DNA from: an uncultured Spirochaetaceae bacterium
GTDB taxonomy: Bacteria > Spirochaetota > Spirochaetia > Sphaerochaetales > Sphaerochaetaceae
Length of the DNA stretch: 64,000 nucleotides
Assembly (NCBI GenBank): GCA_944389505.1
Contig: CALXMP010000001.1
Span: 1 to 64,000, forward strand
Direction of reading: 5' to 3'
The notes beneath the pieces were generated by a model. It was given only the letters and a program-made list of their open reading frames with translations, made no database searches and was not told the origin of the DNA. The position numbers were made by a program, and so were the translations under genes. Of the stretch, positions 1 through 64,000 are shown piece by piece. Positions within the stretch are counted from its first letter, which is position 1, and each line of letters starts with the position of its first letter.

Positions 1-165
1 GTTCGTTCCTTTTTGTTGTGGTTAACAAAACTTTAGAACTCACATGCTCTTCTTTTCAATCTCTATTCTTCATCCCTTACCTTTCCGTGAAGAACCAAAT
101 AAAAGGAATTGTCAATCCATCCGACGATTTGCAGGAGATTTTTCCGGTGATTTGCAGAATTTGGC

Positions 166-209
166 AAAAAGAAACCTCTTTGCCAGGATGAATCCCGAGA
201 AAGAGGCTT
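166..209 (-). terminator. Intrinsic terminator of the ileS-trpS operon
   Basis: On the minus strand, 18 bases after the trpS stop, AGCCTCTTT pairs with AAAGAGGTT around a loop of about 18 bases and runs into TCTTTTTG. This closes the four-gene ileS operon. The remaining bases 1-165 show no gene I can support. Confidence 0.75.
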
Positions 210-226
210 TGGTCTGCATATTGCAA

Positions 227-1207
227 TCAGATGACTACATGCATCTTCTCTTTGATTTCAGCTATGTTCTTATTGCCGATCTCATTTGCCTTGGCTGTAC
301 CTGACTTGATGATATCCCTTACCTCATCGCGGTGCTCCTCATAGTAGTGGCGGCGCTCGCGGATTGGCTCGAAGATCTGGTTCATCTTCTCAGCAAGGAG
401 CTTCTTGCAGGCTACACAGCCGATTGAAGCATTCTTGCACATTGAGCAGATATTCTCACTCTCCTCGCTGTTGAATGCCTTATGGTATGTGTAGACCGTG
501 CAGACATCGGGATTGCCAGGAATCTTCACAGAGATTCTGTTCGTATCGGTGACTGCATTCCTGATCTTTGCTGTCAGTACATCCTGCCCATCTGAAAGAT
601 AGACAGCGTTGCCGAGACTCTTGCCCATCTTGGCGTTGCCATCAAGGCCTGGGAGACGGGATACAGCAGAGAGCTTGTACTCAGGCTCTGTTATCGTTGT
701 TCCATAAAGGTCGTTGAACTTGCGGACAATCTTCCTGGAAAGCTCGATATGGGGAACCTGGTCCTCACCGACGGGTACAAGATCGGCATTGCAGAATGTT
801 ATATCGGCAGTCTGCGATACAGGATAGCCCAGGAAGCCATATGTAAGCTCCTTGTAGCCATAGTTCTTCGCCTCTGTCTTGATTGTCGGGTTATGTGAAA
901 GCTGGTTCACGGTGACTATCATCGAATAGAAGATCGTAAGCTCCGCAATCGATGGTATCATCGACTGCTGGACGAATGTGACCTTCTCTGGATCAAGACC
1001 TGCTGCAAGGTTATCGATAGCGACCTGATAGATCGAATCGTTGATCAACTCCGGATTGTTGAAGTGCGTTGTGAGCGCCTGGACATCGGCAAGGAGGATG
1101 AACTCCTCATACTGATCCTGCAGCGCGACACGCTGCGTAAGCGATCCTACGTAATGTCCGAGATGGAGGTGTCCTGTTGTTCTGTCACCTGTAAGGATTC
1201 TCTTCAT
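227..1207 (-). CDS. trpS: Tryptophanyl-tRNA synthetase with a probable [4Fe-4S] site
   Basis: Charges tRNA-Trp with tryptophan in the cytoplasm. It is a class I synthetase of 326 residues, normal length for bacterial TrpRS. The HIGH-type motif is HLGH at residues 15-18 and the KMSKS-type motif is KMGKS at 193-197. In the C-terminal part, C236, C257, C264 and C267 form C-x20-C-x6-C-x2-C, with an extra C254. Thermotoga maritima TrpRS binds a [4Fe-4S] cluster with C-x22-C-x6-C-x2-C at almost the same residues, so a cluster near the anticodon-binding region is a strong inference. The start codon overlaps the stop of the upstream small zinc-ribbon gene (ATGA), and it is the last gene of the ileS operon. 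Confidence 0.97.
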   Translation of the reverse strand: MKRILTGDRTTGHLHLGHYVGSLTQRVALQDQYEEFILLADVQALTTHFNNPELINDSIYQVAIDNLAAGLDPEKVTFVQQSMIPSIAELTIFYSMIVTVNQLSHNPTIKTEAKNYGYKELTYGFLGYPVSQTADITFCNADLVPVGEDQVPHIELSRKIVRKFNDLYGTTITEPEYKLSAVSRLPGLDGNAKMGKSLGNAVYLSDGQDVLTAKIRNAVTDTNRISVKIPGNPDVCTVYTYHKAFNSEESENICSMCKNASIGCVACKKLLAEKMNQIFEPIRERRHYYEEHRDEVRDIIKSGTAKANEIGNKNIAEIKEKMHVVI

Positions 1208-1410
1208 TTATCTCCTCCTGCAGCTGATTTGTGATGGTCTGTGCAGTAATAGCCTGAACCATGGTAGATAACAGCAGGTGCCTCTGCGAAGACACGCTCT
1301 GCAGGCGAATGGCACTCGGGACAGACATCATGGTCAGCATCCTCCGAGAACCCCTTTATAACCTCATAATCATTACCGCACTTAGTGCATTTATACTCAT
1401 AAAGCGGCAT
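1204..1410 (-). CDS. FmdB-family zinc-ribbon protein
   Basis: A 68-residue protein beginning MPLYEYKCTKCG, the hallmark of the FmdB/CxxC_CxxC_SSSS family. The four zinc ligands are C8, C11, C30 and C33. The family is named after a putative regulator of formylmethanofuran dehydrogenase, but its cellular role is not established, so only metal binding is a safe inference. It lies between the lipoprotein gene (1-bp gap) and trpS (4-bp overlap), so it is translated from the same mRNA. The tail after residue 45 is not a recognisable domain. Confidence 0.9.
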   Translation of the reverse strand: MPLYEYKCTKCGNDYEVIKGFSEDADHDVCPECHSPAERVFAEAPAVIYHGSGYYCTDHHKSAAGGDK

Positions 1411-1411
1411 A

Positions 1412-2233
1412 TCAGACTCCTCCGGCGGAGGCCTTGGCCATAGCTTCCACCATGCCCCGGTCTATCCCGGGATAATCAATATACAGAATGTCACCATCAG
1501 GTCTGAAATAACCTGACAGGACTGCGAAATCGGGTTTCTCCCCTCTTTGCCTTATGCCCTTCAGCAGCTCATTCCTCAACAGCGTCGAGAGCGTGCGGGC
1601 AGAGGATGCGGAATCCATATCCAGCCATCCTGTAAGATAACCAGATTCCCCATCATCGTCAAAGAGAAGGACAGCCTTCTCAATCTTCCTTGCTGTCTCA
1701 TCCGGGATCTCCATCCCTATATCAGGGATAGAGGATGGATGGTTCATATAGACGGCGGCATCGTGGGATGCCATCTCCGCTGCTGTCCGGTCATCTATCA
1801 CAAGGCTTCTGTCGGAAACTGTCAGCGCATAGGCCTCAGGGTATGATACCGATGAGAACAGGAGCAGACCGGATTCCGGCACCGCAGCCTCGAAAGATGA
1901 TGAACGGGCCTGGAAATAGAACGGATCGCCATCTACCTTGCGGAACTCAGGAGCCCAGTCAAGAAGGGCGTTGATGCCTGTATAGCCGAAATCTCCCTCC
2001 GCTCCGCCATATATACCGCCATCAGCATTGACCACAGCAGATATCCTATCAGCCCTTCCGATGATCTCATCGGGAAGAACTCCGGCAAGGAGGCTGCAGT
2101 CATTGACCGTTATTACGATATCCCCTTCCCTTCCCATCGCCTGGAAATAGTACTCGCTCCTGAATGGTGACTGATGCATGCAGGAAGTGAGGACCAGCAT
2201 AAGGATAAGAATGGGAAGGAGTCTTCTCGTCAT
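1412..2233 (-). CDS. Predicted lipoprotein of unknown function
   Basis: 273 residues. The N-terminus has two arginines, a hydrophobic stretch and the lipobox LTSC with the lipidated cysteine at C18, so it is expected to be a membrane-anchored lipoprotein. The mature part is acidic and has no motif I recognise. It contains long amphipathic stretches and a terminal segment ending in an Ala/Gly-rich tail. Its start overlaps the ileS stop by four bases (ATGA), so it is translationally coupled to ileS and precedes the FmdB-like gene. Placement inside an aminoacyl-tRNA synthetase operon gives no clear clue to its role. Confidence 0.85.
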   Translation of the reverse strand: MTRRLLPILILMLVLTSCMHQSPFRSEYYFQAMGREGDIVITVNDCSLLAGVLPDEIIGRADRISAVVNADGGIYGGAEGDFGYTGINALLDWAPEFRKVDGDPFYFQARSSSFEAAVPESGLLLFSSVSYPEAYALTVSDRSLVIDDRTAAEMASHDAAVYMNHPSSIPDIGMEIPDETARKIEKAVLLFDDDGESGYLTGWLDMDSASSARTLSTLLRNELLKGIRQRGEKPDFAVLSGYFRPDGDILYIDYPGIDRGMVEAMAKASAGGV

Positions 2234-5200
2234 GCCTTCTCCACAGATACCTTCACAGGCTCATCCGCGATCTCTGTCTCAGCACCGGCAGCACAATCTG
2301 TCGTGAGTGTATCAGCAAGAGTCTCCTGCATGATATAGCTCCTGAATGCACCGACAGCCTCGAGGAAGTCGGCATTGCCGCTGACGGAGAGATTGATATG
2401 GTCAGCAACCTCGAAGTTCTTCTCCTTCCTTTCTGTCTGGACGAAGCGGACAAGGTCACGCGCAATGCCTTCGAGGAAGAGCTCCCTTGTGATCTCCGTA
2501 TCGTATCCGACAGTCAGCGCCCCGTCATTGAGAACCTTCACATGCTCCTTCTCGCTTCTCTGGACTGCAAGATCCCCCTCTGTGATATCAATGGAACCGC
2601 CATCATAGCTGACAGTCTTCGCATTACCATCGAGGATCGATGCAATCTCCTCGGAGGTGAAGTTCTGGATCACAGAAGCAACTGCCTTCATGTTCTTGCC
2701 GAGCTTCGATCCGAGCACCTTGAAGTTAGCCTTTGCAGAGTATGTTACAAGCGATGACTCATCTGCGCTTATTACGACATTCTTGACATTGAGCTCTTCG
2801 CTGATGATGTCCACACCGCTCTCAAGGATCTTCCTGTCCTCATCAGATCTGTCGACGATGAAGAACTGGGAAAGCGGCTGCCTTATCTTGATATTCGATG
2901 TAGATCTGAGCGCACGGCCCATCGTGACAGCCTTCATCGTAAGAGACATCTCACGCTCAAGCTTCTCATCGCGCTCTGCATCATTGCATACAGGATAATC
3001 ACAGAGATGGACAGACTCAGGCATATCCTCTGTGCGGAGAGCCCTATAGATCTCTTCGGTCACAAACGGAATCAGTGGAGCTGCAACCTTTACGAATGTG
3101 AGAAGGACACGATAAAGCGTATCGTATGCTTCCTTCTTATCCCCATCGTTCTCAGACTTCCAGAATCTCCTTCTTGAGCGCCTGATGTACCAGTTGTTAA
3201 GCTCATCGATGAATGTGACAAGCGATGATGCCGCCGTCTGGATATCATAGGTGTCGAAAGCGTTGGTGACTGTGGCGATGAAGCGGTTCAGCGCGGAGAT
3301 AATCCACTTATCAAGAGGATTGGAGAGTTTGTCGAACGGTGTCGAGGAAGGCTCATATCCATCGATTGAAGCATATGTCATGAAGAAGGAGTATGCATTC
3401 CAGAGAGGAATCATAAGGCTCTTCAGGACATCCTTTACAAGCTCATCGCTGAATCTGAGGTCATCAGCCTTCACAAGCGTTGAATTGATAAGTGCAAAGC
3501 GGAGCGCATCGGCGCCATACTTGTTTATGATCTCCATCGGATCGGTATAGTTGCGCTCGCTCTTGCTCATCTTCCTGCCATCGGCTGCAAGCACGATGCC
3601 GGAGACGATGCAGTGCCAGAATGCAGGCTTCTCAAAGAGAGCTGCTGCAAGAATCGTAAGCGAATAGAACCAGCCGCGTGTCTGATCAAGGCCCTCATTG
3701 ATGAAATCAGCGGGGAAGATCTTCTCGAATCTCTCCTTGTTCTCGAATGGATAGTGCTCCTGTGCATATGGCATCGAGCCGGACTCGAACCAGCAGTCAA
3801 GAACATCGGGGATTCTTCTCATTGTTCCCTTTCCATCAGGAGAAGGCCATGTGAGCTCATCGACATACTGCTTGTGAAGATCCTCGACCTTCTTGCCGCA
3901 CTTCTTCTCAAGCTCCTCGACAGAGCCGATGACCTCGATATGATCTGAGCCATCGCACTTCCATACAGGAATCGGATTGCCCCAGAATCTATTGCGGCTT
4001 ATTGCCCAGTCGCGTGCGCCCTCAAGCCATTTGCCGAAGCGGCCGTACTTGATGTGCGATGGAACCCAGTCAATCTGATCATTGCACTCAAGCATCGTCT
4101 TCTTGATCTTCTGGATATCAACAAACCAGCAGCTCATAGCACGGTAGATGAGAGGCATCTTGGTGCGGTAGCAGAACGGATATGCATGGAGATAGTTCTC
4201 CTTCTTCACGAGCTTGCCATGATCCTTGAGCCACTGGATGACACCCTTATCGGCATCCTTGACGAAGAGGCCTTCGAAATCAGGGACCTCATGGGTGAAG
4301 CGGCACTCGGCATCGATTGGGCATACAACAGGAATTCCTGTGCCCTTGAGGACATTGTAGTCATCTTCACCGAAGCCTGGAGCTGTATGTACGATACCGC
4401 AGCCATCCTCTGTAGTGACATAGTCACCGCAGACAACGATGAACGCGCCCTGCTTCTTCAGATCTGCAAAATATGGGAAGAGCGGCTCGTAGGTTCTGCC
4501 CTTAAGCTCCGAGCCCTTCATCCTTGCGACAATCTCGCAGCCCTTTCCATCCTTGTAGTACTTACCGATGAGATGCTCAGCAAGATAGTAGAAATCGCCA
4601 GACTCCTCATCACGGACCTTCACGTAGTCAATATCAGGACCGACAGCGAGAGCAAGGTTCGAAGGAAGTGTCCATGGCGTAGTCGTCCATGCGAGGAAGT
4701 ATGTATTCTCCTCACCATCGGCCTTGAAGCGGATGGTTACAGCAGGATCTGTGACATCCTTGTATCCTCCGAGGGAGACCTCCATGTTAGAAAGCGGAGA
4801 TGCAAGAAGCGGAGAATATGGGAGGATGTTATATCCTTCATAGATAAGGCCCTTGTCATAGAGTGACTTGAAGACCCACCAGACAGACTCCATATAGCTC
4901 TTGTCCATCGTACGATAGCCATGATCGAAATCGACCCAGCGGCCCATACGCGTAATGGTGTGCTTCCACTCGTTCGTATACCTGAGGACTATGGAGCGGC
5001 ATGCATCATTGAACTTTGCAACACCGTAGTCCATGACAGCGAAGTAGCCCTTGATACCGAGCGTCTTCTCGACCTCGGCCTCTACAGGAAGACCATGGCA
5101 GTCCCAGCCAAAGCGCCTGATGACTCTCTTGCCCTTCATCGCCTGATAGCGAGGGATCGCATCCTTTATCGTACCCGGCACGAAATGGCCGAAATGGGGA

Positions 5201-5358
5201 AGACCTGTCGCAAACGGAGGACCATCATAGAAAACGTACTCGTTATCGGCAGGACGCTGCTTTATTGATTTATCGCAGATGTCGTTCTCTTCCCAGAACC
5301 TTAGGATATCTTCTTCCATCTTAGGAAAATCGACTTTGCTGTTTACTGGTCTGAACAT
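2230..5358 (-). CDS. ileS: Isoleucyl-tRNA synthetase, long eukaryote-like type
   Basis: Charges tRNA-Ile and edits misactivated valine. 1042 residues. The HIGH region reads PPFATGLPHFGH with HFGH at residues 55-58, the KMSKS loop is at 596-600, and an editing domain lies between them. The GLPHxGH form of the HIGH motif and the roughly 1040-residue length without a terminal zinc-finger pair match the type 2 (eukaryote/archaea-like) IleRS found in spirochaetes and chlamydiae. Type 2 enzymes are typically insensitive to mupirocin; that is family knowledge and not shown here. It is first in the operon, with AGGAG eight bases before the ATG and a good promoter just upstream. Confidence 0.97.
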   Translation of the reverse strand: MFRPVNSKVDFPKMEEDILRFWEENDICDKSIKQRPADNEYVFYDGPPFATGLPHFGHFVPGTIKDAIPRYQAMKGKRVIRRFGWDCHGLPVEAEVEKTLGIKGYFAVMDYGVAKFNDACRSIVLRYTNEWKHTITRMGRWVDFDHGYRTMDKSYMESVWWVFKSLYDKGLIYEGYNILPYSPLLASPLSNMEVSLGGYKDVTDPAVTIRFKADGEENTYFLAWTTTPWTLPSNLALAVGPDIDYVKVRDEESGDFYYLAEHLIGKYYKDGKGCEIVARMKGSELKGRTYEPLFPYFADLKKQGAFIVVCGDYVTTEDGCGIVHTAPGFGEDDYNVLKGTGIPVVCPIDAECRFTHEVPDFEGLFVKDADKGVIQWLKDHGKLVKKENYLHAYPFCYRTKMPLIYRAMSCWFVDIQKIKKTMLECNDQIDWVPSHIKYGRFGKWLEGARDWAISRNRFWGNPIPVWKCDGSDHIEVIGSVEELEKKCGKKVEDLHKQYVDELTWPSPDGKGTMRRIPDVLDCWFESGSMPYAQEHYPFENKERFEKIFPADFINEGLDQTRGWFYSLTILAAALFEKPAFWHCIVSGIVLAADGRKMSKSERNYTDPMEIINKYGADALRFALINSTLVKADDLRFSDELVKDVLKSLMIPLWNAYSFFMTYASIDGYEPSSTPFDKLSNPLDKWIISALNRFIATVTNAFDTYDIQTAASSLVTFIDELNNWYIRRSRRRFWKSENDGDKKEAYDTLYRVLLTFVKVAAPLIPFVTEEIYRALRTEDMPESVHLCDYPVCNDAERDEKLEREMSLTMKAVTMGRALRSTSNIKIRQPLSQFFIVDRSDEDRKILESGVDIISEELNVKNVVISADESSLVTYSAKANFKVLGSKLGKNMKAVASVIQNFTSEEIASILDGNAKTVSYDGGSIDITEGDLAVQRSEKEHVKVLNDGALTVGYDTEITRELFLEGIARDLVRFVQTERKEKNFEVADHINLSVSGNADFLEAVGAFRSYIMQETLADTLTTDCAAGAETEIADEPVKVSVEKA

Positions 5359-5378
5359 CTTGAAACTCCTACCCGGAT

Positions 5379-5408
5379 AATATACCCAAAACGATGCTCT
5401 GCATTCAA
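5379..5408 (-). promoter_or_regulatory. Promoter of the ileS operon
   Basis: Minus strand: -35 TTGAAT (5408-5403), an 18-base spacer, -10 TATATT (5384-5379), then a short leader with AGGAG before the ileS ATG. I looked for a T-box leader (specifier stem, conserved T-box sequence, terminator) and the leader is too short to hold one. Confidence 0.7.
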
Positions 5409-5657
5409 GACTGAGGATGCGAGGCGCTTTTGTCAGTATTCAATATGAAAATCCATTTCAGATAGGTAATTCCATTGAAGAATATTATCACTTTGAATAT
5501 TCCTGAGAATTCAGAGAATAACCAGAAGCCCGGATATTGGATTCTTATTCAGCCCTTTAGGGCGAAGTGAATAAAAACATTTGTTATGACACACCCCGTA
5601 ACTGATATCCCTACCGATGCCGTTTTGATGAACTAATCGTTATTCGGATAACATAAA
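5409..5657. other. Non-coding gap upstream of ileS
   Basis: About 250 bases without a convincing ORF or RNA gene. It holds one modest inverted repeat near 5545-5575 (TTATTCA and TGAATAA arms around GCCCT/GGGC). I see nothing else in it. Confidence 0.4.
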
Positions 5658-5690
5658 AGGCACCCTCTGGATCACTCCTCTGGGTGCCTG
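5654..5690 (-). terminator. Intrinsic terminator after the 5.7-7.0 kb gene pair
   Basis: AGGCACCC (5658-5665) pairs with GGGTGCCT (5682-5689). On the minus strand the stem is followed by TTTT and sits 25 bases after the stop of the lipoprotein gene. The plus strand also has GTTTTCC after the stem, so it may work both ways. Confidence 0.85.
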
Positions 5691-5714
5691 TTTTCCTTTA
5701 TGGAATCAGCTGAT

Positions 5715-6206
5715 TTACTCAGCTGCTGGTTCTTCGACCGGCTCAATAAGTCCTACAGCAATTGCAGTTGCCCTTGCCTTAACTCTTCCCTCCTGTGTCT
5801 GGATTGTATATGAAGGGAACGTGAGGAATGCTGCACCTTTTTCCCTTGCGTTCTCTATCATCTCCGATACAGCATTAGCCATCGCAACAGCTCCCGGATC
5901 CCTGTCATCGAATTTATCAGGAGTGTAGTACATCCGTGCATCTTCCTGGTTCTCAAGAGTTCCATAGGCACCAGTGTCCCCATCCTTCGGATTATCCGCA
6001 CTGACATCCCCGAAACCCTCGACCATTCCGAGTATCACCAGATGATCATTGTCGAAATCCTCAAGCGATGTAACGGGTATGTATCTCTGAGGGAACATGC
6101 CCGCATCAGGATATTCATATTCATCCTCTTCCAGTGGTTCGGTGCTCTGGCATGATGGGAGCAGAAGCGGCAGAGCCGCAATCAGCAATATAGCATATTT
6201 TCTCAT
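5715..6206 (-). CDS. Small predicted lipoprotein of unknown function
   Basis: 163 residues with a clear lipoprotein signal: MRK, a hydrophobic core and LPSC with C19 as the likely lipidated residue. The mature N-terminus is acidic (a Glu/Asp/Tyr-rich linker), then a globular part with no domain I can name. The segment near residues 115-150, with a predicted helix followed by ARATAIAVGLI, looks like a small alpha/beta fold. GGAGG lies in front of the ATG. It follows the 240-residue envelope protein by 22 bases and is closed by the terminator at 5654-5690, so the two genes form an operon. Confidence 0.8.
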   Translation of the reverse strand: MRKYAILLIAALPLLLPSCQSTEPLEEDEYEYPDAGMFPQRYIPVTSLEDFDNDHLVILGMVEGFGDVSADNPKDGDTGAYGTLENQEDARMYYTPDKFDDRDPGAVAMANAVSEMIENAREKGAAFLTFPSYTIQTQEGRVKARATAIAVGLIEPVEEPAAE

Positions 6207-6228
6207 ATTTCCTCCTCTGTTTAATCAA

Positions 6229-6951
6229 TCAGAAAGCAATTCCTGCAAGTGCATAAGCATTAAGCCCTACATCAAAAACAGTTACTACGATGTTATCATA
6301 GCCATAAGAATAATAATTGCCCCCTCCAAAGCCGATCTGAACCGACAACCCTCCTCCGACATATACAGGGCTGTTAGGAATCAGATATACCAGACCAGCA
6401 TCACAATATGTCATGATCGAACATATCACCGGGCAATACGATTGTCCTGAAGCGTAGCTATAGTAACTCTGCCCTATGCCTACCGAGAGACCTGTATATT
6501 CATAGACATAAAGATTCGGGTTAATCATCTGCCTGAATGCGGCGCCACCCCTTAGCGTCCCCATGATAAATCTATCAATAAAGGCAATATCGAATTGGAG
6601 ATGATACCCGATTGAATGAGCCATATCCTTTTTCGCGGTTCTCTTCTCGGCCATCTCTTTCTCTGCCATCCTCTCGATATAACCTTCAGGAAAATATCTT
6701 GAAGGCAGCACTCTGCCATTCGAGGGGATTATGGTTTCTTCAACCGAATCCTTGTTCTTCAGCAGATTGCCTGCGACATAATCCGTAAAACCAACAGAGA
6801 AATTCGCTGCCACCGGATAGATATTCAGCTGCGAAACAAATCCCAGCTCCGAATACAGCATGGAATTCTGTGGTTTAGCGGCGAATATACCTGTAATCAT
6901 GACAACCGATAATATGAGAATAAAAAGGATTCTTCTCATCTCCACCCCCAT
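6229..6951 (-). CDS. Predicted outer-membrane or periplasmic protein, unknown
   Basis: 240 residues with a signal peptide (MRRILFILILSVV... ending near FAA). A Lys/Glu-rich charged loop around residues 95-110 separates an N-terminal region from a Gly/Tyr/Ser-rich C-terminal half with alternating hydrophobic residues. The protein ends in Phe (AGIAF), which is common for outer-membrane beta-barrels. A barrel is an inference only. The start could be the ATG at 6951 or the second one at 6939; neither has a well-spaced Shine-Dalgarno sequence. It is cotranscribed with the lipoprotein downstream. Confidence 0.7.
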   Translation of the reverse strand: MGVEMRRILFILILSVVMITGIFAAKPQNSMLYSELGFVSQLNIYPVAANFSVGFTDYVAGNLLKNKDSVEETIIPSNGRVLPSRYFPEGYIERMAEKEMAEKRTAKKDMAHSIGYHLQFDIAFIDRFIMGTLRGGAAFRQMINPNLYVYEYTGLSVGIGQSYYSYASGQSYCPVICSIMTYCDAGLVYLIPNSPVYVGGGLSVQIGFGGGNYYSYGYDNIVVTVFDVGLNAYALAGIAF

Positions 6952-7047
6952 AGCTTGACCGCTATGAAATCATAGTAACAGCACAAACTGAAGAATGCCA
7001 TATTTTCTTGGCAATGAGCGGAAGGTTATATCAAAATTTACAAAAAC

Positions 7048-7061
7048 TGTAGAATTCTACG
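7048..7061. repeat. 14-bp palindromic repeat, left copy
   Basis: TGTAGAATTCTACG, containing the perfect 12-bp palindrome GTAGAATTCTAC (7049-7060). The identical 14 bases recur at 8403-8416 directly after the ATPase gene, in the same orientation. This copy sits 7 bases before the -35 box of that gene. Confidence 0.9.
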
Positions 7062-7068
7062 TTTTCTG

Positions 7069-7097
7069 TTGATTCACCACTCCATCAGCATTAGAAT
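7069..7097 (+). promoter_or_regulatory. Leaderless-type promoter of the solitary ATPase
   Basis: TTGATT (7069-7074), a 17-base spacer, TAGAAT (7092-7097), then six bases and the ATG at 7104. The transcript would start at or next to the start codon. No Shine-Dalgarno sequence is present. Confidence 0.65.
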
Positions 7098-7103
7098 ACA
7101 GAT

Positions 7104-8399
7104 ATGGAAATCAGGCGGGATGAATACATAGCTAAACTGGAAAGGCTCAGAGGAAACGGCCGGATAAAGATCATCACAGGACTCAGAAGATGCGGTAAAA
7201 GCTATCTGCTCTTCAGGCTTTTCAAAAACCATCTGCTTGATAAAGGCGTAAAAGAAACTTCGATTCTGGAACTATCCCTTGAGAATCTTGAAAATGCCAG
7301 ATACCGCAATCCATTCGCACTTCTCGACTACTTCAGATCACGGATGGAAGACATCCACGGTCAATGCTATATATTCATTGATGAAATCCAGTTCTGCTCC
7401 AGTATGGATAATCCGGACAGTCTAGGGGATAAAATCACATTCGTAGATGCATTGCTTTCCCTTTCAAAGCATCCTGAGGCCGATATCTACATTACAGGGA
7501 GCAATTCAAAGATGCTCTCCAGCGATATACTGACTCAATTCAGGGACAGAGGAGATGAAATAAAGGTCTTGCCTCTTTCCTACAGCGAATTCTACGAAGC
7601 ATATCCAGATAAAACAAATGCATGGCTCGATTACATGACACATGGAGGTATGCCATATTCACTTCACCTATCAAATCATGAAGAGAAAGCGGAATACCTA
7701 AGGAAGCTTTTCAGACTGACTTACATAAGAGACATAGCTGAAAGAAACAACCTATCGGAGAGAGACCAGGAAGCCATCGGCATAATCCTGGATTTCCTCT
7801 CCTCTGCCATAGGTTCTCTTACCAATCCTTCCAGGCTTGAAAACAGATTCATATCAGAGAGAAAGATGAAAATCTCCCACAATGATATTTCCCGGCTGAT
7901 CGGATACATCGAGGATGCATTCATCATATCTTCCTCAAAGCGTTACGATCTCAAGGGAAATGCTTATTTCGATACACCTCTGAAGTACTACTTTACGGAT
8001 ATCGGTCTGCGCAATGCCCGTATAAATTTCCGCCAGACTGAAGAGACGCATACCATGGAAAACATTATTTACAACGAACTGATCCGGCGTGGATGCAGTA
8101 TTGATGTAGGCGTTGTCGAGTCGATAACCAAGAATAAGGAAGGTAAAAGCCAGAGATCAAAGCTGGAAATCGATTTCGTAGTCAATTCATCCGGACAGAG
8201 GATATACATACAGAGTGCATTCTCTGTCTCTGAGAAGGAAAAACAGAACCAGGAAACGCGTTCACTGAAGATGGTTCATGACTCCTTCAAGAAAATAGTA
8301 ATCACCGGTGACAGAATCTATCCATGGTTCGACCAGGATGGCATATATTATATTAATCTCCAGGATTTTCTCCTGAACAGGAATTCTCTTGTTTTCTAA
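7104..8399 (+). CDS. Solitary AAA-family ATPase (AAA_14/DUF4143 type)
   Basis: 431 residues. Walker A is GLRRCGKS at residues 26-33 and Walker B is FIDEIQ at 91-96, followed by a sensor-like ITGSNSKML. The C-terminal half matches the DUF4143 part of this family. The LEIDFV motif near residue 352 resembles the acidic part of a nuclease-like fold, but I cannot prove catalytic residues. Such ATPases are widespread, scattered, often present in several copies per genome, and of unknown function. The gene stands alone, has its own leaderless promoter, and is bracketed by identical palindromic repeats 43 bases before the start and 3 bases after the stop, which suggests that gene and repeats move or act as a unit. 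Confidence 0.9.
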   Translation: MEIRRDEYIAKLERLRGNGRIKIITGLRRCGKSYLLFRLFKNHLLDKGVKETSILELSLENLENARYRNPFALLDYFRSRMEDIHGQCYIFIDEIQFCSSMDNPDSLGDKITFVDALLSLSKHPEADIYITGSNSKMLSSDILTQFRDRGDEIKVLPLSYSEFYEAYPDKTNAWLDYMTHGGMPYSLHLSNHEEKAEYLRKLFRLTYIRDIAERNNLSERDQEAIGIILDFLSSAIGSLTNPSRLENRFISERKMKISHNDISRLIGYIEDAFIISSSKRYDLKGNAYFDTPLKYYFTDIGLRNARINFRQTEETHTMENIIYNELIRRGCSIDVGVVESITKNKEGKSQRSKLEIDFVVNSSGQRIYIQSAFSVSEKEKQNQETRSLKMVHDSFKKIVITGDRIYPWFDQDGIYYINLQDFLLNRNSLVF

Positions 8400-8402
8400 A
8401 GT

Positions 8403-8416
8403 TGTAGAATTCTACG
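8403..8416. repeat. 14-bp palindromic repeat, right copy
   Basis: Same 14 bases as at 7048-7061, with the 12-bp palindrome at 8404-8415. It begins 3 bases after the TAA of the ATPase gene. Both copies are followed by a short T run. Confidence 0.9.
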
Positions 8417-8491
8417 GTTTTAGTAACAGATTCCTCCAAATTGCGAAAAGCCTTCAGCCCTGATTGATTATGCAAACAACGGAGTTTCTGC

Positions 8492-8497
8492 TATCCT
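8492..8497 (+). promoter_or_regulatory. Extended -10 box just before cca
   Basis: TGC-TATCCT, with six bases to the ATG at 8504. No Shine-Dalgarno sequence. The -35 match is weak, so the extended TGn element probably compensates. This suggests a leaderless message. Confidence 0.55.
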
Positions 8498-8503
8498 TTC
8501 CGT

Positions 8504-9859
8504 ATGCGGATGACGATTCCAGAAGACATCAAGGAGCTTGCGCTCATATTCCGTTCAAATGGGTTCTCACTCTACCTCGTAGGCGGAGCTGTCAGGGATT
8601 ATATCCTTGGGAAGGATAACAATGACTATGACTTCACGACAGATGCAGAGCCTGCGGATATCAAGAGGATGTTCAGACGGACGATCGATACAGGCATAAA
8701 GCACGGTACAGTCACTGTGATCTTCCGGAAGAAGCACTATGAGATCACGACATTCCGTGTCGATGGCGACTACGATGATTCAAGGCATCCTGATTCAGTT
8801 GTGTTCGTGAAGAGCCTTGAGGAGGATCTCAGCCGCCGCGACTTCACAATCAATGCATTCGCAGCAGAGCTTCCGGACGGGAAGATCATAGATCTCCATG
8901 ACGGAATGAAGGATCTGAAGAGGAAGACAATAAGGGCAATAGGAGACCCGGAGAAACGTTTTTCAGAGGATGCCTTGAGAATGATGAGAGGCTGCCGCTT
9001 CTCAGCACAGCTTGGATTCTCTATCGAAAAAGAGACAGAGAATGCAATGTCTGACCTCGCAGGGACTATCAGCAAGGTCTCGGCAGAGAGGATAAAGGAA
9101 GAGCTCTTCAAGCTGATTGGCTCAGAGTATCCGCGCATGGGACTGGAGGCAATGAGAATCACTGGACTCATGGATGTTATTCTCCCCGAGCTCTCGTCAA
9201 CCTATGGTTTTGAGCAGGGAGGGCTTCACAGGGAGATGCTCTATGACCACCTACTCCTTGCGCTCGAATGGTCCACTTCGCATGACTACTCAATGACCGT
9301 ACGCCTTGCTTCCCTCTTCCATGATATAGGAAAGACAGCAGTTAGAGCTCCCGGAAGAGACAGGGAATGGACATTCTATGGGCATGAAGAAGCCTCAGCG
9401 AGGATGGTGTACAGGATATTCAGAAGGCTGAAGACCTCAAACGAGGAAAGGGAGAGCGTCATGCATCTCGTGAAGAACCATATGTTCTCCTATACTCCCG
9501 ACTGGACAGGCAGCGCTGTCAGACGCTTCATAAAGCGCATCGGAATCGAGAACATCGATCCGCTCTTTGAGCTACGCATCGCAGATATGAATGCGACGCT
9601 TGGCCATGCTCCTGATATAACGAATCTCTATGCATTCGCAGATAGGATCAACGAAGAGCTCGATGCAGAGAGCGCACTGTCCATAAAGGACCTTAAGATT
9701 GATGGAAGACGGCTTATCGAGCTGGGAATCAAGCCAGGCCCGGATATGGGAAGGATCCTCTCCGAGCTTCTCGATGAAGTCATAGAGGATCCATCTCTCA
9801 ATACGCCGGAATACCTTGAGAAGCGGGCTATCAGCCTTTCTCAATCCCGAGCGCAATAA
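8504..9859 (+). CDS. cca: CCA-adding tRNA nucleotidyltransferase
   Basis: Builds or repairs the 3' CCA end of tRNAs from CTP and ATP. 451 residues. The nucleotidyltransferase core shows GGAVRD at residues 27-32 and the catalytic DYDF at 41-44. RRDFTINA follows near 115, and an HD phosphohydrolase domain begins near residue 270 (FHDIGK). The enzyme is needed here because the tRNA-Gln gene in this window does not encode its CCA. The gene overlaps rnc by 29 bases on the opposite strand. It starts six bases after a -10-like box, so the ATG at 8504 is preferred, although a second ATG lies two codons later. Confidence 0.95.
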   Translation: MRMTIPEDIKELALIFRSNGFSLYLVGGAVRDYILGKDNNDYDFTTDAEPADIKRMFRRTIDTGIKHGTVTVIFRKKHYEITTFRVDGDYDDSRHPDSVVFVKSLEEDLSRRDFTINAFAAELPDGKIIDLHDGMKDLKRKTIRAIGDPEKRFSEDALRMMRGCRFSAQLGFSIEKETENAMSDLAGTISKVSAERIKEELFKLIGSEYPRMGLEAMRITGLMDVILPELSSTYGFEQGGLHREMLYDHLLLALEWSTSHDYSMTVRLASLFHDIGKTAVRAPGRDREWTFYGHEEASARMVYRIFRRLKTSNEERESVMHLVKNHMFSYTPDWTGSAVRRFIKRIGIENIDPLFELRIADMNATLGHAPDITNLYAFADRINEELDAESALSIKDLKIDGRRLIELGIKPGPDMGRILSELLDEVIEDPSLNTPEYLEKRAISLSQSRAQ

Positions 9860-10574
9860 GCGCAAGCTTCGCTGCAGCCTGCTCTGCACTCTTCTTGTTC
9901 TTACCCTCTGCAGGACCGAAGACCTTCGTACCAAGCTCAACGGATACAGAGAAGACCTGATCATGGTCAGGACCAGTCTGGGAAACAAGTATATAGCGGG
10001 GCACCTTCCCACGTCTCTTCTGCAGGAATTCCTGGAGCTCTGTCTTGTAATCCTTGTAGGATATGCGGTCGGAAAGAACCTTCTCCACCTGCTCTGGTAT
10101 GAATGACAGGACGAACTTCCTTGCGCTTTCGAATCCCTGATCCAGATACAGCGCCGCAATGACAGCCTCGGTAGCATCTGCGAGAATAGCCTTCTTCAGA
10201 TTGCCGCCCTGGCTCCTCTCACCCTTCCCCACAAGTATGTACTTGTCAAGATGGATGGAAAGAGCAACCTCGGAAAGACTCTGTTCCGATACGACAATAG
10301 CCTTTATCTTCGAGCAGTCCCCTTCCTGGAACAGTGTGAATGAACGGAAAAGATACTCTGCGGTTATTACACCGAGAACACTATCCCCGAGGAACTCGAG
10401 CCTCTCATTGCTGTCCGTTGCACCCCTTGTCTCATTCGCATATGAGGTATGGGTGAACGCGAGATTCAGCAGCCTGAGATCGGAGAACTCGAGATTGTTA
10501 TCCGATAGAAAAGAAGAAAGCTCCCTTTTCCGCTTCTCAGAAAGCGAGGGAGCTTTAGCAAGATAGGAGTTCAA
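9831..10574 (-). CDS. rnc: Ribonuclease III
   Basis: Cleaves double-stranded RNA in rRNA processing and in turnover of structured or antisense-paired RNAs. 247 residues. The signature NERLEFLGDSV is at 56-66, with the catalytic acidic residues in that stretch, and a double-stranded RNA binding domain occupies about 172-245, ending in AEQAAAKLALIAL. It starts directly at the acpP stop (no gap), completing the rpmF-acpP-rnc operon. RNase III degrades toxin-antitoxin RNA duplexes in the TxpA/RatA type I system, so it is a candidate processor of the module near 50 kb (inference). Confidence 0.96.
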   Translation of the reverse strand: MNSYLAKAPSLSEKRKRELSSFLSDNNLEFSDLRLLNLAFTHTSYANETRGATDSNERLEFLGDSVLGVITAEYLFRSFTLFQEGDCSKIKAIVVSEQSLSEVALSIHLDKYILVGKGERSQGGNLKKAILADATEAVIAALYLDQGFESARKFVLSFIPEQVEKVLSDRISYKDYKTELQEFLQKRRGKVPRYILVSQTGPDHDQVFSVSVELGTKVFGPAEGKNKKSAEQAAAKLALIALGIEKG

Positions 10575-10817
10575 TTACTGAAGTTCCTTTGCAAGATAGC
10601 GGACAGCATCACCGACTGTCTCGAACTCGTTTGCCATGTCATCGGAGATTGTGATTCCTGTCTCCTCCTCGATAGCATATACAAGCTCGTATGTATCAAG
10701 GCTGTCTGCGCCGAAATCCTTGCGGAAATTAGCGTCCATAGTGACCTTTGCCGGGTCGACATTGAGCTTCTCGACAACAAGTGACTTCACTTTCTCGAAT
10801 ACTTCATTCTCTGTCAT
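10575..10817 (-). CDS. acpP: Acyl carrier protein
   Basis: Carries growing fatty acyl chains on a phosphopantetheine arm. 80 residues, acidic, with the attachment serine S39 in GADSLD and the usual helical EEETGI segment after it. It lies 3 bases after rpmF and abuts rnc. The promoter is probably that of rpmF; an inverted repeat at its start site may couple expression to lipid demand (inference). Confidence 0.97.
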   Translation of the reverse strand: MTENEVFEKVKSLVVEKLNVDPAKVTMDANFRKDFGADSLDTYELVYAIEEETGITISDDMANEFETVGDAVRYLAKELQ

Positions 10818-10820
10818 CTT

Positions 10821-11006
10821 TTACTCCTCGTCTTTCACAATAACAGGCTTGCCTGCATAGTAGCCGCACTTCGGGCATACGCGATGAGAAGGAATCAGGT
10901 TGCCGCATGTCTGGCACTCGGACAGATTCGGTGCTGAAAGCTTCATGTTGGCATGCTTTCTCATAGCAGCCTTTGATTTGGATGTTTTATACTTAGGAGT
11001 TGCCAT
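10821..11006 (-). CDS. rpmF: 50S ribosomal protein L32
   Basis: 61 residues. It starts MATPKYKTSKSK and has a four-cysteine zinc site at C31, C34, C44 and C47. First gene of the rpmF-acpP-rnc operon. GAGAGG lies in front of the ATG. Confidence 0.97.
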   Translation of the reverse strand: MATPKYKTSKSKAAMRKHANMKLSAPNLSECQTCGNLIPSHRVCPKCGYYAGKPVIVKDEE

Positions 11007-11023
11007 TTCTTACCTCTCTGGAA

Positions 11024-11042
11024 TTTAATCACCCTGATTAAA
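11024..11042. promoter_or_regulatory. Perfect inverted repeat at the rpmF start site
   Basis: TTTAATCA-CCC-TGATTAAA, eight base pairs in each arm. It lies between the -10 box (11045-11050) and the ribosome binding site, covering the predicted transcription start. This is where a repressor would sit. A MarR-like fatty-acid regulator is one candidate, but no regulator is visible in the window. Confidence 0.55.
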
Positions 11043-11044
11043 GA

Positions 11045-11073
11045 ATTTTAGCAGATGCGATATACAGCGTCAA
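11045..11073 (-). promoter_or_regulatory. Promoter of rpmF-acpP-rnc
   Basis: Minus strand: TTGACG (11073-11068), a 17-base spacer ending in TGC, and TAAAAT (11050-11045). Near-consensus, with an extended -10. Confidence 0.8.
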
Positions 11074-11139
11074 CAATCTGCCTCTTGAACATATGACATA
11101 AAAGCTTATCGCGTCAAGAGGTCCGGGAAGAAGAAGGCT

Positions 11140-11825
11140 TTATAGTGCCTCAGAGCCTGCTGCATTCTCAATAGCTTTTAGCCATGCATCGAATAATGGA
11201 ACTGAATTCCTCATCTGGTCAACCCCTATCCTTTCCGCAATCGGAATCCCTGTTACTGTCTTCTTGTATGAAGGAAACCACTGCTCAAGCCTTTTCGAAG
11301 GAGCTGTTTCCCGGCTGTTGTTGATTCTTTCCAGATCACCGGAGAACTGGATGATGACATCATCTATCCTTTCCTTCCTGATATTCAGCCCATCGGCAAG
11401 AATCTCTGTATCGCTGAAAAGCAATGTCTCAAACTCATGCACAATGAAAAAGGGAATGAGCCTATGCTCTACAGGCATATCAGGAAGCAACTCCTTAATT
11501 TCATTTTTAGTGTTTGCGACAAGAATCTGCTCAATCTGAGCAGGGGATGAATTCATAGGAATGCTATCCAGCCCCGGCCACTCAGCAAGTCCATAGTAAT
11601 CGAGGAACAGCGTGACATGGTATCCTCTCGCTGTTTAAGGTGCCTGATGATGTCATTCCTTACCTTGACGAATTTGACGTCACCGCCCTTTTGACCTGGC
11701 TTCGATACCTGGGTGGCATGCATCCCGATATTCCTGTATCCAAGGTATGGGGCAAGTATGCTATTGATGAATTTCTCTTCTGTAGCTCCCTCAACGATAG
11801 CTATGGCTTCTGCATACCTATTCAT
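11140..11825 (-). pseudogene. DUF4276-family protein, frameshifted
   Basis: Two overlapping frames encode one protein. The upstream frame starts at ATG 11825 (GGAGG eight bases before) and reads MNRYAEAIAIVEGATEEKF..., then GQKGGDVKF and LKQREDT. The reading then continues in another frame from about 11618 as VTLFLDYYGLAEWPGLDSIP and runs on to 11140. Restoring one base near 11617-11618 gives one continuous DUF4276-like protein of about 228 residues. The EG-x-TEE-x-F start resembles TOPRIM-type nucleases (inference). The start overlaps the stop of the ATPase gene, so the two formed a unit. The break may be a real mutation or a sequencing error. Confidence 0.8.
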
Positions 11826-12939
11826 TGACAGGACCTCCATCAAGGACATTCTTCGTCCATAGCTCTCCTACAGAATAATCTTCAAGCCAGACAGAGAACG
11901 AGTCAGGATCAAGATGCTTCAGAACAGAAGCACCCTTCTCCCTGCCCATTACGATGATATCATCAATACCAAACTGATCGATTAGGAGCGGAGACTGCGT
12001 AGCAGCAATTATCTGAGATCTCTTTGATGCGGCTCTTAGCAGTTCTGCAAGTATCGATATAGCAGCAGGGTGAAGCCCAAGCTCCGGCTCATCAATGACA
12101 ATCGTTGATGGTGGATCAGGCTGTATCAGGGCTGCGGCAAGACAGATGAAACGTATCGAACCGTCGGACAAATGATAAGGCTGCATAGGGAAATCCGAAC
12201 CTTTCTGCTTCCACGTGAGCCTGACCTTCGAAGCATCCCCCATCTGGACCGGATCAAGGATGAAATCATCAAAGAAAGGCATCACAAGGCGGACAGATTC
12301 CCTTATCTCATCATAGTTCCTTGGATATCTATCCCTGAGATTCAGGAGAAATGGTGCAATGTTCGAAGCATTCTCCCGAAGTCTTTTATTATCCTCTACT
12401 ATCTCATATCGCCGCATCGGAGCCGTCGGGCTGGTATCGTGGAAATGGTAGACCATCCAGTTTGATATGGAATCATAGACATAATACCCCGCGCCCCTGT
12501 ATTCAGGGAAAGACTCATTCAGCTCTTCTTTCTGCTCCGGCAGCCTGCTTTCCAGGGAGGTATCACCATAATCCCTCCAGGAATCAGCATCAAACCTCCG
12601 CCTTTCAGACAGAAGAAATGTGGAATCAACGGTAGGCCTGAATTCAGCATCATATGAATTGACGCCATTCCCTGATGAGATGAAGTCAAAAGCAATCTCC
12701 ATCTTACTGGTTTCCTTCGGTCCATTGAAAAGGAAGCTGTCCGCGCCCCCATTGCTGCGGATATAGTCGGAGAACCTATTATTGATCATTGCTGAGAGCA
12801 TATGGAAAATCTGGATGAAATTGCTTTTACCTGCCCCATTGGCTCCTATGATGATATTCAGATCATTCAGCTTGAAATCAACTACCTCCCGGAAGGATTT
12901 AAAGCCTTTTATTGTGATATTCCTTATGCCTCTGTTCAT
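11818..12939 (-). CDS. AAA-family ATPase (AAA_21/OLD-like), partner of DUF4276
   Basis: 373 residues, ABC/SMC-like ATPase without a coiled-coil insert. Walker A is GANGAGKS at residues 32-39 and Walker B is VIDEPELGLHP near 278-288, with a QSPLLID switch segment after it. The family pairs with TOPRIM or DUF4276/DUF4435 partners in OLD- and PARIS-like phage defence, so a defence role is likely but not proven. Here the partner gene directly downstream is frameshifted, so the system may be inactive. GAGG lies before the ATG, and an extended -10 (TGC-TATGAT, 12980-12975) lies upstream, divergent from the yidD promoter. Confidence 0.88.
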   Translation of the reverse strand: MNRGIRNITIKGFKSFREVVDFKLNDLNIIIGANGAGKSNFIQIFHMLSAMINNRFSDYIRSNGGADSFLFNGPKETSKMEIAFDFISSGNGVNSYDAEFRPTVDSTFLLSERRRFDADSWRDYGDTSLESRLPEQKEELNESFPEYRGAGYYVYDSISNWMVYHFHDTSPTAPMRRYEIVEDNKRLRENASNIAPFLLNLRDRYPRNYDEIRESVRLVMPFFDDFILDPVQMGDASKVRLTWKQKGSDFPMQPYHLSDGSIRFICLAAALIQPDPPSTIVIDEPELGLHPAAISILAELLRAASKRSQIIAATQSPLLIDQFGIDDIIVMGREKGASVLKHLDPDSFSVWLEDYSVGELWTKNVLDGGPVNE

Positions 12940-13017
12940 TTTTCAATCCTCGGAATCTGAATATGCTCCTGAATATCATAGCATGCCATGCAGTAATCAA
13001 GCTATGTGCATCGCACA

Positions 13018-13046
13018 TTGAAGCACTTTCTATTTGTGATTATCCT
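13018..13046 (+). promoter_or_regulatory. Leaderless-type promoter of yidD
   Basis: TTGAAG (13018-13023), a 17-base spacer, TATCCT (13041-13046), six bases, then ATG at 13053. Confidence 0.65.
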
Positions 13047-13052
13047 TTAGCC

Positions 13053-13331
13053 ATGAAAATCCTCAGGGAGCTATATCTCATCCCGGTATATATCTACAAG
13101 CTGCTCATCAGTCCTTTCACAGGACCATGCTGCCGCTATACGCCTTCCTGCTCGATATACATGATGGAAGCAGTGAAGAAGCATGGCATAATAAAGGGCA
13201 CGATAATGGGCACAGCAAGGCTTCTGAGATGCAGGAAGAGCTTCCTCGGCGGACCTGACCCCGTCCCTGATGAATGGTCATGGCAGAGGATTAAATCGGA
13301 CTGGGAAGCCTACAGAATCAGGAGCAGATAG
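13053..13331 (+). CDS. yidD: YidD membrane protein insertion efficiency factor
   Basis: 92 residues. It starts MKILRELYLIPVYIYK and shows the family core SPFTGPCCRYTPSCSIY, with its conserved cysteines, followed by a basic helix. YidD assists YidC-dependent membrane insertion. A longer frame opens at 12963, but the ATG at 13053 is the family start and lies six bases after a good -10 box. Its last 14 bases overlap the convergent udk gene. It stands alone, away from rnpA and yidC. Confidence 0.92.
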   Translation: MKILRELYLIPVYIYKLLISPFTGPCCRYTPSCSIYMMEAVKKHGIIKGTIMGTARLLRCRKSFLGGPDPVPDEWSWQRIKSDWEAYRIRSR

Positions 13332-13929
13332 CCTTCACGAAGCTGAAGATCACCTGCATTGCATTCTCGTTATAGCCACCTTCAGGGATTATGAGATCAG
13401 CATACTCCTTCGTCGGTTCGATGAAGCTGAAATGACCGGGACGGACTACTTCCGTATACTGCTCGATAACGCTCTCAACGGTCCTTCCACGCTCCGCTAT
13501 ATCCCTCTTCAGCCGCCGTATGAAGCGGATATCAGGGGGAGTATCGACATAGAGCTTCAGATCCAGAAGATCGCGGATGCGCTTGTCATAGAATATCATC
13601 AGGCCATCGATGATTATAAGCTTCGCAGGCTCGACGCGCACCATCTCATCCATGCGGCAATGATGCACGAAATCATACTGCGGCATCATTATAGGCCTTC
13701 CGGCCTTGAGATCGGTGAGATTCTCGACCATCAGATCCATATCGAAGGCATCGGGATGGTCGAAATTATATGCCGTTATATTGTCATTGCTGATGAATGG
13801 AGCGCTCTTGTAGTAGCTGTCCTGGGATATAAGCACGGAGGCGTCAACCGCCTCCTTTATCCGCCTCACGACAGTACTCTTCCCCGATCCGGATCCTCCG
13901 GTGACTCCTATCAGCCGGACATCGTCCAT
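13318..13929 (-). CDS. udk: Uridine kinase
   Basis: Phosphorylates uridine (and usually cytidine) with a nucleoside triphosphate in pyrimidine salvage. 203 residues. The P-loop GGSGSGKST is at 11-19, followed by QDSYY and the FDHPDAFD segment typical of uridine kinase. A phosphoribulokinase-like relative is the only alternative, and length and motifs favour Udk. It starts one base after the galM stop and is last in the ftsH-lepA-galM-udk run. Confidence 0.93.
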   Translation of the reverse strand: MDDVRLIGVTGGSGSGKSTVVRRIKEAVDASVLISQDSYYKSAPFISNDNITAYNFDHPDAFDMDLMVENLTDLKAGRPIMMPQYDFVHHCRMDEMVRVEPAKLIIIDGLMIFYDKRIRDLLDLKLYVDTPPDIRFIRRLKRDIAERGRTVESVIEQYTEVVRPGHFSFIEPTKEYADLIIPEGGYNENAMQVIFSFVKAICS

Positions 13930-13930
13930 A

Positions 13931-14878
13931 TTACTTGGCCTTTATCGTGTATGAGGTCGAAGTCCTGAGAACCTCGCCCGGGACTGTGAATGCCTGAGGA
14001 TACTCAGGATGGTTCGGGCTGTCTGGATAGCGGCCCGACTCAAAACAGATTCCGGCATGCTTGACATGGTCGCCCTTGAGTCCAGATCCGGTGTAGATCT
14101 GCACAGCAGGCTCCGTTGTCCTCATCTCGAGAATTGCCTTATCGCCCTCAGCACGCACGACAGCGCCTTCGTCCAGGCAGAAGCTGTTATCGTAGTCGCC
14201 ATTCCTTCTTGCGCCTACAAGCGTAGGTGTGCGGAAATCGAAATCCGTTCCCTCAACGCTTCTGACAGCAACTGGAATGAGCTCATCATCGACATCGACG
14301 AACTTCTCCGCAGGAACGGTTACGATATGATTCATTACGGTCCCCTCGCCACCATTGAGGTTGAAATATGCATGGTTCGTAAGAGCCGCAGGACACTTCT
14401 TGGTGGAAGTCATCGAATAGCTGAGAGTAAGAGTACCATCGGCATCAAGGGAGTATGTGATCATGATCTCATGAGCTCCAGGGAAGCCGCCGGCACCATC
14501 AGGGGTTGCAAGGCCAAGTGTTACTGAGGACTCGCCTATTCCCTCAACAGTCCAGAGCATCTTCCCAAAGCATGCAGAGCCTGAATGGAGATTGTTCCTG
14601 CCGTTGTTCGCTTCAAGATGATAGACTGTACCATCCAGCTGGAACTCGGACTTTGCAATCCTGTTCGCATACGGCCCTACGACAGCGCCAAGGAAGCCTC
14701 CCATCGTCTCATAATCATGCACGGTGGCATGATTCAGCACGATATTCACATCGTCATATCCATAGCTGTAAAGCACGGCTCCATATGTAATCACAGAGAA
14801 ATGGAACCTTCCATTCCTGAATGACAGCCTCTCGACATCCTTTCCTTCGGCAGTCTGCCCGAACACAGCTCTTTCCAT
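13931..14878 (-). CDS. galM: Aldose 1-epimerase
   Basis: Interconverts alpha and beta anomers of galactose or glucose. 315 residues. Family landmarks are NGRNNLHSG, LTNHAYFNL with the catalytic histidine, and a late CFESGRYPDSPNH segment. The ATG overlaps the lepA stop by one base and the next gene is udk, so it is a member of a housekeeping operon and not of a sugar operon. Its substrate range cannot be read from the sequence. Confidence 0.93.
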   Translation of the reverse strand: MERAVFGQTAEGKDVERLSFRNGRFHFSVITYGAVLYSYGYDDVNIVLNHATVHDYETMGGFLGAVVGPYANRIAKSEFQLDGTVYHLEANNGRNNLHSGSACFGKMLWTVEGIGESSVTLGLATPDGAGGFPGAHEIMITYSLDADGTLTLSYSMTSTKKCPAALTNHAYFNLNGGEGTVMNHIVTVPAEKFVDVDDELIPVAVRSVEGTDFDFRTPTLVGARRNGDYDNSFCLDEGAVVRAEGDKAILEMRTTEPAVQIYTGSGLKGDHVKHAGICFESGRYPDSPNHPEYPQAFTVPGEVLRTSTSYTIKAK

Positions 14879-16686
14879 CAGTCATCCTCCTCCGTCTTGA
14901 GAACTGCAAGGAACGCACTCTGCGGTATCTCGACATTGCCCACCATCTTCATGCGCTTCTTGCCCTCCTTCTGCTTCTCAAGCAGCTTCCTCTTTCTGGA
15001 GATATCTCCGCCATAGCACTTGGCAGTGACATCCTTCCTGTATGCAGATACCGTCTCACGCGAGATTATCTGCCCGCCGATAGCAGCCTGGATAGCAATC
15101 TTGAACTGCTGTCTCGGTATCTCCTTCTTAAGTCTCTCGCATACAACACGCCCGCGCTGCTGTGCATTGCCCTTGAAGACAAGCTGCGATAGCGCATCGA
15201 CGCTGTCTCCATTGACAAGTATATCCATTCTCACGAGCTCCGTGGGCTTGTATCCAATGACATTGTAATCGAATGATGCGTATCCGCGCGATATCGATTT
15301 GAGCCTGTCATAGAAATCGAATAGAACCTCGGCAAGCGGCATCTCGTAGATAAGCTCGACACGCTTCTCATCAAGATAGTTCATGCCGGTCTGCACGCCG
15401 CGCTTCTCAAGACACAGCGTGATAATAGGTCCTACATACTCCGTAGGAGTTATTATATTCGCCTGTATGTATGGCTCCTCGGTGGACTCGATACGCATCG
15501 GCTCGGGGTACTCAAGGGGGTTATCGATCTCAAGAGTCTCACCATTGCGCATGTGCACGATGTAGCGTACGGACGGCGATGTGAAGACTATGGACAGGTC
15601 GAATTCACGCTCAATCCTCTCCTGTATGACCTCAAGGTGGAGCATTCCCAGAAATCCGCAGCGGAAGCCGAAGCCAAGAGCGGCGGAGTTGTCCTTCTCA
15701 TAGACAAGCGAGGCATCATTGAGCTTAAGCCTTCCGATAGCCTCCTCCAGTTCCTCGTAATCATTGGAGTCGACAGGATAGATAGAGGAGAAGACAACAG
15801 GCTTAACCTCCTTGAAACCAGCCATCGGCTCATCTGCCGGATCCGATTTCAATGTGACGGTATCACCGATACGGATATCCGAAATAGTTTTTATGCCTGC
15901 AATGAAGTATCCTACATCGCCAGCTTCAAGCACTCCCTTCGATACGAGCTGCAGCTGGAAGATCCCTGTATCCTCTACCTTATACTCAGCACCTGAATGC
16001 ATGAGCTTTATCTCATCGCCAGTCTTCAGCGTCCCGGAGAAGACCCTGCAATGGACGATGACTCCACGGTATGGATCGTAGTGGGAATCGAAGATGAGGG
16101 CCTTGAGCTTATCTTCCTTGCGGCCATCCGGAGGAGGTATGAGATTGACTATGGCCTCATAGAGCGTATCGACGCCCTCTCCGGTCTTAGCCGATACATA
16201 GCATGCTGTATCGGGATCAAGCCCGAGATCATGATCGATCTGATGGAGGCATGATGGGATGTCAGCAGAGGGAAGGTCTATCTTGTTTATAACAGGGATA
16301 ATCTCGAGATTATGCTCCATGGCAAGGTAGAGATTGGCAAGCGTCTGTGCCTCTACTCCCTGGGATGCATCTATGAGAAGCAGAGCTCCCTCGCATGATG
16401 AGATGGCCCTTGAGACTTCGTAGGTGAAGTCGACATGGCCCGGGGTATCGACAAGGTTGAGCTCATAGGCCTCTCCATTAGACGCCGTATACGGCACTGT
16501 GACAGCCTGGCTCTTGATCGTTATCCCCCTCTCCCTCTCGATATCCATATTGTCGAGGATCTGGGTCTGCTGGGGACCGCGTGATGTGACAAGGCGGGCA
16601 CGCTCTATGAAGCGGTCCGCCAGTGTCGATTTACCATGATCGATATGCGCTATTATGCAGAAATTCCTCTTGTGGGCTGTATCCAT
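14878..16686 (-). CDS. lepA: Elongation factor 4 (LepA)
   Basis: Ribosome-associated GTPase implicated in back-translocation and subunit assembly. 602 residues, the standard length. G1 is AHIDHGKST at 13-21, then DTPGHVDF (G3) and NKIDLP (G4). The LepA-specific C-terminus, with ISRKRKLLEKQKEGKKRMK, closes the protein. It follows ftsH by three bases and overlaps galM. No Shine-Dalgarno sequence is obvious, so translation is probably coupled to ftsH. Confidence 0.97.
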   Translation of the reverse strand: MDTAHKRNFCIIAHIDHGKSTLADRFIERARLVTSRGPQQTQILDNMDIERERGITIKSQAVTVPYTASNGEAYELNLVDTPGHVDFTYEVSRAISSCEGALLLIDASQGVEAQTLANLYLAMEHNLEIIPVINKIDLPSADIPSCLHQIDHDLGLDPDTACYVSAKTGEGVDTLYEAIVNLIPPPDGRKEDKLKALIFDSHYDPYRGVIVHCRVFSGTLKTGDEIKLMHSGAEYKVEDTGIFQLQLVSKGVLEAGDVGYFIAGIKTISDIRIGDTVTLKSDPADEPMAGFKEVKPVVFSSIYPVDSNDYEELEEAIGRLKLNDASLVYEKDNSAALGFGFRCGFLGMLHLEVIQERIEREFDLSIVFTSPSVRYIVHMRNGETLEIDNPLEYPEPMRIESTEEPYIQANIITPTEYVGPIITLCLEKRGVQTGMNYLDEKRVELIYEMPLAEVLFDFYDRLKSISRGYASFDYNVIGYKPTELVRMDILVNGDSVDALSQLVFKGNAQQRGRVVCERLKKEIPRQQFKIAIQAAIGGQIISRETVSAYRKDVTAKCYGGDISRKRKLLEKQKEGKKRMKMVGNVEIPQSAFLAVLKTEEDD

Positions 16687-16689
16687 AGC

Positions 16690-18696
16690 TTATTTAAGTT
16701 CCGAAGTATGCTGGACAGGCGGGAAACCGAACATCTCCCTGATGTCCTTATCATCGAGCGTCTCCTTAGCGACAAGTGCTTCGGTGAGGGCATCAAGCTG
16801 ATCACGGTGCTCGGTGAGTATGGTCCTTGTCTCATCCATGCATCTCGAGAGTATACCGCTGATCTCCTCATCGATCCTTCTCATCATCTCATCGGAGAAG
16901 TTCTTATGCTTTGCTATCTCGCGACCAAGGAACAGTGGCTCATCATCATCGCCAAGCGAGATGAATCCAAGGCTGGACATACCCCACTCTGTGACCATGC
17001 GCCTGGCCATATCCGTTGCCTGCTTTATATCGTTCGAGGTACCAGTAGTGGTCTCCCCGTACACGATATCCTCAGCCACATAGCCTCCCATACAGATCTT
17101 GATCCTATCCTCGAGGAATGAGCGGTTCTTCGTGTACGCATCCTTTTCAGGAAGCGACATGGTAAGTCCAAGCGCTCTTCCATGCGGGATGATCGTCACC
17201 TTATGGAGCGGATCGGCATTCTTCAGATAGTAGTGAAGAAGCGTATGGCCCGCCTCGTGGTATGCTGTTGCCCTCTTCTCCTCTTCGGTCATGAAGACAG
17301 ATGCCCTCGCAACTCCGAGAAGGATCTTGTCCCTTGCGCGCTCGAAGTCATCCATCGAGACAGATGTGCGGTTATCGCGTGCAGCGAAGAGAGCTGCTTC
17401 ATTGACGAGATTGGCAAGATCGGCGCCCGATGATCCCGGGGTTGCCCTTGCTATCCTGTCAAGCTCTACATCCGGAGCAAGCTGGACCTTCTTCGCATGT
17501 ATGCGGAGGATATCGAGCCTTTCCTGCACGTCAGGAAGAGCTACGACGACCTGCCTGTCGAATCTGCCAGGTCTGAGAAGCGCGGGGTCAAGCACATCCG
17601 GCCTGTTTGTGGCTGCCATGACGATGACACCGGGATCGGTGGAGAAGCCGTCCATCTCGACAAGCATCTGATTGAGGGTCTGCTCCCTCTCATCATGTCC
17701 GCCGCCAAGTCCTGATCCACGAGCACGTCCTACAGCATCGAGCTCATCTATGAAGATTATGCATGGAGCATTCTTCCTCGCCTCTGAGAAGAGATCGCGG
17801 ACACGGGCAGCACCCATACCGACGAACATCTCGACAAAGTCCGAACCTGAGGTGTGGAGGAATGATACCCCCGCCTCTCCTGCGACAGCTCTCGCAAGAA
17901 GGGTCTTACCCGTTCCTGGAGGACCTACAAGAAGAACACCCTTCGGAATCTTCGCTCCGATCTTCACGAAGCGCTCCGGGTGCTTGAGGAAGTCAACGAC
18001 CTCCTGAAGCTCATACTTAGCCTCTTTCTGTCCCGCGACGTCGGCGAATGTGACCTTCTTGTCATTCTTGCCATACATCTGCGCATGGCTCTTGCCAAAT
18101 GAGGACATCATGCGGTTGCCGCCTGCCGTGCCGGTCTGGCGCATGATCATTACAATCATGACAATGAATATGACCCACGGCAGAAGCTGTATGATGATAT
18201 ACCAGAACGGAGTCGGCTGGATTGAGCCAGTGACAGTAACGCCATTCTCCTCCAGCTTGTCCAGAAGATCCATGTCAGCATACGGGATACGGCATGTCAT
18301 CGTCCTGCCATCAAGGAGGATGTAATCGACCCTGCTGCTCTCCACGATATCAGCAGAGTACACATCGCCTGATTCAACAGCTGACATGAATGCTGTATAT
18401 GACGTCTCTGTCGCCTCGGCTCCTGTAGGAGTCGAGAGGAAGATATAGGTGAACGATATCAGCAGAAGGACAAATGCGAAAAGCGCGATGCGATTGCGTC
18501 TTCCACCTGAAGGACCACCGCCCTCCGGCGATCCGCCTGAGCCCCAGTATCTGTACTGATCATAGACATTCTTCTTCGGTTTGGCCTCTTTCCGTCCTTC
18601 ATCAGGTTTCTTTTCAGGCTCCTGGGAAGGAGGCACAGGATCATGACTGCTATCCTGAGGCTTTACCTCTTTCTCTTTATCGTCGTTGTTTTCCAT
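16690..18696 (-). CDS. ftsH: ATP-dependent zinc metalloprotease FtsH
   Basis: Membrane-anchored AAA protease that degrades misfolded membrane proteins and short-lived regulators. 668 residues. An unusually long charged cytoplasmic N-tail (about 65 residues rich in Lys, Glu and Pro) precedes TM1, then a small periplasmic domain and TM2 near 160-180. Walker A is GPPGTGKT at 258-265 and the zinc motif HEAGH is at 480-484. AAAGGA lies before the ATG. It follows tilS as in Borrelia, supporting the spirochaete assignment. Confidence 0.97.
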
Positions 18697-18723
18697 TAGA
18701 TTCCTTTTTCCCGTAATATAGCT

Positions 18724-20013
18724 TCATTCCCTTCCAAGGGCAAGGGTAACAGGCACTCCGGGATGGTCCATGAAGCGTGATGAGAGCCTGTCCCGTCCAC
18801 CGAAAACAGCCCCGAATACGGCAATCACTCCGATTCGGTCCTCAAGTACGGCAGAATATGGCACGCGCCACTCCTTCTCGAGCTCCGAGACCTTCTTCCA
18901 TCCTGTTCTGAGATGGATGCGGTCCCCCTCCTCCGAGGAGCGGAAGATGACAGGAGGCCTGACAACTTCAGGATCGATGATGAGCGTCCTGCTATCGACA
19001 TGCTCAGAACGGAGACAGAGTCGGCCGATACACATCTCATTCCAGTCCCATCCAGAGACAAAACGATCCAGAACAGGGTATATCCTGAAGAGATTTCCAT
19101 TGGGAAAGACGGAGATTGATGGAAGGAGAAGCCTTCCGGAGCCGATCTCTATCCTATCGATGATATCCGCTGCCAATTTCCTTGGAAAGCGCCCATGAAG
19201 CCCCAGCCTCTCCGCAGCCGCGAATATAGTCAGCTCCTGAGATAGACGGTCCAGGGAGAGGAACTCTTCCCTCTTGTATTCAAGGAAGAAACCATCGCCT
19301 CCATCGAGAATCACAGCCTTCTTCCTGAGCTCAGCCACGTTGTCCGCGATACGCGAGAGCAGGATTCTGCATTCTGGGGATATCATCGGCATAATGCGAT
19401 GCCGTATGCTGTTCCTCAGATAGCCCGTATCGCTGTTGGTACTGTCCTCGGACACCTCAAGCCCAAGCCTCGCTACCCCTTTTCTTATTGTCTCCTTAGG
19501 AACATCGAGAAGAGGACGGCAGATCATGCCATCATCGCGGCGGATACCACCAAGCGCATAGAAAGGGGCGGAGGAAAGAAGGCGCATAATGACCGTTTCC
19601 GCCTGATCATCCATATGATGGGCAGTAAGTATGCGGTCAAAGCCATTGTCCCGGGCATAGGAGCGGAGAATACCATACCTCAGCTCCCTCGCAGCTGCCT
19701 CGATGCCTATATTCCCCTCTTTTGCCAGCCTTTTGATATCACCTTCAGGAATCCGCTTTATGACGAGCGGAATACCAAGCAGGGAAGCATTATGTGCATT
19801 GATCGCCTCCTCGCGTTCCAGCTCAGCGCCGCTGCGTATGCCATGGTTCACATACAGCGCAGCAGATCTCCCAGGTGCAATCAGAGAGAGAAGAGACATA
19901 AGGAAAAGTGAATCCTCCCCACCTGAGAATGCAAGGAGGAGCCTACCCTCGGGCAATGAGAAGCCCTCAGGAATTAGCCCATTGCATAACGCTTTCAAGC
20001 TTCTCTCCGCCAT
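18724..20013 (-). CDS. tilS: tRNA(Ile)-lysidine synthase
   Basis: Converts C34 of tRNA-Ile(CAU) to lysidine so that it reads AUA. 429 residues. The PP-loop SGGEDS is at 30-35, followed by HGIRSGAELE and TAHHMDDQAETV, then a C-terminal tRNA-binding part. The 5' end overlaps pth by 47 bases. I kept the ATG at 20013 because it gives the usual spacing between the start and the PP-loop; a TTG at 19956 is possible but would truncate the N-terminus. Confidence 0.95.
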   Translation of the reverse strand: MAERSLKALCNGLIPEGFSLPEGRLLLAFSGGEDSLFLMSLLSLIAPGRSAALYVNHGIRSGAELEREEAINAHNASLLGIPLVIKRIPEGDIKRLAKEGNIGIEAAARELRYGILRSYARDNGFDRILTAHHMDDQAETVIMRLLSSAPFYALGGIRRDDGMICRPLLDVPKETIRKGVARLGLEVSEDSTNSDTGYLRNSIRHRIMPMISPECRILLSRIADNVAELRKKAVILDGGDGFFLEYKREEFLSLDRLSQELTIFAAAERLGLHGRFPRKLAADIIDRIEIGSGRLLLPSISVFPNGNLFRIYPVLDRFVSGWDWNEMCIGRLCLRSEHVDSRTLIIDPEVVRPPVIFRSSEEGDRIHLRTGWKKVSELEKEWRVPYSAVLEDRIGVIAVFGAVFGGRDRLSSRFMDHPGVPVTLALGRE

Positions 20014-20503
20014 AGATCCTCAGAACGGCCTCCGCAGCCCTATCCTCTGCCGCATCCACAAGCGCCCTATCCTCCGCAGAATAGCGTGTAAGGACATGAT
20101 CTATAACGCTCATGCCGTCATTCGGTCTGCCAATACCGATATACACACGTATGAAATCAGGACCATAGGCAGATATCATGGATTTAAGGCCATTATGCCC
20201 CGCAGACGAACCACCCCTCTTGATCCTTATCTTCCCAGGAGGAAGATCCATCTGGTCAGCGATGACAATGAGACATCCGTCGGATGGGATGTTATCGGGA
20301 ACAGCAAGCCCGGAATTATTCATATACGTAAGTGGCTCAACGAGCGAAAGATCATCGAGAACTGCCCGCTTATAACAGCGGAAGCAGCGCTTCCGGAGCT
20401 TCAGTCCCTTCTGCGCTGCTATCCTCTCGATTGTCTCGAAACCGGCATTGTGCCTTGTTCCTTTATACTTCGCTCCGGGGTTTCCCAGACCGAAAACTGT
20501 CAT
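19967..20503 (-). CDS. pth: Peptidyl-tRNA hydrolase
   Basis: Releases peptides from peptidyl-tRNA that has dropped off the ribosome. 178 residues starting MTVFGLGNPGAKYKG. N8 and catalytic H18 are in place, and the later block KRGGSSAGHNGLKS is intact. A longer frame extends upstream into rplY but has no family similarity, and the ATG at 20503 directly follows the rplY stop. Confidence 0.95.
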   Translation of the reverse strand: MTVFGLGNPGAKYKGTRHNAGFETIERIAAQKGLKLRKRCFRCYKRAVLDDLSLVEPLTYMNNSGLAVPDNIPSDGCLIVIADQMDLPPGKIRIKRGGSSAGHNGLKSMISAYGPDFIRVYIGIGRPNDGMSVIDHVLTRYSAEDRALVDAAEDRAAEAVLRIYGGEKLESVMQWANS

Positions 20504-20504
20504 A

Positions 20505-21137
20505 TTACTTCGACTCTGCAGGAGCTGCATCTGCTGCTGCATCGGCAGCTGCGGTCTCTTCCTCAGCTGCTGGAGCAGCCTCTTCCTTGACAGCCTTGAC
20601 AGATGCGATTGTTGCCTCAGGATCCTCATGGACCTTGATGCCTGCTGGAACCTGGAGCATATCAACACGGAATGCCTCGTTGATATCAAGACCGGATACA
20701 TCTGCGACAAAGAGCTCCGGAAGATCCTTCGGGAGACACTCGATCTCAATCTCATGGATGACCTGATCAAGAACACCGCCAGCCTTGCAGCCAATAGGTG
20801 TACCCTCAAGCTCGATGCGTACATGAGTCCTTACAGAGTGACCTGCTGTGATCTCATAGAAGTCGATATGATGGATGCAGTTCCTGAGGAGATCCTCCTG
20901 GAATGTCTTCACGAATACCTGATGGTCCTTGTCACCCTCTACTGCAAGTGTGATAAGCGTTGATTCGCTGAATCCGGATCTCTTCGCATTGAACTCGCGT
21001 GCATTTACGATTACATGAAGGGGTTCGCCCTTACCATAGACGACTGCAGGAATCTCACCGTTCCTGAGAAGTCTCCTTGACCCAGCTGACCCGAAGTCAG
21101 AGGTCCTGAGCTTTGCGCTAAGCTTCTTCTCGCTCAT
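20505..21137 (-). CDS. rplY: 50S ribosomal protein L25/Ctc
   Basis: Binds 5S rRNA; the long Ctc form is a general stress protein in Bacillus. 210 residues: an L25 domain to about residue 95 (LRNGEIPAVVYGKG near 25-38), a TL5-like C-terminal beta domain to about 185, and an Ala/Glu-rich tail. GAGAAG lies before the ATG. It sits between the tRNA-Gln gene and pth, the spirochaete order. Confidence 0.95.
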   Translation of the reverse strand: MSEKKLSAKLRTSDFGSAGSRRLLRNGEIPAVVYGKGEPLHVIVNAREFNAKRSGFSESTLITLAVEGDKDHQVFVKTFQEDLLRNCIHHIDFYEITAGHSVRTHVRIELEGTPIGCKAGGVLDQVIHEIEIECLPKDLPELFVADVSGLDINEAFRVDMLQVPAGIKVHEDPEATIASVKAVKEEAAPAAEEETAAADAAADAAPAESK

Positions 21138-21230
21138 TTTCTTCTCCTTATACTCTCATCGGTTTACCCGATTACCATAAAGTGCCGAAGCACGGGTTAT
21201 GATGCTATAGCATTCTCCATGATATTGCAA

Positions 21231-21303
21231 CTGGGAAGGAAGGACTCGAACCTTCGGATGCAGGTATCAAAAACCCGTGCCTTAACCACTTGGCTACTTC
21301 CCA
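21231..21303 (-). tRNA. tRNA-Gln (UUG)
   Basis: A 73-base cloverleaf on the minus strand. The acceptor stem TGGGAAG pairs with CTTCCCA, the D-arm stem is GCC/GGC, the anticodon stem CGGGT/ACCTG encloses loop TTTTGAT (anticodon TTG), and the T stem GAAGG/CCTTC encloses TTCGAGT. The discriminator is G. The 3' CCA is not encoded. It lies between spoVG and rplY. Confidence 0.95.
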
Positions 21304-21339
21304 ACGCTGATGTTCAGGAAGATATCATGATGGAGCTTA

Positions 21340-21597
21340 TCAATCAAGCTTGGAATATACAGCGAGGACAGCCTCCGCAAGCCTGTCCCTGAATCCCTGT
21401 GAGATAGGATGGGCTATATCCCTGAAGGATCCATCAGAAGACGGCTTTGAAGGCATTGCGATGAATAATGATCCACTCGATGACTCAATAACCCTTATAT
21501 TGTGGACAACGAACTCATTATCGAACGCAACAGAGGCATATGCCTTGAGAGGCTTCTTGCCATCGATTCTTCTGATTCTCACATCAGTTATTTCCAT
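21340..21597 (-). CDS. spoVG: SpoVG family regulator
   Basis: 85 residues starting MEITDVRIRRID, the SpoVG signature, with GSLFIAMPSKP in the middle. In Borrelia and Staphylococcus, SpoVG binds DNA and RNA and acts as a global regulator; that is family knowledge. A longer frame starts at 21618, but GGAGGGGA lies three bases before the ATG at 21597 and decides the start. It is 22 bases downstream of ispE. Confidence 0.95.
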   Translation of the reverse strand: MEITDVRIRRIDGKKPLKAYASVAFDNEFVVHNIRVIESSSGSLFIAMPSKPSSDGSFRDIAHPISQGFRDRLAEAVLAVYSKLD

Positions 21598-21619
21598 AGA
21601 TCCCCTCCACCAGAGCAAA

Positions 21620-22423
21620 TCACTCTGAAATTATGAAACTAGTGCTGAATATATCATATTTTTCGGATTTATCAAACTCAAATACATCATTTTGTCTATG
21701 AATTGCATACCAAGCCGCCCCTGAACCCGAAAGAGAGACGTATGAAGGCCCCTCTGAATGGTATTGAGGACATGGACTTCCGCTTATAATGGCAAAATCG
21801 TTCGTGAATATCCTCTCGTCAGGAACTGGGTCGAAAAGAAGGGCTGGAAGATGGGAATGCTTCCTGCAGATACCATCAATTGCGCTGTAGGCTGCTGATG
21901 TAGAGACCCCGGCGAAGGGGACAGCCAGCTCGACGGCAAGACCTCCGGGAATCGCTATCGGCGCTATAATCTCCCCTCTGCCCGAGACATGCGCGGCAGA
22001 GTATCCGGAAGCAAAGAACATCACATCGCTTCCTGTCATCGATGCAGCTTCCATCACCAACTCCTGAGATGCGCCAGATGATGATGCAAGCATTCTGAGC
22101 ACACATGCAGCATCGGAGGAACCTCCCCCAAGCCCTGCTCCGGAAGGTATCCTTTTCCTTATTGATATTCCAACGGAGAGCGGCCGGCCGGAGATAAGGC
22201 AGAACGCCGCTGCAGCCTTCTCCATCAGATCAGTGCCTCCTGAAAGATAATCCCTGTCCCGCATTATCGTGCATGAGAAACTGTCAGAGGGAGCTATCTC
22301 CATGGATATATCATCGCAAAGGCCGATCAGTGCCATATAGGTATCTATATCATGGTATCCATCCGGGCGTTTCTCTCCGACGGCCAGCCCTATATTGACC
22401 TTGGCATATGCTCTTCCGTTCAC
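21620..22423 (-). CDS. ispE: 4-diphosphocytidyl-2-C-methyl-D-erythritol kinase
   Basis: Phosphorylates CDP-methylerythritol in the non-mevalonate isoprenoid pathway. 267 residues of the GHMP kinase fold: the N-terminal AYAKVNIGLAV, and the ATP-binding PSGAGLGGGSSDAA near residues 92-105. The start is GTG, preceded by no Shine-Dalgarno sequence but by TGC-TATACT six bases upstream, so the message is probably leaderless. It heads the ispE-spoVG-tRNA-rplY-pth-tilS-ftsH run. Confidence 0.94.
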   Translation of the reverse strand: MNGRAYAKVNIGLAVGEKRPDGYHDIDTYMALIGLCDDISMEIAPSDSFSCTIMRDRDYLSGGTDLMEKAAAAFCLISGRPLSVGISIRKRIPSGAGLGGGSSDAACVLRMLASSSGASQELVMEAASMTGSDVMFFASGYSAAHVSGRGEIIAPIAIPGGLAVELAVPFAGVSTSAAYSAIDGICRKHSHLPALLFDPVPDERIFTNDFAIISGSPCPQYHSEGPSYVSLSGSGAAWYAIHRQNDVFEFDKSEKYDIFSTSFIISE

Positions 22424-22429
22424 AAGACA

Positions 22430-22480
22430 AGTATAGCAGAATCCATGAATATAGCCAAAAGCGCTTATTTACCGTATTCT
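22430..22480. promoter_or_regulatory. Back-to-back leaderless promoters sharing a -35 region
   Basis: Minus strand for ispE: TTGGCT (22458-22453), 17 bases, TATACT (22435-22430), six bases, GTG. Plus strand for the HAD gene: TAGCCA (22452-22457), 17 bases, TATTCT (22475-22480), six bases, ATG. The two -35 boxes overlap on opposite strands by five bases. Confidence 0.65.
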
Positions 22481-22486
22481 AAGGGC

Positions 22487-23242
22487 ATGGGCATCAAGGG
22501 GATTATCTTTGATAAAGACGGAACGCTCTTCGACTACGGGAAGGTATGGGGCCCTGTAGTCCGTGATGCCATATACTCTGGACTCCAGTCAATCAGCATA
22601 CCCGATGACAAGAAGAAAGAGTGCGCCTATGCATTCATGAGAGTCCTCGGGGTCGATGCCGAGGGCAATACCTATCCTGATGGGATAATCTTCCGCCATG
22701 ACAGACTCATAGCAGCCTTCTTCAGAGTCCTTGCTGTAACGCTCCACTACCACATCAATCCTGTGAAGGTGGGCATGCTCTTCAGGATATTCCTCAGCAA
22801 GGATGAGAAGGGAATCGCGAAGCGTATATCGACAATGGAGTTCCCTGGCGTCGCAGAGGTCTTCCAGGAAGCTGACAGACGCGGATACAGAATGGGGATT
22901 GTCACGAATGACAGCACCGTCTCCACAAAGCTCTTCCTCGACAGGATGGGAATCAGTCAGTACATAGTCTTCCTCAGGACAAAGGACAGCCATGTAAAGG
23001 CGAAGCCGAATCCGGAAGCTCTCAGGGAATTCTGCCAGGAGAATGGGCTGGAAAGCTCAGAGGTCGCAATCATAGGCGATACCCTCGTGGATATGGAGTT
23101 CGCCCATCAGGGAAAGGCTGGATACAGAATAGCCGTGCTTACCGGCTCCGGTGACCTTGAAAGGCTGAGAAAGAATGCTGATGCTGTCTATCCTACGCTC
23201 CATGATGTCCTTAAAGATCCCGTGCTCTTCCCGGAGAACTGA
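22487..23242 (+). CDS. HAD-family phosphatase (phosphoglycolate phosphatase-like)
   Basis: 251 residues from the ATG at 22487. HAD motif I is FDKDGTLFDY with D9 and D11, motif II is VTND near residue 140, and motif IV is GDTLVDMEFA near 200. A helical cap lies between motifs I and II. The substrate is unknown; Gph-like enzymes act on phosphoglycolate or other small phosphates. A longer frame from 22352 runs into ispE on the other strand and is not supported. It is followed after two bases by an RluA-type gene. Confidence 0.88.
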   Translation: MGIKGIIFDKDGTLFDYGKVWGPVVRDAIYSGLQSISIPDDKKKECAYAFMRVLGVDAEGNTYPDGIIFRHDRLIAAFFRVLAVTLHYHINPVKVGMLFRIFLSKDEKGIAKRISTMEFPGVAEVFQEADRRGYRMGIVTNDSTVSTKLFLDRMGISQYIVFLRTKDSHVKAKPNPEALREFCQENGLESSEVAIIGDTLVDMEFAHQGKAGYRIAVLTGSGDLERLRKNADAVYPTLHDVLKDPVLFPEN

Positions 23243-23244
23243 TC

Positions 23245-24453
23245 ATGCAGGCATTTCTCGAGACGGACAGAGCCATCGCCCTAGCCAGGGATATGGCAGA
23301 CGAAATGCTCAGAACTGATTCCTTCTCATTTCCGCCATCAGCTCAATACAAGCTATCATCTCTTAATAAAAATACCATGTTCGGTATAATGATATGCAAA
23401 GATATTAATGGAAATGAGAAAATCCTCAGGGCTTTCGCCGGAGCTCTGAATGGAGAGTACAGAATACCGGGATATGTGAATCCATGCTTCTCCATAACGG
23501 AGTTCAGGAAGATAGAAGCTGAATACAGTCCTCTGATACACAAAGCAGACGAGGAGGAAAGGAAGAAGCTCTCTGCGGAGTGTCTTGGGGAGATAAATGC
23601 ACTTTATTCATTCTCCACATGGGATGGAAGGCTTATAGGGCTGCCGGATAAAGCTCCTACAGGAACAGGAGACTGCGCAGGGCTGAGGCTTATCAATACG
23701 GCACTGAGGAAGAATCTTGAGATCATGGGGCTGGCGGAATTCATGATCGGGGATGACGGGACCATAGAGACCTATCCACCATGCGAGGAGCGTTGCTCCC
23801 TTCTCCTTCCCTCAATGCTTGGCCTCGATATCCTCTATGCAGATGAGAGCATTGCAGTAATCAACAAGGAAGCAGGGATGCTTTCGGTTCCAGGCCGCGG
23901 AGAAGACAAACTCGACAGCGCATCATACCGATTCCATAAGCTCTTCCCTTCATCCCCGAAGGAATGCTTTGTGCACCGCCTAGACATGGATACATCAGGA
24001 CTCCTTGTGATGGCATTCACCAAGGACGCGCATAGGAAGCTGTCCATGGCATTCGAGGCAAGGGATGTAGAAAAGGAATATGAAGCGCTCTTGGAAGGAG
24101 TCATCAAAGAGGAAGGTGGAATCATCGATAGCCCCATGCGCCTCGATGTCGAGCACAGGCCGCTGCAGATCATAGATCCAGTGCAGGGCAAGAGGGCTAT
24201 CACAGTCTGGAAGAGACTGGGAGTGACGATCGTCAACGGCCGGAAGCTCACAAGGGTAAGATTCTACCCGAAGACAGGGCGGACACACCAGCTGAGAGTG
24301 CATTCAGCCTCGATCGGACATCCAATTGCGGGAGACCGTCTGTATGGAGAGAGGAAGGAAGGCGAAAGGCTCATGCTCCATGCCGCGAAGATTACCTTCA
24401 GACATCCCGGAACAGGAGAGAGCGTAAGCTTCAGCTCTGATCCGCCTTTCTGA
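23245..24453 (+). CDS. RluA-family RNA pseudouridine synthase with N-terminal extension
   Basis: 402 residues. The C-terminal half is a RluA-type synthase with HRLDMDTSG (catalytic D247), the VEKEYEAL segment and a late GRTHQLRVH. The first 190 residues form a separate region that includes APTGTGDCAGLRLINTA; related extensions occur in larger RluA-like proteins and probably help RNA binding. Which uridine in rRNA or tRNA is modified cannot be told. It is cotranscribed with the HAD gene, and its last 23 bases overlap the convergent PHP gene. Confidence 0.88.
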   Translation: MQAFLETDRAIALARDMADEMLRTDSFSFPPSAQYKLSSLNKNTMFGIMICKDINGNEKILRAFAGALNGEYRIPGYVNPCFSITEFRKIEAEYSPLIHKADEEERKKLSAECLGEINALYSFSTWDGRLIGLPDKAPTGTGDCAGLRLINTALRKNLEIMGLAEFMIGDDGTIETYPPCEERCSLLLPSMLGLDILYADESIAVINKEAGMLSVPGRGEDKLDSASYRFHKLFPSSPKECFVHRLDMDTSGLLVMAFTKDAHRKLSMAFEARDVEKEYEALLEGVIKEEGGIIDSPMRLDVEHRPLQIIDPVQGKRAITVWKRLGVTIVNGRKLTRVRFYPKTGRTHQLRVHSASIGHPIAGDRLYGERKEGERLMLHAAKITFRHPGTGESVSFSSDPPF

Positions 24454-25219
24454 GCCTTGGCTTGCCGTTATCGTCATACGGTTCAAGAACGCTAAGGCCG
24501 AATACACCGGCAAATGCTCTGCAGAAGGAATGAGTCCTGTCAAGGTTCCTCACAGCATGGGCATCGGAAGAGACAACAGCCGAGTCAACATACTCGGAGG
24601 CAATGCGCCAGAAATGGGGAGATGGATACCCTTCATTCTCTCCGCATCCTTTAAGAAGGCCGTTGCCATTCACTTCAAGCGGGACAGACAGCTCCGCCGC
24701 AGCGGATGCAATCGTGCGGGCAGCCTCCTCAGCAACCTTGTCGAAATGTCTTCTGCACAGGAATACATCGGGATGTGCAAGGAAGGTCAGAAGCCCTGTC
24801 TCCATGACCTTGACCGCCGCATCGGCATACCTTTTGACATCATCATCGGAGAATCCTGGGTTGAACGGCGTGCGGAATGTTCCGTCAGGACGCCTTACAT
24901 AATGCACTCCTGCTATAAGGAAGTCCGTACGCTCTGAAAGTGACTGGAAGAAGCTGCTGTATTCATCGTAATAATCTATCTCATACCCGAGATAGACAGG
25001 AAACGGCATGGATGCTCCTGCTCTCCTGACATCATCCTCATACAGAGCCATGCTGCTGAATGGCATACGGGAATTCCCGAGGAGACTATCGGGGAAAGGA
25101 CAGTGCTCCGAGAAACCGAGCATAGAGAAGCCCTTCGATGCGGCATATTCCGCGTATTCCGATATCTCTCCCGAACCATGGCCGCAGTAATGCGAATGAG
25201 TATGAAGATTGTACAGCAT
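24431..25219 (-). CDS. PHP-domain phosphatase (histidinol-phosphatase-like)
   Basis: 262 residues. The PHP metal motif HTH is at H6-H8, then FSEHCPFP, a central GYEIDYYDEY and a late SSDAHAV, all matching the HisK-type PHP phosphatase family. Histidinol-phosphate hydrolysis is the usual annotation, but no histidine genes are nearby, so the substrate is open. The start lies six bases after a -10-like box with a TTGATA -35 box, with no ribosome binding site. Confidence 0.85.
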   Translation of the reverse strand: MLYNLHTHSHYCGHGSGEISEYAEYAASKGFSMLGFSEHCPFPDSLLGNSRMPFSSMALYEDDVRRAGASMPFPVYLGYEIDYYDEYSSFFQSLSERTDFLIAGVHYVRRPDGTFRTPFNPGFSDDDVKRYADAAVKVMETGLLTFLAHPDVFLCRRHFDKVAEEAARTIASAAAELSVPLEVNGNGLLKGCGENEGYPSPHFWRIASEYVDSAVVSSDAHAVRNLDRTHSFCRAFAGVFGLSVLEPYDDNGKPRLRKADQS

Positions 25220-25225
25220 AGCTCT

Positions 25226-25254
25226 ATTATTCCCTCATTGGGAAAAGCTATCAA
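25226..25254 (-). promoter_or_regulatory. Leaderless-type promoter of the PHP gene
   Basis: Minus strand: TTGATA (25254-25249), 17 bases, AATAAT (25231-25226), six bases, ATG at 25219. Confidence 0.55.
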
Positions 25255-26221
25255 GACGGATGCGCAGTCTGGCGATTTCCTCGTTTATGCTCTCGATCTC
25301 GCTCTCTATCCTGGCCTTCTCCGCCTCGAGTATCCGGATCTTCTTCTCCTCGCTCTCGATCATAGCCTTCACTCCGTCGACACGCTCCTTCTTCTTCAGG
25401 ATCTTTCGTTTATCAAGAAGGGCATTGTAACGGTCATGCTCAGTAAGGAGAGCCTGCAATGCATCCAGAATCTCCGGAGGAGTATCCTCCGAAACCCATT
25501 CTGAACCATTCTCATAGAGATAGTAACCGAAGCTTATGAACTTCTTCTCCTCCTCCGCACGAAGATTAGCAAGATTCCTGCGGCTATCGGCAAGTCCCTG
25601 CTTCACAGAGGTTGAGAAGGACTGCTTATTATCATTGAGATAGCCGGAAAGCTCTGTGATTCGGCCTACAAGTTCAGCATCCCTCCTCTGCATCTCCTGT
25701 ATTTCCGCCACCAGCTCCTCTGCACTGCCCTGGATGCCGGCCCAGGCTCCATCCCTGAGAGCGGATTCAGCGTATGACAGGAATCTGTCATCGCGGCTTC
25801 TCCGGGTGAATCTGGAGAAGAAGCCCTTTTTGGCCTCGCCCTCCTTCGTTATATCCTCATAGATCTGGCGGAAGCGGTCCTTATCCAGAAGCGAGAAAGA
25901 GCACTGCTCGTAGAGCGCGGCTCCAAGGCGGATGGAAAGGGAACGCATCTCGTTCCTGACGTCCTTCTCCTCTCTCTCAGCTGCATTCTTCATAGCAGTC
26001 TTCTCTTCATAACCCGCTATGAAGGACTTCACCTCCTCCAGCTCCTCTTCCGCCTTCTCCCGCAGAGAGACAGCGGTACGGCAATCCTCCAGGAACCTGC
26101 TTCCAGAGCCTATCGACAGAGCCTCAGCGCTCACACCGAGACTATATGACAGGCTTTTCAGCTTCATTGTGGAGGCTTCGATCATCCTCTCATTCTCAGC
26201 TTCGAGATCCATTGACGCCAT
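25235..26221 (-). CDS. Coiled-coil protein of unknown function
   Basis: 328 residues, strongly charged (Glu, Lys, Arg, Ser), with long heptad-like helices at about 1-85, 160-215 and 265-328. The middle holds a more compact basic stretch (FFSRFTRRSRDDR near 135). No signal peptide or membrane segment. I do not recognise a family. Its stop lies inside the promoter region of the PHP gene on the same strand. A TAGACT box with extended TGC lies six bases before the ATG, so it is probably transcribed alone as a leaderless message. Confidence 0.8.
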   Translation of the reverse strand: MASMDLEAENERMIEASTMKLKSLSYSLGVSAEALSIGSGSRFLEDCRTAVSLREKAEEELEEVKSFIAGYEEKTAMKNAAEREEKDVRNEMRSLSIRLGAALYEQCSFSLLDKDRFRQIYEDITKEGEAKKGFFSRFTRRSRDDRFLSYAESALRDGAWAGIQGSAEELVAEIQEMQRRDAELVGRITELSGYLNDNKQSFSTSVKQGLADSRRNLANLRAEEEKKFISFGYYLYENGSEWVSEDTPPEILDALQALLTEHDRYNALLDKRKILKKKERVDGVKAMIESEEKKIRILEAEKARIESEIESINEEIARLRIRLDSFSQ

Positions 26222-26227
26222 AATCTG

Positions 26228-26233
26228 AGTCTA
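26228..26233 (-). promoter_or_regulatory. Extended -10 box of the coiled-coil gene
   Basis: Minus strand TGC-TAGACT ending six bases before the ATG at 26221; no Shine-Dalgarno sequence. Confidence 0.5.
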
Positions 26234-26401
26234 GCACAACAGTCTCCGGGGCGAAAGCTGTACAATTGACAAGAACTGCAGGGAAACATATGCTAATCAT
26301 CGCTTGAGGAAGTCCCGCTATGCGGGAAACTCCTTAGGATGCCCAATACCCATACTGAGGGCAGATTATAGCCAGCAACTGGCACAATCTTGGAGAAATT
26401 C

Positions 26402-26971
26402 ATGGAAAAGGAAGAAGCGAAGGGCCTTTCGGAAGAGGAGCTTACCTCACGGATTGCAAGTCTCATGCAGAGCATGAAGAGTGCTGATGCAGAGGAAATC
26501 GAAAGGGTCCGGTCAATTGTGAAGAAGAATGTATCGTTCTTCGAGAGAAGCGCGTTCGCCGCATATCTTCTGATGATCAGCGCATCAAAGCCAGTATCAT
26601 CAAGACCAGAGAAGAAGAGAGAGAGGCAGGAGAGAGCTGAAAGGCCTGAGAGAACGGAGAGAGCAGAGAAAGCCGAGAAGCAGGATACACAGAAGGAAGC
26701 TGAGACTCCTAAGAGCGAGAAGGTCATTCCAGAGGGAGCGAAGACGATATACATCGATGTAGGCAAGATGAAGCACCTTTATCCGAAGGATCTCTCGAAG
26801 CGTCTGCAGGCAGAGCTCGGAATCACTCGCGATGATATCTACATGATACGCATCCACGACAAATACTCCTTCGTAACTATGAGCGAGGAGAACTGCCTCA
26901 AGGCTATCGAGAAGATTACGGGGCAGGATATAAACGGAAGAATCGCAAAGGTGGCATTCTCCAACAAATGA
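26402..26971 (+). CDS. DbpA RNA-binding-domain protein without a helicase core
   Basis: 189 residues. A helical N-terminal part (about 1-60) is joined by a highly charged Glu/Arg/Lys linker (about 65-110) to a C-terminal domain of about 75 residues, from IYIDVGKMKHLYPKD to the end, that matches the DbpA-type RNA-binding domain of DEAD-box helicases. No helicase motifs are present. It probably binds structured RNA. GGAGAA five bases before the ATG at 26402 decides the start over a TTG at 26390. The stop overlaps the start of the MBL gene (ATGA). Confidence 0.85.
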   Translation: MEKEEAKGLSEEELTSRIASLMQSMKSADAEEIERVRSIVKKNVSFFERSAFAAYLLMISASKPVSSRPEKKRERQERAERPERTERAEKAEKQDTQKEAETPKSEKVIPEGAKTIYIDVGKMKHLYPKDLSKRLQAELGITRDDIYMIRIHDKYSFVTMSEENCLKAIEKITGQDINGRIAKVAFSNK

Positions 26972-27606
26972 GAATCCAGCCGATTGCAGAGGGGGCGTTC
27001 AGCACCAACACCTATATCGTTTACGGCTATGATGGGAATGGATGCATTCTGATAGATGCTCCGTTCCCATACGAAGGCCCAGAAGGATTCATCAGCGCCA
27101 ATGGCCTCAGGCCTCAGGCGCTGCTTCTTACTCATGGCCATTTCGATCATATCTTCGGAATACCAGCAATACGTAAAGCTTATCCAGACATCAGGATATA
27201 CATAGCAGAAGAGGATATGCACTATCTGGAAAATAATGCTGAGGAGTCCATGAGGATGGCTTCGATGCTCGATCCAATTACTGCAAACAGCCTTGCTGCA
27301 GGCCATCTCCAGATGCCTGACGATATTCTTTCATATGGAAATGAATGCATGGGATTCAGCATACTCAGGACACCCGGCCATACATCCGGATCGGTATGCA
27401 TCTACTCTGAGAAGGAGAATGTGCTCTTCTCAGGGGACACGCTATTCAGATATGGCACAGGCAGGACGGATCTCGGAGGAAGCGATAGGGATATAATGGC
27501 ATCGCTCAGAACCCTTCTTGAGCTTCCAGACGATACGATTGTCCTTCCAGGACACGGCCCGATGACTACGATTAAAGACGAGAGGAAGGGAAACCCCTTC
27601 CTCTGA
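26968..27606 (+). CDS. MBL-fold metallohydrolase (glyoxalase II-like)
   Basis: 212 residues. The metal motif is THGHFDH at 55-61, with a later TPGHTSGSVC, the GDTLF segment, and a final LPGHGP. This is the glyoxalase II-like branch of the metallo-beta-lactamase fold. A thioesterase is likely, but hydroxyacylglutathione is only one possible substrate. It is translationally coupled to the DbpA-domain gene and convergent with the DksA-like gene, with three bases between their stops. Confidence 0.88.
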   Translation: MRIQPIAEGAFSTNTYIVYGYDGNGCILIDAPFPYEGPEGFISANGLRPQALLLTHGHFDHIFGIPAIRKAYPDIRIYIAEEDMHYLENNAEESMRMASMLDPITANSLAAGHLQMPDDILSYGNECMGFSILRTPGHTSGSVCIYSEKENVLFSGDTLFRYGTGRTDLGGSDRDIMASLRTLLELPDDTIVLPGHGPMTTIKDERKGNPFL

Positions 27607-27609
27607 TGC

Positions 27610-27969
27610 TCAGTTACCGCTGAGTCTTTCGTTGGCTGATTTGCAATCCACGCAGAGCACTGCTTCAGGAATCGCCCTGAGCCTGCCTTCCGGAATCTTC
27701 TTCCCGCACTGCAGGCAATAGCCGTATTTACCATCTCCGATACGCTTCAGCGCACCTTCTATAGCCTTGAGCTTCTTTGCATCCATAGCATTCAGAGCTT
27801 CCATCTTCCTATATGCGCCCTCATCCGAAGCCAGGTCACTGGAATCCCCACGACCAGATGAAGCAAACGCTTCAGAGCGGAAATCATCGCCCTCACTATT
27901 GAGCTTCGACAGCAGCTCCTCTCTTTCCTTCAGCAGCAGTTCCTGCATCTCCTGGGTAAATGCATCCAT
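27610..27969 (-). CDS. TraR/DksA-family zinc-finger protein
   Basis: 119 residues from the ATG at 27969. An N-terminal helical pair is followed by the four-cysteine finger CLQCGKKIPEGRL...CVDC near the C-terminus, as in DksA/YocK-type proteins that modulate RNA polymerase. The acidic tip residues of E. coli DksA cannot be placed with certainty. Another ATG lies six codons upstream at 27987; GGGGG eight bases before the inner ATG favours 27969, and a TAGATT box before 27987 gives a short leader. Confidence 0.88.
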   Translation of the reverse strand: MDAFTQEMQELLLKEREELLSKLNSEGDDFRSEAFASSGRGDSSDLASDEGAYRKMEALNAMDAKKLKAIEGALKRIGDGKYGYCLQCGKKIPEGRLRAIPEAVLCVDCKSANERLSGN

Positions 27970-28023
27970 CACACAACCCCCTTTCATGAATCGAATCTAA
28001 TGTGCATGCGTTTTACCGAGTAG

Positions 28024-28260
28024 TCAAGAGGAAAGATGTGGATTATCTATGTTTTCATCCCTGAGCTGGCGTATATAACGAACAGATAGTCGTATAACTG
28101 CGTACGAAACAGCAAGATAGACAAGAAAAACGATGAATGCAATCCTTCTGGGACCCGTGTAGACAGTCCCGAGAAGGATGAATCCAAGAGTCATGCCAGC
28201 CATCAGCATTACTATCGATACGACGAAGCTCCGGATGCGCTTCCTGCTATTTCCCTTCAT
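28024..28260 (-). CDS. Small two-helix membrane protein, unknown
   Basis: 78 residues. A basic N-terminus (KGNSRKRIRS) is followed by two hydrophobic helices at about 12-32 and 38-58 and a charged tail. No family recognised. The ATG lies inside the end of thrH (14-base overlap), so it is coupled to thrH. Confidence 0.65.
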   Translation of the reverse strand: MKGNSRKRIRSFVVSIVMLMAGMTLGFILLGTVYTGPRRIAFIVFLVYLAVSYAVIRLSVRYIRQLRDENIDNPHLSS

Positions 28261-28858
28261 CGCAGAAACGCCTTATCGCAGCAAGAAGCCCATCATATGT
28301 CGTCGTGAGCTCAAGGTCCTTCTCCTCATTGAGGATATTCTCCGGCGCACGGAACAGACAGCCGCCATCGGCCTCGCGGATCATCGCGATATCATTATAG
28401 CTATCGCCGGCGGCAAATGTACGGAATCCCATATGCCTGAAGCCCTCGATGGCCTTCTTCTTGCCGTTCTCCGCCCTCATATTGATATCCACGATATTCC
28501 CTTCTCCATCAACCTTAAGACTATTGCAGAGTATTGTCGGATAATCCAGCTGGCGCATAAGCGGAAGAGCGAACTCGGTGAATGTATCGGAGAGGATTGC
28601 AAGCTGTGTCATCTCCCTGAGCTCCATCACAAAGTCATATGCACCAGGAAGCGGCTTTATGTTGGATATCACATCCTGTATATCCTTCAGACGGAGGCCA
28701 TGCTCCCTCAGTATACCGATACGGTATGCCATCAGCTTATGGTAATCGGGCTCATCACGCGTTGTGATCTTCAGCTCCTCAATCCCTGTCTTCTCCGAAA
28801 ACGCAATCCAGATCTCCGGAACAAGGACTCCTTCAAGATCCAGGCACACTATTTCCAT
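28247..28858 (-). CDS. thrH: ThrH-type phosphoserine phosphatase / homoserine phosphotransferase
   Basis: 203 residues, the exact ThrH length. The HAD motif I is DLEGV (D7, E9) inside MEIVCLDLEGVLVPEIW, almost identical to Pseudomonas ThrH. SDT is motif II and GDSYND is motif IV. ThrH moves phosphate from phosphoserine to homoserine or water, linking serine and threonine supply. A longer frame begins at 28903, but GGAGG eight bases before the ATG at 28858 decides the start. Confidence 0.92.
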   Translation of the reverse strand: MEIVCLDLEGVLVPEIWIAFSEKTGIEELKITTRDEPDYHKLMAYRIGILREHGLRLKDIQDVISNIKPLPGAYDFVMELREMTQLAILSDTFTEFALPLMRQLDYPTILCNSLKVDGEGNIVDINMRAENGKKKAIEGFRHMGFRTFAAGDSYNDIAMIREADGGCLFRAPENILNEEKDLELTTTYDGLLAAIRRFCDEGK

Positions 28859-28880
28859 AGGAAAATCCTCCATTAGATAA

Positions 28881-30050
28881 TCATCTATCCTGCCCCATCT
28901 CATCGGGAAGCTCTATATCATCGGCTTCATGGACAGGGGCATTCCTCTTCTTGCGCTTCTTATCGAAATCCCTGCGGTAATATCTTCCCTCTGAAAGCAG
29001 GATCGCAATCGGTCTTAGCGTCGGGATATTGGCGCAGACTATCTGGATTATCGATGTAAGAGGAACAGCGAGGAACATTCCCGCAAGCCCCCAGATATAT
29101 CCCCAGACGGCAAGCGCAACGAGTATGACAAGAGGGGATATATTCAGCTGCACGCCCTGGAGCTTCGGATCGATTATATTGCCGACAACCATCTCAATGC
29201 CGATCATCAGGACAGTGACATAGATCACGTTGCTCCAGTCCGGAGCGAACTGGATAAGCGCCATGACGATTGTGCCTGCAGTGCATATGATTGAACCGAT
29301 AGTAGGTATGAAGTTCAGGATTACGGCAAGCACTCCCCAGACAAGGGCGAAATCGAGGCCTGTGATCACAGCGGCAAAATAGAAAAGAATGCCAGTGATC
29401 ACGCTTATGATCAGCTTGAGGAAGGTATACTTAGCAGTCTGCCTGTTCATCCTCGCAATCATCTGCGATACCCTCTGGACCTTTCCACGCGGGAGCGCTG
29501 CCATGAGCTTCGGGAGTATCGTCTGTCTCTCCAGGATCATGAAAAGGAGATACAGGAGAACGAGCATCGCATCTGATATGATCGAGATGAATTTGCTCGA
29601 GATCGAGGTCAGCGAGGACATCGCTACGCCGTACCAGTTGATATCAAGGTAGGCAAGAATACTGAATGTAACCGGATCCTCATCAAGATATGGCGCTATG
29701 AATGCTGAAAGCTGTCTATCAAGCTGCTGCACCCTGACAGCATAGGCAGGAAGGCCTGTATCGGTCTGAAGCAGCATGTTCACCATCACGAAGAAGATGT
29801 AGACAAAAAGAAAGAATACCGCCACGACAAGAATCAATGTTATGAGCATCGAGAGAAAGCTCGGTATTCTCATCTTATCCAGCCTTGAAAGGACTGGGTT
29901 CACGACAATGAATATAAATAGCGCAATGACCAGCGGAATCATTATATTCGCAGTCATTTTGAGTATATAAAGAATAAGTATTGCCGCGAAGCCGATAAGG
30001 ATATTCCTTATCTGACGTCCGGAGTTATCGATAGGCTGCGATAGATTCAT
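28881..30050 (-). CDS. AI-2E family transporter
   Basis: About 389 residues from the ATG at 30050. Several membrane helices in the PerM/YdiK arrangement: helices near the start, a long extracytoplasmic-plus-helical middle, and a C-terminal cluster with GNIIDPKLQGVQLNISPLV, the family signature. The family exports autoinducer-2 in some species and ions in others, so the substrate is open. The frame is open to 30086, but TATAAT lies six bases before the ATG at 30050, so the shorter protein is preferred. Confidence 0.88.
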   Translation of the reverse strand: MNLSQPIDNSGRQIRNILIGFAAILILYILKMTANIMIPLVIALFIFIVVNPVLSRLDKMRIPSFLSMLITLILVVAVFFLFVYIFFVMVNMLLQTDTGLPAYAVRVQQLDRQLSAFIAPYLDEDPVTFSILAYLDINWYGVAMSSLTSISSKFISIISDAMLVLLYLLFMILERQTILPKLMAALPRGKVQRVSQMIARMNRQTAKYTFLKLIISVITGILFYFAAVITGLDFALVWGVLAVILNFIPTIGSIICTAGTIVMALIQFAPDWSNVIYVTVLMIGIEMVVGNIIDPKLQGVQLNISPLVILVALAVWGYIWGLAGMFLAVPLTSIIQIVCANIPTLRPIAILLSEGRYYRRDFDKKRKKRNAPVHEADDIELPDEMGQDR

Positions 30051-30056
30051 AGAGGG

Positions 30057-30062
30057 ATTATA
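30057..30062 (-). promoter_or_regulatory. -10 box of the AI-2E transporter gene
   Basis: Perfect TATAAT on the minus strand, then six bases (CCCTCT) and ATG at 30050. No Shine-Dalgarno sequence, so the message is probably leaderless. Confidence 0.55.
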
Positions 30063-30167
30063 ATCCATTAATTGCAATGATTCCACTGATCGGAAAGAAA
30101 CAGACTGTCTTTCTTCGGTAGACGATAACAGAACCCGGGGTTACATTCAGAGTGGGAGGAAAGAAGA

Positions 30168-31148
30168 ATGAGAATAGCTCTTTTCGATGCAAAACCATAT
30201 GACAGGAAGTATTTCTCTCCGGATTCTGAGAAATACGGCTATGAAATAGGATATATAGAGCCATCCCTCTCGAAGAATACTGCAATACTCGCAAGAGGCT
30301 ACGATGTTGTCTGCCCCTTCGTTGACTGCACGGTGGACAGGGATACGATCGATATCCTGAAAGCAGAGGGAATAAAGCTTATCGCCATGCGTTCCGCAGG
30401 ATTCAACAACGTCGATTACCGCTATGCTGCGGAAAAGGGGATTCCCGTCGTACGCGTACCAGCATACAGTCCATATGCCGTAGCAGAGCACTCATTCGCG
30501 CTTCTGCTTGCGCTTGTGAGGAAACTGACGCATGCATATGTGAGGACAAGGGAATTCAACTTCTCGCTTACAGGTCTTGTCGGATCGGATCTCCATGGAA
30601 AGACAATAGGCATAGCCGGAGCCGGGAAGATTGGCAGGGTTGCAATCGACATCGCGAAGGGATTCGGAATGAAGGTCCTCGTATATGATCCTTTTGCAGG
30701 GGATATCGAGGGAACGGAGAAAGCCTCGCTGGAGCGCATCATGTCCGAAGCGGATATCATCAGCCTTTACTGCCCTCTCACAGAGAGCAACCGCCATATG
30801 ATCAATAAGGATACGCTATCGCTCATGAAGCCATCTGCGATAGTCATAAACACCTCCAGAGGCGCTCTGATTGACAGCAATGCCCTTCTTGAGGCATTGA
30901 AGGACAGAAAGATAGGAGGCGCGGCACTAGATGTGTACGAGGAGGAAGCCGGTGTATTCTATCAGGATCAGAGCAGCGAAGGAATCGAGGACGATACGCT
31001 TGCCAGACTGATAAGCATGCCCAATGTGATAATTACATCGCATCAGGGATACCTTACCGACGATGCACTGTCCGCGATAAGCACAACCACGATGGAGAAT
31101 ATCAAGGCATTCGAGGAAGGCAGAGAGCTGGTGAACCAGGTTGTGTGA
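30168..31148 (+). CDS. D-2-hydroxyacid dehydrogenase (D-lactate dehydrogenase-like)
   Basis: 326 residues. The NAD-binding motif GAGKIG is near 147-152, with RSAGFNNVD near 75, HSFALLLALVRK near 110, the catalytic arginine in NTSRG, a conserved Glu, and a late TSHQGYLT. Best fit is fermentative D-lactate dehydrogenase (LdhA), reducing pyruvate with NADH. GGGAGG precedes the ATG. It stands alone, divergent from the AI-2E gene. Confidence 0.88.
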   Translation: MRIALFDAKPYDRKYFSPDSEKYGYEIGYIEPSLSKNTAILARGYDVVCPFVDCTVDRDTIDILKAEGIKLIAMRSAGFNNVDYRYAAEKGIPVVRVPAYSPYAVAEHSFALLLALVRKLTHAYVRTREFNFSLTGLVGSDLHGKTIGIAGAGKIGRVAIDIAKGFGMKVLVYDPFAGDIEGTEKASLERIMSEADIISLYCPLTESNRHMINKDTLSLMKPSAIVINTSRGALIDSNALLEALKDRKIGGAALDVYEEEAGVFYQDQSSEGIEDDTLARLISMPNVIITSHQGYLTDDALSAISTTTMENIKAFEEGRELVNQVV

Positions 31149-31253
31149 GCTATTCTCTGCCATATTCGAACATTGACAGATTAGCTTTAACAATGATACT
31201 TTTTCAGATAGCTGTTCATTCAGCTTTTGATATCACTGGAAAGAGGTTTCTTT

Positions 31254-32777
31254 ATGCCTTCGGATGATAACGGAAAGGGTGCTGTTCTCCCCCACAATGG
31301 CAAGGGGGAAAAGAAAGAGAAGAAAAAGCATGGCAAGTCCATCGGATGGATCATCGGTGTCGTCGTGCTTATTCTCATATCGCTGACATTCGTGCTGCCG
31401 ACAACAATCTTCAGCAGCGGCAATTCGTCATCGATTGAATTTGGAAGATACAATGGTGAGAAGATAGAGCTTGCCTATGGAAACTATTTCTATAACCAGC
31501 TCTCTTCCATAATGTCCTCAGGGAATGTAAGCAATCAGAATGTCATGCAGGCATACCAGCAGGCATATTACACGACAGTCCTTGAGACGGCCCTCAGCCA
31601 GATGGGCGAGCAGGTCGGCATAAGCGTGACCGACAGGATGGTCGATAACGCAATCGTCGAGAGCGGCTTCTTCAATGACGAGAACGGAAACTACAGCAGT
31701 GACCTCTACAGAGAGGCTTCCGCGATGACGAAGTCCATGCTCAGAATGCAGTTCGAGGAGACGATTCCTGCACAGATGGTCATGAACGATATCGCATCGG
31801 TCAAGACTTCAGCAGGAGAGACCGAGTTCGTATCCGCATTCAATGACGCGGTCAGGGCTTTCGAGTACATCACTGTCGATTACAACGCATATCCAGATGC
31901 TGATGCCCAGGCTTATGCAGAGGCAAATGGTGCTCCATTCACAGCTATGGATCTCAGCGTCATCACGCTTCCAAGCGAGGATGCTGCAAATTCGCTCCTT
32001 GAGAGCATCAACAATGGCGAAAAGACATTCGAGGATGCTGCGGCATCAGATTCATCCGATCGCTGGAGAACAGAGAACGGAGCAATGGGCCAGATGCTCT
32101 ACTACGAGATCCAGGACATGCTCATCGATCCGACAGGTGCTGATACCATATTCGCAGCAGCAGCCGGGGAGATAGCAGGACCTGTACAGGGCTGGACCGG
32201 ATACATGCTCTTCAGGGCAGATTCAGCAGCAGCCGCACCTGACTACAGCGACAGCGCTGTTCTCTCAAAGATCAAGTCCTATATCTCAACGAATGATCCG
32301 GATACTATGAACGCATATCTCACTGCTAAGGCAGATGAAGTGTATGCGGCAGCTTCCGAGGATTTCGCAGCAGCAGCTGAGAGCAACGGCCTCGAGATTA
32401 CAAAGGTAGGCCCGTCTTCAGCCAACCCCGCTTCTTCCCAGTTCATAATCGGACCGGAGTATTCGGATTCCAAGGCACTGCTTGCTTCCGCAGCATCGAT
32501 GGATCAGGATTACTACACAGAGCTCTTCACAGCTGCAGACAACACAGTGCTTGCACCTCAGGCTTCAGGCAGCTCATTCGTAATCGCACGTCCTGTAGCT
32601 CCAGAGGGCAACAATGAGCTTCTCTCGTCATATATGGATACATTCTATTCATCATATATGCCTGAGATTACAGCCCAGGATCTGCAGGCAGGCATAATGA
32701 ACTCCGATCTTTTCGTCGATAACTTCCTTGAAGTCTTCTTCGACAAGATACTCGGGCCAAGCCTTTCACAGCAGTAA
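31254..32777 (+). CDS. Membrane-anchored PpiD/SurA-like periplasmic chaperone
   Basis: About 507 residues from the ATG at 31254 (AGAGG before it). A Lys-rich cytoplasmic tail precedes a single membrane helix (about 27-48). The periplasmic part has a SurA-N-like helical region (about 60-200), then a parvulin-like segment (about 215-320) in which the usual catalytic pattern is weak, then a second helical region. It probably helps fold exported proteins and may not have isomerase activity. An upstream ATG at 31227 is less likely. A strong terminator follows. Confidence 0.85.
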   Translation: MPSDDNGKGAVLPHNGKGEKKEKKKHGKSIGWIIGVVVLILISLTFVLPTTIFSSGNSSSIEFGRYNGEKIELAYGNYFYNQLSSIMSSGNVSNQNVMQAYQQAYYTTVLETALSQMGEQVGISVTDRMVDNAIVESGFFNDENGNYSSDLYREASAMTKSMLRMQFEETIPAQMVMNDIASVKTSAGETEFVSAFNDAVRAFEYITVDYNAYPDADAQAYAEANGAPFTAMDLSVITLPSEDAANSLLESINNGEKTFEDAAASDSSDRWRTENGAMGQMLYYEIQDMLIDPTGADTIFAAAAGEIAGPVQGWTGYMLFRADSAAAAPDYSDSAVLSKIKSYISTNDPDTMNAYLTAKADEVYAAASEDFAAAAESNGLEITKVGPSSANPASSQFIIGPEYSDSKALLASAASMDQDYYTELFTAADNTVLAPQASGSSFVIARPVAPEGNNELLSSYMDTFYSSYMPEITAQDLQAGIMNSDLFVDNFLEVFFDKILGPSLSQQ

Positions 32778-32798
32778 ACACAACATAGATCAATGATC

Positions 32799-32824
32799 AG
32801 GCGGCAGAAAATGCCGCCTTTTCT
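32799..32824 (+). terminator. Intrinsic terminator after the PpiD-like gene
   Basis: AGGCGGCA pairs with TGCCGCCT around GAAAA, followed by TTTTC. The promoter of the next gene begins right after it. Confidence 0.9.
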
Positions 32825-32828
32825 ATGC

Positions 32829-32834
32829 TATAAT
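32829..32834 (+). promoter_or_regulatory. Extended -10 box of the DUF2804 gene
   Basis: TGC-TATAAT, then seven bases and ATG at 32842; no Shine-Dalgarno sequence. Confidence 0.6.
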
Positions 32835-32841
32835 CCCAACC

Positions 32842-33882
32842 ATGGAACTGCATGAGATCTCGGAGCAGACGGCCCTGCTCAATAATGACGGGACATTGAA
32901 GTCCCCCGGCTGGTCCCGCCATCCTTACTGGAAGCACAGCGCAGGGAAAGCAGGCTTCAGAGTGGGAGAAAAAGCATGGGACTGCTACTCCATAACCGAT
33001 GAAGCAGGCCATTTTTCCATCAGGGTTCTATTCTCTGAGCTTGGCTATACGGGATTCTTCTCCATAGCATTCATAGACTACGCACTGGGACAGCTAGCAG
33101 AGGTGCATGGGACAAAGGTGCTCTCCAGAAACACGAGGATGCTTGCAGATGACCCGACAGCAGACAGCGCCGTCACATATGCAGACAGCAGCATAACAAT
33201 AGCCCTTGTACGCAAGGGAGCAAAGCATCAGATACTCATCACAGCCCCCTACCTTGTCCTTCCCAATGGATCAATAGGCCTCAAGGCCGATATAGTGCTG
33301 CATGAGAAGCAGGATGCCGAGAGCCTGAATACGGCCATCCCCATTGATAGTACTGGCAGGTACTGGCGCCATAGCAGGAAGCTGCAGGCAATGGAAGCAG
33401 AAGGTATTCTTTTCATAAACCATATAACCTACTACCTCACAGCAGGCAGAAGCTATGGGACAATGGACTGGGTACGCGGCTATTGGCCGATACGCGAAGG
33501 ATGGTTCGCAGCCTCGGCTTCAGGATGCACAGACAAAGGAGAGATGTGGCGGATCAATCTGGAAGGCCAATATCCTGAGAAAGATTCCTCTACTGTCTTC
33601 TCCATACTCTTCGAAGATAGGTTACACAAGCTGGATGCTGCATCATTTTCCCAGCCTGATGACTGCTCAGAAAACTGGAGAATCCTATGCAAGGATGGAG
33701 ATGCGGATATCTCAATAGAGACAGAGTCTATGCTGGTCAGCGAGCTGGGAATCAAGGGGACCAGAACATCGAAAAGACTGATACCGGGATTGTTCTCAGG
33801 GTTCTTCATCCTTGATGATGGCAGGCGTATTGATATATCGGATGCATATGGATGCATAGTGGAAGCGAGGAGCAGATGGTAG
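32842..33882 (+). CDS. DUF2804-family protein
   Basis: 346 residues, no signal peptide. The pattern LLNNDGTLKSPGWSR at the N-terminus, WKHSRKL-like repeats and GYWPIREGWFAAS match the DUF2804 family, which has a lipocalin-like double beta domain and no assigned role. Tyr/Trp-rich strands dominate. It appears to be a single-gene unit starting from a leaderless-type promoter directly after the upstream terminator. Confidence 0.75.
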   Translation: MELHEISEQTALLNNDGTLKSPGWSRHPYWKHSAGKAGFRVGEKAWDCYSITDEAGHFSIRVLFSELGYTGFFSIAFIDYALGQLAEVHGTKVLSRNTRMLADDPTADSAVTYADSSITIALVRKGAKHQILITAPYLVLPNGSIGLKADIVLHEKQDAESLNTAIPIDSTGRYWRHSRKLQAMEAEGILFINHITYYLTAGRSYGTMDWVRGYWPIREGWFAASASGCTDKGEMWRINLEGQYPEKDSSTVFSILFEDRLHKLDAASFSQPDDCSENWRILCKDGDADISIETESMLVSELGIKGTRTSKRLIPGLFSGFFILDDGRRIDISDAYGCIVEARSRW

Positions 33883-33919
33883 CTTTTCATAATCCGCTGT
33901 TTTCGTGATAATCGTCACC

Positions 33920-34951
33920 ATGACACAGAGTGGAGCGAAGAATATGCTGATGGGCATCATCATATGCCTGATCATAGCAATACCATCCTACATACTTGGA
34001 ACATACTTCCCGATTATCGGGGGGCCGGTGATTGCAATACTTGCAGGAATGGCGGTTGCCATTGTCCTCAAGGATAAATCCGCATTTGACAGAGGAATAA
34101 AGTTCGTATCGAAGAAGGTGCTCCAGTGGGCTGTCATCCTTCTTGGATTCGGCATGAATCTTTCCGTAGTAGCGGAGACAGGCCTGCAGTCCCTTCCGAT
34201 AATAATCTCAACGATAACCGTATCGCTTCTGGTGGCGTTCTTCCTCTCAAAGGCTCTGAGGATACAGAAGAACACAGGCGCGCTTATCGGAGTGGGCTCC
34301 TCGATATGCGGAGGATCTGCCATAGCAGCTGCCAGCCCTGTCATAGGCGCGGATGACGAAGAGGTGGCGCAGGCTATCTCCGTCATATTCTTTTTCAACG
34401 TCCTTGCAGCTATAATATTCCCTGCCCTCGGGACGGTGATAGGCTTCAGCACATCAAGTGGAGAGGCCTTCGGCATCTTCGCAGGAACTGCAGTCAATGA
34501 TACATCATCTGTAACAGCATGCGCATCGACATGGGATAGCATGTGGGGTCTTGGCACAGAAACACTCGACAAAGCCGTAACGGTAAAGCTTACGAGAACA
34601 CTTGCCATCATCCCGATAACGCTTGTGCTCGCATTCCTCAGGACAAGAAAGGAAGGAACGGACAGCAAGGTTTCGCTGAAATCGGTCTTCCCGTTCTTCA
34701 TACTCTTCTTTGTGCTTGCTTCCGTGATAACAACAATCTGCACAGCATTCGGTGTCCCTGATAGCGCATTCACCCCATTCAAGACGTTATCGAAATTCAT
34801 GATAGTGCTGGCCATGGCAGCAATCGGGCTGAATACGGATATCGTGAAGCTGGTCAGGACGGGCGGGAAGCCACTTGTACTAGGGCTCTCATGCTGGGTC
34901 TCTATAACAGCGGTATCGCTGCTGATGCAGCACATTCTGCATCTTATATGA
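33920..34951 (+). CDS. YeiH/UPF0324 family putative exporter
   Basis: About 343 residues and ten or so membrane helices. Family blocks are LGFGMNLS near 75, [20 protein letters not shown] near 120 and [12 protein letters not shown] near 190. The family is annotated as a sulfate exporter without firm proof. I prefer the ATG at 33920, seven bases after GATAAT, over a GTG at 33905 that lies inside the promoter. Confidence 0.85.
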
Positions 34952-34958
34952 AAGAGGA

Positions 34959-34974
34959 GCAGGCTTCCGCCTGC
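34959..34974. terminator. Hairpin between the YeiH and RecA-like genes
   Basis: GCAGGC-TTCC-GCCTGC between convergent stops. The stem is good but there is no proper U run on either side, so terminator function is uncertain. Confidence 0.35.
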
Positions 34975-35001
34975 CCCAGATATACTCTCTTAATAGTCCA
35001 G

Positions 35002-35709
35002 CTACTTTGAAATGAGCATCGTCCTCGGATCGAGATTGACCTTCATCGGCTTCGGCACATTCGCGTGATGTGCCCTGACGACTGTCATGATTACCTTATC
35101 GATCTTGTCATCATATTTAAGAGCGACAAGGACATCGATCAGATCATAGTACTTCACGAGCGTATTCGGGACGCCATTCTCATCATATACGACATCAGGA
35201 TTGACAGGAGATACGGAGAACCATACCTCGAGATCCATCTTCTTTGCGAATTCCTTTATCTTGATGATATCATCCTCATCTGCGACGGTAAGCTTGTAAC
35301 CATCGAAGAGGATGCAGTCAGCCTTGAACGATCCCTGGCTGATAAGAGACTCGAGAGATGAAAGCACCTTCTCAACAGGAACCTGCTCCTGGGAGAAGTT
35401 CATCACTACCCTGTTTGCGAGGATTGAGTTGTATACCATTGCAGCATCATCAAGCGACTGGATCTCTGCGATCTCCCTGAAGACCTCCTTATACCAGTTT
35501 ATGACATGCTCAACATTACCGGAGAAAGATACGTGAATAACACTCTCTCCCTTGAAAAGCTTATCTGTTGCGAGATGGACCAGACATGCAGTCTTGCCGA
35601 CACCGTGGCGGGACACGATCACACCGAGGTTGCCGCGGCCAAGGCCTCCATTTATGGCATCCTCGAATATGCGGAGCGGACTAACGTTGTTAAGTTCCTT
35701 GATATCCAT
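35002..35709 (-). CDS. RecA/KaiC-like ATPase of unknown role
   Basis: 235 residues from the ATG at 35709; GGAGG eight bases upstream decides this start over 35718. The P-loop SRHGVGKTA lies near 32-40, a hydrophobic strand ending in ILFDGYKL near 135 is the likely Walker B, and SVSPVNPD near 165 may be a sensor. This looks like a single-domain KaiC/RecA fold. I do not recognise a defined family, though similar cytoplasmic proteins occur in spirochaetes (inference). It is isolated between convergent yeiH and the efflux operon. Confidence 0.75.
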   Translation of the reverse strand: MDIKELNNVSPLRIFEDAINGGLGRGNLGVIVSRHGVGKTACLVHLATDKLFKGESVIHVSFSGNVEHVINWYKEVFREIAEIQSLDDAAMVYNSILANRVVMNFSQEQVPVEKVLSSLESLISQGSFKADCILFDGYKLTVADEDDIIKIKEFAKKMDLEVWFSVSPVNPDVVYDENGVPNTLVKYYDLIDVLVALKYDDKIDKVIMTVVRAHHANVPKPMKVNLDPRTMLISK

Positions 35710-35818
35710 TTTATGCACCTCCGTTCTGTTTTACATAATTGTAACATGCAGGATACGAAAAAACATCATTGATTTGCATTTTTGAGGATTATTCTGCATC
35801 AGCTCCGAAAACAGGGAA

Positions 35819-37006
35819 TCAGTCACGCTGAAGCGCTTCCATCGGCTCAAGTCTGGCAGCCTTCGCAGCGGGATACCATCCGAAGAAAACACCGATTGCA
35901 AGGGAAAATGCAAGGGATACGATGATTGCCCCTGGAGATATATGGAGAGGCCATCCTGCTATATTCACAGCGGCAACGCTCAGCACGGTACCGATGATGA
36001 GACCGAGAAGACCGCCAGAGAGGGAGAGCGTGACAGATTCAACAAGGAACTGCGAGCGTATTGCCCCGGGAGTAGCACCAAGTGCTTTCCTTATTCCTAT
36101 CTCCCCCGTTCTCTCAACGACTGACACAAGCATTATGTTCATTATCCCTATGCCGCCGACCACAAGGGATATAGCAGCAATGGCGGCAAGGAACATGGAG
36201 AATGTGGACATGACGGAATCGGCCATCTCCTTGATTGTCGCAGGACTGAAGATGCGGTAATAATCGGAGCCTGCAATCTCATCTAAATACCTCTCGATAT
36301 CCTCAGCGACATCGGTGGCATCGTAACCCTCTGCTGTCTTAACGACATATGTCCCTACCTGATCAGTCCTTCTGAAACGCTGTACATATGTGTTGTACGG
36401 CATGAATAGCGTGTAGTTGTACGATGTTCCCTGCGCCTCATCCCTTTCGGCGAGCACACCTATCACTTGGAAGCTCTTAGCCTGCTGCCGGAATACGGAT
36501 ATATACCTTCCGACGGGATTCTCTCCGGGAAACAGCTCATCAGCAAGCTCAGATCCTATCACAGCGACCTGTCTGCGGTTTATATTATCCATTGCCGAGA
36601 AGAAAGCTCCATCTGCTGTCTCCAGCGAATTGGAGGCGAAATAGTCCGAGGTAACGCCCTGTATCTGGACTCCCTCTGAAATCTCCTGGCCGTTCCTTAC
36701 ATTCGCAGCTGAAGAGACTACCGGAAGAATCTCTCTAATACCTTCGATCTCATTCTGAAGACTGTATGCGAACTCCTCCGTGAAGATCATCGTTTCGCGT
36801 GCAGATCCACGGGGCATGACGCTTATGGTATCGAGTCCGCCGACCTCGAATGAGCTGCTCATGCTCTCGGTAACGCTCCGGCCGAGGTTGAGTATAGCGA
36901 CGACAGATGCAACACCTATCATTATCCCGAGAAGAGAGAGGAATGTTCGGAGCCTGCTTCCCGACAAGGAAGCGATGGCCATTCGTATATTCTCACGTAC
37001 CATCAT
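35819..37006 (-). CDS. MacB-like ABC transporter permease
   Basis: 395 residues. TM1 follows a short amphipathic N-terminus (RENIRMAIASL). A large periplasmic MacB domain spans about 45-265, and three more helices form the FtsX core (about 275-390) with ERTGEIGIRKALGA. Unlike E. coli MacB, the ATPase is a separate protein encoded just upstream with a 14-base overlap. It works with the ATPase, adaptor and TolC-like channel of the same operon as a tripartite exporter, probably of peptides, lipids or antibiotics. Confidence 0.9.
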   Translation of the reverse strand: MMVRENIRMAIASLSGSRLRTFLSLLGIMIGVASVVAILNLGRSVTESMSSSFEVGGLDTISVMPRGSARETMIFTEEFAYSLQNEIEGIREILPVVSSAANVRNGQEISEGVQIQGVTSDYFASNSLETADGAFFSAMDNINRRQVAVIGSELADELFPGENPVGRYISVFRQQAKSFQVIGVLAERDEAQGTSYNYTLFMPYNTYVQRFRRTDQVGTYVVKTAEGYDATDVAEDIERYLDEIAGSDYYRIFSPATIKEMADSVMSTFSMFLAAIAAISLVVGGIGIMNIMLVSVVERTGEIGIRKALGATPGAIRSQFLVESVTLSLSGGLLGLIIGTVLSVAAVNIAGWPLHISPGAIIVSLAFSLAIGVFFGWYPAAKAARLEPMEALQRD

Positions 37007-37673
37007 CTGCTACCTTCCCATCCTTTATCGGGATAATCCTGCTGCATTCCGAGGCAAGACCTGCATCATGGGTAACGAATACTATCGTATGGCCTTCATC
37101 ATTCAGCGCATGGAACAGATCCATGACATCATGGCCTGTTGCTGAATCGAGAGCGCCTGTAGGCTCATCAGCAAGGAGTATCGAAGGATTATTCACAAGT
37201 GCCCTGGCAATGGCAACACGCTGCTTCTGACCTCCTGAGAGCTCGGAGGGACGGTGCTTCATCCTGTCCTTCAGCCCTACCCGCTCAAGCATAGCCTCAG
37301 CCCTTCTGCGCCTCTCCTTAAGTGGGATACCTGCATAGAGAAGAGGAAGCGCGGCGTTATCCAGGGCATTGAGCTTCGGAAGCAATGAAAAATGCTGGAA
37401 CACAAAGCCGATCTTCCTGTTGCGTATATATGCCAGCTCATTATCATCAAGCCCGCTTGTATCCTCCCCGTCAATCAGAATCGTGCCAGAGGTTGGGACA
37501 TCTAGGCATCCGATAAGGGACATCAGCGTTGACTTGCCTGAACCGGAAGGCCCCATTATCGCAGTGAACGAGTGCTCCTCAATCGATAGAGAGATCCCGT
37601 CCAGTGCCCTGACCTCCGTATCACCTACTGTATAGATACGGGAGACTTCCCTCATCTCTATTGCAGCACTCAT
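36993..37673 (-). CDS. MacB/LolD-type ABC transporter ATPase
   Basis: 226 residues. Walker A is GPSGSGKST near 41-49, the Q-loop is FQHF, the signature is LSGGQKQR near 143, and Walker B is ILLADEPTGALD. This is the LolD/MacB subfamily. It overlaps the adaptor gene by four bases and the permease gene by 14, so all are coupled. Confidence 0.93.
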   Translation of the reverse strand: MSAAIEMREVSRIYTVGDTEVRALDGISLSIEEHSFTAIMGPSGSGKSTLMSLIGCLDVPTSGTILIDGEDTSGLDDNELAYIRNRKIGFVFQHFSLLPKLNALDNAALPLLYAGIPLKERRRRAEAMLERVGLKDRMKHRPSELSGGQKQRVAIARALVNNPSILLADEPTGALDSATGHDVMDLFHALNDEGHTIVFVTHDAGLASECSRIIPIKDGKVADDGT

Positions 37674-38689
37674 CTGCGGCCTCCAGGAGGAGGTGGTGGA
37701 GAGTGCATCATCATTCCGCTTTCTGATGACCGTATAACAAGTACATCGCCCTCATGCACATCACCTGAAAGCAGCTCTGAAAGGCCCTCTCCAAGGTAGG
37801 ATGTCCTTACCGATACGGTCTCAACAGATCCGTCATCCCTTCTGACATAGACCGTTTCCGAGCCTCCTCGGCCGCGGGTGATCGCATTCTGAGGGATAAG
37901 AAGCATAGATACCTCGCTCTCTGCTGACATCGTTCCCTCGAACGTGAATCCAGGCATTATCGCCTTAGGAGGATCCTCGATAAGCAGTTCGACATCGACA
38001 ACTCCTATGCCCTGATCGGTATAACGTCCTAGCATCGGAATATACGATACATATGCATGTACTGTCTCCTCCGGGCACGACTCGAACACAAGCTCGGCCT
38101 CCTGCCCTTCCGTGACATACTGCATATCGATCTCATCAACCTCGACCACAGCCTTCAGCCTGGAGCGGTCCACGACGGTGATGACCTCATCGCCGCCTTC
38201 GAAATAATCACCTTCATCGACATCCAGGGATGCGACCTCTCCATCGAACGGTGCGACGATATCCGTATACTCAAGGGCATTCATCGCATTCGTCTCCCTG
38301 AGCCGGAGAAGGGCAAGATCGCGCTCTGAGCCGGAAAGCTCCGCCTCCTCTATCTGATCCCTTATCTCCTGCAATGATGCCAGCTGCTGGGTATTATCAA
38401 TAGAAGCAAGAGGCTGACCTTTTACGACGCGATCCCCTTCCTCCACATATACACCGGTAACAGCACCCGTAGATCTGAACCTCAGCGTCTGGCTGTCATA
38501 GGGCTCTACATACCCTGATATATCTATCACCTGCGTATATGTATTCGATGTTACGACCGCCTCCCTCTCCGCAGGAACAATGCTCTCCTGCTCATTCTTT
38601 CCTAAAAGGAAGAACAATGCAGCGGAACCAGCAATGATAATCAGAAGCAATGCTATGATGATTCCCGGTCTTTTCCGTTTTCTTCCCAT
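37670..38689 (-). CDS. Periplasmic adaptor of the MacAB-like efflux pump
   Basis: 339 residues. One N-terminal membrane helix (about 9-28) is followed by a lipoyl-like/hairpin region (GQPLASIDNTQQLASLQ, then a short coiled coil near 105-140), a second lipoyl half (APFDGEVASLDVDEGDYF) and beta-barrel and membrane-proximal domains. This is the HlyD/MacA fold. The C-terminus ends in an unusual His/Pro/Gly-rich tail. It links the inner-membrane MacB parts to the TolC-like channel. Confidence 0.9.
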   Translation of the reverse strand: MGRKRKRPGIIIALLLIIIAGSAALFFLLGKNEQESIVPAEREAVVTSNTYTQVIDISGYVEPYDSQTLRFRSTGAVTGVYVEEGDRVVKGQPLASIDNTQQLASLQEIRDQIEEAELSGSERDLALLRLRETNAMNALEYTDIVAPFDGEVASLDVDEGDYFEGGDEVITVVDRSRLKAVVEVDEIDMQYVTEGQEAELVFESCPEETVHAYVSYIPMLGRYTDQGIGVVDVELLIEDPPKAIMPGFTFEGTMSAESEVSMLLIPQNAITRGRGGSETVYVRRDDGSVETVSVRTSYLGEGLSELLSGDVHEGDVLVIRSSESGMMMHSPPPPPGGRR

Positions 38690-38697
38690 ATATTTTC

Positions 38698-40101
38698 CTA
38701 CAGTATAAGCGTCTCAGCCTCATTCTGGAGCAGAAGGCCCTCTAGAAGGAGAATGTCACGATCGAAATCAAGAAGCCTTATATCCAGCTCTGCATCATGG
38801 ACGTCTTCACCGGTTGCAAGCCCTCTCTCGTATTTTACCAGAATCATTTCATACAGTGCATTACGGTAGTCGGTCTCAGCCTCAAGCTCGGCCATCTCCC
38901 GCTGCCATGAGAGCATTCTTCCCCAGATATCCTCCTTGTCCTCATCGAATGACCTGCGGGCATCATAGTAATCATCGCTTCTGATACGCGCCGTATTGCG
39001 GAGCGACCTGAGCCGCAGCTCATCGCTTTCGGATGTTCCGCTATGCCAAGAGGCAGACAATGAGAGCGAAGGAGTGAAATCAAATCTGTAGTCCCAGCGG
39101 CCTCCGCCTGATGCGGAAACCGACCAGTCATCACCTTCCCATCCGATAGTCCCTTCCAGATAGATTGGATCCTCCCTCGTTCCTGTGATGGAATAAAGCC
39201 CCTCGGCAACCTCAGCATTCCCACCGGCAGAACTACCGATCGTCAAACGCCTTGGATTCTGATCGGACTCCTCGAGAAGGACATCCTCCTCTGCAATCAT
39301 AAGCTCCAGCTCTGCCTCGCTGATCGCAGACGATACCTCTGCAGAAAGAACATCGGGAAAGACCGGCTCGGGGATGTCATCAGCACCATCCCAGTCAAGA
39401 CCTGTCAGAGTCCTGAAACGAAGGATGAGTTCCTCCTTTTCCCTCTCGCCTATCCCGATTGAATCCTCTGCACGCTTTTTCTCAAGCATCAGCTCCTCGT
39501 AGACTATCGATCCCTCGGTTATGATCCCGAGCTTCAAGGAGTCATTGATTTCCCTATCTATATCCCGCAGATCCTCCTGGCTGGACAGCAGGCTGCGCTC
39601 ATTCGAGATCAGTTCGGATATAAGCGAGATGACACTGCTCCTGATTGAAAGGATATCCGTTCCATACTGCCGCTCGACGGAAAGCCTGAGGGCTTCTGTC
39701 TGCAGATCCCTGAGTCTATCATCGTCATGGCCCCAGTCGAATGTATGGCTTATGGATGCCGATGGCGATAGCACGGCACCCCGCCCATCATACCGGAGTC
39801 CGGAGGGAATCGATGCGGTGATTGTTGTATCGTCATCGGGGAGTATCGCACTGAATGAAAGCTCGCTTATGTGCAGTATCCCATCATCCATCTCCGAAAG
39901 AGGATCTGCAGCGAATGATATGGAGTAATCGACTGTATCATCGAGCGCCGACTGCGCTACTGAGATAAGCCCAGCTTCGTAAGCAAGTTCCGCCCCATCA
40001 GCATCTGGCCCATTCTCCGCCGCTTCGATTATATCGGCATACGGCAAAGCATGAAGCACAGATGGAACAAACAGCAGCAATGCCAGCATAAGACGGACCA
40101 T
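38698..40101 (-). CDS. TolC-family outer-membrane channel protein
   Basis: About 467 residues from the ATG at 40101, which has GGAGG nine bases upstream and opens a clean signal peptide (MVRLMLALLLFVPSVLHA). The frame is open to 40134. Two long helical repeats with heptads (about 130-225 and 360-440) flank Ser/Gly/Trp-rich strands with alternating polar residues, as in TolC proteins. It is first in the operon, ahead of adaptor, ATPase and permease. Confidence 0.88.
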   Translation of the reverse strand: MVRLMLALLLFVPSVLHALPYADIIEAAENGPDADGAELAYEAGLISVAQSALDDTVDYSISFAADPLSEMDDGILHISELSFSAILPDDDTTITASIPSGLRYDGRGAVLSPSASISHTFDWGHDDDRLRDLQTEALRLSVERQYGTDILSIRSSVISLISELISNERSLLSSQEDLRDIDREINDSLKLGIITEGSIVYEELMLEKKRAEDSIGIGEREKEELILRFRTLTGLDWDGADDIPEPVFPDVLSAEVSSAISEAELELMIAEEDVLLEESDQNPRRLTIGSSAGGNAEVAEGLYSITGTREDPIYLEGTIGWEGDDWSVSASGGGRWDYRFDFTPSLSLSASWHSGTSESDELRLRSLRNTARIRSDDYYDARRSFDEDKEDIWGRMLSWQREMAELEAETDYRNALYEMILVKYERGLATGEDVHDAELDIRLLDFDRDILLLEGLLLQNEAETLIL

Positions 40102-40186
40102 ATGCCCTAACCTCCGGATTCTCCAATGATACATGCAGAACTGCCAGACAGCATCAATCCACGACAGAACAACAGCAAAAAAACAG

Positions 40187-40205
40187 AAAAGCCCCCGAAG
40201 GGGCT
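40187..40205 (-). terminator. Intrinsic terminator of pheST
   Basis: Minus strand: AGCCCC-TTCG-GGGGCT followed by TTTTCTG, seven bases after the pheT stop. Confidence 0.9.
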
Positions 40206-40211
40206 GTCAGA

Positions 40212-41909
40212 TCAGAGCAGTGCTCCGATATCAAGCTCTGCCATGATAGCAGGCATCGAGCATCCCCATGACTCAAGTACCTGAGGATGGGTCTCACCGA
40301 AGATTCCCGCAACCTTGCCATCAACTACGATATACGCAGCACGGCCAGGAATGAATCTTGGATCGTCCTTGACCTCCTGCAACGTATATTCCTTTCTGAT
40401 GAAGTACATCAGCGTATTGATGTATGAGGCAGCCTCATTGTATCCGATCTTTGCATCTGAAGCGAAGAAACCGAGGCTATCCTTCGTTACGGTGCCACTG
40501 TTATCGCTATCGTCACGGACAGTGATCTTGCCTATCTCGAAGATGTTGTGAGGATAGACCGCATGTCCGGACACAGATTCGCTCTCAAGCAGGCAAGGAA
40601 GGACAGAAGGTCTTATCACCTCATAGTTCTCACTCATCGGATTTGCAATAAATACAGCATTCTCATCGCTGACATGCATGTTCTCAATGTACTCCTTCCT
40701 TGATCCAAGGTAGTTGTACATCATCTCCTGGAAACCAAGTCCGACAAGAATCTCCTTAATCTTCCTGGAGAACTCCTCGACAGTAGAGAGACGACCGATC
40801 GTGAAATCAGCAGGCATTACAGGCTCGAAGTTCTGAAGTCCATGGCCAATCATCACATCCTCTGCGATATCAACAGCATGGAGGAAGTCATTGCGGTACT
40901 CAGGAACCCTGATTGTAACGCCATCGCCATCCTTCCTGGCCTTCACTCCCATCCTCTGAAGAGCTTTCACCTCCTCATCGCCGCTGAGCTCAAGACCGAG
41001 CTTCTTCGCGATAAGCTCAGAAGATGCATGCACTTCCTTCTGGAAATAGTATGGAACGGTAATCTCACGGCCATATGGAGTATCCTTTGCAAAGCGTACC
41101 TTCACAGGCAGGATATCAAATCCCATATCGGACATATCGCATGCCATGATTGATGCAGCAAGCAGAAGATCATCGAGGATAGGACCGGAGAATTCAAGGA
41201 AGAAATCCGAATCGCCTACCTCGACAGCTCCGATGCGGGCGCTGTTTATGACCGGCGGGAATGAAAGCGTATCGCCATTATCATCATAGAGATACGGGAA
41301 GCGAGGGAATGATGCGACAATGTGCCCATAATCCCTTCCCTTCGGGTGCTTGGTAAGAATCTCCCTGAGCGAGAGCTCCTCGGTCATCCCGAGCGGAACG
41401 AACTTCGTCGAATCAGGATCGACCGCAGCATAATGCACAGGATACTTGATGAGCTCCGAACGATAGATACCCATCGCTATCGTCTTTCTCTTCCTGCCGA
41501 AATTGGAGCAGAGCTTCTCCTGACTCTGGATGAGGTTCACAAGCAGGTCATTATCCACGGTTCTGCCCTTAGCAGCGAATCCGACGGAATAATCACGGAT
41601 TCCGAGAGCCGACTCATCATCGATAACACATCTGCCATCGGAAGGCTTCTCATCATCAGCTGTGGAGAAGAAATCGTACTCAGGGATATTCCCGCTCTCA
41701 TAGCACTTAAGAGCTCTTGCGACGCCAGCAGTCGACCAAAGGTCAGGCCTGTTCGTATCATTGAGCTCAATCTTTATCACATGGTTCTCTGTATCATGGC
41801 CATCAAGCTCTGCCTTTGCTACAGGGAAGATATCCACAAGTTCATCATCGGTCATCTTCTTTCCCAGAAGCGAGAAGAAGATATTCTCAGGTGCTTCGAT
41901 CTTAGGCAT
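40212..41909 (-). CDS. pheT: Phenylalanyl-tRNA synthetase beta subunit, archaeal type
   Basis: 565 residues, far shorter than the roughly 800-residue common bacterial PheT, and starting MPKIEAPENIF without the N-terminal tRNA-binding (EMAP) domain. The B5 region and a C-terminal catalytic-like domain (RPSVLPCLLESES) are present. This is the archaeal/eukaryotic-type beta subunit known in spirochaetes. The start overlaps the pheS stop by one base, so the two subunits are coupled. Confidence 0.95.
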   Translation of the reverse strand: MPKIEAPENIFFSLLGKKMTDDELVDIFPVAKAELDGHDTENHVIKIELNDTNRPDLWSTAGVARALKCYESGNIPEYDFFSTADDEKPSDGRCVIDDESALGIRDYSVGFAAKGRTVDNDLLVNLIQSQEKLCSNFGRKRKTIAMGIYRSELIKYPVHYAAVDPDSTKFVPLGMTEELSLREILTKHPKGRDYGHIVASFPRFPYLYDDNGDTLSFPPVINSARIGAVEVGDSDFFLEFSGPILDDLLLAASIMACDMSDMGFDILPVKVRFAKDTPYGREITVPYYFQKEVHASSELIAKKLGLELSGDEEVKALQRMGVKARKDGDGVTIRVPEYRNDFLHAVDIAEDVMIGHGLQNFEPVMPADFTIGRLSTVEEFSRKIKEILVGLGFQEMMYNYLGSRKEYIENMHVSDENAVFIANPMSENYEVIRPSVLPCLLESESVSGHAVYPHNIFEIGKITVRDDSDNSGTVTKDSLGFFASDAKIGYNEAASYINTLMYFIRKEYTLQEVKDDPRFIPGRAAYIVVDGKVAGIFGETHPQVLESWGCSMPAIMAELDIGALL

Positions 41910-43450
41910 CAGTTTCCCCTCCTTGTTCTTACGCTCTCGATGTCAGGGGTAAAGAGCTCCCTGAGATCATTGAGTCCAAGGTGCATAAGCGCCATTCTGT
42001 CGATTCCAAGGCCCCATGCGAGGACCGGTACATCGATTCCGAGAGCCTTAGTGACCTCTGGGCGGAAGATGCCGGATCCACCGAGCTCGAACCAGCCAAG
42101 GACAGGATGCTTTATATGGACCTCAATTGAAGGCTCCGTGAACGGGAAGTATCCAGGAACATACTTAACCTCTTCCGCTCCTGCAATCTCCTCCGCGAAC
42201 ATCTTCAGAAGACCGAGCAGGTTCCTGAGATTGACATCCTCTCCGAGCACGATTCCCTCTGTCTGATAGAAATCCGCACCATGTGTCGCATCCACCTGAT
42301 CGTATCTGAAGCAGCGCACGACACCGAAGTACTTTCCAGGGATATGTGCCTTAGTGAGCTGATGGGCGGAAAGAACCGTACCCTGGCTCCTCAGAACCTG
42401 GCGCCTTGTGAACTCATGATCGAATGTATATCCCCAGCCTCTCGAGCCCGTTGTCCAGCCATTCTCGTGAGTCGCCGCAACCTGTGAGAGCCATGGTTCG
42501 TCAATCTTCTTGCAGTGGACAGGATCCTTGACGTAGTAGACATCATGGATATCCCTTGCGGAATGGAACTGAGGCATGAAAAGCGCATCGCCGTTCCAGA
42601 ACTCGTTCTCTACAAGCGGACCATCAAATTCCTCGAAACCCAGAGCAATGAGCTTATCCTTTACCCACTGGAGATAGCTTGAATAAGCATTCCTTCTGCC
42701 AGGGATGAGGCGGGAGGTAGGAGCATTGATGCCATATGGGCGGAATGTACCATTCTTCCATGATCCAGTCTGGATCATCTCCGGAGTCAGAATACCAAAC
42801 TCCTCGCCTGTTATATTCGCCTCGACAAGAGCTTTCTTAGCCTTCTCGCCATCAGCTGTCAGCGCATAGACTATCTCATCGCGCTCAACAATGCGGAATG
42901 CGGAATTCTGCGCGCCCCTCTTCTTTGCAAGCGCACCGATAGCCTTCTTCTCTTCAGCGCTGAGATCGCCCTCGTCAATGAATCCTGTACCTGCTGCTCT
43001 GTCGAGAAGAGAGCGCTGGATCTGGACCTCTGCGGGGAGATCTGAGGAAGCAGCTTCAGCCTTCTTCTCATCATTCATCTTCGCAGATCCCTTTGATGAC
43101 AGAAGACCGAATGCAGAACCTACATCGCTCTTCTCAAGAGAGAGCGCATCCGCAATCTCAGGAAGCGTATGTGGACCATTCTCTGTTATAAATGCAAAGA
43201 TTCTTTCCGCAGGAAGCCCCTTAAGCTGCTCCGAACGGCCGAACTCTGTGAGTTCATAGCTGATTCTATGGCTTCTGGATTTCTCTTCCACAAGCCCTTT
43301 AGCGGTAAGCCACGAAAATGCCTGATTGGACTGTCCGACCTTGTAATCGAGATCCTGGATGATCCTCTCTGGCGTGATATCCTCACCTGCAGAGACATGG
43401 CGCAGAAGCCTTACCTCCAGCGGATGGAGATTCTTCACATCTATATCCAT
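41909..43450 (-). CDS. pheS: Phenylalanyl-tRNA synthetase alpha subunit, archaeal type
   Basis: Charges tRNA-Phe as an alpha2-beta2 enzyme. 513 residues against about 330-350 in most bacteria. The N-terminal 200 residues contain winged-helix-like DNA/RNA-binding folds as in archaeal PheS. The catalytic part has FDGPLVENEFWN, the RTQG-like VLRSQGTVLSAHQL, GVVRCFRYD and a class II motif 3 (GLGIDRMALM). It has its own promoter 34 bases upstream and AAGGAG before the ATG. Confidence 0.96.
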   Translation of the reverse strand: MDIDVKNLHPLEVRLLRHVSAGEDITPERIIQDLDYKVGQSNQAFSWLTAKGLVEEKSRSHRISYELTEFGRSEQLKGLPAERIFAFITENGPHTLPEIADALSLEKSDVGSAFGLLSSKGSAKMNDEKKAEAASSDLPAEVQIQRSLLDRAAGTGFIDEGDLSAEEKKAIGALAKKRGAQNSAFRIVERDEIVYALTADGEKAKKALVEANITGEEFGILTPEMIQTGSWKNGTFRPYGINAPTSRLIPGRRNAYSSYLQWVKDKLIALGFEEFDGPLVENEFWNGDALFMPQFHSARDIHDVYYVKDPVHCKKIDEPWLSQVAATHENGWTTGSRGWGYTFDHEFTRRQVLRSQGTVLSAHQLTKAHIPGKYFGVVRCFRYDQVDATHGADFYQTEGIVLGEDVNLRNLLGLLKMFAEEIAGAEEVKYVPGYFPFTEPSIEVHIKHPVLGWFELGGSGIFRPEVTKALGIDVPVLAWGLGIDRMALMHLGLNDLRELFTPDIESVRTRRGN

Positions 43451-43483
43451 AGAAAACTCCTTGAATGCAATGATTCAGCATGC

Positions 43484-43511
43484 ATTATATTAAAGAGGTG
43501 GAAAAATTCAA
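43484..43511 (-). promoter_or_regulatory. Promoter of pheST
   Basis: Minus strand: TTGAAT (43511-43506), 16 bases, TATAAT (43489-43484). The leader then carries AAGGAG in front of pheS. Confidence 0.75.
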
Positions 43512-43551
43512 AGAGCAGGCGTATGCGGGCTGCAAGACTATTTGAGAATAC

Positions 43552-45489
43552 CTATCCAAGAAGCCTGAAAGCCGCATCGCGTATCATATCAGCAGAGACA
43601 AGGACCTCGGATTCCGGGATCCTGGATGACGGCAATGGTGTCTGATGCGATGCAACAATCTCTACCTTATTATGGACCTCTCCTGCCTTTGCAAGCACTC
43701 TCAGCACAGATTCCGCAACGCTTCCCCCTATAGATGGTTCCTGGACTATTACAGCCCTTCCGATTCTTGAGAATTCCCTTTCCAGAGTCTCCTCATCAAG
43801 GGGATAGAGTGTCGCAAGATCTATGAATGTGATTTCTCCGGAGATATCTGAGAGAGCATCCATCATTATTCTGAAAGCTCTTGAATACCCTATTGCAAGA
43901 AGAGAAGAGCCATTTCCATGAACGATTGCTTTGCCAATCGGGAGATAAGTATCCTCATCCCCAATATCGCCTGAATCGCCATACAAGGCTTTGTGCTCAA
44001 AGAAGAGGACAGGAGCATCCATCAGGAACGCGCTCTTCAGAAGTGCTTTCGCGGAGAATGGATCGGAGGGCGCAACCACATAGAGTCCTGGAATTCCAAG
44101 GAACATAGTCTCAAGCGACTGTGTATGCTGCGGACCATGTCCGGTTCCGCCTCCTATCGGCGTTCTGTATACCATGGGACATACCAGCTGATCTGCTGTC
44201 ATGAATCTCAGCTTTGAGGCGTGGTTTATGAGCGCATCGGATGCAAGGGTTGAGAAATCACCATACATAACCTCAACGCATGGATGAAGCCCCATCGCAG
44301 CAGCCCCGACAGCCATTCCTGAGAATGTCTCCTCCGACACAGGCGTCTCCAACAGCTTTCCCGGATGCTTTGAATGCAGATCTCCTGTAACTCCGAAACA
44401 CCCTCCATATACACCAATATCCTCGCCAATGATCCTTGCGGAGGGATCGGATGATAGGACTTCATCAAGCGCTTCCCTTAAAGCTTCACGATAGCTTCCT
44501 TTATGTGTTCCACCTATCTCGTATTTACCAGTCTTCCCTGATACGACCAGATTCTCCATCTCCGGAAGTGTAATCACATCATCTTTCAGGGAAAGAGCCC
44601 TTGAGAATGCTGTATCAATAGCGGATCTTTCCCTTTCAGCTATCTCATTAATCTTCTGCTGATCCATGATCGAAGTGGAAGTGAGGAACGAAATGAAATA
44701 ATCAATTGGGTCCTTGTGCTTCCACTCTGTCTCTTCCTCACGTGTCCGGTATATGCATTTATCAGATTTGCTGTGTCCCCGCATCCTGTATGTATCGGCT
44801 TCAATGAAGTAAGGCTTTCCATCCGAAAGGATATACTCTCTTGCCGAAGCCACTGCATCATGGACGGCTACCACATCATTGCCATCGACTGATATGGACT
44901 TCATCGAATAGCCTTCAGCCCTCTTCCAGATACTATCGGTGCTTATCATCCTGTCTGATGATGCGGACATCCCGTAGTGATTATTCTCCAGAAAGAAAAG
45001 CAATGGAAGGCCGAATACGGATGCCATATTCATCATCTCATGCAATGTTCCACGGGATGATGCTCCGTCTCCGAATATCGCAATGGCAATCGCATTCTTA
45101 TCCTGCTCCTTCAGAGCATATGCGATTCCACCTGCAAGGCTTATCCCCGATCCGACAACAGCAGAGGAACCGAAGTTAGAGGTCGATGCATCTGTCATAT
45201 GCATCGATCCCCCTATCCCCATGCATAAGCCATGACGGGAGCCAAGCATCTCTGAGAACATCCTGAAAAGATCCGATCCCCGCCCGATATTGTAGCCATG
45301 GCAGCGGTGCGTCGGCACAATCCAGTCATCTGCTGTGATGGCGGAGGTAAGCCCTATATGGCAGGCTTCCTGTCCTATTGATAGATGATATGTACCATGA
45401 ATAAGGTTCTGTTTTCCTGCCTCTTCCACCTTCTCCTCGAAAAAGCGCGACCGGTACATCAGCGAAAGAACAGCAGGATAATCCATCAA
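43552..45489 (-). CDS. 2-oxoacid dehydrogenase E1, alpha and beta fused
   Basis: 645 residues. The first half (about 1-325) is an E1 alpha subunit: HRCHGYNIGRG, the GxGGSMH loop, and the thiamine diphosphate motif GDGASSRGT...ENN. The second half (from about 330) is an E1 beta subunit: IGEDIGVYGG, ETPVSEETFSGMAVGAA, GTGHGPQHTQS. Fused E1 enzymes of this kind occur in acetoin, pyruvate and branched-chain oxoacid dehydrogenases. No E2 acyltransferase or E3 lipoamide dehydrogenase gene is in the window, so the substrate and partners are open. It overlaps the flavin reductase gene by four bases. Confidence 0.9.
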   Translation of the reverse strand: MMDYPAVLSLMYRSRFFEEKVEEAGKQNLIHGTYHLSIGQEACHIGLTSAITADDWIVPTHRCHGYNIGRGSDLFRMFSEMLGSRHGLCMGIGGSMHMTDASTSNFGSSAVVGSGISLAGGIAYALKEQDKNAIAIAIFGDGASSRGTLHEMMNMASVFGLPLLFFLENNHYGMSASSDRMISTDSIWKRAEGYSMKSISVDGNDVVAVHDAVASAREYILSDGKPYFIEADTYRMRGHSKSDKCIYRTREEETEWKHKDPIDYFISFLTSTSIMDQQKINEIAERERSAIDTAFSRALSLKDDVITLPEMENLVVSGKTGKYEIGGTHKGSYREALREALDEVLSSDPSARIIGEDIGVYGGCFGVTGDLHSKHPGKLLETPVSEETFSGMAVGAAAMGLHPCVEVMYGDFSTLASDALINHASKLRFMTADQLVCPMVYRTPIGGGTGHGPQHTQSLETMFLGIPGLYVVAPSDPFSAKALLKSAFLMDAPVLFFEHKALYGDSGDIGDEDTYLPIGKAIVHGNGSSLLAIGYSRAFRIMMDALSDISGEITFIDLATLYPLDEETLEREFSRIGRAVIVQEPSIGGSVAESVLRVLAKAGEVHNKVEIVASHQTPLPSSRIPESEVLVSADMIRDAAFRLLG

Positions 45490-45977
45490 TTTATATAAAC
45501 CCCTTCGACCTGGCCGATGAACATATGATGCCAGTCGCCTTGAGGATAGAAGTTCATGAGAGATCGGTCAATCGCTGATTCATCAAGCTTTATGGATGCA
45601 AGCTTAGAGCAGGTCACTATCATATTGGCCTCCTCAAAAGCGACATGCCCCTCCAGCTCTACAGGTGTTATACCCGCTCCTTCAATTTTATTGACCTCTC
45701 TTCCCGAATGCGAACCGCAGTATTCAAGAGCAACCTTATACTCAGGAGGAAAGAAGCAGAGGGAGAATTTCTGGCTCTCTGAGATGAACCTGAATGTATA
45801 TCTGGACTCCCTTACGAAGACATAGGCTACAGGAAGCTCCCATAGATATCCGAAACCACCCCAGCCGGCAGTCATGGTATTCCAGGAATCAGGACTCCCC
45901 GCAGTAAGCAGGAATGCTTCATCACCAATCACTGTAAACGGATTGAGCTCAAGCTGTCTGTAATCAACTTTCTGCAT
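45486..45977 (-). CDS. Flavin reductase family protein
   Basis: 163 residues of the FMN-binding split-barrel fold: an N-terminal NPFTVIG, MTAGWGGFGYLW and a YTFRFISE core segment. Proteins of this family reduce flavin with NAD(P)H or bind FMN. It precedes the fused E1 gene with a 4-base overlap, an uncommon pairing. AAGGAGG lies before the ATG and TATAAT about 25 bases upstream. Confidence 0.85.
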   Translation of the reverse strand: MQKVDYRQLELNPFTVIGDEAFLLTAGSPDSWNTMTAGWGGFGYLWELPVAYVFVRESRYTFRFISESQKFSLCFFPPEYKVALEYCGSHSGREVNKIEGAGITPVELEGHVAFEEANMIVTCSKLASIKLDESAIDRSLMNFYPQGDWHHMFIGQVEGVYIN

Positions 45978-46118
45978 GCTATACCTCCTTTGTGAAGGAT
46001 ATTATACCATACCGACTACCAGCCTGATTACTCCCAAGATACCGATACAGGACATTATCTGTACATTTCTCAAAGCACTTCCCTTTTCCCTGAAAAAATG
46101 TAAACTGTATATAGAAAG

Positions 46119-46197
46119 AGGCACTGCCGATAGACGGCTGGCCCAATCAACGATTTATCCGAAGATAGCCGCAGCTGGGATGCGGCTATTTTATTTG
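46119..46197 (+). ncRNA. Antitoxin-like small RNA of the split left module
   Basis: About 78 bases, inferred from likeness to the small RNA of the intact module at 50 kb. Both contain GCACTGCCGATAGACGG at the 5' end (here 46121-46137). The RNA ends in a strong terminator: ATAGCCGCA pairs with TGCGGCTAT and runs into TTTTATTT. The -10 box is TATATA (46108-46113) or TAAACT; the -35 box is poor. In the ancestral module it would have run into the 3' end of the toxin gene, but the IS110 element now separates them. The 110 bases before it (45978-46107) hold the flavin reductase promoter and nothing else I can name. Confidence 0.6.
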
Positions 46198-46215
46198 AGC
46201 CCGTGAGTCAAGAGG
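46196..46215 (+). repeat. Left inverted repeat of the IS110-type element
   Basis: TGAGCCCGTGAGTCAAGAGG. On the minus strand at 47768-47748 the near-identical TGAGCCCGTAAGTCAGAGAGG is found, with one mismatch and one extra base. Confidence 0.75.
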
Positions 46216-46325
46216 AGAAATAAAGGAAGATTTTCCTGCATTGGATCATTGACAAAAGGCCATGAAGAAACGAACCTTGGGATACAAGGTTTCGAAAGGA
46301 ATCTGAAGATGTGAGCGCTCTTGTG

Positions 46326-47471
46326 TTACTGTGGTAGGTAAGGGACGAGAGCGCTTAATCTATATCCAGCCAGCTTTGCCATGAGCTTCTTATAGCCGTC
46401 CTCCTTTGCTGTGCAGTAGATGTCATTGTGATGAAGGAGTGCAAGCCCTATCTTGAGCATGTGGTTTGCCACTGCCACCGCGACCTTGCCGTGATAGATG
46501 AGATCCTTCTTCTTGCGATAGGCGAATCTTGAGAGCGGGCATGATGGATTGTATTGATGGGTAATGATTGTGCCTGCACCCTGGATGATGTTGCGCCGTA
46601 TCACACGGCAGCCCATCTTCGTTACCTTGCCATGCACATTGGTGATGCCGCTCTGGTTGAGCCTAGGGACAAGGCCGGCATAGTTCATCAGCTGCTCGGG
46701 CTTAGAGAACCTTGAGCCATCTCCGACATAGGCGATGAGCGATGCTGCATTGATGAGCCCTATCCCGGGAATGGACAGCCAAGCAAGGGCCTGCTGTGGA
46801 TGCCTGAGGCAGATTTCGATGAGCTCCTGCTCCACCTCTTCCAGCTGGATGGAGATCAGGTCCAATCCCTCATTGAGTATCCTGCCGATCACCGCAGCCT
46901 GTCCGGTCAACAGCCCATCTAAGAGGCGATGCCTGTATTCCATGTCCTCCTTGCACCTCTTCTTGTCTATGTCCGGATACCCTACGCTGTTGAAGAGCGC
47001 GAAGAACCTGTTGAACTTGGCTGTCGCATCCTCCTTGAGGAACACATGGAAAGTGACAGCGGACCTCTCTGCCTGCTCCTCTTCAGAAGGGACAGACACC
47101 ACGGGCCAGGCATCCTTCCTCATGTCGCGTCCGATGCATGCGAGCTTCATGGCATCCGCCTTGTCCGTCTTCTTCTGGCTGTCCCAGAAGAGCCTGAGCT
47201 GCGCGGGATTCAGGACCACGATCTCCGCATTGGTGCTGTTGATGAGGAACCGTGCGAGGTTGAATGAGGAGCTTCCTGCCTCCATGATGACAAGGTCTCC
47301 ATCATCGATCTCATCGAGAAGGCGTGCATAGCCGTCTTCCCCCTTTGTCATCTTCCCTTTGAAATTGCGTCTCTTGACGTATCCCTCTCCAGAAAGCCTG
47401 CAGCCTGTATAGTCTTGCTTGCCTATGTCCAGGCCGACTATTCCGGACCATGATTGATGCGTGTATGACAT
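46326..47471 (-). CDS. IS110-family transposase (DEDD recombinase)
   Basis: 381 residues from the ATG at 47471; GGGAGG five bases before it decides this start over a GTG at 47477. The N-terminal RuvC-like DEDD domain shows VGLDIGKQDY, VIMEAGSS and KTDKADAMKLA, supplying its acidic residues. The C-terminal Transposase_20 domain has SIPGIGLINAASLIAYVGD and MNYAGLVPRLNQSG, including the serine region used in catalysis. The frame is full length, so the enzyme may be active. IS110 enzymes are guided by a bridge RNA. Confidence 0.93.
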   Translation of the reverse strand: MSYTHQSWSGIVGLDIGKQDYTGCRLSGEGYVKRRNFKGKMTKGEDGYARLLDEIDDGDLVIMEAGSSSFNLARFLINSTNAEIVVLNPAQLRLFWDSQKKTDKADAMKLACIGRDMRKDAWPVVSVPSEEEQAERSAVTFHVFLKEDATAKFNRFFALFNSVGYPDIDKKRCKEDMEYRHRLLDGLLTGQAAVIGRILNEGLDLISIQLEEVEQELIEICLRHPQQALAWLSIPGIGLINAASLIAYVGDGSRFSKPEQLMNYAGLVPRLNQSGITNVHGKVTKMGCRVIRRNIIQGAGTIITHQYNPSCPLSRFAYRKKKDLIYHGKVAVAVANHMLKIGLALLHHNDIYCTAKEDGYKKLMAKLAGYRLSALVPYLPQ

Positions 47472-47477
47472 ACGCAC

Positions 47478-47747
47478 CTCCCGTAAGTTGTTGGCGATAG
47501 TCCAGGAGGCGCCATTACAGAGATCTGGCAGTATGTTGTCTCACTTTTATTATAGAGGTCATCCCGGTGCTCAACGAGCACAGCGGGATGCCTCACAAGA
47601 TACTTCGATGACCAGCGACTTGTGTAATTTTTCGTCAGAAGTAACTCCATCATGCGATGTGTCCTTCACTACCCGCCCCGCATAGCCACCGGCTCCCGAC
47701 TCCGTCAAGCCAAGATTACCATCGATACTGCATCTCTGTAACTCAGA
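47478..47747 (-). ncRNA. Candidate bridge-RNA region of the IS110 element
   Basis: Non-coding DNA between the right-hand inverted repeat and the transposase start. In the IS110 group a bispecific bridge RNA is made from this side, upstream of the transposase. A strong hairpin lies at 47561-47589: ATCCCG and GTGCTC on one arm pair with GAGCAC and CGGGAT on the other, with an AG bulge. The RNA ends and its target and donor loops cannot be assigned by eye. Confidence 0.5.
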
Positions 47748-47768
47748 CCTCTCTGACTTACGGGCTCA
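47748..47768 (-). repeat. Right inverted repeat of the IS110-type element
   Basis: Minus-strand partner of the repeat at 46196-46215. Its first three bases form the TGA that now ends the left toxin-like frame. Confidence 0.75.
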
Positions 47769-47838
47769 GTGTATTTTTCGTGAAGCGAGTATCAGTCCGA
47801 TCACAGTCAGTACAACCATGATGATCTGTGGTATGCAT
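47766..47838 (-). pseudogene. Decayed type I toxin-like peptide of the left module
   Basis: Aligned to the intact peptide at 50118-50186, this copy keeps GGAGGTGAT, an ATG (47838) and the hydrophobic core IIMVVLTVIGLILA. However, the ATG is out of frame with the core because of a length change of one or two bases, and the stop is provided by the IS110 end. Translation from the internal ATG at 47819 would give only 17 residues. It is probably inactive. Confidence 0.65.
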
Positions 47839-47896
47839 CCAAGTGCATCACCTCCTTCCAGCCGGAGATTCCGGGCCGAGTCCGAAGCGATGCCAG

Positions 47897-48019
47897 CCGC
47901 CTACCTCTATGGCAGTGCCTTTGACGATTATATGTGCAGAATACAATCTGTCAACAAATATTAATATTCTGGCTGATTTCAGCCTATTTTGTCTGGAAAT
48001 CACTACAATCTGAGAATTC
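47897..48019. repeat. Direct repeat, left copy (toxin promoter and leader)
   Basis: About 123 bases closely matching 50241-50364: CCGCCTACC, the promoter block, ATCTGTCAACAAATATTA, GATTTCAGCCTATTTTGTCTG and ACTACAAT in the same order. The two copies have the same orientation and bracket the GLUG gene. Confidence 0.85.
47927..47954 (-). promoter_or_regulatory. Perfect consensus promoter of the left toxin module
   Basis: Minus strand: TTGACA (47954-47949), 16 bases, TATAAT (47932-47927). The transcript would begin with the GCACTGCC leader motif (47918-47911). Confidence 0.8.
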
Positions 48020-48035
48020 TTTTTTGATAATATCC

Positions 48036-48065
48036 TTGACAATGTACATAGGGGGGGGGTATCAT
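48036..48065 (+). promoter_or_regulatory. Poly-G (phase-variable type) promoter of the GLUG lipoprotein
   Basis: TTGACA (48036-48041), then an 18-base spacer whose last nine bases are all G (48051-48059), then TATCAT (48060-48065). Slippage in the G run would change the -35/-10 distance; eight G gives the optimal 17. GGAGG seven bases before the ATG at 48095 leaves a leader of about 22 bases. Confidence 0.75.
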
Positions 48066-48094
48066 CAATATGATATAATTCCGGAGGTTTTTCA

Positions 48095-49948
48095 ATGAAA
48101 ATACTGAAAAATGTATTTATCCTTTTTGCTGTGCTATTCATCGTTACGGCATGTCAGCCAAGATATATTTTCATACCATCTGATATCATAAACCCTCCTG
48201 CAGAAGATAACGGGGGAAAGTGGGATGATTATTTTGAAGGGGGAGATGGCCTCTCTTCCGCAACAGCTTATGTCATTTCAGATAGCAATGATATCCAGAC
48301 AATAAGGAATCTGATTGCAGAAGGCACAACAGATTTCAGTGGAGTCTATTTCAGAGCAACGGATATGGATCTTACATCCGGCTTCGCTCCTATCGGAACG
48401 GGAGAACTTCCTTTCAATGGAATCTTTGAAGGTCCATCTGATGCAGACAGAGCTGAAATCAAGATTACTGTAAATGAAACAGATCAGGAATACGTGGGAT
48501 TATTCGGAGGTCTTGGCGAAGGTGCAATAGTCCGATACATCAATGTTTCCGGCATTGTGAAGAATGAAACATCAGAAGGCCGCGCTGGAATGATTGCAGG
48601 CATCCTTGGGAACGGTGCTCTCATTGAATATTGTTCTGCCGAAGGTTCGGTTGAAGCAACAACTTCTAAAGGTATGGCTGGTGGTATCGTTGGAAAAGTG
48701 AATGCCGGCGGAACAATCAGGAATTCTACAAATAATGCTACCGTAACAGGATCAATGTATGCAGGAGGCATTGCTGGTGCAATTAATGGTGATTCGAAAG
48801 AGGAAGGACAGGTTGCAGGAATACCAATAATTGATGGTTGCCATAATGATGGGGCTGTTTCTTCTACAGGATCGGGAACTGTAATGGCCGGCGGTATTGT
48901 CGGAGAAGCTAGAAACGCAACAATTTCAAATTGCTATACAACGGAAAGTTCATCAGTAAGTGGTTCGTATCAAGTTGGAGGAATTGCGGGGCAGACAACT
49001 GGCGGAGCAACTATTGAAAATTCGGGAAACAGAGGAAAAATAACTGCCCCCGACACGGTAACCAATCCTAAATATATAGGAGGAATCTCCGGGGGTCTTG
49101 GTGGCAATGCTGAAATTAAAAATTCTGTTAACTACGCAGCAATAAATATTCCTACAGCTACTGAAATAGGCGGTGTTGCAGGCAACGTAAATTCAGCTTC
49201 GATTATCAACTCATACAACGAAGGTGCTATAACTGGAACCTCTTCAATTGGAGGAATTGCAGGAAGCATGAACAATAGCAAATATGAAATCACAGAAGAT
49301 TTTACAGCTGAAGTTTCAAACAATGCTGCAATTACAGGTTCTGCTTCTAATGTTGGTGGAATTATTGGATCTATTAGCAATAATAGTTCTGTTACATCAA
49401 CGGATACTACAAAGAAAATAATCAATTCCGGTACAGTGAACAGTAATGGCAACTCTGGAGGAATCGTTGGATATGCAGATAATAAATGTACAATAAATAA
49501 TGTATCAAATGAGGGCGATGTGAAATCTGCAACTGATGCCAACTCCAAAAGAGCAGGAGGTATTGTAGGAGTGATTTCTAACTCAACTCTTATTAATGGT
49601 ATTAATGACGGTGAAGTCGTCGGACATTATGCCGGCGGTTTGGTTGGAGCAATTACAAATGCTAGCTCAATAGAGAATTCTCAAAACACAGGAAAAGTAT
49701 CAGGAACATATAGCGGCGGGATTCTTGGCTGTCTGTGGAATGTTTCATCTTATTTCAATTCTGTTGATTCAACATCTGCAAATATCGAGGGAACAACAAA
49801 TCATGGTTCTGTAATTGGACATGTTAGAGGAAATAATCTTTCGATTACATTGGTGAATTGCCATGTAGATAATACGCTAGTTACAGATATCACACAGGAA
49901 GGTTATATCGGCAACGGAACTGTCAAGGCGATATATACAGAGGCATGA
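48095..49948 (+). CDS. GLUG-repeat surface lipoprotein
   Basis: 617 residues. The signal peptide ends in the lipobox VTAC (C20). After an N-terminal region of about 110 residues, the protein is a chain of at least twelve GLUG-type repeats, each with a GG-[IVL]-x-G motif such as GGIVGK, GGIAGA, GGVAGN, GGIIGS and GGLVGA, spaced 25-45 residues apart. Such repeats form a right-handed beta-solenoid in surface adhesins and binding proteins. It is Asn/Ser/Thr-rich, and its lower GC sets it apart from its neighbours. The promoter has a G9 tract, so expression is probably phase-variable. It lies between two toxin modules in direct repeat. Confidence 0.88.
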   Translation: MKILKNVFILFAVLFIVTACQPRYIFIPSDIINPPAEDNGGKWDDYFEGGDGLSSATAYVISDSNDIQTIRNLIAEGTTDFSGVYFRATDMDLTSGFAPIGTGELPFNGIFEGPSDADRAEIKITVNETDQEYVGLFGGLGEGAIVRYINVSGIVKNETSEGRAGMIAGILGNGALIEYCSAEGSVEATTSKGMAGGIVGKVNAGGTIRNSTNNATVTGSMYAGGIAGAINGDSKEEGQVAGIPIIDGCHNDGAVSSTGSGTVMAGGIVGEARNATISNCYTTESSSVSGSYQVGGIAGQTTGGATIENSGNRGKITAPDTVTNPKYIGGISGGLGGNAEIKNSVNYAAINIPTATEIGGVAGNVNSASIINSYNEGAITGTSSIGGIAGSMNNSKYEITEDFTAEVSNNAAITGSASNVGGIIGSISNNSSVTSTDTTKKIINSGTVNSNGNSGGIVGYADNKCTINNVSNEGDVKSATDANSKRAGGIVGVISNSTLINGINDGEVVGHYAGGLVGAITNASSIENSQNTGKVSGTYSGGILGCLWNVSSYFNSVDSTSANIEGTTNHGSVIGHVRGNNLSITLVNCHVDNTLVTDITQEGYIGNGTVKAIYTEA

Positions 49949-49996
49949 TTTAAAAGCAAGGCAGATAGCTGTAGAAGTCTAACTACTGCAGTAGAT

Positions 49997-50024
49997 TTGC
50001 AACCCCTGATTATTGTGCTATATT
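49997..50024 (+). promoter_or_regulatory. Promoter of the right antitoxin small RNA
   Basis: TTGCAA (49997-50002), 16 bases, TATATT (50019-50024). A perfect palindrome CTACTGCAGTAG (49983-49994) lies just upstream. Confidence 0.65.
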
Positions 50025-50030
50025 GATAGT

Positions 50031-50128
50031 ACATAGAAGCACTGCCGATAGACGGTGCTTCCCCAAAGGTTAGAACGAGAACCGTCCTTAATAGCTCTGG
50101 ATCAGCTAAAGGGCGGTTCATCTTATTA
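50031..50128 (+). ncRNA. Antisense small RNA (antitoxin) of the intact module
   Basis: Starts about seven bases after the -10 box. The 5' stem-loop is GCACTGCCGATAGACGGTGC (50039-50058). The 3' part is a long hairpin, GAACCG...CCTT pairing with AAGG...CGGTTC, near 50088-50119, followed by ATCTTATT. Its 3' end runs into the stop codon and 3' untranslated part of the toxin gene on the other strand, the arrangement of TxpA/RatA-type antitoxins. Existence of the RNA is inferred from promoter, structure and gene order. Confidence 0.6.
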
Positions 50129-50186
50129 CAGCAATCAGGAGACCAATGACCGTAAGAACGATCATTATGATTTCATAATCACGCAT
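50118..50186 (-). CDS. Small hydrophobic type I toxin-like peptide (TxpA/Hol_Tox-like)
   Basis: 22 residues starting MRDYEIIMIV and ending LLIAVIR. It has a short polar start with Tyr-Glu, one hydrophobic helix and a terminal Arg. The YE-x-x-M spacing recalls Bacillus TxpA, BsrG and the putative holin-like toxins. GGGAGG lies nine bases before the ATG. The leader is about 78 bases, driven by a perfect promoter, and an antisense RNA converges on the 3' end. Such peptides insert in the membrane and stop growth when the antitoxin RNA is lost. The assignment rests on architecture and short-sequence likeness only. Confidence 0.7.
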   Translation of the reverse strand: MRDYEIIMIVLTVIGLLIAVIR

Positions 50187-50240
50187 CCGATATCACCTCC
50201 CTTTGCCTGAATATCTCAAGGCGAAAAAAGGGAAGCCAAA

Positions 50241-50364
50241 CCGCCTACCGTTTATAGCAGTGCTTTGATGATTATATATGCCGGACATAATCTGTCAACA
50301 AATATTAGCAAACCGCCTGATTTCAGCCTATTTTGTCTGAAAATTACTACAATTCAAGAAATTC
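50241..50364. repeat. Direct repeat, right copy (toxin promoter and leader)
   Basis: Partner of 47897-48019, in the same orientation and about 2.3 kb away. Confidence 0.85.
50271..50298 (-). promoter_or_regulatory. Perfect consensus promoter of the intact toxin
   Basis: Minus strand: TTGACA (50298-50293), 16 bases, TATAAT (50276-50271). The transcript would start near 50264 with AAAGCACTGC. Confidence 0.85.
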
Positions 50365-50503
50365 ATGCATTATCAGTTCATGGATTCTTCGCAGCTGCCA
50401 AGTACGATATGGCTCTTTCGGAACTCTATCATCCTTGGATGCAATGGAGTAATGGCAAGGAATCTCTGGCTAGAGATACAGCAATAGCACCTCTCTATAT
50501 AGA
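50365..50503. other. Gap between the toxin module and the LysR gene
   Basis: About 140 bases with an open plus-strand frame reading YHPWMQWSNGKESLARDT near the end. It has no start signal and overlaps the LysR stop. It may be the tail of a lost gene; I recognise nothing. Confidence 0.3.
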
Positions 50504-51403
50504 TTACTGATACTTCCTGATAGTATCCCTGTACGTACCTGTAATTGTCTGGAGTATATCCATACGGGAGAAGTCCTTATTGTAGACAAGCCTAGTCTCC
50601 CTAGCCATGCTGAGATTCTCTATCGGGAGAGCAACCAGATTGCCTTTGCGGAGCTCCTTGAGGCAAGCACTCTGAGGAAGCACTGAGATGCCCAGATTCT
50701 TCCTGACAAGATCCTTTATCGTTGCAATGTTATCAACCTCGATGATGATATTGTAGTTATCTGGAGAATCATTCATGGCCCTCAGCTCAGCATCGAACTG
50801 CATGCGAGTAGCCGAAGATGGAAGCCGGAGGATAAGCGGTTCGGACTTCAGCTCCGAAAGAGTGATCATCGCCTTCGAGGCAAGGCTGTTCTCCGCAGAC
50901 ATGACACAGACAAGAAAGTCGGTATTGAGAACCAATGAGCTGAAAGCCTGCGGGCTGCCGGTTCCTTCGACAATCGCCAGATCAAGCTCATAGTTTTCCA
51001 GCCTTGCATAAAGATTATTTATGGTATCAGTAACAATCATAATACTTAAACCTGCTGTCTCACTGCTGCATCTGGCGAGAATTTCCGCAGTAAGATTGCT
51101 CTCTGCAGTGTGTGTTATGCCTATGCATAGCTTTGCCGGCTGATTCTCGATATCCAGAAGATCCTTGCGGAGCTTGTTGTAAAGAACATTCATTCTTCTT
51201 GCATATCGTACGGCGGTCTCGCCTTCAGGCGTAAGCTCAAGTCCGCTTTTCTTCCGTATGAATAGAGATACACCCAGCTCCTCCTCAAGCTGGCTGATAT
51301 GATGGCTTATCGCGGGCTGGGTAAGCGACAGCATTGAGGCCGCTTTGGTGAAGTTCTTCGTATCCGCAACGGCGATGAGAGATCTTGTCCTGACACTGAG
51401 CAT
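50504..51403 (-). CDS. LysR-family transcriptional regulator
   Basis: 299 residues. The winged helix-turn-helix occupies about 1-60, with FTKAASMLSLTQPAISHHISQLEEELG, and the effector-binding domain follows (GITHTAESNLTAEIL; the last part contains GISVLPQSA). It is divergent from the antiporter gene, which it probably controls; an inverted repeat in the shared gap fits a LysR operator. The ligand is unknown. GGAG lies before the ATG. Confidence 0.93.
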   Translation of the reverse strand: MLSVRTRSLIAVADTKNFTKAASMLSLTQPAISHHISQLEEELGVSLFIRKKSGLELTPEGETAVRYARRMNVLYNKLRKDLLDIENQPAKLCIGITHTAESNLTAEILARCSSETAGLSIMIVTDTINNLYARLENYELDLAIVEGTGSPQAFSSLVLNTDFLVCVMSAENSLASKAMITLSELKSEPLILRLPSSATRMQFDAELRAMNDSPDNYNIIIEVDNIATIKDLVRKNLGISVLPQSACLKELRKGNLVALPIENLSMARETRLVYNKDFSRMDILQTITGTYRDTIRKYQ

Positions 51404-51427
51404 AGCACATCATCTCCATAAATTTTC

Positions 51428-51442
51428 TTTATTATAGATAAA
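51428..51442. promoter_or_regulatory. Candidate LysR-type operator
   Basis: TTTAT-TATAG-ATAAA, a 15-base dyad of the T-N11-A kind, between the divergent LysR and antiporter genes. AT-rich surroundings reduce confidence. Confidence 0.4.
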
Positions 51443-51514
51443 TGAAAAATAATTTTACTTTATGTATTTCCGAGTATAACATACATCAATAAAAAAACAA
51501 GCGAGGAGGGAAAG

Positions 51515-52942
51515 ATGAATCAGATAATAAGGAATGCAATGCAGACGAACCAGATAGCATCCGTGATCATCTCACTTGCGCTGATGCTCTTCCTTGGCTT
51601 TGCAATGACACGGATAACGAAGCGGTTCCATCTGCCTAATGTGACAGCATATATACTGACGGGAATCCTTATCGGGCCATACTGCGCAGATCTGATTCCC
51701 TTGGCTGTCATAGACCATATGGATTTCCTTTCCGATATAGCCCTTGCATTCATAGCGTTCAGCACGGGCGAGTTCTTCAGGCTGAAAACGCTGAGAAAGA
51801 ATGGAATGAAGATGATTGTCCTTACTGTCTTCGAGGCATGCATGGCATCGGTTGCGGTATTCCTTGCCGCGTACTGCGTTCTTGGAGTCAGCCTGACATT
51901 CTCCCTCGTCCTGGCAGCGCTTGCATCGGCCACGGCTCCGGCATCGACGATGATGACAATCAGGCAGACAGGAGCGCATGGAGACTTTGTCGATACGCTC
52001 CTCCAGGTCGTAGCGCTCGACGATGCGGTAGGGCTTATCGCATATAGCATCGCGATATCCGCAGCGATTGCGCTGAATACAGGGACCAAAGTCGACATCA
52101 TCAGTATCATTGAGCCGATTGCGGCCAATGCCGGGGTATTCGTCCTTGGAGGACTTACCGGTCTCCTGCTGAAGATGCTCATAACAGCAAAGCGTTCCGA
52201 TGACAACAGGCTGATTATCACGGTATCACTGCTATTTGCATTCTGCGGTGTGTGTTCCGTGCTGGGGATATCACCGCTTCTCGGGTGTATGGCAATGGGG
52301 GCTGTCTATATAAGCTTGACCGATGATGACAAGCTCTTCATGCAGCTGAACTACTTCACTCCCCCAATTCTCCAGCTCTTCTTCATACGTTCAGGCCTTG
52401 CATTCAACCTCGGAATGCTTGCAGGCGGATCGCATGCCATAGGCAGCGTATCGCTTCTGACCATAGGCATTGTGTACTTCTTCTCCAGGATCGCAGGCAA
52501 GTATGCAGGATCATTCATCGGAGCGGCTATAACTGGTAGAAGCTCTGGGATAAGGAACTACCTCGGTCTTGCCCTGATACCTCAGGCAGGGGTAGCCATA
52601 GGCCTTGCAGCCCTCGGAGCCAGAGCGCTTGGCGGCGAGATGGGAGATGCTCTCGAGACCGTCATCCTCGCATCAAGCGTGCTCTATGAGCTTCTTGGTC
52701 CTGGCTGCGCAAAGCTATCGCTCTACCTTTCACATTCATATCCTGCAACGCTTGAGGATATCGTTCCAGATGAGGAGATACCGGATAAGACCGCAAATGC
52801 CGTTGAGCTCCTGATACAGAGAATACAGGCTATCCAGAATGATCTTGGGAAGGAAAATGTCTCTGCAGAGGAACAGGCTTTCCAGGAAGCGGCAGAAGCA
52901 CAGCTTGCCGCAATGATGTCCATAAGCGGAAGGAGGAACTGA
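51515..52942 (+). CDS. CPA2-type Na+(K+)/H+ antiporter
   Basis: 475 residues. About twelve membrane helices, with TGILIGPY near 50, ATAPASTMMTIRQ near 137 and the ion-site motif ALDDAVGLI near 168, as in KefB/NapA-like antiporters. The last 60 residues form a hydrophilic Glu/Ala-rich helix rather than a TrkA-N domain. GAGGAGG lies before the ATG. It is followed after one base by the MgtC-like gene, so the pair may respond together to ionic or pH stress through the LysR regulator. Confidence 0.92.
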   Translation: MNQIIRNAMQTNQIASVIISLALMLFLGFAMTRITKRFHLPNVTAYILTGILIGPYCADLIPLAVIDHMDFLSDIALAFIAFSTGEFFRLKTLRKNGMKMIVLTVFEACMASVAVFLAAYCVLGVSLTFSLVLAALASATAPASTMMTIRQTGAHGDFVDTLLQVVALDDAVGLIAYSIAISAAIALNTGTKVDIISIIEPIAANAGVFVLGGLTGLLLKMLITAKRSDDNRLIITVSLLFAFCGVCSVLGISPLLGCMAMGAVYISLTDDDKLFMQLNYFTPPILQLFFIRSGLAFNLGMLAGGSHAIGSVSLLTIGIVYFFSRIAGKYAGSFIGAAITGRSSGIRNYLGLALIPQAGVAIGLAALGARALGGEMGDALETVILASSVLYELLGPGCAKLSLYLSHSYPATLEDIVPDEEIPDKTANAVELLIQRIQAIQNDLGKENVSAEEQAFQEAAEAQLAAMMSISGRRN

Positions 52943-52943
52943 A

Positions 52944-53642
52944 ATGAACTATATGAGTCTATCTCTCATAAAGCCGGATACATTATCAATAGTCGCAAGA
53001 ATCCTGACATCTGTCGTGCTTTCCGCCGCTGTAGGATACGAAAGGGACAGGAAGAGGCACTCGGCTGGAATGCGCACATTCGCAGCAGTCTCACTTGCAT
53101 CAACAGCTGCTGCCATAATCGGCGACCATATGGCGGAATACGGGTACACCTCCGAATGGATCATCCCCGCAGTGATAATAAGCGTCGCGGTGCTGTCCTG
53201 CCCTTCCATTTTCCTCAGCTCGAAAGGACGCGTAAGGGGACTTACGACCTCAGCAGGCCTCTGGACTAGCAGTATCATCGGTATAGCAATCGGAATGAGG
53301 ATGTATGCGCTTGCCCTTATATCCTTCGCAGCGCTGATGTGCACGCTCTCGATCCTTTCATCGGTGGAGATACACCTCCGGGACAGATCAAACCACTTTG
53401 AGGTGCATCTGGAACTCAGCAGCAAGAACGATCTCCAGAGGTTCTCGACAACAATCCGCCGTCTTGGCATGAGAATCGATGACATAGAGCTCAACCCTGC
53501 CTACCTCAATTCTGGGATGAGCGTATATACAGTCTCATTCACGATAAGCAGCAGAGAGCTCAGGAAGTACAAGAAGCACAGTGAGATACTGGAAGCGCTC
53601 AGAACCCTGGACTATATATCCTATATAGAGGAAATAAGCTGA
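52944..53642 (+). CDS. MgtC/SapB-family membrane protein
   Basis: 232 residues. Four or five membrane helices in the first 140 residues, with the family motif GYERDRKRHSAGMRTF near 32-47, then a soluble ACT-like domain of about 85 residues. MgtC proteins help cells survive low Mg2+ and in pathogens modulate the F-type ATP synthase; the role here is not known. It is cotranscribed with the antiporter. Confidence 0.92.
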   Translation: MNYMSLSLIKPDTLSIVARILTSVVLSAAVGYERDRKRHSAGMRTFAAVSLASTAAAIIGDHMAEYGYTSEWIIPAVIISVAVLSCPSIFLSSKGRVRGLTTSAGLWTSSIIGIAIGMRMYALALISFAALMCTLSILSSVEIHLRDRSNHFEVHLELSSKNDLQRFSTTIRRLGMRIDDIELNPAYLNSGMSVYTVSFTISSRELRKYKKHSEILEALRTLDYISYIEEIS

Positions 53643-53703
53643 CACGATTGTAGACCTGTCAGAGCGCTCTTTTCTTTTTTTGCTTCTTATTGCTTTTTTT
53701 CTT

Positions 53704-53728
53704 CACACAATCAATTCTGTGTTACAAT
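53704..53728 (+). promoter_or_regulatory. Promoter region of the ABC importer with a dyad
   Basis: An imperfect inverted repeat CACACAATCAATTCTGTG (53704-53721) directly precedes the -10-like TACAAT (53723-53728). The dyad is well placed for a repressor. The -35 match is poor. Confidence 0.4.
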
Positions 53729-53773
53729 TTCATAACGTGGAATTAACGGTTTTCTAACAAAAGGAGGAAACAG

Positions 53774-55117
53774 ATGAGAAAGGCATTTATCGGTCTTCTC
53801 GTATTCGCCCTTATCGCGATACCAGTATCAGCCAGCGGAAGCGGCGAGAGTGCAGCTTCAGCAGAGCTCTCCCCTGTTGAGGAGATAATCCAGCAGGCAG
53901 AGGGAATGTCGATGGAGGAACTTGCGAAGAAGGCCATCGAGGAATCGAATGGAAAGATGTTCTATGGAGTCGGAAACTCAAGCCGCGGAAAGACAGCTCT
54001 TCCGCTCTTCATCTCCTATCTCCAGACTATCGATCCTAACTACACGCTCAACTATGAGTGGCAGCAGCCGAAGAACAACAAGATCTTCGATCAGCTCACC
54101 GCAGACTCACTGAAGAGCACAGGAACATTCGCAATGACTCTCATCCAGGATGGAAACCAGATTGAGAGCAAGATGGTCAGAACGGGCATCCTCGATACAT
54201 TCATCCCTAAGGAATGGGCAGAGGCAAATGGAACGACTGCAGCTGAATATACAGGATATCTTCCGCTCCAGACACTCAACAAGGTATTCATGTACAACAA
54301 TACAGGCGCAAAGTCATACGATAACGTATGGGATTTCGTAGCACCTGGCGAGCATGGCCTCTTCATGGATATCGATTCAGAGATCGTCGGAAAGAACTTC
54401 CTCTATATGCTTACCGCTGACCAGTATGCAGCAGAGCTCAAGAGCGCATTCGATGCACTCTCTGCAGATGAGCAGGCTGTATTCCAGCCGACAATCGATG
54501 CTGTAGCATCCGACGCATCCGACCTCGGTCTCGGAGAGAACGGCAAGTATGCCCTTGCATGGATCAAGCTCTGGGTTGAGAGCTACAATGCACAGACAGA
54601 TGATGGACCGATCTGCAATACGCTCGTATCTGCATCGGCAACCGATCAGTTCGGACTTATCGTATACTCCAAGCTCAGAAGCGTTGAGGAGTCCGCAACA
54701 GTATCCAAGAAGAACGTAGACATCGCAGCATACAACGATGGATACCAGGGATTCGGCGGATATGGCTACTGCCATTACCTCTTCGTGACAGACAATTCAC
54801 CGCTTCCATGGACAGCATGCGCATTCATCGCATACATGGTCAACACAGCGGATGGATTCTCTGCATGGGGCAAGGATATCGGAGGATATTCATCCAACCC
54901 TGTCGTCGCAGAGGAGACAGAGGCTATCTACCAGCATAAGACCGGTGGAATGGCAGAGGACGGCGTAACAGTCGAATTCCCGGCACTCAATGACCGCGGA
55001 GGAGACTGGTGGCTCTCAGAGGACAGACTCGTTCTCGAGGATCCTTCATACTGCGCATCTGTATCATTCACAGTCGGCAGCTGGATTGAGATGCTTTCAA
55101 AGTATACGCCTTCCTAA
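53774..55117 (+). CDS. ABC transporter substrate-binding protein
   Basis: 447 residues. A cleavable signal peptide (ends near VSA-SGSGES, no lipobox cysteine) gives a periplasmic protein. The fold looks like the type 2 periplasmic proteins that serve iron, polyamine or phosphorylated-sugar importers; the partner permease and ATPase are of the same class. A Tyr/Trp-rich C-terminal part (GGYGYCHYLF, GGDWWLS) may shape the ligand pocket. The ligand cannot be deduced. AAAGGAGGAAACAG precedes the ATG. Confidence 0.88.
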   Translation: MRKAFIGLLVFALIAIPVSASGSGESAASAELSPVEEIIQQAEGMSMEELAKKAIEESNGKMFYGVGNSSRGKTALPLFISYLQTIDPNYTLNYEWQQPKNNKIFDQLTADSLKSTGTFAMTLIQDGNQIESKMVRTGILDTFIPKEWAEANGTTAAEYTGYLPLQTLNKVFMYNNTGAKSYDNVWDFVAPGEHGLFMDIDSEIVGKNFLYMLTADQYAAELKSAFDALSADEQAVFQPTIDAVASDASDLGLGENGKYALAWIKLWVESYNAQTDDGPICNTLVSASATDQFGLIVYSKLRSVEESATVSKKNVDIAAYNDGYQGFGGYGYCHYLFVTDNSPLPWTACAFIAYMVNTADGFSAWGKDIGGYSSNPVVAEETEAIYQHKTGGMAEDGVTVEFPALNDRGGDWWLSEDRLVLEDPSYCASVSFTVGSWIEMLSKYTPS

Positions 55118-55131
55118 GGGCGCATGACACC

Positions 55132-55162
55132 GATGCCCCTGCTGCCGCGGGGGCATCTTTCT
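55132..55162 (+). terminator. Partial terminator between binding protein and permease
   Basis: GATGCCCC (55132-55139) pairs with GGGGCATC (55150-55157), followed by TTTCT. It lies between genes 1 and 2 of one operon, so it probably lowers expression of the membrane and ATPase genes relative to the abundant binding protein. Confidence 0.7.
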
Positions 55163-55172
55163 AAGGAATAAT

Positions 55173-56996
55173 ATGGCAGTAAAAACAGCAGCAATTCCAC
55201 AGCGCAGCCTATTCATGAACAAAGTAAAGACATTCTTCGCAAAACCGCAGAATGTCATACTGCTCCTGATGGGAATCGTGCTGACAATAAGCACAGTTGC
55301 CCCGATAGTCGCCATCGTCGAGGATACGATAAAGATACATCCAGGCACTATCGATGAGTACCTGACAGGCCGGAGCAGCGGCTTCACGATAGCGAACTAC
55401 ATCGATCTGTTCACATCGCCGCTTGCGAAGCGCAATCTATGGGAACCTCTCCTGAACACAATATGGCTCTCCGTAGGTTCATGCGCGGTTGCAATACTCT
55501 ATGGAGGACTCTTCGCATTCCTCATAACACGTACGAATCTGAAATACAGGAAATATCTCAGCTCGATATTCATCTTCCCCTATATCATGCCGCAGTGGAC
55601 GCTCGCCGTTGTATGGCAGCATATGTTCTCATCCAATGCGGTCACAGGAACATCGAACGGGCTTCTTGCATCATTCGGCATCGTAATGCCTGCATGGTGG
55701 TGCATAGGGCTCTTCCCGAGCGTCGTCGTACTGGGTCTCCACTACGCTCCGTTCGCATACATCCTCATCGGAGGAATATTCCGCAATATGGATGCGAACC
55801 TTGAAGAGGCTGCGACGATCCTCGACACACCGAAATGGAAAACAATGTTCAGGATCACGATACCGATGATAAAACCAGCGATCCTCTCCACCATACTCCT
55901 CGTATTCGGCGGAGCGATGGGAAGCTATCCGGTACCGCACTATCTGAATCTGACAACACTCTCGACGAAGTACGTATCGATGAATGATAAGTACACAGGC
56001 GAGGCAAGTATTCTTGCGATAATCATGATGCTCTTCGGCGTTGGTATCATGTTCATCAACCAGCTGAGCATAAAGAGCCGCAAGAACTATACGACAGTTA
56101 CAGGAAAATCAGGACAGATATCGAAGATAAACCTCGGGAAAGCCGGCAAGTATATCATCGCAGTGCTTCTGATTATCCTCACATTCTTCACCTCGATATT
56201 CCCGATCATATCATTCGCATTCGAGACATTCCTCCCGAACCCGGGCGACTACAGCTTCCTCTACACGGGAGATACCTCGAACCTTACCACGAAATGGTGG
56301 GTCACGAATGAGAACATAACAGAGAACGGAATGTATGGGCAGATGGGCATACTCCATAACAGAACAATATGGAGAGCATACGGCGGAACGATACTCGTAG
56401 CTGTATGCTGCTCGCTCTTCGCAGGAACCATAGGAACGATGATTGGATACGCTGTTTCCAAGTCCAGGAGATCAAAAGCGGCGAACTATGTCAACTCCGT
56501 CGCATTCCTGCCCTACCTCATGCCATCGATAGCAGTCGGTGCGGCATTCTTCATACTCTTCTCGAACCAGTATATAAACCTGTTCAATACATATACGCTT
56601 CTTATCATCGTTGGAACGATAAAGTACATACCGTTCGCATCGAGAAGCGCATTGAACTCCATGCTCCAGCTCTCCGGAGAGATTGAGGAAGCGGCATTGA
56701 TACAGAACGTCCCATGGCATAAGAGAATGCTCAGGATAATAATCCCTATCCAGAAGACATCGATCCTCAGCGGTTACCTCCTGCCATTCATGACATGCCT
56801 GAGAGAGCTCTCGCTCTTCATGCTCCTCTGCGTGCAGGGCTTCATACTCGCCACTACGCTCGACTACTTCGATGAGATGGGACTCTACGCATTCTCAAGC
56901 GGTATCAACCTGATACTCATCATTACGATTCTCATATGCAACACCATCGTCAACAAGCTGACAGGTGCAAGCATAGACAGCGGAATAGGAGGCTGA
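55173..56996 (+). CDS. ABC transporter permease, two-domain (FbpB-like)
   Basis: 607 residues. About twelve membrane helices in two halves, each with a binding-protein-dependent transport inner-membrane domain (first EAA-type loop near EEAATILDTPKWKTMF, second near IEEAALIQNVPWHKRML). A single chain therefore replaces the usual pair of permeases. AAGGA lies before the ATG. It works with the preceding binding protein and the following ATPase. Confidence 0.92.
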   Translation: MAVKTAAIPQRSLFMNKVKTFFAKPQNVILLLMGIVLTISTVAPIVAIVEDTIKIHPGTIDEYLTGRSSGFTIANYIDLFTSPLAKRNLWEPLLNTIWLSVGSCAVAILYGGLFAFLITRTNLKYRKYLSSIFIFPYIMPQWTLAVVWQHMFSSNAVTGTSNGLLASFGIVMPAWWCIGLFPSVVVLGLHYAPFAYILIGGIFRNMDANLEEAATILDTPKWKTMFRITIPMIKPAILSTILLVFGGAMGSYPVPHYLNLTTLSTKYVSMNDKYTGEASILAIIMMLFGVGIMFINQLSIKSRKNYTTVTGKSGQISKINLGKAGKYIIAVLLIILTFFTSIFPIISFAFETFLPNPGDYSFLYTGDTSNLTTKWWVTNENITENGMYGQMGILHNRTIWRAYGGTILVAVCCSLFAGTIGTMIGYAVSKSRRSKAANYVNSVAFLPYLMPSIAVGAAFFILFSNQYINLFNTYTLLIIVGTIKYIPFASRSALNSMLQLSGEIEEAALIQNVPWHKRMLRIIIPIQKTSILSGYLLPFMTCLRELSLFMLLCVQGFILATTLDYFDEMGLYAFSSGINLILIITILICNTIVNKLTGASIDSGIGG

Positions 56997-56997
56997 T

Positions 56998-58635
56998 ATG
57001 CCTGAAATCAAACTTGAACACGTTACAAAGAGATGGGGAAAGTTCTACGGTGTCGATGATCTCTCCCTTACCATAAAGGACAATGCATTCGTTACGCTTC
57101 TCGGACCATCGGGATGCGGCAAGACAACTACCCTCCGTATGATAGCAGGTCTGGAGACGCCTACAAGCGGTAAGATATCCATCGGAGATACTGTCGTATT
57201 CGACAGCGCTACAGGAATAAACGTCCCTGCGAACAAGAGAAAGGTTGGCTTCCTCTTCCAGAACTATGCTCTGTGGCCGAATATGACAGTCTACCAGAAC
57301 ATAGCATTCGGTCTTTCGAACATTAAAGAGGAGATGAATGAAGTCTCTGAGGAAGCTAGGACAGCTTCCAAGCTCATAACGATTCTATCCTCCCCTGCAG
57401 CCGCGATAGGCGCGATTGAAGACTCAAAGGGAAAGGATGGGAAGGTTGATGAGAAGAAGGCCATGGTTCATCTCACCGAAAGCTTCCTTATCCCGATGTC
57501 AGCAGCAAAGAGGCTTTATAAGATCATAGCCTCCAGTACCTCTCATGATTTCTCCTCAGATATCTCTTCGCTGAAGAATGCCGTGGAGGAAGCAAGGAAG
57601 AAGGCGGAGGCATCAGGCTGTACGCTCTCCGATGATTTCACGCTGATGAAGAACGGAACGCCTGTAAGAAGCGTGAGGAAGCTGACGAAGGATGAGATAG
57701 ACCTTTCCGTAAGAAGGGTCTCGAAACTGGTCAAGATCGGTATGTTCATGGACAGGTATCCTGCAGAGCTCTCCGGAGGCCAGCAGCAGAGAGTCGCAAT
57801 AGCGAGAACACTTGCTCCTGAGCCATCTGTGCTCTTTATGGATGAGCCTCTTTCAAACCTCGATGCGAAACTCAGGCTTGAAATGCGCTACGAGCTCCAG
57901 AGACTGCATGTCGAGACTGGAAGCACGTTCGTATACGTCACACATGACCAGATGGAGGCAATGACGCTCGCTACCGATATCTGTCTGATGTCCAATGCGG
58001 TGCTCCAGCAGTATGCAGCCCCGCTTGATGTCTACAACAGGCCGGCTAATATCTTCGCTGCGGATTTCGTAGGCAATCCATCGATAAACTTTGTCGATGC
58101 GGAGGGCGGACAGGAAGCGGATGGCAACATAAAGCTCAGCATATTCGGAGGACGATCGGTATCATTCACTCCGGAGAAGCCACTCGATCTCAAGGCATGG
58201 TTCCACGAGCGCGATGAGAAGAAGAAGGCTGACGAGGAGCTTCTGCAGAAGAAGCTGCAGACAAAGGGTTATGTCGAGAAGAGCAACAAGGATGAGGTAT
58301 TCAAATACCATATACAGCGCGTTGTGGAGATTGATGATTCTCTCGAAGGAGCGAAGACCATAACGGAGAAGGATTTCGTCCTTGGCATCAGGCCTGAGCT
58401 GATAGAGCTTGATGAGAATGGCCCACTGGAAGGAGAGATCTACGGAGCGATGCCTACCGGAATGGAGTCCACCATAAAGGTAAGGGTCGGGGATTTCCTC
58501 CTGACATCGGTAATCTTCGGCAACCTCCACTTCAGGATCGGAACGAAGATAAAGCTCAGGATAGCCAGCGAAAGAATCATGCTTTTCGACAGGGCATCCG
58601 GACAGCTCATAGCACTCGGCTCGATAGAATTCTGA
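56998..58635 (+). CDS. ABC importer ATPase with a large insert
   Basis: 545 residues against about 350 for FbpC/PotA-like ATPases. Walker A is GPSGCGKTT at 36-44, the Q-loop FQNYALWP is near 87, the signature LSGGQQQR is near 258, and Walker B is VLFMDEP near 280. The distance from Q-loop to signature is about 170 residues instead of about 50: an extra segment of about 120 residues (about 110-230) sits in the helical subdomain. A second charged insert (about 395-460, KKKADEELLQKKLQ) interrupts the C-terminal TOBE-type region. The catalytic motifs are intact. Confidence 0.92.
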   Translation: MPEIKLEHVTKRWGKFYGVDDLSLTIKDNAFVTLLGPSGCGKTTTLRMIAGLETPTSGKISIGDTVVFDSATGINVPANKRKVGFLFQNYALWPNMTVYQNIAFGLSNIKEEMNEVSEEARTASKLITILSSPAAAIGAIEDSKGKDGKVDEKKAMVHLTESFLIPMSAAKRLYKIIASSTSHDFSSDISSLKNAVEEARKKAEASGCTLSDDFTLMKNGTPVRSVRKLTKDEIDLSVRRVSKLVKIGMFMDRYPAELSGGQQQRVAIARTLAPEPSVLFMDEPLSNLDAKLRLEMRYELQRLHVETGSTFVYVTHDQMEAMTLATDICLMSNAVLQQYAAPLDVYNRPANIFAADFVGNPSINFVDAEGGQEADGNIKLSIFGGRSVSFTPEKPLDLKAWFHERDEKKKADEELLQKKLQTKGYVEKSNKDEVFKYHIQRVVEIDDSLEGAKTITEKDFVLGIRPELIELDENGPLEGEIYGAMPTGMESTIKVRVGDFLLTSVIFGNLHFRIGTKIKLRIASERIMLFDRASGQLIALGSIEF

Positions 58636-58642
58636 CACTCTA

Positions 58643-58668
58643 TGCGGTCCCTCTGACGAGGGGCCGTA
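58643..58668 (+). terminator. Hairpin closing the ABC importer operon
   Basis: TGCGGTCCCTC pairs with GAGGGGCCGTA around TGAC. The U run after it is weak, so termination is likely but not certain. Confidence 0.55.
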
Positions 58669-58733
58669 TGCTGTCTGTTCAAAGCCAGCCCATTACTGTA
58701 GAATAATGGCATATCAATTGTGGAGAGTAAGCG

Positions 58734-59291
58734 ATGGAGAATCACAATCCTCCTCTTGCAGAGGATCTGAGGCGCATTCTCATTGATGAGAAGGCGATAG
58801 CGGAACGCGTTGACGCGCTTGCTGATGAGATCAACAGGGATTATAGGAATATAACGGACCCTCTTATACTTGTCGGAGTACTGAAGGGTTCGTTTATTTT
58901 CATGGCGGATCTTTCACGCCGTCTCACAATCCCCCATATCGTTGATTTCATTGCTATATCATCATATGGCAGGCAGGGAGATAAGCGCGGAGAAGTAAGA
59001 CTGCTGATGGATACTAGGGAGAACCTTGCTGACCATGATGTACTGATTGTCGAAGATATCCTCGACAGCGGGAATACGCTCAGCTATCTCATCAGCGCAT
59101 TCAAGGCAAGAGGTACAAGATCCGTATCTACTGCTGTCTTCCTCGACAAGCCGGAACGTCATGAGACGGAAGTCCCAATCGAGTACAAGGGCTTTACCAT
59201 CCCGGATGTCTGGGTTGTAGGCTATGGCCTCGATTACAAAGAGAAGCATAGGACTCTGCCATATGTTGCAGAGATGATACCCCAGGCATAA
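58734..59291 (+). CDS. hpt: Hypoxanthine phosphoribosyltransferase
   Basis: Turns hypoxanthine (and guanine) into IMP (GMP) with PRPP. 185 residues. The PRPP motif VLIVEDILDSGNTL lies near 102-115, the flexible loop SSYG precedes it, and VVGYGLDY is near the end. First of three purine-salvage genes; a second phosphoribosyltransferase follows after seven bases, then purA. Confidence 0.93.
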   Translation: MENHNPPLAEDLRRILIDEKAIAERVDALADEINRDYRNITDPLILVGVLKGSFIFMADLSRRLTIPHIVDFIAISSYGRQGDKRGEVRLLMDTRENLADHDVLIVEDILDSGNTLSYLISAFKARGTRSVSTAVFLDKPERHETEVPIEYKGFTIPDVWVVGYGLDYKEKHRTLPYVAEMIPQA

Positions 59292-59298
59292 GGAATTC

Positions 59299-59868
59299 AT
59301 GATGGACGAAAAATTCTACGTAAGCTACAACACGGTACACAAGCTCATAAAGAAGCTTGCCCAGAGAATCGAGGATTCCGGATTCGATCCAGATGTCATC
59401 GTAGCAATCGGATCTGGTGGATTCATTCCTGCAAGGATAATCAAGACATTCATCAATCGCCCGATCTTCGCTGTTGGGATTTCCTACTATGGAATGGATC
59501 ATAAGCACAGATCCCATCCCACGAAGATACAGTGGATCGACGAGGTACAGGAGCAGCTCAAGGGAAAGAAGGTCCTGCTCATCGATGAGGTCGATGATAC
59601 AAGGGCAACCCTGGCATACTGCGTAGGGGAGCTCCTCTCCTACCAGCCTGAGGAGATTGCAGTTCTTGTTCTCCATAATAAACTCAAGAAGAAGGACGTG
59701 GAGTTCCCGCCAGAGATAAAGAGATACTACCCCGCCCTTGAAATCGAGGATCTGTGGATCAAATATCCCTGGGATGCCGAGGATATTGATGAGCACACAG
59801 AGAAGGAAAAAGAAATGATCGCTGCTATGAAGAAGCAGGGAAAGGAGCTTTTCGATGGGATCTTATAA
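59299..59868 (+). CDS. Second purine-type phosphoribosyltransferase
   Basis: 189 residues. The PRPP motif VLLIDEVDDTRATL lies near 93-106, and VIVAIGSGGFIPARII near 33 is the first PRT block. It resembles xanthine/guanine or general purine phosphoribosyltransferases of the Gpt type, including archaeal-like forms. Its base specificity is unknown. It ends in a Lys/Glu-rich helix whose coding sequence overlaps the purA start by 14 bases. Confidence 0.85.
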   Translation: MMDEKFYVSYNTVHKLIKKLAQRIEDSGFDPDVIVAIGSGGFIPARIIKTFINRPIFAVGISYYGMDHKHRSHPTKIQWIDEVQEQLKGKKVLLIDEVDDTRATLAYCVGELLSYQPEEIAVLVLHNKLKKKDVEFPPEIKRYYPALEIEDLWIKYPWDAEDIDEHTEKEKEMIAAMKKQGKELFDGIL

Positions 59869-61135
59869 TGTTAATGCTGTAGTCGGGCTTCAGTGGGGAG
59901 ATGAGGGAAAAGGCCGTGTCGTCGATTACCTCGCAAAGGATGCTGACCTTGTAATCCGCTATCAGGGTGGAGACAATGCGGGCCATACAGTCATCAACGA
60001 TAAAGGAAAATTCGGACTTCATATCATTCCAAGCGGAGTGTTCAATCCGGAGACAATGAATATCGTTTCAGCCGGCACTGTCGTCAATTTCGACAGGATG
60101 CATGAAGAGCTTGAGAATATAAAGAAGGTATCAGGCCTTGAAATCGACAATCTCTTCATCGACGAGCGCGCACATATCATAATGCCATACCATATGGCTC
60201 TTGATGGAGCGGAGGAAGGCAAGAGAAGTGATAAGGAGAAGATCGGCACGACAAAGCGTGGTATCGGTCCATGCTATTCTGACAAGGCTTCAAGAATGGG
60301 CATCCGTGCTGCTGATATCCTTGAGCCGGAGAGACTTGAGGAAAGGCTCAAGCTCCTTCTTCCGAAGAAGAACAGGGATCTGGAGTACTACGGCCTTCCA
60401 ACCGTCACACTCGAGGATATGATGGCACTCTGCGCAAAATGGAAGGAAGAGTTCGGAAGGCATATCATCGATACGGTTCCTGTTGTGCGCGATGCTGTTG
60501 AGAGCGGCAAGAAGATTCTTCTGGAAGGCCAGCTCGGCATCATGCGCGATAACGACTGGGGCATCTATCCATACTCAACATCATCCAATCCGACGGCTGC
60601 TGGCGGCTGCAACGGAGCAGGTATTCCTCCAAGAGCCATCAACAAGGTTGTCGGCGTCGCAAAAGCTTATTCGACATCCGTTGGCGGTGGCCCATACATG
60701 ACGGAGCTCTTCGATGCCGATGGAGATAAGCTCAGGGATATCGGGCATGAGTTCGGAGTAACGACAGGACGCCCGAGAAGATGCGGCTGGTTCGATGCTG
60801 TTGCAGCTGACTATGCATGCTACATGAATGGTGTCACAGATGTCGCTCTCACAAAGCTCGATGTTCTCGATACATTCCCAAAGATCAAGGTCTGCACAGG
60901 CTACAGAATCGATGGCGAGTACTACACACACCTTCCTGAGACAAGACTTCAGGAGAGAGCAAAGCCAGTATACGAGGAGTTCGATGGCTGGATGAGCGAT
61001 ACAACGGCCTGCAGGACATGGGAGTCCCTTCCAGAGAAGGCAAAGGAGTACATCCTTGCTCTCGAGAAGCTTATGAACACCCATATAACCTACATCTCAG
61101 TAGGACCTGAGAGAGATCAGCTGATCATCAGATAG
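59855..61135 (+). CDS. purA: Adenylosuccinate synthetase
   Basis: Joins IMP and aspartate with GTP, the first step from IMP to AMP. 426 residues. GDEGKG at 15-20 is the P-loop, GGDNAGHTV follows near 38, and the QLGIMRDNDWGIYPY segment and TTGRPRRCGW carry the IMP and GTP contacts. Together with hpt and the second phosphoribosyltransferase it forms a salvage operon that makes AMP from hypoxanthine. Confidence 0.96.
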   Translation: MGSYNVNAVVGLQWGDEGKGRVVDYLAKDADLVIRYQGGDNAGHTVINDKGKFGLHIIPSGVFNPETMNIVSAGTVVNFDRMHEELENIKKVSGLEIDNLFIDERAHIIMPYHMALDGAEEGKRSDKEKIGTTKRGIGPCYSDKASRMGIRAADILEPERLEERLKLLLPKKNRDLEYYGLPTVTLEDMMALCAKWKEEFGRHIIDTVPVVRDAVESGKKILLEGQLGIMRDNDWGIYPYSTSSNPTAAGGCNGAGIPPRAINKVVGVAKAYSTSVGGGPYMTELFDADGDKLRDIGHEFGVTTGRPRRCGWFDAVAADYACYMNGVTDVALTKLDVLDTFPKIKVCTGYRIDGEYYTHLPETRLQERAKPVYEEFDGWMSDTTACRTWESLPEKAKEYILALEKLMNTHITYISVGPERDQLIIR

Positions 61136-61163
61136 TCCAGAGACAGACGTATTGGAATCACAT

Positions 61164-61199
61164 AAGGATTGCAGGCTTGCCTGCAGTCCTTTTTCTTTT
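61164..61199 (+). terminator. Intrinsic terminator of the purine operon
   Basis: AAGGATTGCAGG pairs with CCTGCAGTCCTT around CTTG and runs into TTTTTCTTTT, 28 bases after the purA stop. Confidence 0.9.
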
Positions 61200-61214
61200 C
61201 AGCCAATATATGAT

Positions 61215-61619
61215 TTACACCGCAGATGATGGCGAGAACAGAATCCTGACGGATGAGGGTCTGGTGCTCACTGCAAGACCATCATCGGTGAAGATATCAT
61301 TATCGTAATAAAGCTCAACAGGAACCCTTGCTATACCTTCGCTACTGACCGAGGAGAAGTCCGCAGATGCAGATATCTCGGATGGATCAACCAGGTAGAT
61401 GATACTATCAGGGCCTGTAATCACAATCTCAATCGTATCCGGTATGAGCGATACCGCGACAAAGCCTTCAGGAAGATCAACATCAAGAGGCACTGTGACA
61501 ACCCTATCATTGACATTCAGGACCTTCACGGCAAGAACGATGAACAGTGCAATCAGGAATGAGAATATCTTGGCAATCCAGTTTGAAAGGAGGCTTGAGA
61601 CAATCTTACTCTGCTTCAT
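61215..61619 (-). CDS. YbbR-domain protein (CdaR-like)
   Basis: 134 residues from the ATG at 61619; GGAGG six bases upstream decides this over 61655. One N-terminal membrane helix (about 14-34) is followed by a single YbbR beta domain (VVTVPLDVDLPEGF, then PDTIEIVITGP). In Firmicutes, CdaR is a membrane partner that modulates diadenylate cyclase CdaA, and the gene overlaps cdaA here by 14 bases, so the same role is likely. It has one YbbR unit where Bacillus CdaR has several. Confidence 0.88.
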   Translation of the reverse strand: MKQSKIVSSLLSNWIAKIFSFLIALFIVLAVKVLNVNDRVVTVPLDVDLPEGFVAVSLIPDTIEIVITGPDSIIYLVDPSEISASADFSSVSSEGIARVPVELYYDNDIFTDDGLAVSTRPSSVRILFSPSSAV

Positions 61620-62424
61620 TCTGAACCTCCTTGCCTGCTGCATCAGGAAGAACATCCTTATAGCTGAATAGCGAGAGGAGCGTCCTCTTTATCGTCGCAT
61701 TGGACAGGTTGTAGTAGATATTCGCATTGTATGCGAGTGATATTGCCCCAGTCTCCTCGGAGACGACAAGGATGATTGCATCGGATTCCTCTGCAAGACC
61801 AAGCGCAGCTCTGTGCCTCGTTCCGAATGTAGCCTTTATGCCCTTCTGCTCGGAAAGAGGAAGATAGCATGCAGCATATGCAATCCTTCCTCCCATCACC
61901 ACAGCAGCTCCGTCATGGAGCGGTGTATCATGATCGAAGATGGTCAGAAGAAGCGTCGATGAGAGATCAGCATTGAGCTTCGTACCTGAATCGAGAATCG
62001 ACTGAATATCCGTATGCCTTGGGAAGACAATAAGAGCTCCCCTCTTCTTTTCCACAAGGATATTGCACGCATTGAGAATTGAATCAATCTGATCGCTTGT
62101 CGTCTGACCACCTATCCTGAACAGCCTCGATTTCCTGGTGAATGATGATGAGAATGCTCTCCTGAGCTCTGGATGATAGAATACGCATATGAGCATCAGG
62201 AACGGCACAAGGAGCGTTCTCATTATGCTTGTCAGGACATCGAGTTTGAGGACATAGCATAGGAGATAGATCACGAGAAGGCCGAAGATAAAGCCAATCA
62301 CCTCCGTGGCCTTCGTATCTGACAGAGCAATATAGACTCTGTAGATCGCAAATGTGAGAACAGCGACCTCTACAGCCATTCTTATATAATCGCCAACACT
62401 AAGCTCTGCAAGAATAGAGAACAC
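61606..62424 (-). CDS. cdaA: Diadenylate cyclase (c-di-AMP synthase)
   Basis: Makes cyclic di-AMP from two ATP. 272 residues. Three membrane helices lie within the first 85 residues, then the DAC domain with DGA at 171-173 and RHR at 203-205, both in family context (LHDGAAVV, GTRHRAALG). It lies three bases after glpK on the same strand. c-di-AMP normally controls potassium and osmotic balance. Confidence 0.95.
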   Translation of the reverse strand: MFSILAELSVGDYIRMAVEVAVLTFAIYRVYIALSDTKATEVIGFIFGLLVIYLLCYVLKLDVLTSIMRTLLVPFLMLICVFYHPELRRAFSSSFTRKSRLFRIGGQTTSDQIDSILNACNILVEKKRGALIVFPRHTDIQSILDSGTKLNADLSSTLLLTIFDHDTPLHDGAAVVMGGRIAYAACYLPLSEQKGIKATFGTRHRAALGLAEESDAIILVVSEETGAISLAYNANIYYNLSNATIKRTLLSLFSYKDVLPDAAGKEVQNEAE

Positions 62425-62427
62425 CCA

Positions 62428-63933
62428 TCACTCCTTATCAGGCTCGATCCAGTCAAGAGTACGGCTCACTGCCTTCTTCCAGCATCGTAGCTTATTCTGC
62501 CTTTCCTTGTCATCCATGAGAGGCAGCCATCTCATCTGTTCTTTCCAATATGGCCTCAGCGATTCCTCATCCTTCCATATCCCTGTAGTGATTCCCGCAG
62601 CATATGCAGCCCCAAGGCACGTCGTCTCATTTATCCTTGGACGCATCACCGGTATATTCATTATATCGGCCTGGAAAGCCATGAGCGGAACAGAGTTCGT
62701 CATGCCACCGTCGGCTTTCAGGACAGGAATCTTAACCCCGCTATCCATCTCCATCGCATCCTTCAGATCATTTGCCTGGAATGCGGCAGCTTCGAGGACA
62801 GCCCTGCATATATGGTTTCTGGTAGCGTACCCGGTAAGTCCTGCAATAACACCGCGGGCGTTGCTCTGCCAGTAAGGAGCAAAGAGTCCGGAGAAAGCCG
62901 GTACGATATATACACCACCGCAATCAGGCACCTCATCTGCAAGGCTATCGAGTTCCTGCGGAGTTGAGACAAGATGAAGGTTATCCCTGACCCATTGCAC
63001 AAGCGAACCCGCGACTGCTACAGAGCCTTCAAGCGCATATCTGGGCTTTTCGCCTTCCCGGTAATATGCAACAGTCGTCAGGAGCCCATGCCTGGATACG
63101 CAAGGCTCCGTTCCTATGTTCGTAAGCATGAAGCAACCGGTACCATATGTGCATTTGGACTCGCCTGGAGAGAAGCAGGCCTCGCCGAAGAGAGCCGCCT
63201 GCTGATCGCCGAGTATGCCTGCTACGGGAACAGATGCACCCAGCGGCCCCTCAGGATCCGTATATCCGTATATCCTCCCGATTGAAGGAACAATGTCAGG
63301 AAGCATCGAGCGGGAAATGCCAGTCAGCGACAGCATCTCATCATCCCATTCCAGGGAATGGATATCCATAAGCATGTAGCGCGATGCATTTGTCGCGTCT
63401 GTCACAGGCGTACCACCGGTAAGCCTTGCGACAAGGTAGCTGTCCATCGTGCCGAATACAATCTTACCGGCCTCTGCCGCCTTCCTTACCTTGGGGACAT
63501 TATCGAGAAGCCAGCGGATCTTGGATGCTGAGAAATACGGAGAATAAAGAAGCCCGGTCTTCTCTCTGAGCTTCTCCTCCGGGAAACGCTCCCTCAGCCC
63601 ATCGATATATGCACTGCCACGGAGATCCTGCCAGACTATCCCATGATAGCAGGGCTCTCCTGTCTCCCTGCTGAAAGGTATCACGGTCTCTCTTTGATTA
63701 GTTATCCCGATAGCTGAAAGATCCTCACCGGAAAGCCCAGCAGCTGAGAGCGCTTCCTTTATCACAGCAGACGTATTTGCCCAGATCTCCTCCGCATCAT
63801 GCTCAACCCAGCCCGGGCGAGGACAGATCTGCTTATGTTCCTTCTGCGCGGATGACACTACAGTGCCGTCACTTGTGAATATCATGAAACGGGTACTGGT
63901 AGTACCCTGATCAATAGCACCGATATACTTCAT
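62428..63933 (-). CDS. glpK: Glycerol kinase
   Basis: Phosphorylates glycerol to glycerol 3-phosphate. 501 residues of the FGGY family. The N-terminal ATP motif is DQGTTSTRF at 8-16, with NQRET near 80, a GTGCFML block near 265 and ADGGMT near 409. TGC-TATAAT ends six bases before the ATG and no Shine-Dalgarno sequence is present, so the message is probably leaderless. No glycerol facilitator or dehydrogenase lies within the window. Confidence 0.96.
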   Translation of the reverse strand: MKYIGAIDQGTTSTRFMIFTSDGTVVSSAQKEHKQICPRPGWVEHDAEEIWANTSAVIKEALSAAGLSGEDLSAIGITNQRETVIPFSRETGEPCYHGIVWQDLRGSAYIDGLRERFPEEKLREKTGLLYSPYFSASKIRWLLDNVPKVRKAAEAGKIVFGTMDSYLVARLTGGTPVTDATNASRYMLMDIHSLEWDDEMLSLTGISRSMLPDIVPSIGRIYGYTDPEGPLGASVPVAGILGDQQAALFGEACFSPGESKCTYGTGCFMLTNIGTEPCVSRHGLLTTVAYYREGEKPRYALEGSVAVAGSLVQWVRDNLHLVSTPQELDSLADEVPDCGGVYIVPAFSGLFAPYWQSNARGVIAGLTGYATRNHICRAVLEAAAFQANDLKDAMEMDSGVKIPVLKADGGMTNSVPLMAFQADIMNIPVMRPRINETTCLGAAYAAGITTGIWKDEESLRPYWKEQMRWLPLMDDKERQNKLRCWKKAVSRTLDWIEPDKE

Positions 63934-63939
63934 TCTTCA

Positions 63940-63945
63940 ATTATA
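63940..63945 (-). promoter_or_regulatory. Extended -10 box of glpK
   Basis: Minus strand TGC-TATAAT, six bases, ATG at 63933. The -35 match is weak. The last 55 bases of the window show nothing else. Confidence 0.55.
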
Positions 63946-64000
63946 GCACACGATTGCCATCATTCCTGAAGAGCATCGCTGAAGAACGATTTCCCTCCGA

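What the first reader, a model, noticed from the sequence alone, without database searches (positions are those of the whole stretch)
7048..8416. Solitary ATPase framed by identical 14-bp palindromic repeats
TGTAGAATTCTACG occurs 43 bases before the start and 3 bases after the stop of an AAA_14/DUF4143-type ATPase, and I found it nowhere else in the window. Each contains the perfect palindrome GTAGAATTCTAC. By chance, two exact copies hugging one gene are very unlikely. The pair could be the ends of a mobile unit, a target-site duplication, or operators and ends recognised by the ATPase itself. The left copy sits just before the -35 box. These ATPases are common but have no known function.
Basis: partly seen in the sequence, partly recalled or inferred. 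Interest (0 to 1): 0.7.

Follow-up and report, generated by a model that had tools for sequence, protein, structure and literature searches.

The report
Travelling ATPase gene with paired palindromes
A stand-alone ATPase gene, of a family listed only as a candidate anti-phage defence, carries its own short palindromic DNA sites before and after it; relatives in many bacterial phyla carry different palindromes, usually around the promoter, so the gene probably travels with its own control switch, which gives a first handle on a very common protein family whose function is untested.

Summary
TGTAGAATTCTACG lies at 7048-7061 and 8403-8416, and its core occurs nowhere else in the 2.1-Mb genome. 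A congener's 60%-identical ATPase, at an unrelated locus, is framed by the same sequence. I compared about 210 homologues (AAA_14+DUF4143, PADLOC PDC-S01) from many phyla. Many carry one or two copies of a palindrome whose sequence differs by protein clade (e.g. TGCGGATATCCGCA, TGCAACATGTTGCA, TTTCGCAATGCGAAA). Two copies usually sit 73-76 bp apart (minor clusters near 64 and 84 bp: 6, 7 or 8 helical turns), with a sigma-70-like promoter between them. About 10% also have a copy just after the stop codon. In a second clade (including another gene of this genome) all eight members with both flanks visible are framed by direct repeats. Best reading: an autoregulated, horizontally moving single-gene unit whose product binds these sites; in the window one operator is upstream of the -35 box and its partner at the 3' end. 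Target-site duplication and terminator readings fail. Transposon ends are possible but unproven: a relative with no 3' site also inserted cleanly, with an 84-bp host duplication and an empty site in two congeners. DNA binding and regulation are inferred, not shown.

The parts
7048..7061 (.). Left palindromic site (S1), TGTAGAATTCTACG, just upstream of the -35 element; A/T-rich flanks as in relatives (AAAAAC..GTTTT)
7069..7097 (+). Promoter-like pair TTGATT-17-TAGAAT; the transcript would be nearly leaderless
   Evidence: weak consensus match, number of matches at chance level
7104..8399 (+). 431-aa AAA_14/DUF4143 ATPase (PADLOC PDC-S01). Predicted fold: residues 1-310 AAA+ plus winged helix (STAND/ORC-like), 311-431 PD-(D/E)XK-like with the usual catalytic Lys replaced
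8403..8416 (.). Right palindromic site (S3), 3 bp after the stop codon; one solo copy survives in relative G019, which lacks the gene here

Best explanation
This is a horizontally moving single-gene unit: a PDC-S01-type AAA+ ATPase with a PD-(D/E)XK-like tail that carries its own DNA-binding sites. SHOWN by sequence: the palindromes belong to the gene rather than to the location; each protein clade tends to have its own palindrome; usual placement is one site upstream of the -35 box and one just after the -10 box, about 6, 7 or 8 helical turns apart, and in some clades (window, G017, the GTCCG clade, three mycoplasma-type loci) a copy follows the stop codon. INFERRED: the ATPase itself (as an oligomer) binds the two sites, bridges them into a loop and represses its own promoter; infection or another signal, or ATP state, releases it so that the protein is made only when needed. 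In the window the promoter is nearly leaderless, so there is no room for a site after the -10 box; the partner site is at the 3' end and the loop would enclose the whole gene. How the unit is moved (its own protein or host recombination) is not known.
For: Same 14-mer on both sides of the ATPase in G000 and G017, with no similarity in the outer flanks. Among 208 distinct homologues 48% have two similar upstream sites against 7.5% in mismatched controls, with spacing peaks at 73-76 bp and minor clusters at 62-68 and 82-86 bp. A strict palindrome-pair test gives 46/208 against 2/133 in a control region. The best sigma-70-like promoter lies between the two sites in 29 of 35 cases. Half-site identity tracks protein identity (Mantel r 0.58, p 0.001). 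Direct repeats on both sides: 11% in the genus (control 0.4%), 9% across phyla (control about 0.5%). All eight members of a second clade with both flanks visible are framed, with differing repeat sequences. The gene is solitary in the window and G017 with different neighbours, so the ATPase is the likeliest binder. Model: AAA+/winged-helix fold closest to archaeal ATPases 2QEN/2FNA, then NLR/STAND and Cdc6/ORC proteins, some solved bound to DNA. PADLOC PDC-S01, E 1e-102.
Against: No binding or expression data exist. Residues of the putative winged-helix recognition helix did not correlate with half-site type; the best columns were scattered and leaned towards the C-terminal domain. About half of the homologues show no clear site pair with these methods. 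The window itself lacks the canonical second upstream site. The Mantel result reflects partly shared ancestry, and site detection preferred palindromes.
Confidence: 0.6

Rival explanations
1. The palindromes are the recombination ends of a minimal mobile element: the ATPase/PD-(D/E)XK protein binds both copies, synapses and moves the DNA between them.
For: Window, G017, the GTCCG clade and three mycoplasma-type loci are framed close to the start and stop in unrelated contexts. In G017 the right copy lies about 15-20 bp from a truncated araC gene that is intact in G045. The family is spread over many phyla, plasmids and viral contigs.
Against: Most relatives have both copies upstream and none at the 3' end, yet one of these (L154) inserted cleanly. 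No known transposase fold; the PD-(D/E)XK-like domain lacks the usual catalytic Lys (YIQSA). One framed copy per genome for this motif; G019 lost the gene by a deletion that kept the last bases of the gene and the right site, not by end-to-end excision.
Confidence: 0.13
2. Another host regulator binds the palindromes; the ATPase is only a passenger of a shared regulon.
For: No direct proof that the ATPase binds.
Against: The window motif occurs nowhere else in the genome, so there is no regulon with the exact motif; sites differ between clades and accompany the gene across phyla.
Confidence: 0.1
3. The downstream copy is a relic of a lost tandem neighbour (its upstream site), with no role.
For: Tandem ATPase genes exist (L045, L058, L063, L088); some downstream copies are farther away (L189 +210, L187 +270).
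Against: Window and G017 keep an exact copy 3-18 bp after the stop despite 40% protein divergence and different flanks; the second clade keeps one in 8 of 8.
Confidence: 0.12
4. Chance, target-site duplication or a transcription terminator.
For: The right copy can fold as a weak RNA hairpin, -11.2 kcal/mol, z -2.7.
Against: Repeated in a sister locus; no terminator found by scan; left copy identical but upstream of the promoter; a target duplication would change with each site.
Confidence: 0.05

Closest known systems
PDC-S01 phage-defence candidates (PADLOC; AAA_14 PF13173 + DUF4143 PF13635)
   Same: The protein matches along its whole length. The literature describes PDC-S01 as an ATPase fused to a PD-(D/E)XK domain and the fourth most common defence across prokaryotes, with experimental validation pending for most such candidates (PMC12988326)
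   Different: The cis sites, their clade specificity and the promoter architecture were not found in the papers searched
Archaeal ATPases SSO1545 (2FNA) and PABY2304 (2QEN)
   Same: Closest solved folds, Z about 17.6 over about 265 residues, rmsd 3.2-3.5
   Different: 19% identity; the match covers only residues 1-308
Two-operator looping repressors (Gal/Lac type; own knowledge)
   Same: Two palindromes around a promoter, spaced by near-whole helical turns
   Different: Here the candidate binder is a single AAA+ ATPase; in the window the second site is 1.35 kb away at the 3' end
Palindrome-associated single-gene elements such as REP/RAYT (own knowledge)
   Same: One gene flanked by short palindromes that match the protein's clade
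   Different: No tyrosine transposase, no scattered copies of the palindrome in the genome, and the sites coincide with promoters

Membership tests
PDC-S01 / AAA_14-DUF4143 | Full-length profile match | tested here: met
   PDLC04787 E 1e-102; Pfam AAA_14 and DUF4143
PDC-S01 / AAA_14-DUF4143 | Anti-phage activity | not testable with these tools
   Needs an infection assay
Autoregulated two-operator promoter | Two palindromes flanking the promoter | tested here: inconclusive
   Met in many relatives; the window has one upstream site and one at the 3' end
Autoregulated two-operator promoter | Helical phasing of the sites | tested here: met
   Spacing clusters at 62-68, 72-78 and 82-86 bp in the family; not applicable to the 1.35-kb spacing of the window
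Autoregulated two-operator promoter | Own product binds the sites | not testable with these tools
   Needs purified protein
Transposable element | Terminal repeats at both ends | tested here: met
   S1 and S3 in window and G017; not in most relatives
Transposable element | Recognisable transposase or recombinase | tested here: inconclusive
   Only AAA_14 and DUF4143 found; structure search of 311-431 gives weak PD-(D/E)XK matches such as McrC and Bax1 (E about 0.002)
Transposable element | Target-site duplication | tested here: not met
   In the window no direct repeat beyond the palindromes within 1.2 kb; long host duplications exist at other loci (L154, L171)
PD-(D/E)XK nuclease, catalytically intact | (D/E)xK motif | tested here: not met
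   YIQSA in place of (E/Q)xK; E319, E355, D357, Q370, K380, E384 invariant, so a moved Lys is possible
Intrinsic terminator (right copy) | GC-rich stem plus U-run | tested here: not met
   One search found none; hairpin is followed by 4 U only

The most novel reading that the evidence does not exclude
The sites serve two purposes: the AAA+/PD-(D/E)XK-like protein binds its clade-specific palindromes both to control itself and to mobilise its own gene, making PDC-S01 a new class of single-gene mobile defence element that inserts at gene 3' ends with duplications of roughly 75-170 bp of host DNA.
Probability: 0.1. Interest if true: 0.85.

Novelty: new variant of a known kind. Interest (0 to 1): 0.6.

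Why it matters
PDC-S01-type ATPases are among the commonest suspected defence genes in prokaryotes, but what they do is untested. Cis sites that travel with the gene and vary by protein clade give a ready-made DNA ligand, a promoter to use as a reporter of the inducing signal, and a way to test whether these proteins are self-regulated sensors or self-moving genes.

Tried and rejected
Chance: rejected by the sister locus and family statistics. Target-site duplication for the palindromes: rejected. Terminator: scan negative. Regulon of another factor: exact motif absent elsewhere in the genome. Attempt to tie half-site type to the winged-helix recognition helix: negative, with phylogeny only partly controlled and half-sites of some members assigned by eye. 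Attempt to find precise empty sites between G000 and its close relative G019 for four other ATPases: flanks mostly not shared. Empty sites for L166 and L205: neighbours not conserved in the genomes searched. For L171 the upstream gene is present without the ATPase in five congeners, but the downstream neighbour is not conserved. PDB sequence search: no relatives; NCBIfam: none. VIA-align was not run on the 311-431 domain alone. The other solo copies of the 12-mer in related genomes (L003, L004, L007-L010) look like chance: L004, L008 and L009 share one sequence context, and no ATPase gene was seen beside the ones I examined.

Full report
Observation. The framed gene is a 431-aa AAA_14/DUF4143 ATPase that matches PADLOC's PDC-S01 phage-defence candidate along its whole length (E 1e-102). 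It sits between ileS and the CCA-adding enzyme, next to two orphan genes on the other strand.

Not chance. Among 40 genomes searched, congener G017 holds a second pair, 1380 bp apart, and it frames a 60%-identical ATPase in a different neighbourhood: sites 57 bp before the start and 18 bp after the stop, with 26-bp extended repeats AAAAAnTGTAGAATTCTACGTTTTTT. Outside the sites the two loci share nothing. G022 has two copies upstream of its ATPase (the 3' end is cut by the contig end), and G042 one exact and one degenerate copy upstream. So the motif belongs to the gene. The other solo 12-mers in related genomes look like chance.

Family-wide pattern. I collected homologues from 48 congeneric genomes, 80 loci from many bacterial groups and 17 viral contigs. 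Many have one or two palindromes of the form TGnnnnn/nnnnnCA or TTTCGCAnTGCGAAA upstream, with the sequence varying by clade. Examples: TGCGGATATCCGCA-type sites in Lachnospiraceae, Succinivibrio, Bacteroidaceae and spirochaetes; TGCGTAAATACGCA; TGCAACATGTTGCA; TTTCGCAATGCGAAA. Similarity between the -150..-78 and -76..-10 regions passes the threshold in 48% of 208 genes against 7.5% for mismatched genes, and the spacings cluster at 62-68, 72-78 (main) and 82-86 bp. A stricter palindrome-pair test gave 46/208 against 2/133 in a control region. In 35 clear cases the best sigma-70-like promoter lies between the sites in 29, typically with -35 near -80 and -10 near -50. Half-site similarity follows protein similarity (Mantel r 0.58, p 0.001, 38 genes); shared ancestry contributes to this.

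Downstream copies. Direct repeats between the two 150-bp flanks exceed chance in 11% of congeneric and 9% of other homologues (controls 0.4% and about 0.5%). L234 has three copies (-115, -37, +18). Three mycoplasma-type loci with unrelated flanks share ATTTAATAAAAATGCGTATTTA-like repeats at about -50 and +10 to +15. In a second clade that includes another gene of this genome (G000:C5:6425-7684), all eight members with at least 54% identity and both flanks visible are framed by direct repeats; six carry CGGAC-N-GTCCG inverted repeats on each side and two carry different sequences. Framing is therefore a recurrent variant of the architecture, and the window is one example.

Mobility. Some loci have a second kind of repeat: long direct duplications of host DNA (about 54-170 bp) whose right copy often starts 4-7 bp after the ATPase stop. 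In L154 it is 84 bp, the 3' end and terminator of the upstream gene. Two congeners of that genome have the two neighbours directly adjacent with a single copy and no ATPase. There the inserted unit runs from the upstream site to the stop codon and has no 3' palindrome, so a 3' site is not needed for insertion. In L171 the same kind of duplication (85 bp) is present, and five congeners have the upstream gene with no ATPase after it. How these duplications arise is unknown; uptake by homologous recombination with an illegitimate second join is as possible as a dedicated mechanism. At the window's own locus, close relative G019 has lost the gene but keeps one perfect copy of the right site with the last bases of the ATPase gene beside it (TGTTTTCTAAA), so it is a deletion scar, not a clean empty site. 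Most other congeners examined have no site between ileS and cca.

Protein. The model (mean pLDDT 91.8) shows an AAA+ core with winged helix (1-310) most like archaeal ATPases 2QEN/2FNA, then NLR/STAND proteins and Cdc6/ORC proteins. The C-terminal domain (model pLDDT 87.8) resembles PD-(D/E)XK nucleases such as McrC and Bax1, weakly; the usual ExK Lys is replaced (YIQSA), while E319, E355, D357, Q370, K380 and E384 are invariant. A search for residues linked to half-site type gave no support for the winged-helix recognition helix.

Mechanism. I favour autoregulation: the ATPase binds two palindromes on the same face of the DNA, loops out its own promoter and stays silent until a signal releases it. 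In the window the nearly leaderless promoter leaves no room for a site after the -10 box, and the second operator is at the gene's 3' end. The sites, their placement and their co-travel with the gene are shown by sequence; binding, looping and induction are inferred. One published observation is compatible but not specific: an AAA_14/DUF4143 gene of Thermus thermophilus rose 6.6-fold when plasmid DNA and Argonaute were both present (PMC4406477).

Novelty. The family is known; its function is untested in the literature I could search, and I found no description of these sites. I call it a new variant of a known kind.

Noticed in passing
window 11140-12939 (-): An AAA_21 ATPase matches HEC-01A (E 1e-133) and the next ORF (11140-11556) matches the C-terminal half of HEC-01B; the N-terminal half may be the separate ORF 11553-11849, so HEC-01B may be frameshifted.
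   Followed up: no
L271/L272 (NZ_CP133466, NZ_CP082843): A 2630-bp circular 'plasmid' of Prevotella nigrescens holds only a related ATPase and a restriction specificity fragment; the same ATPase lies among Mpi-invertase-associated restriction genes in another strain, so it may be an excised piece of a phase-variable locus.
   Followed up: partly
L274 (NZ_CP113443): On an Acinetobacter plasmid the ATPase lies near BREX-like genes (WYL, DUF1819, DUF1788); 173 Acinetobacter plasmids carry a homologue, about 30% identical in the rows listed.
   Followed up: no
L126 (G044), L127/L269 (G046), L128/L270 (G051); window 5433-8400: The ileS-cca intergenic region is a hot spot for differing inserts in close relatives; in G044 the start of what looks like a different ATPase gene lies next to cca.
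   Followed up: partly
L256 3703-3921 (G017): Downstream of the framed ATPase in G017 lies the C-terminal fragment of an araC-type gene that is intact in G045 (L364).
   Followed up: yes
L019 (G006), -137..-7 and +57..+187: A 131-bp duplication downstream of the gene includes the ATPase's own promoter and site, perhaps a relic of a tandem copy.
   Followed up: no
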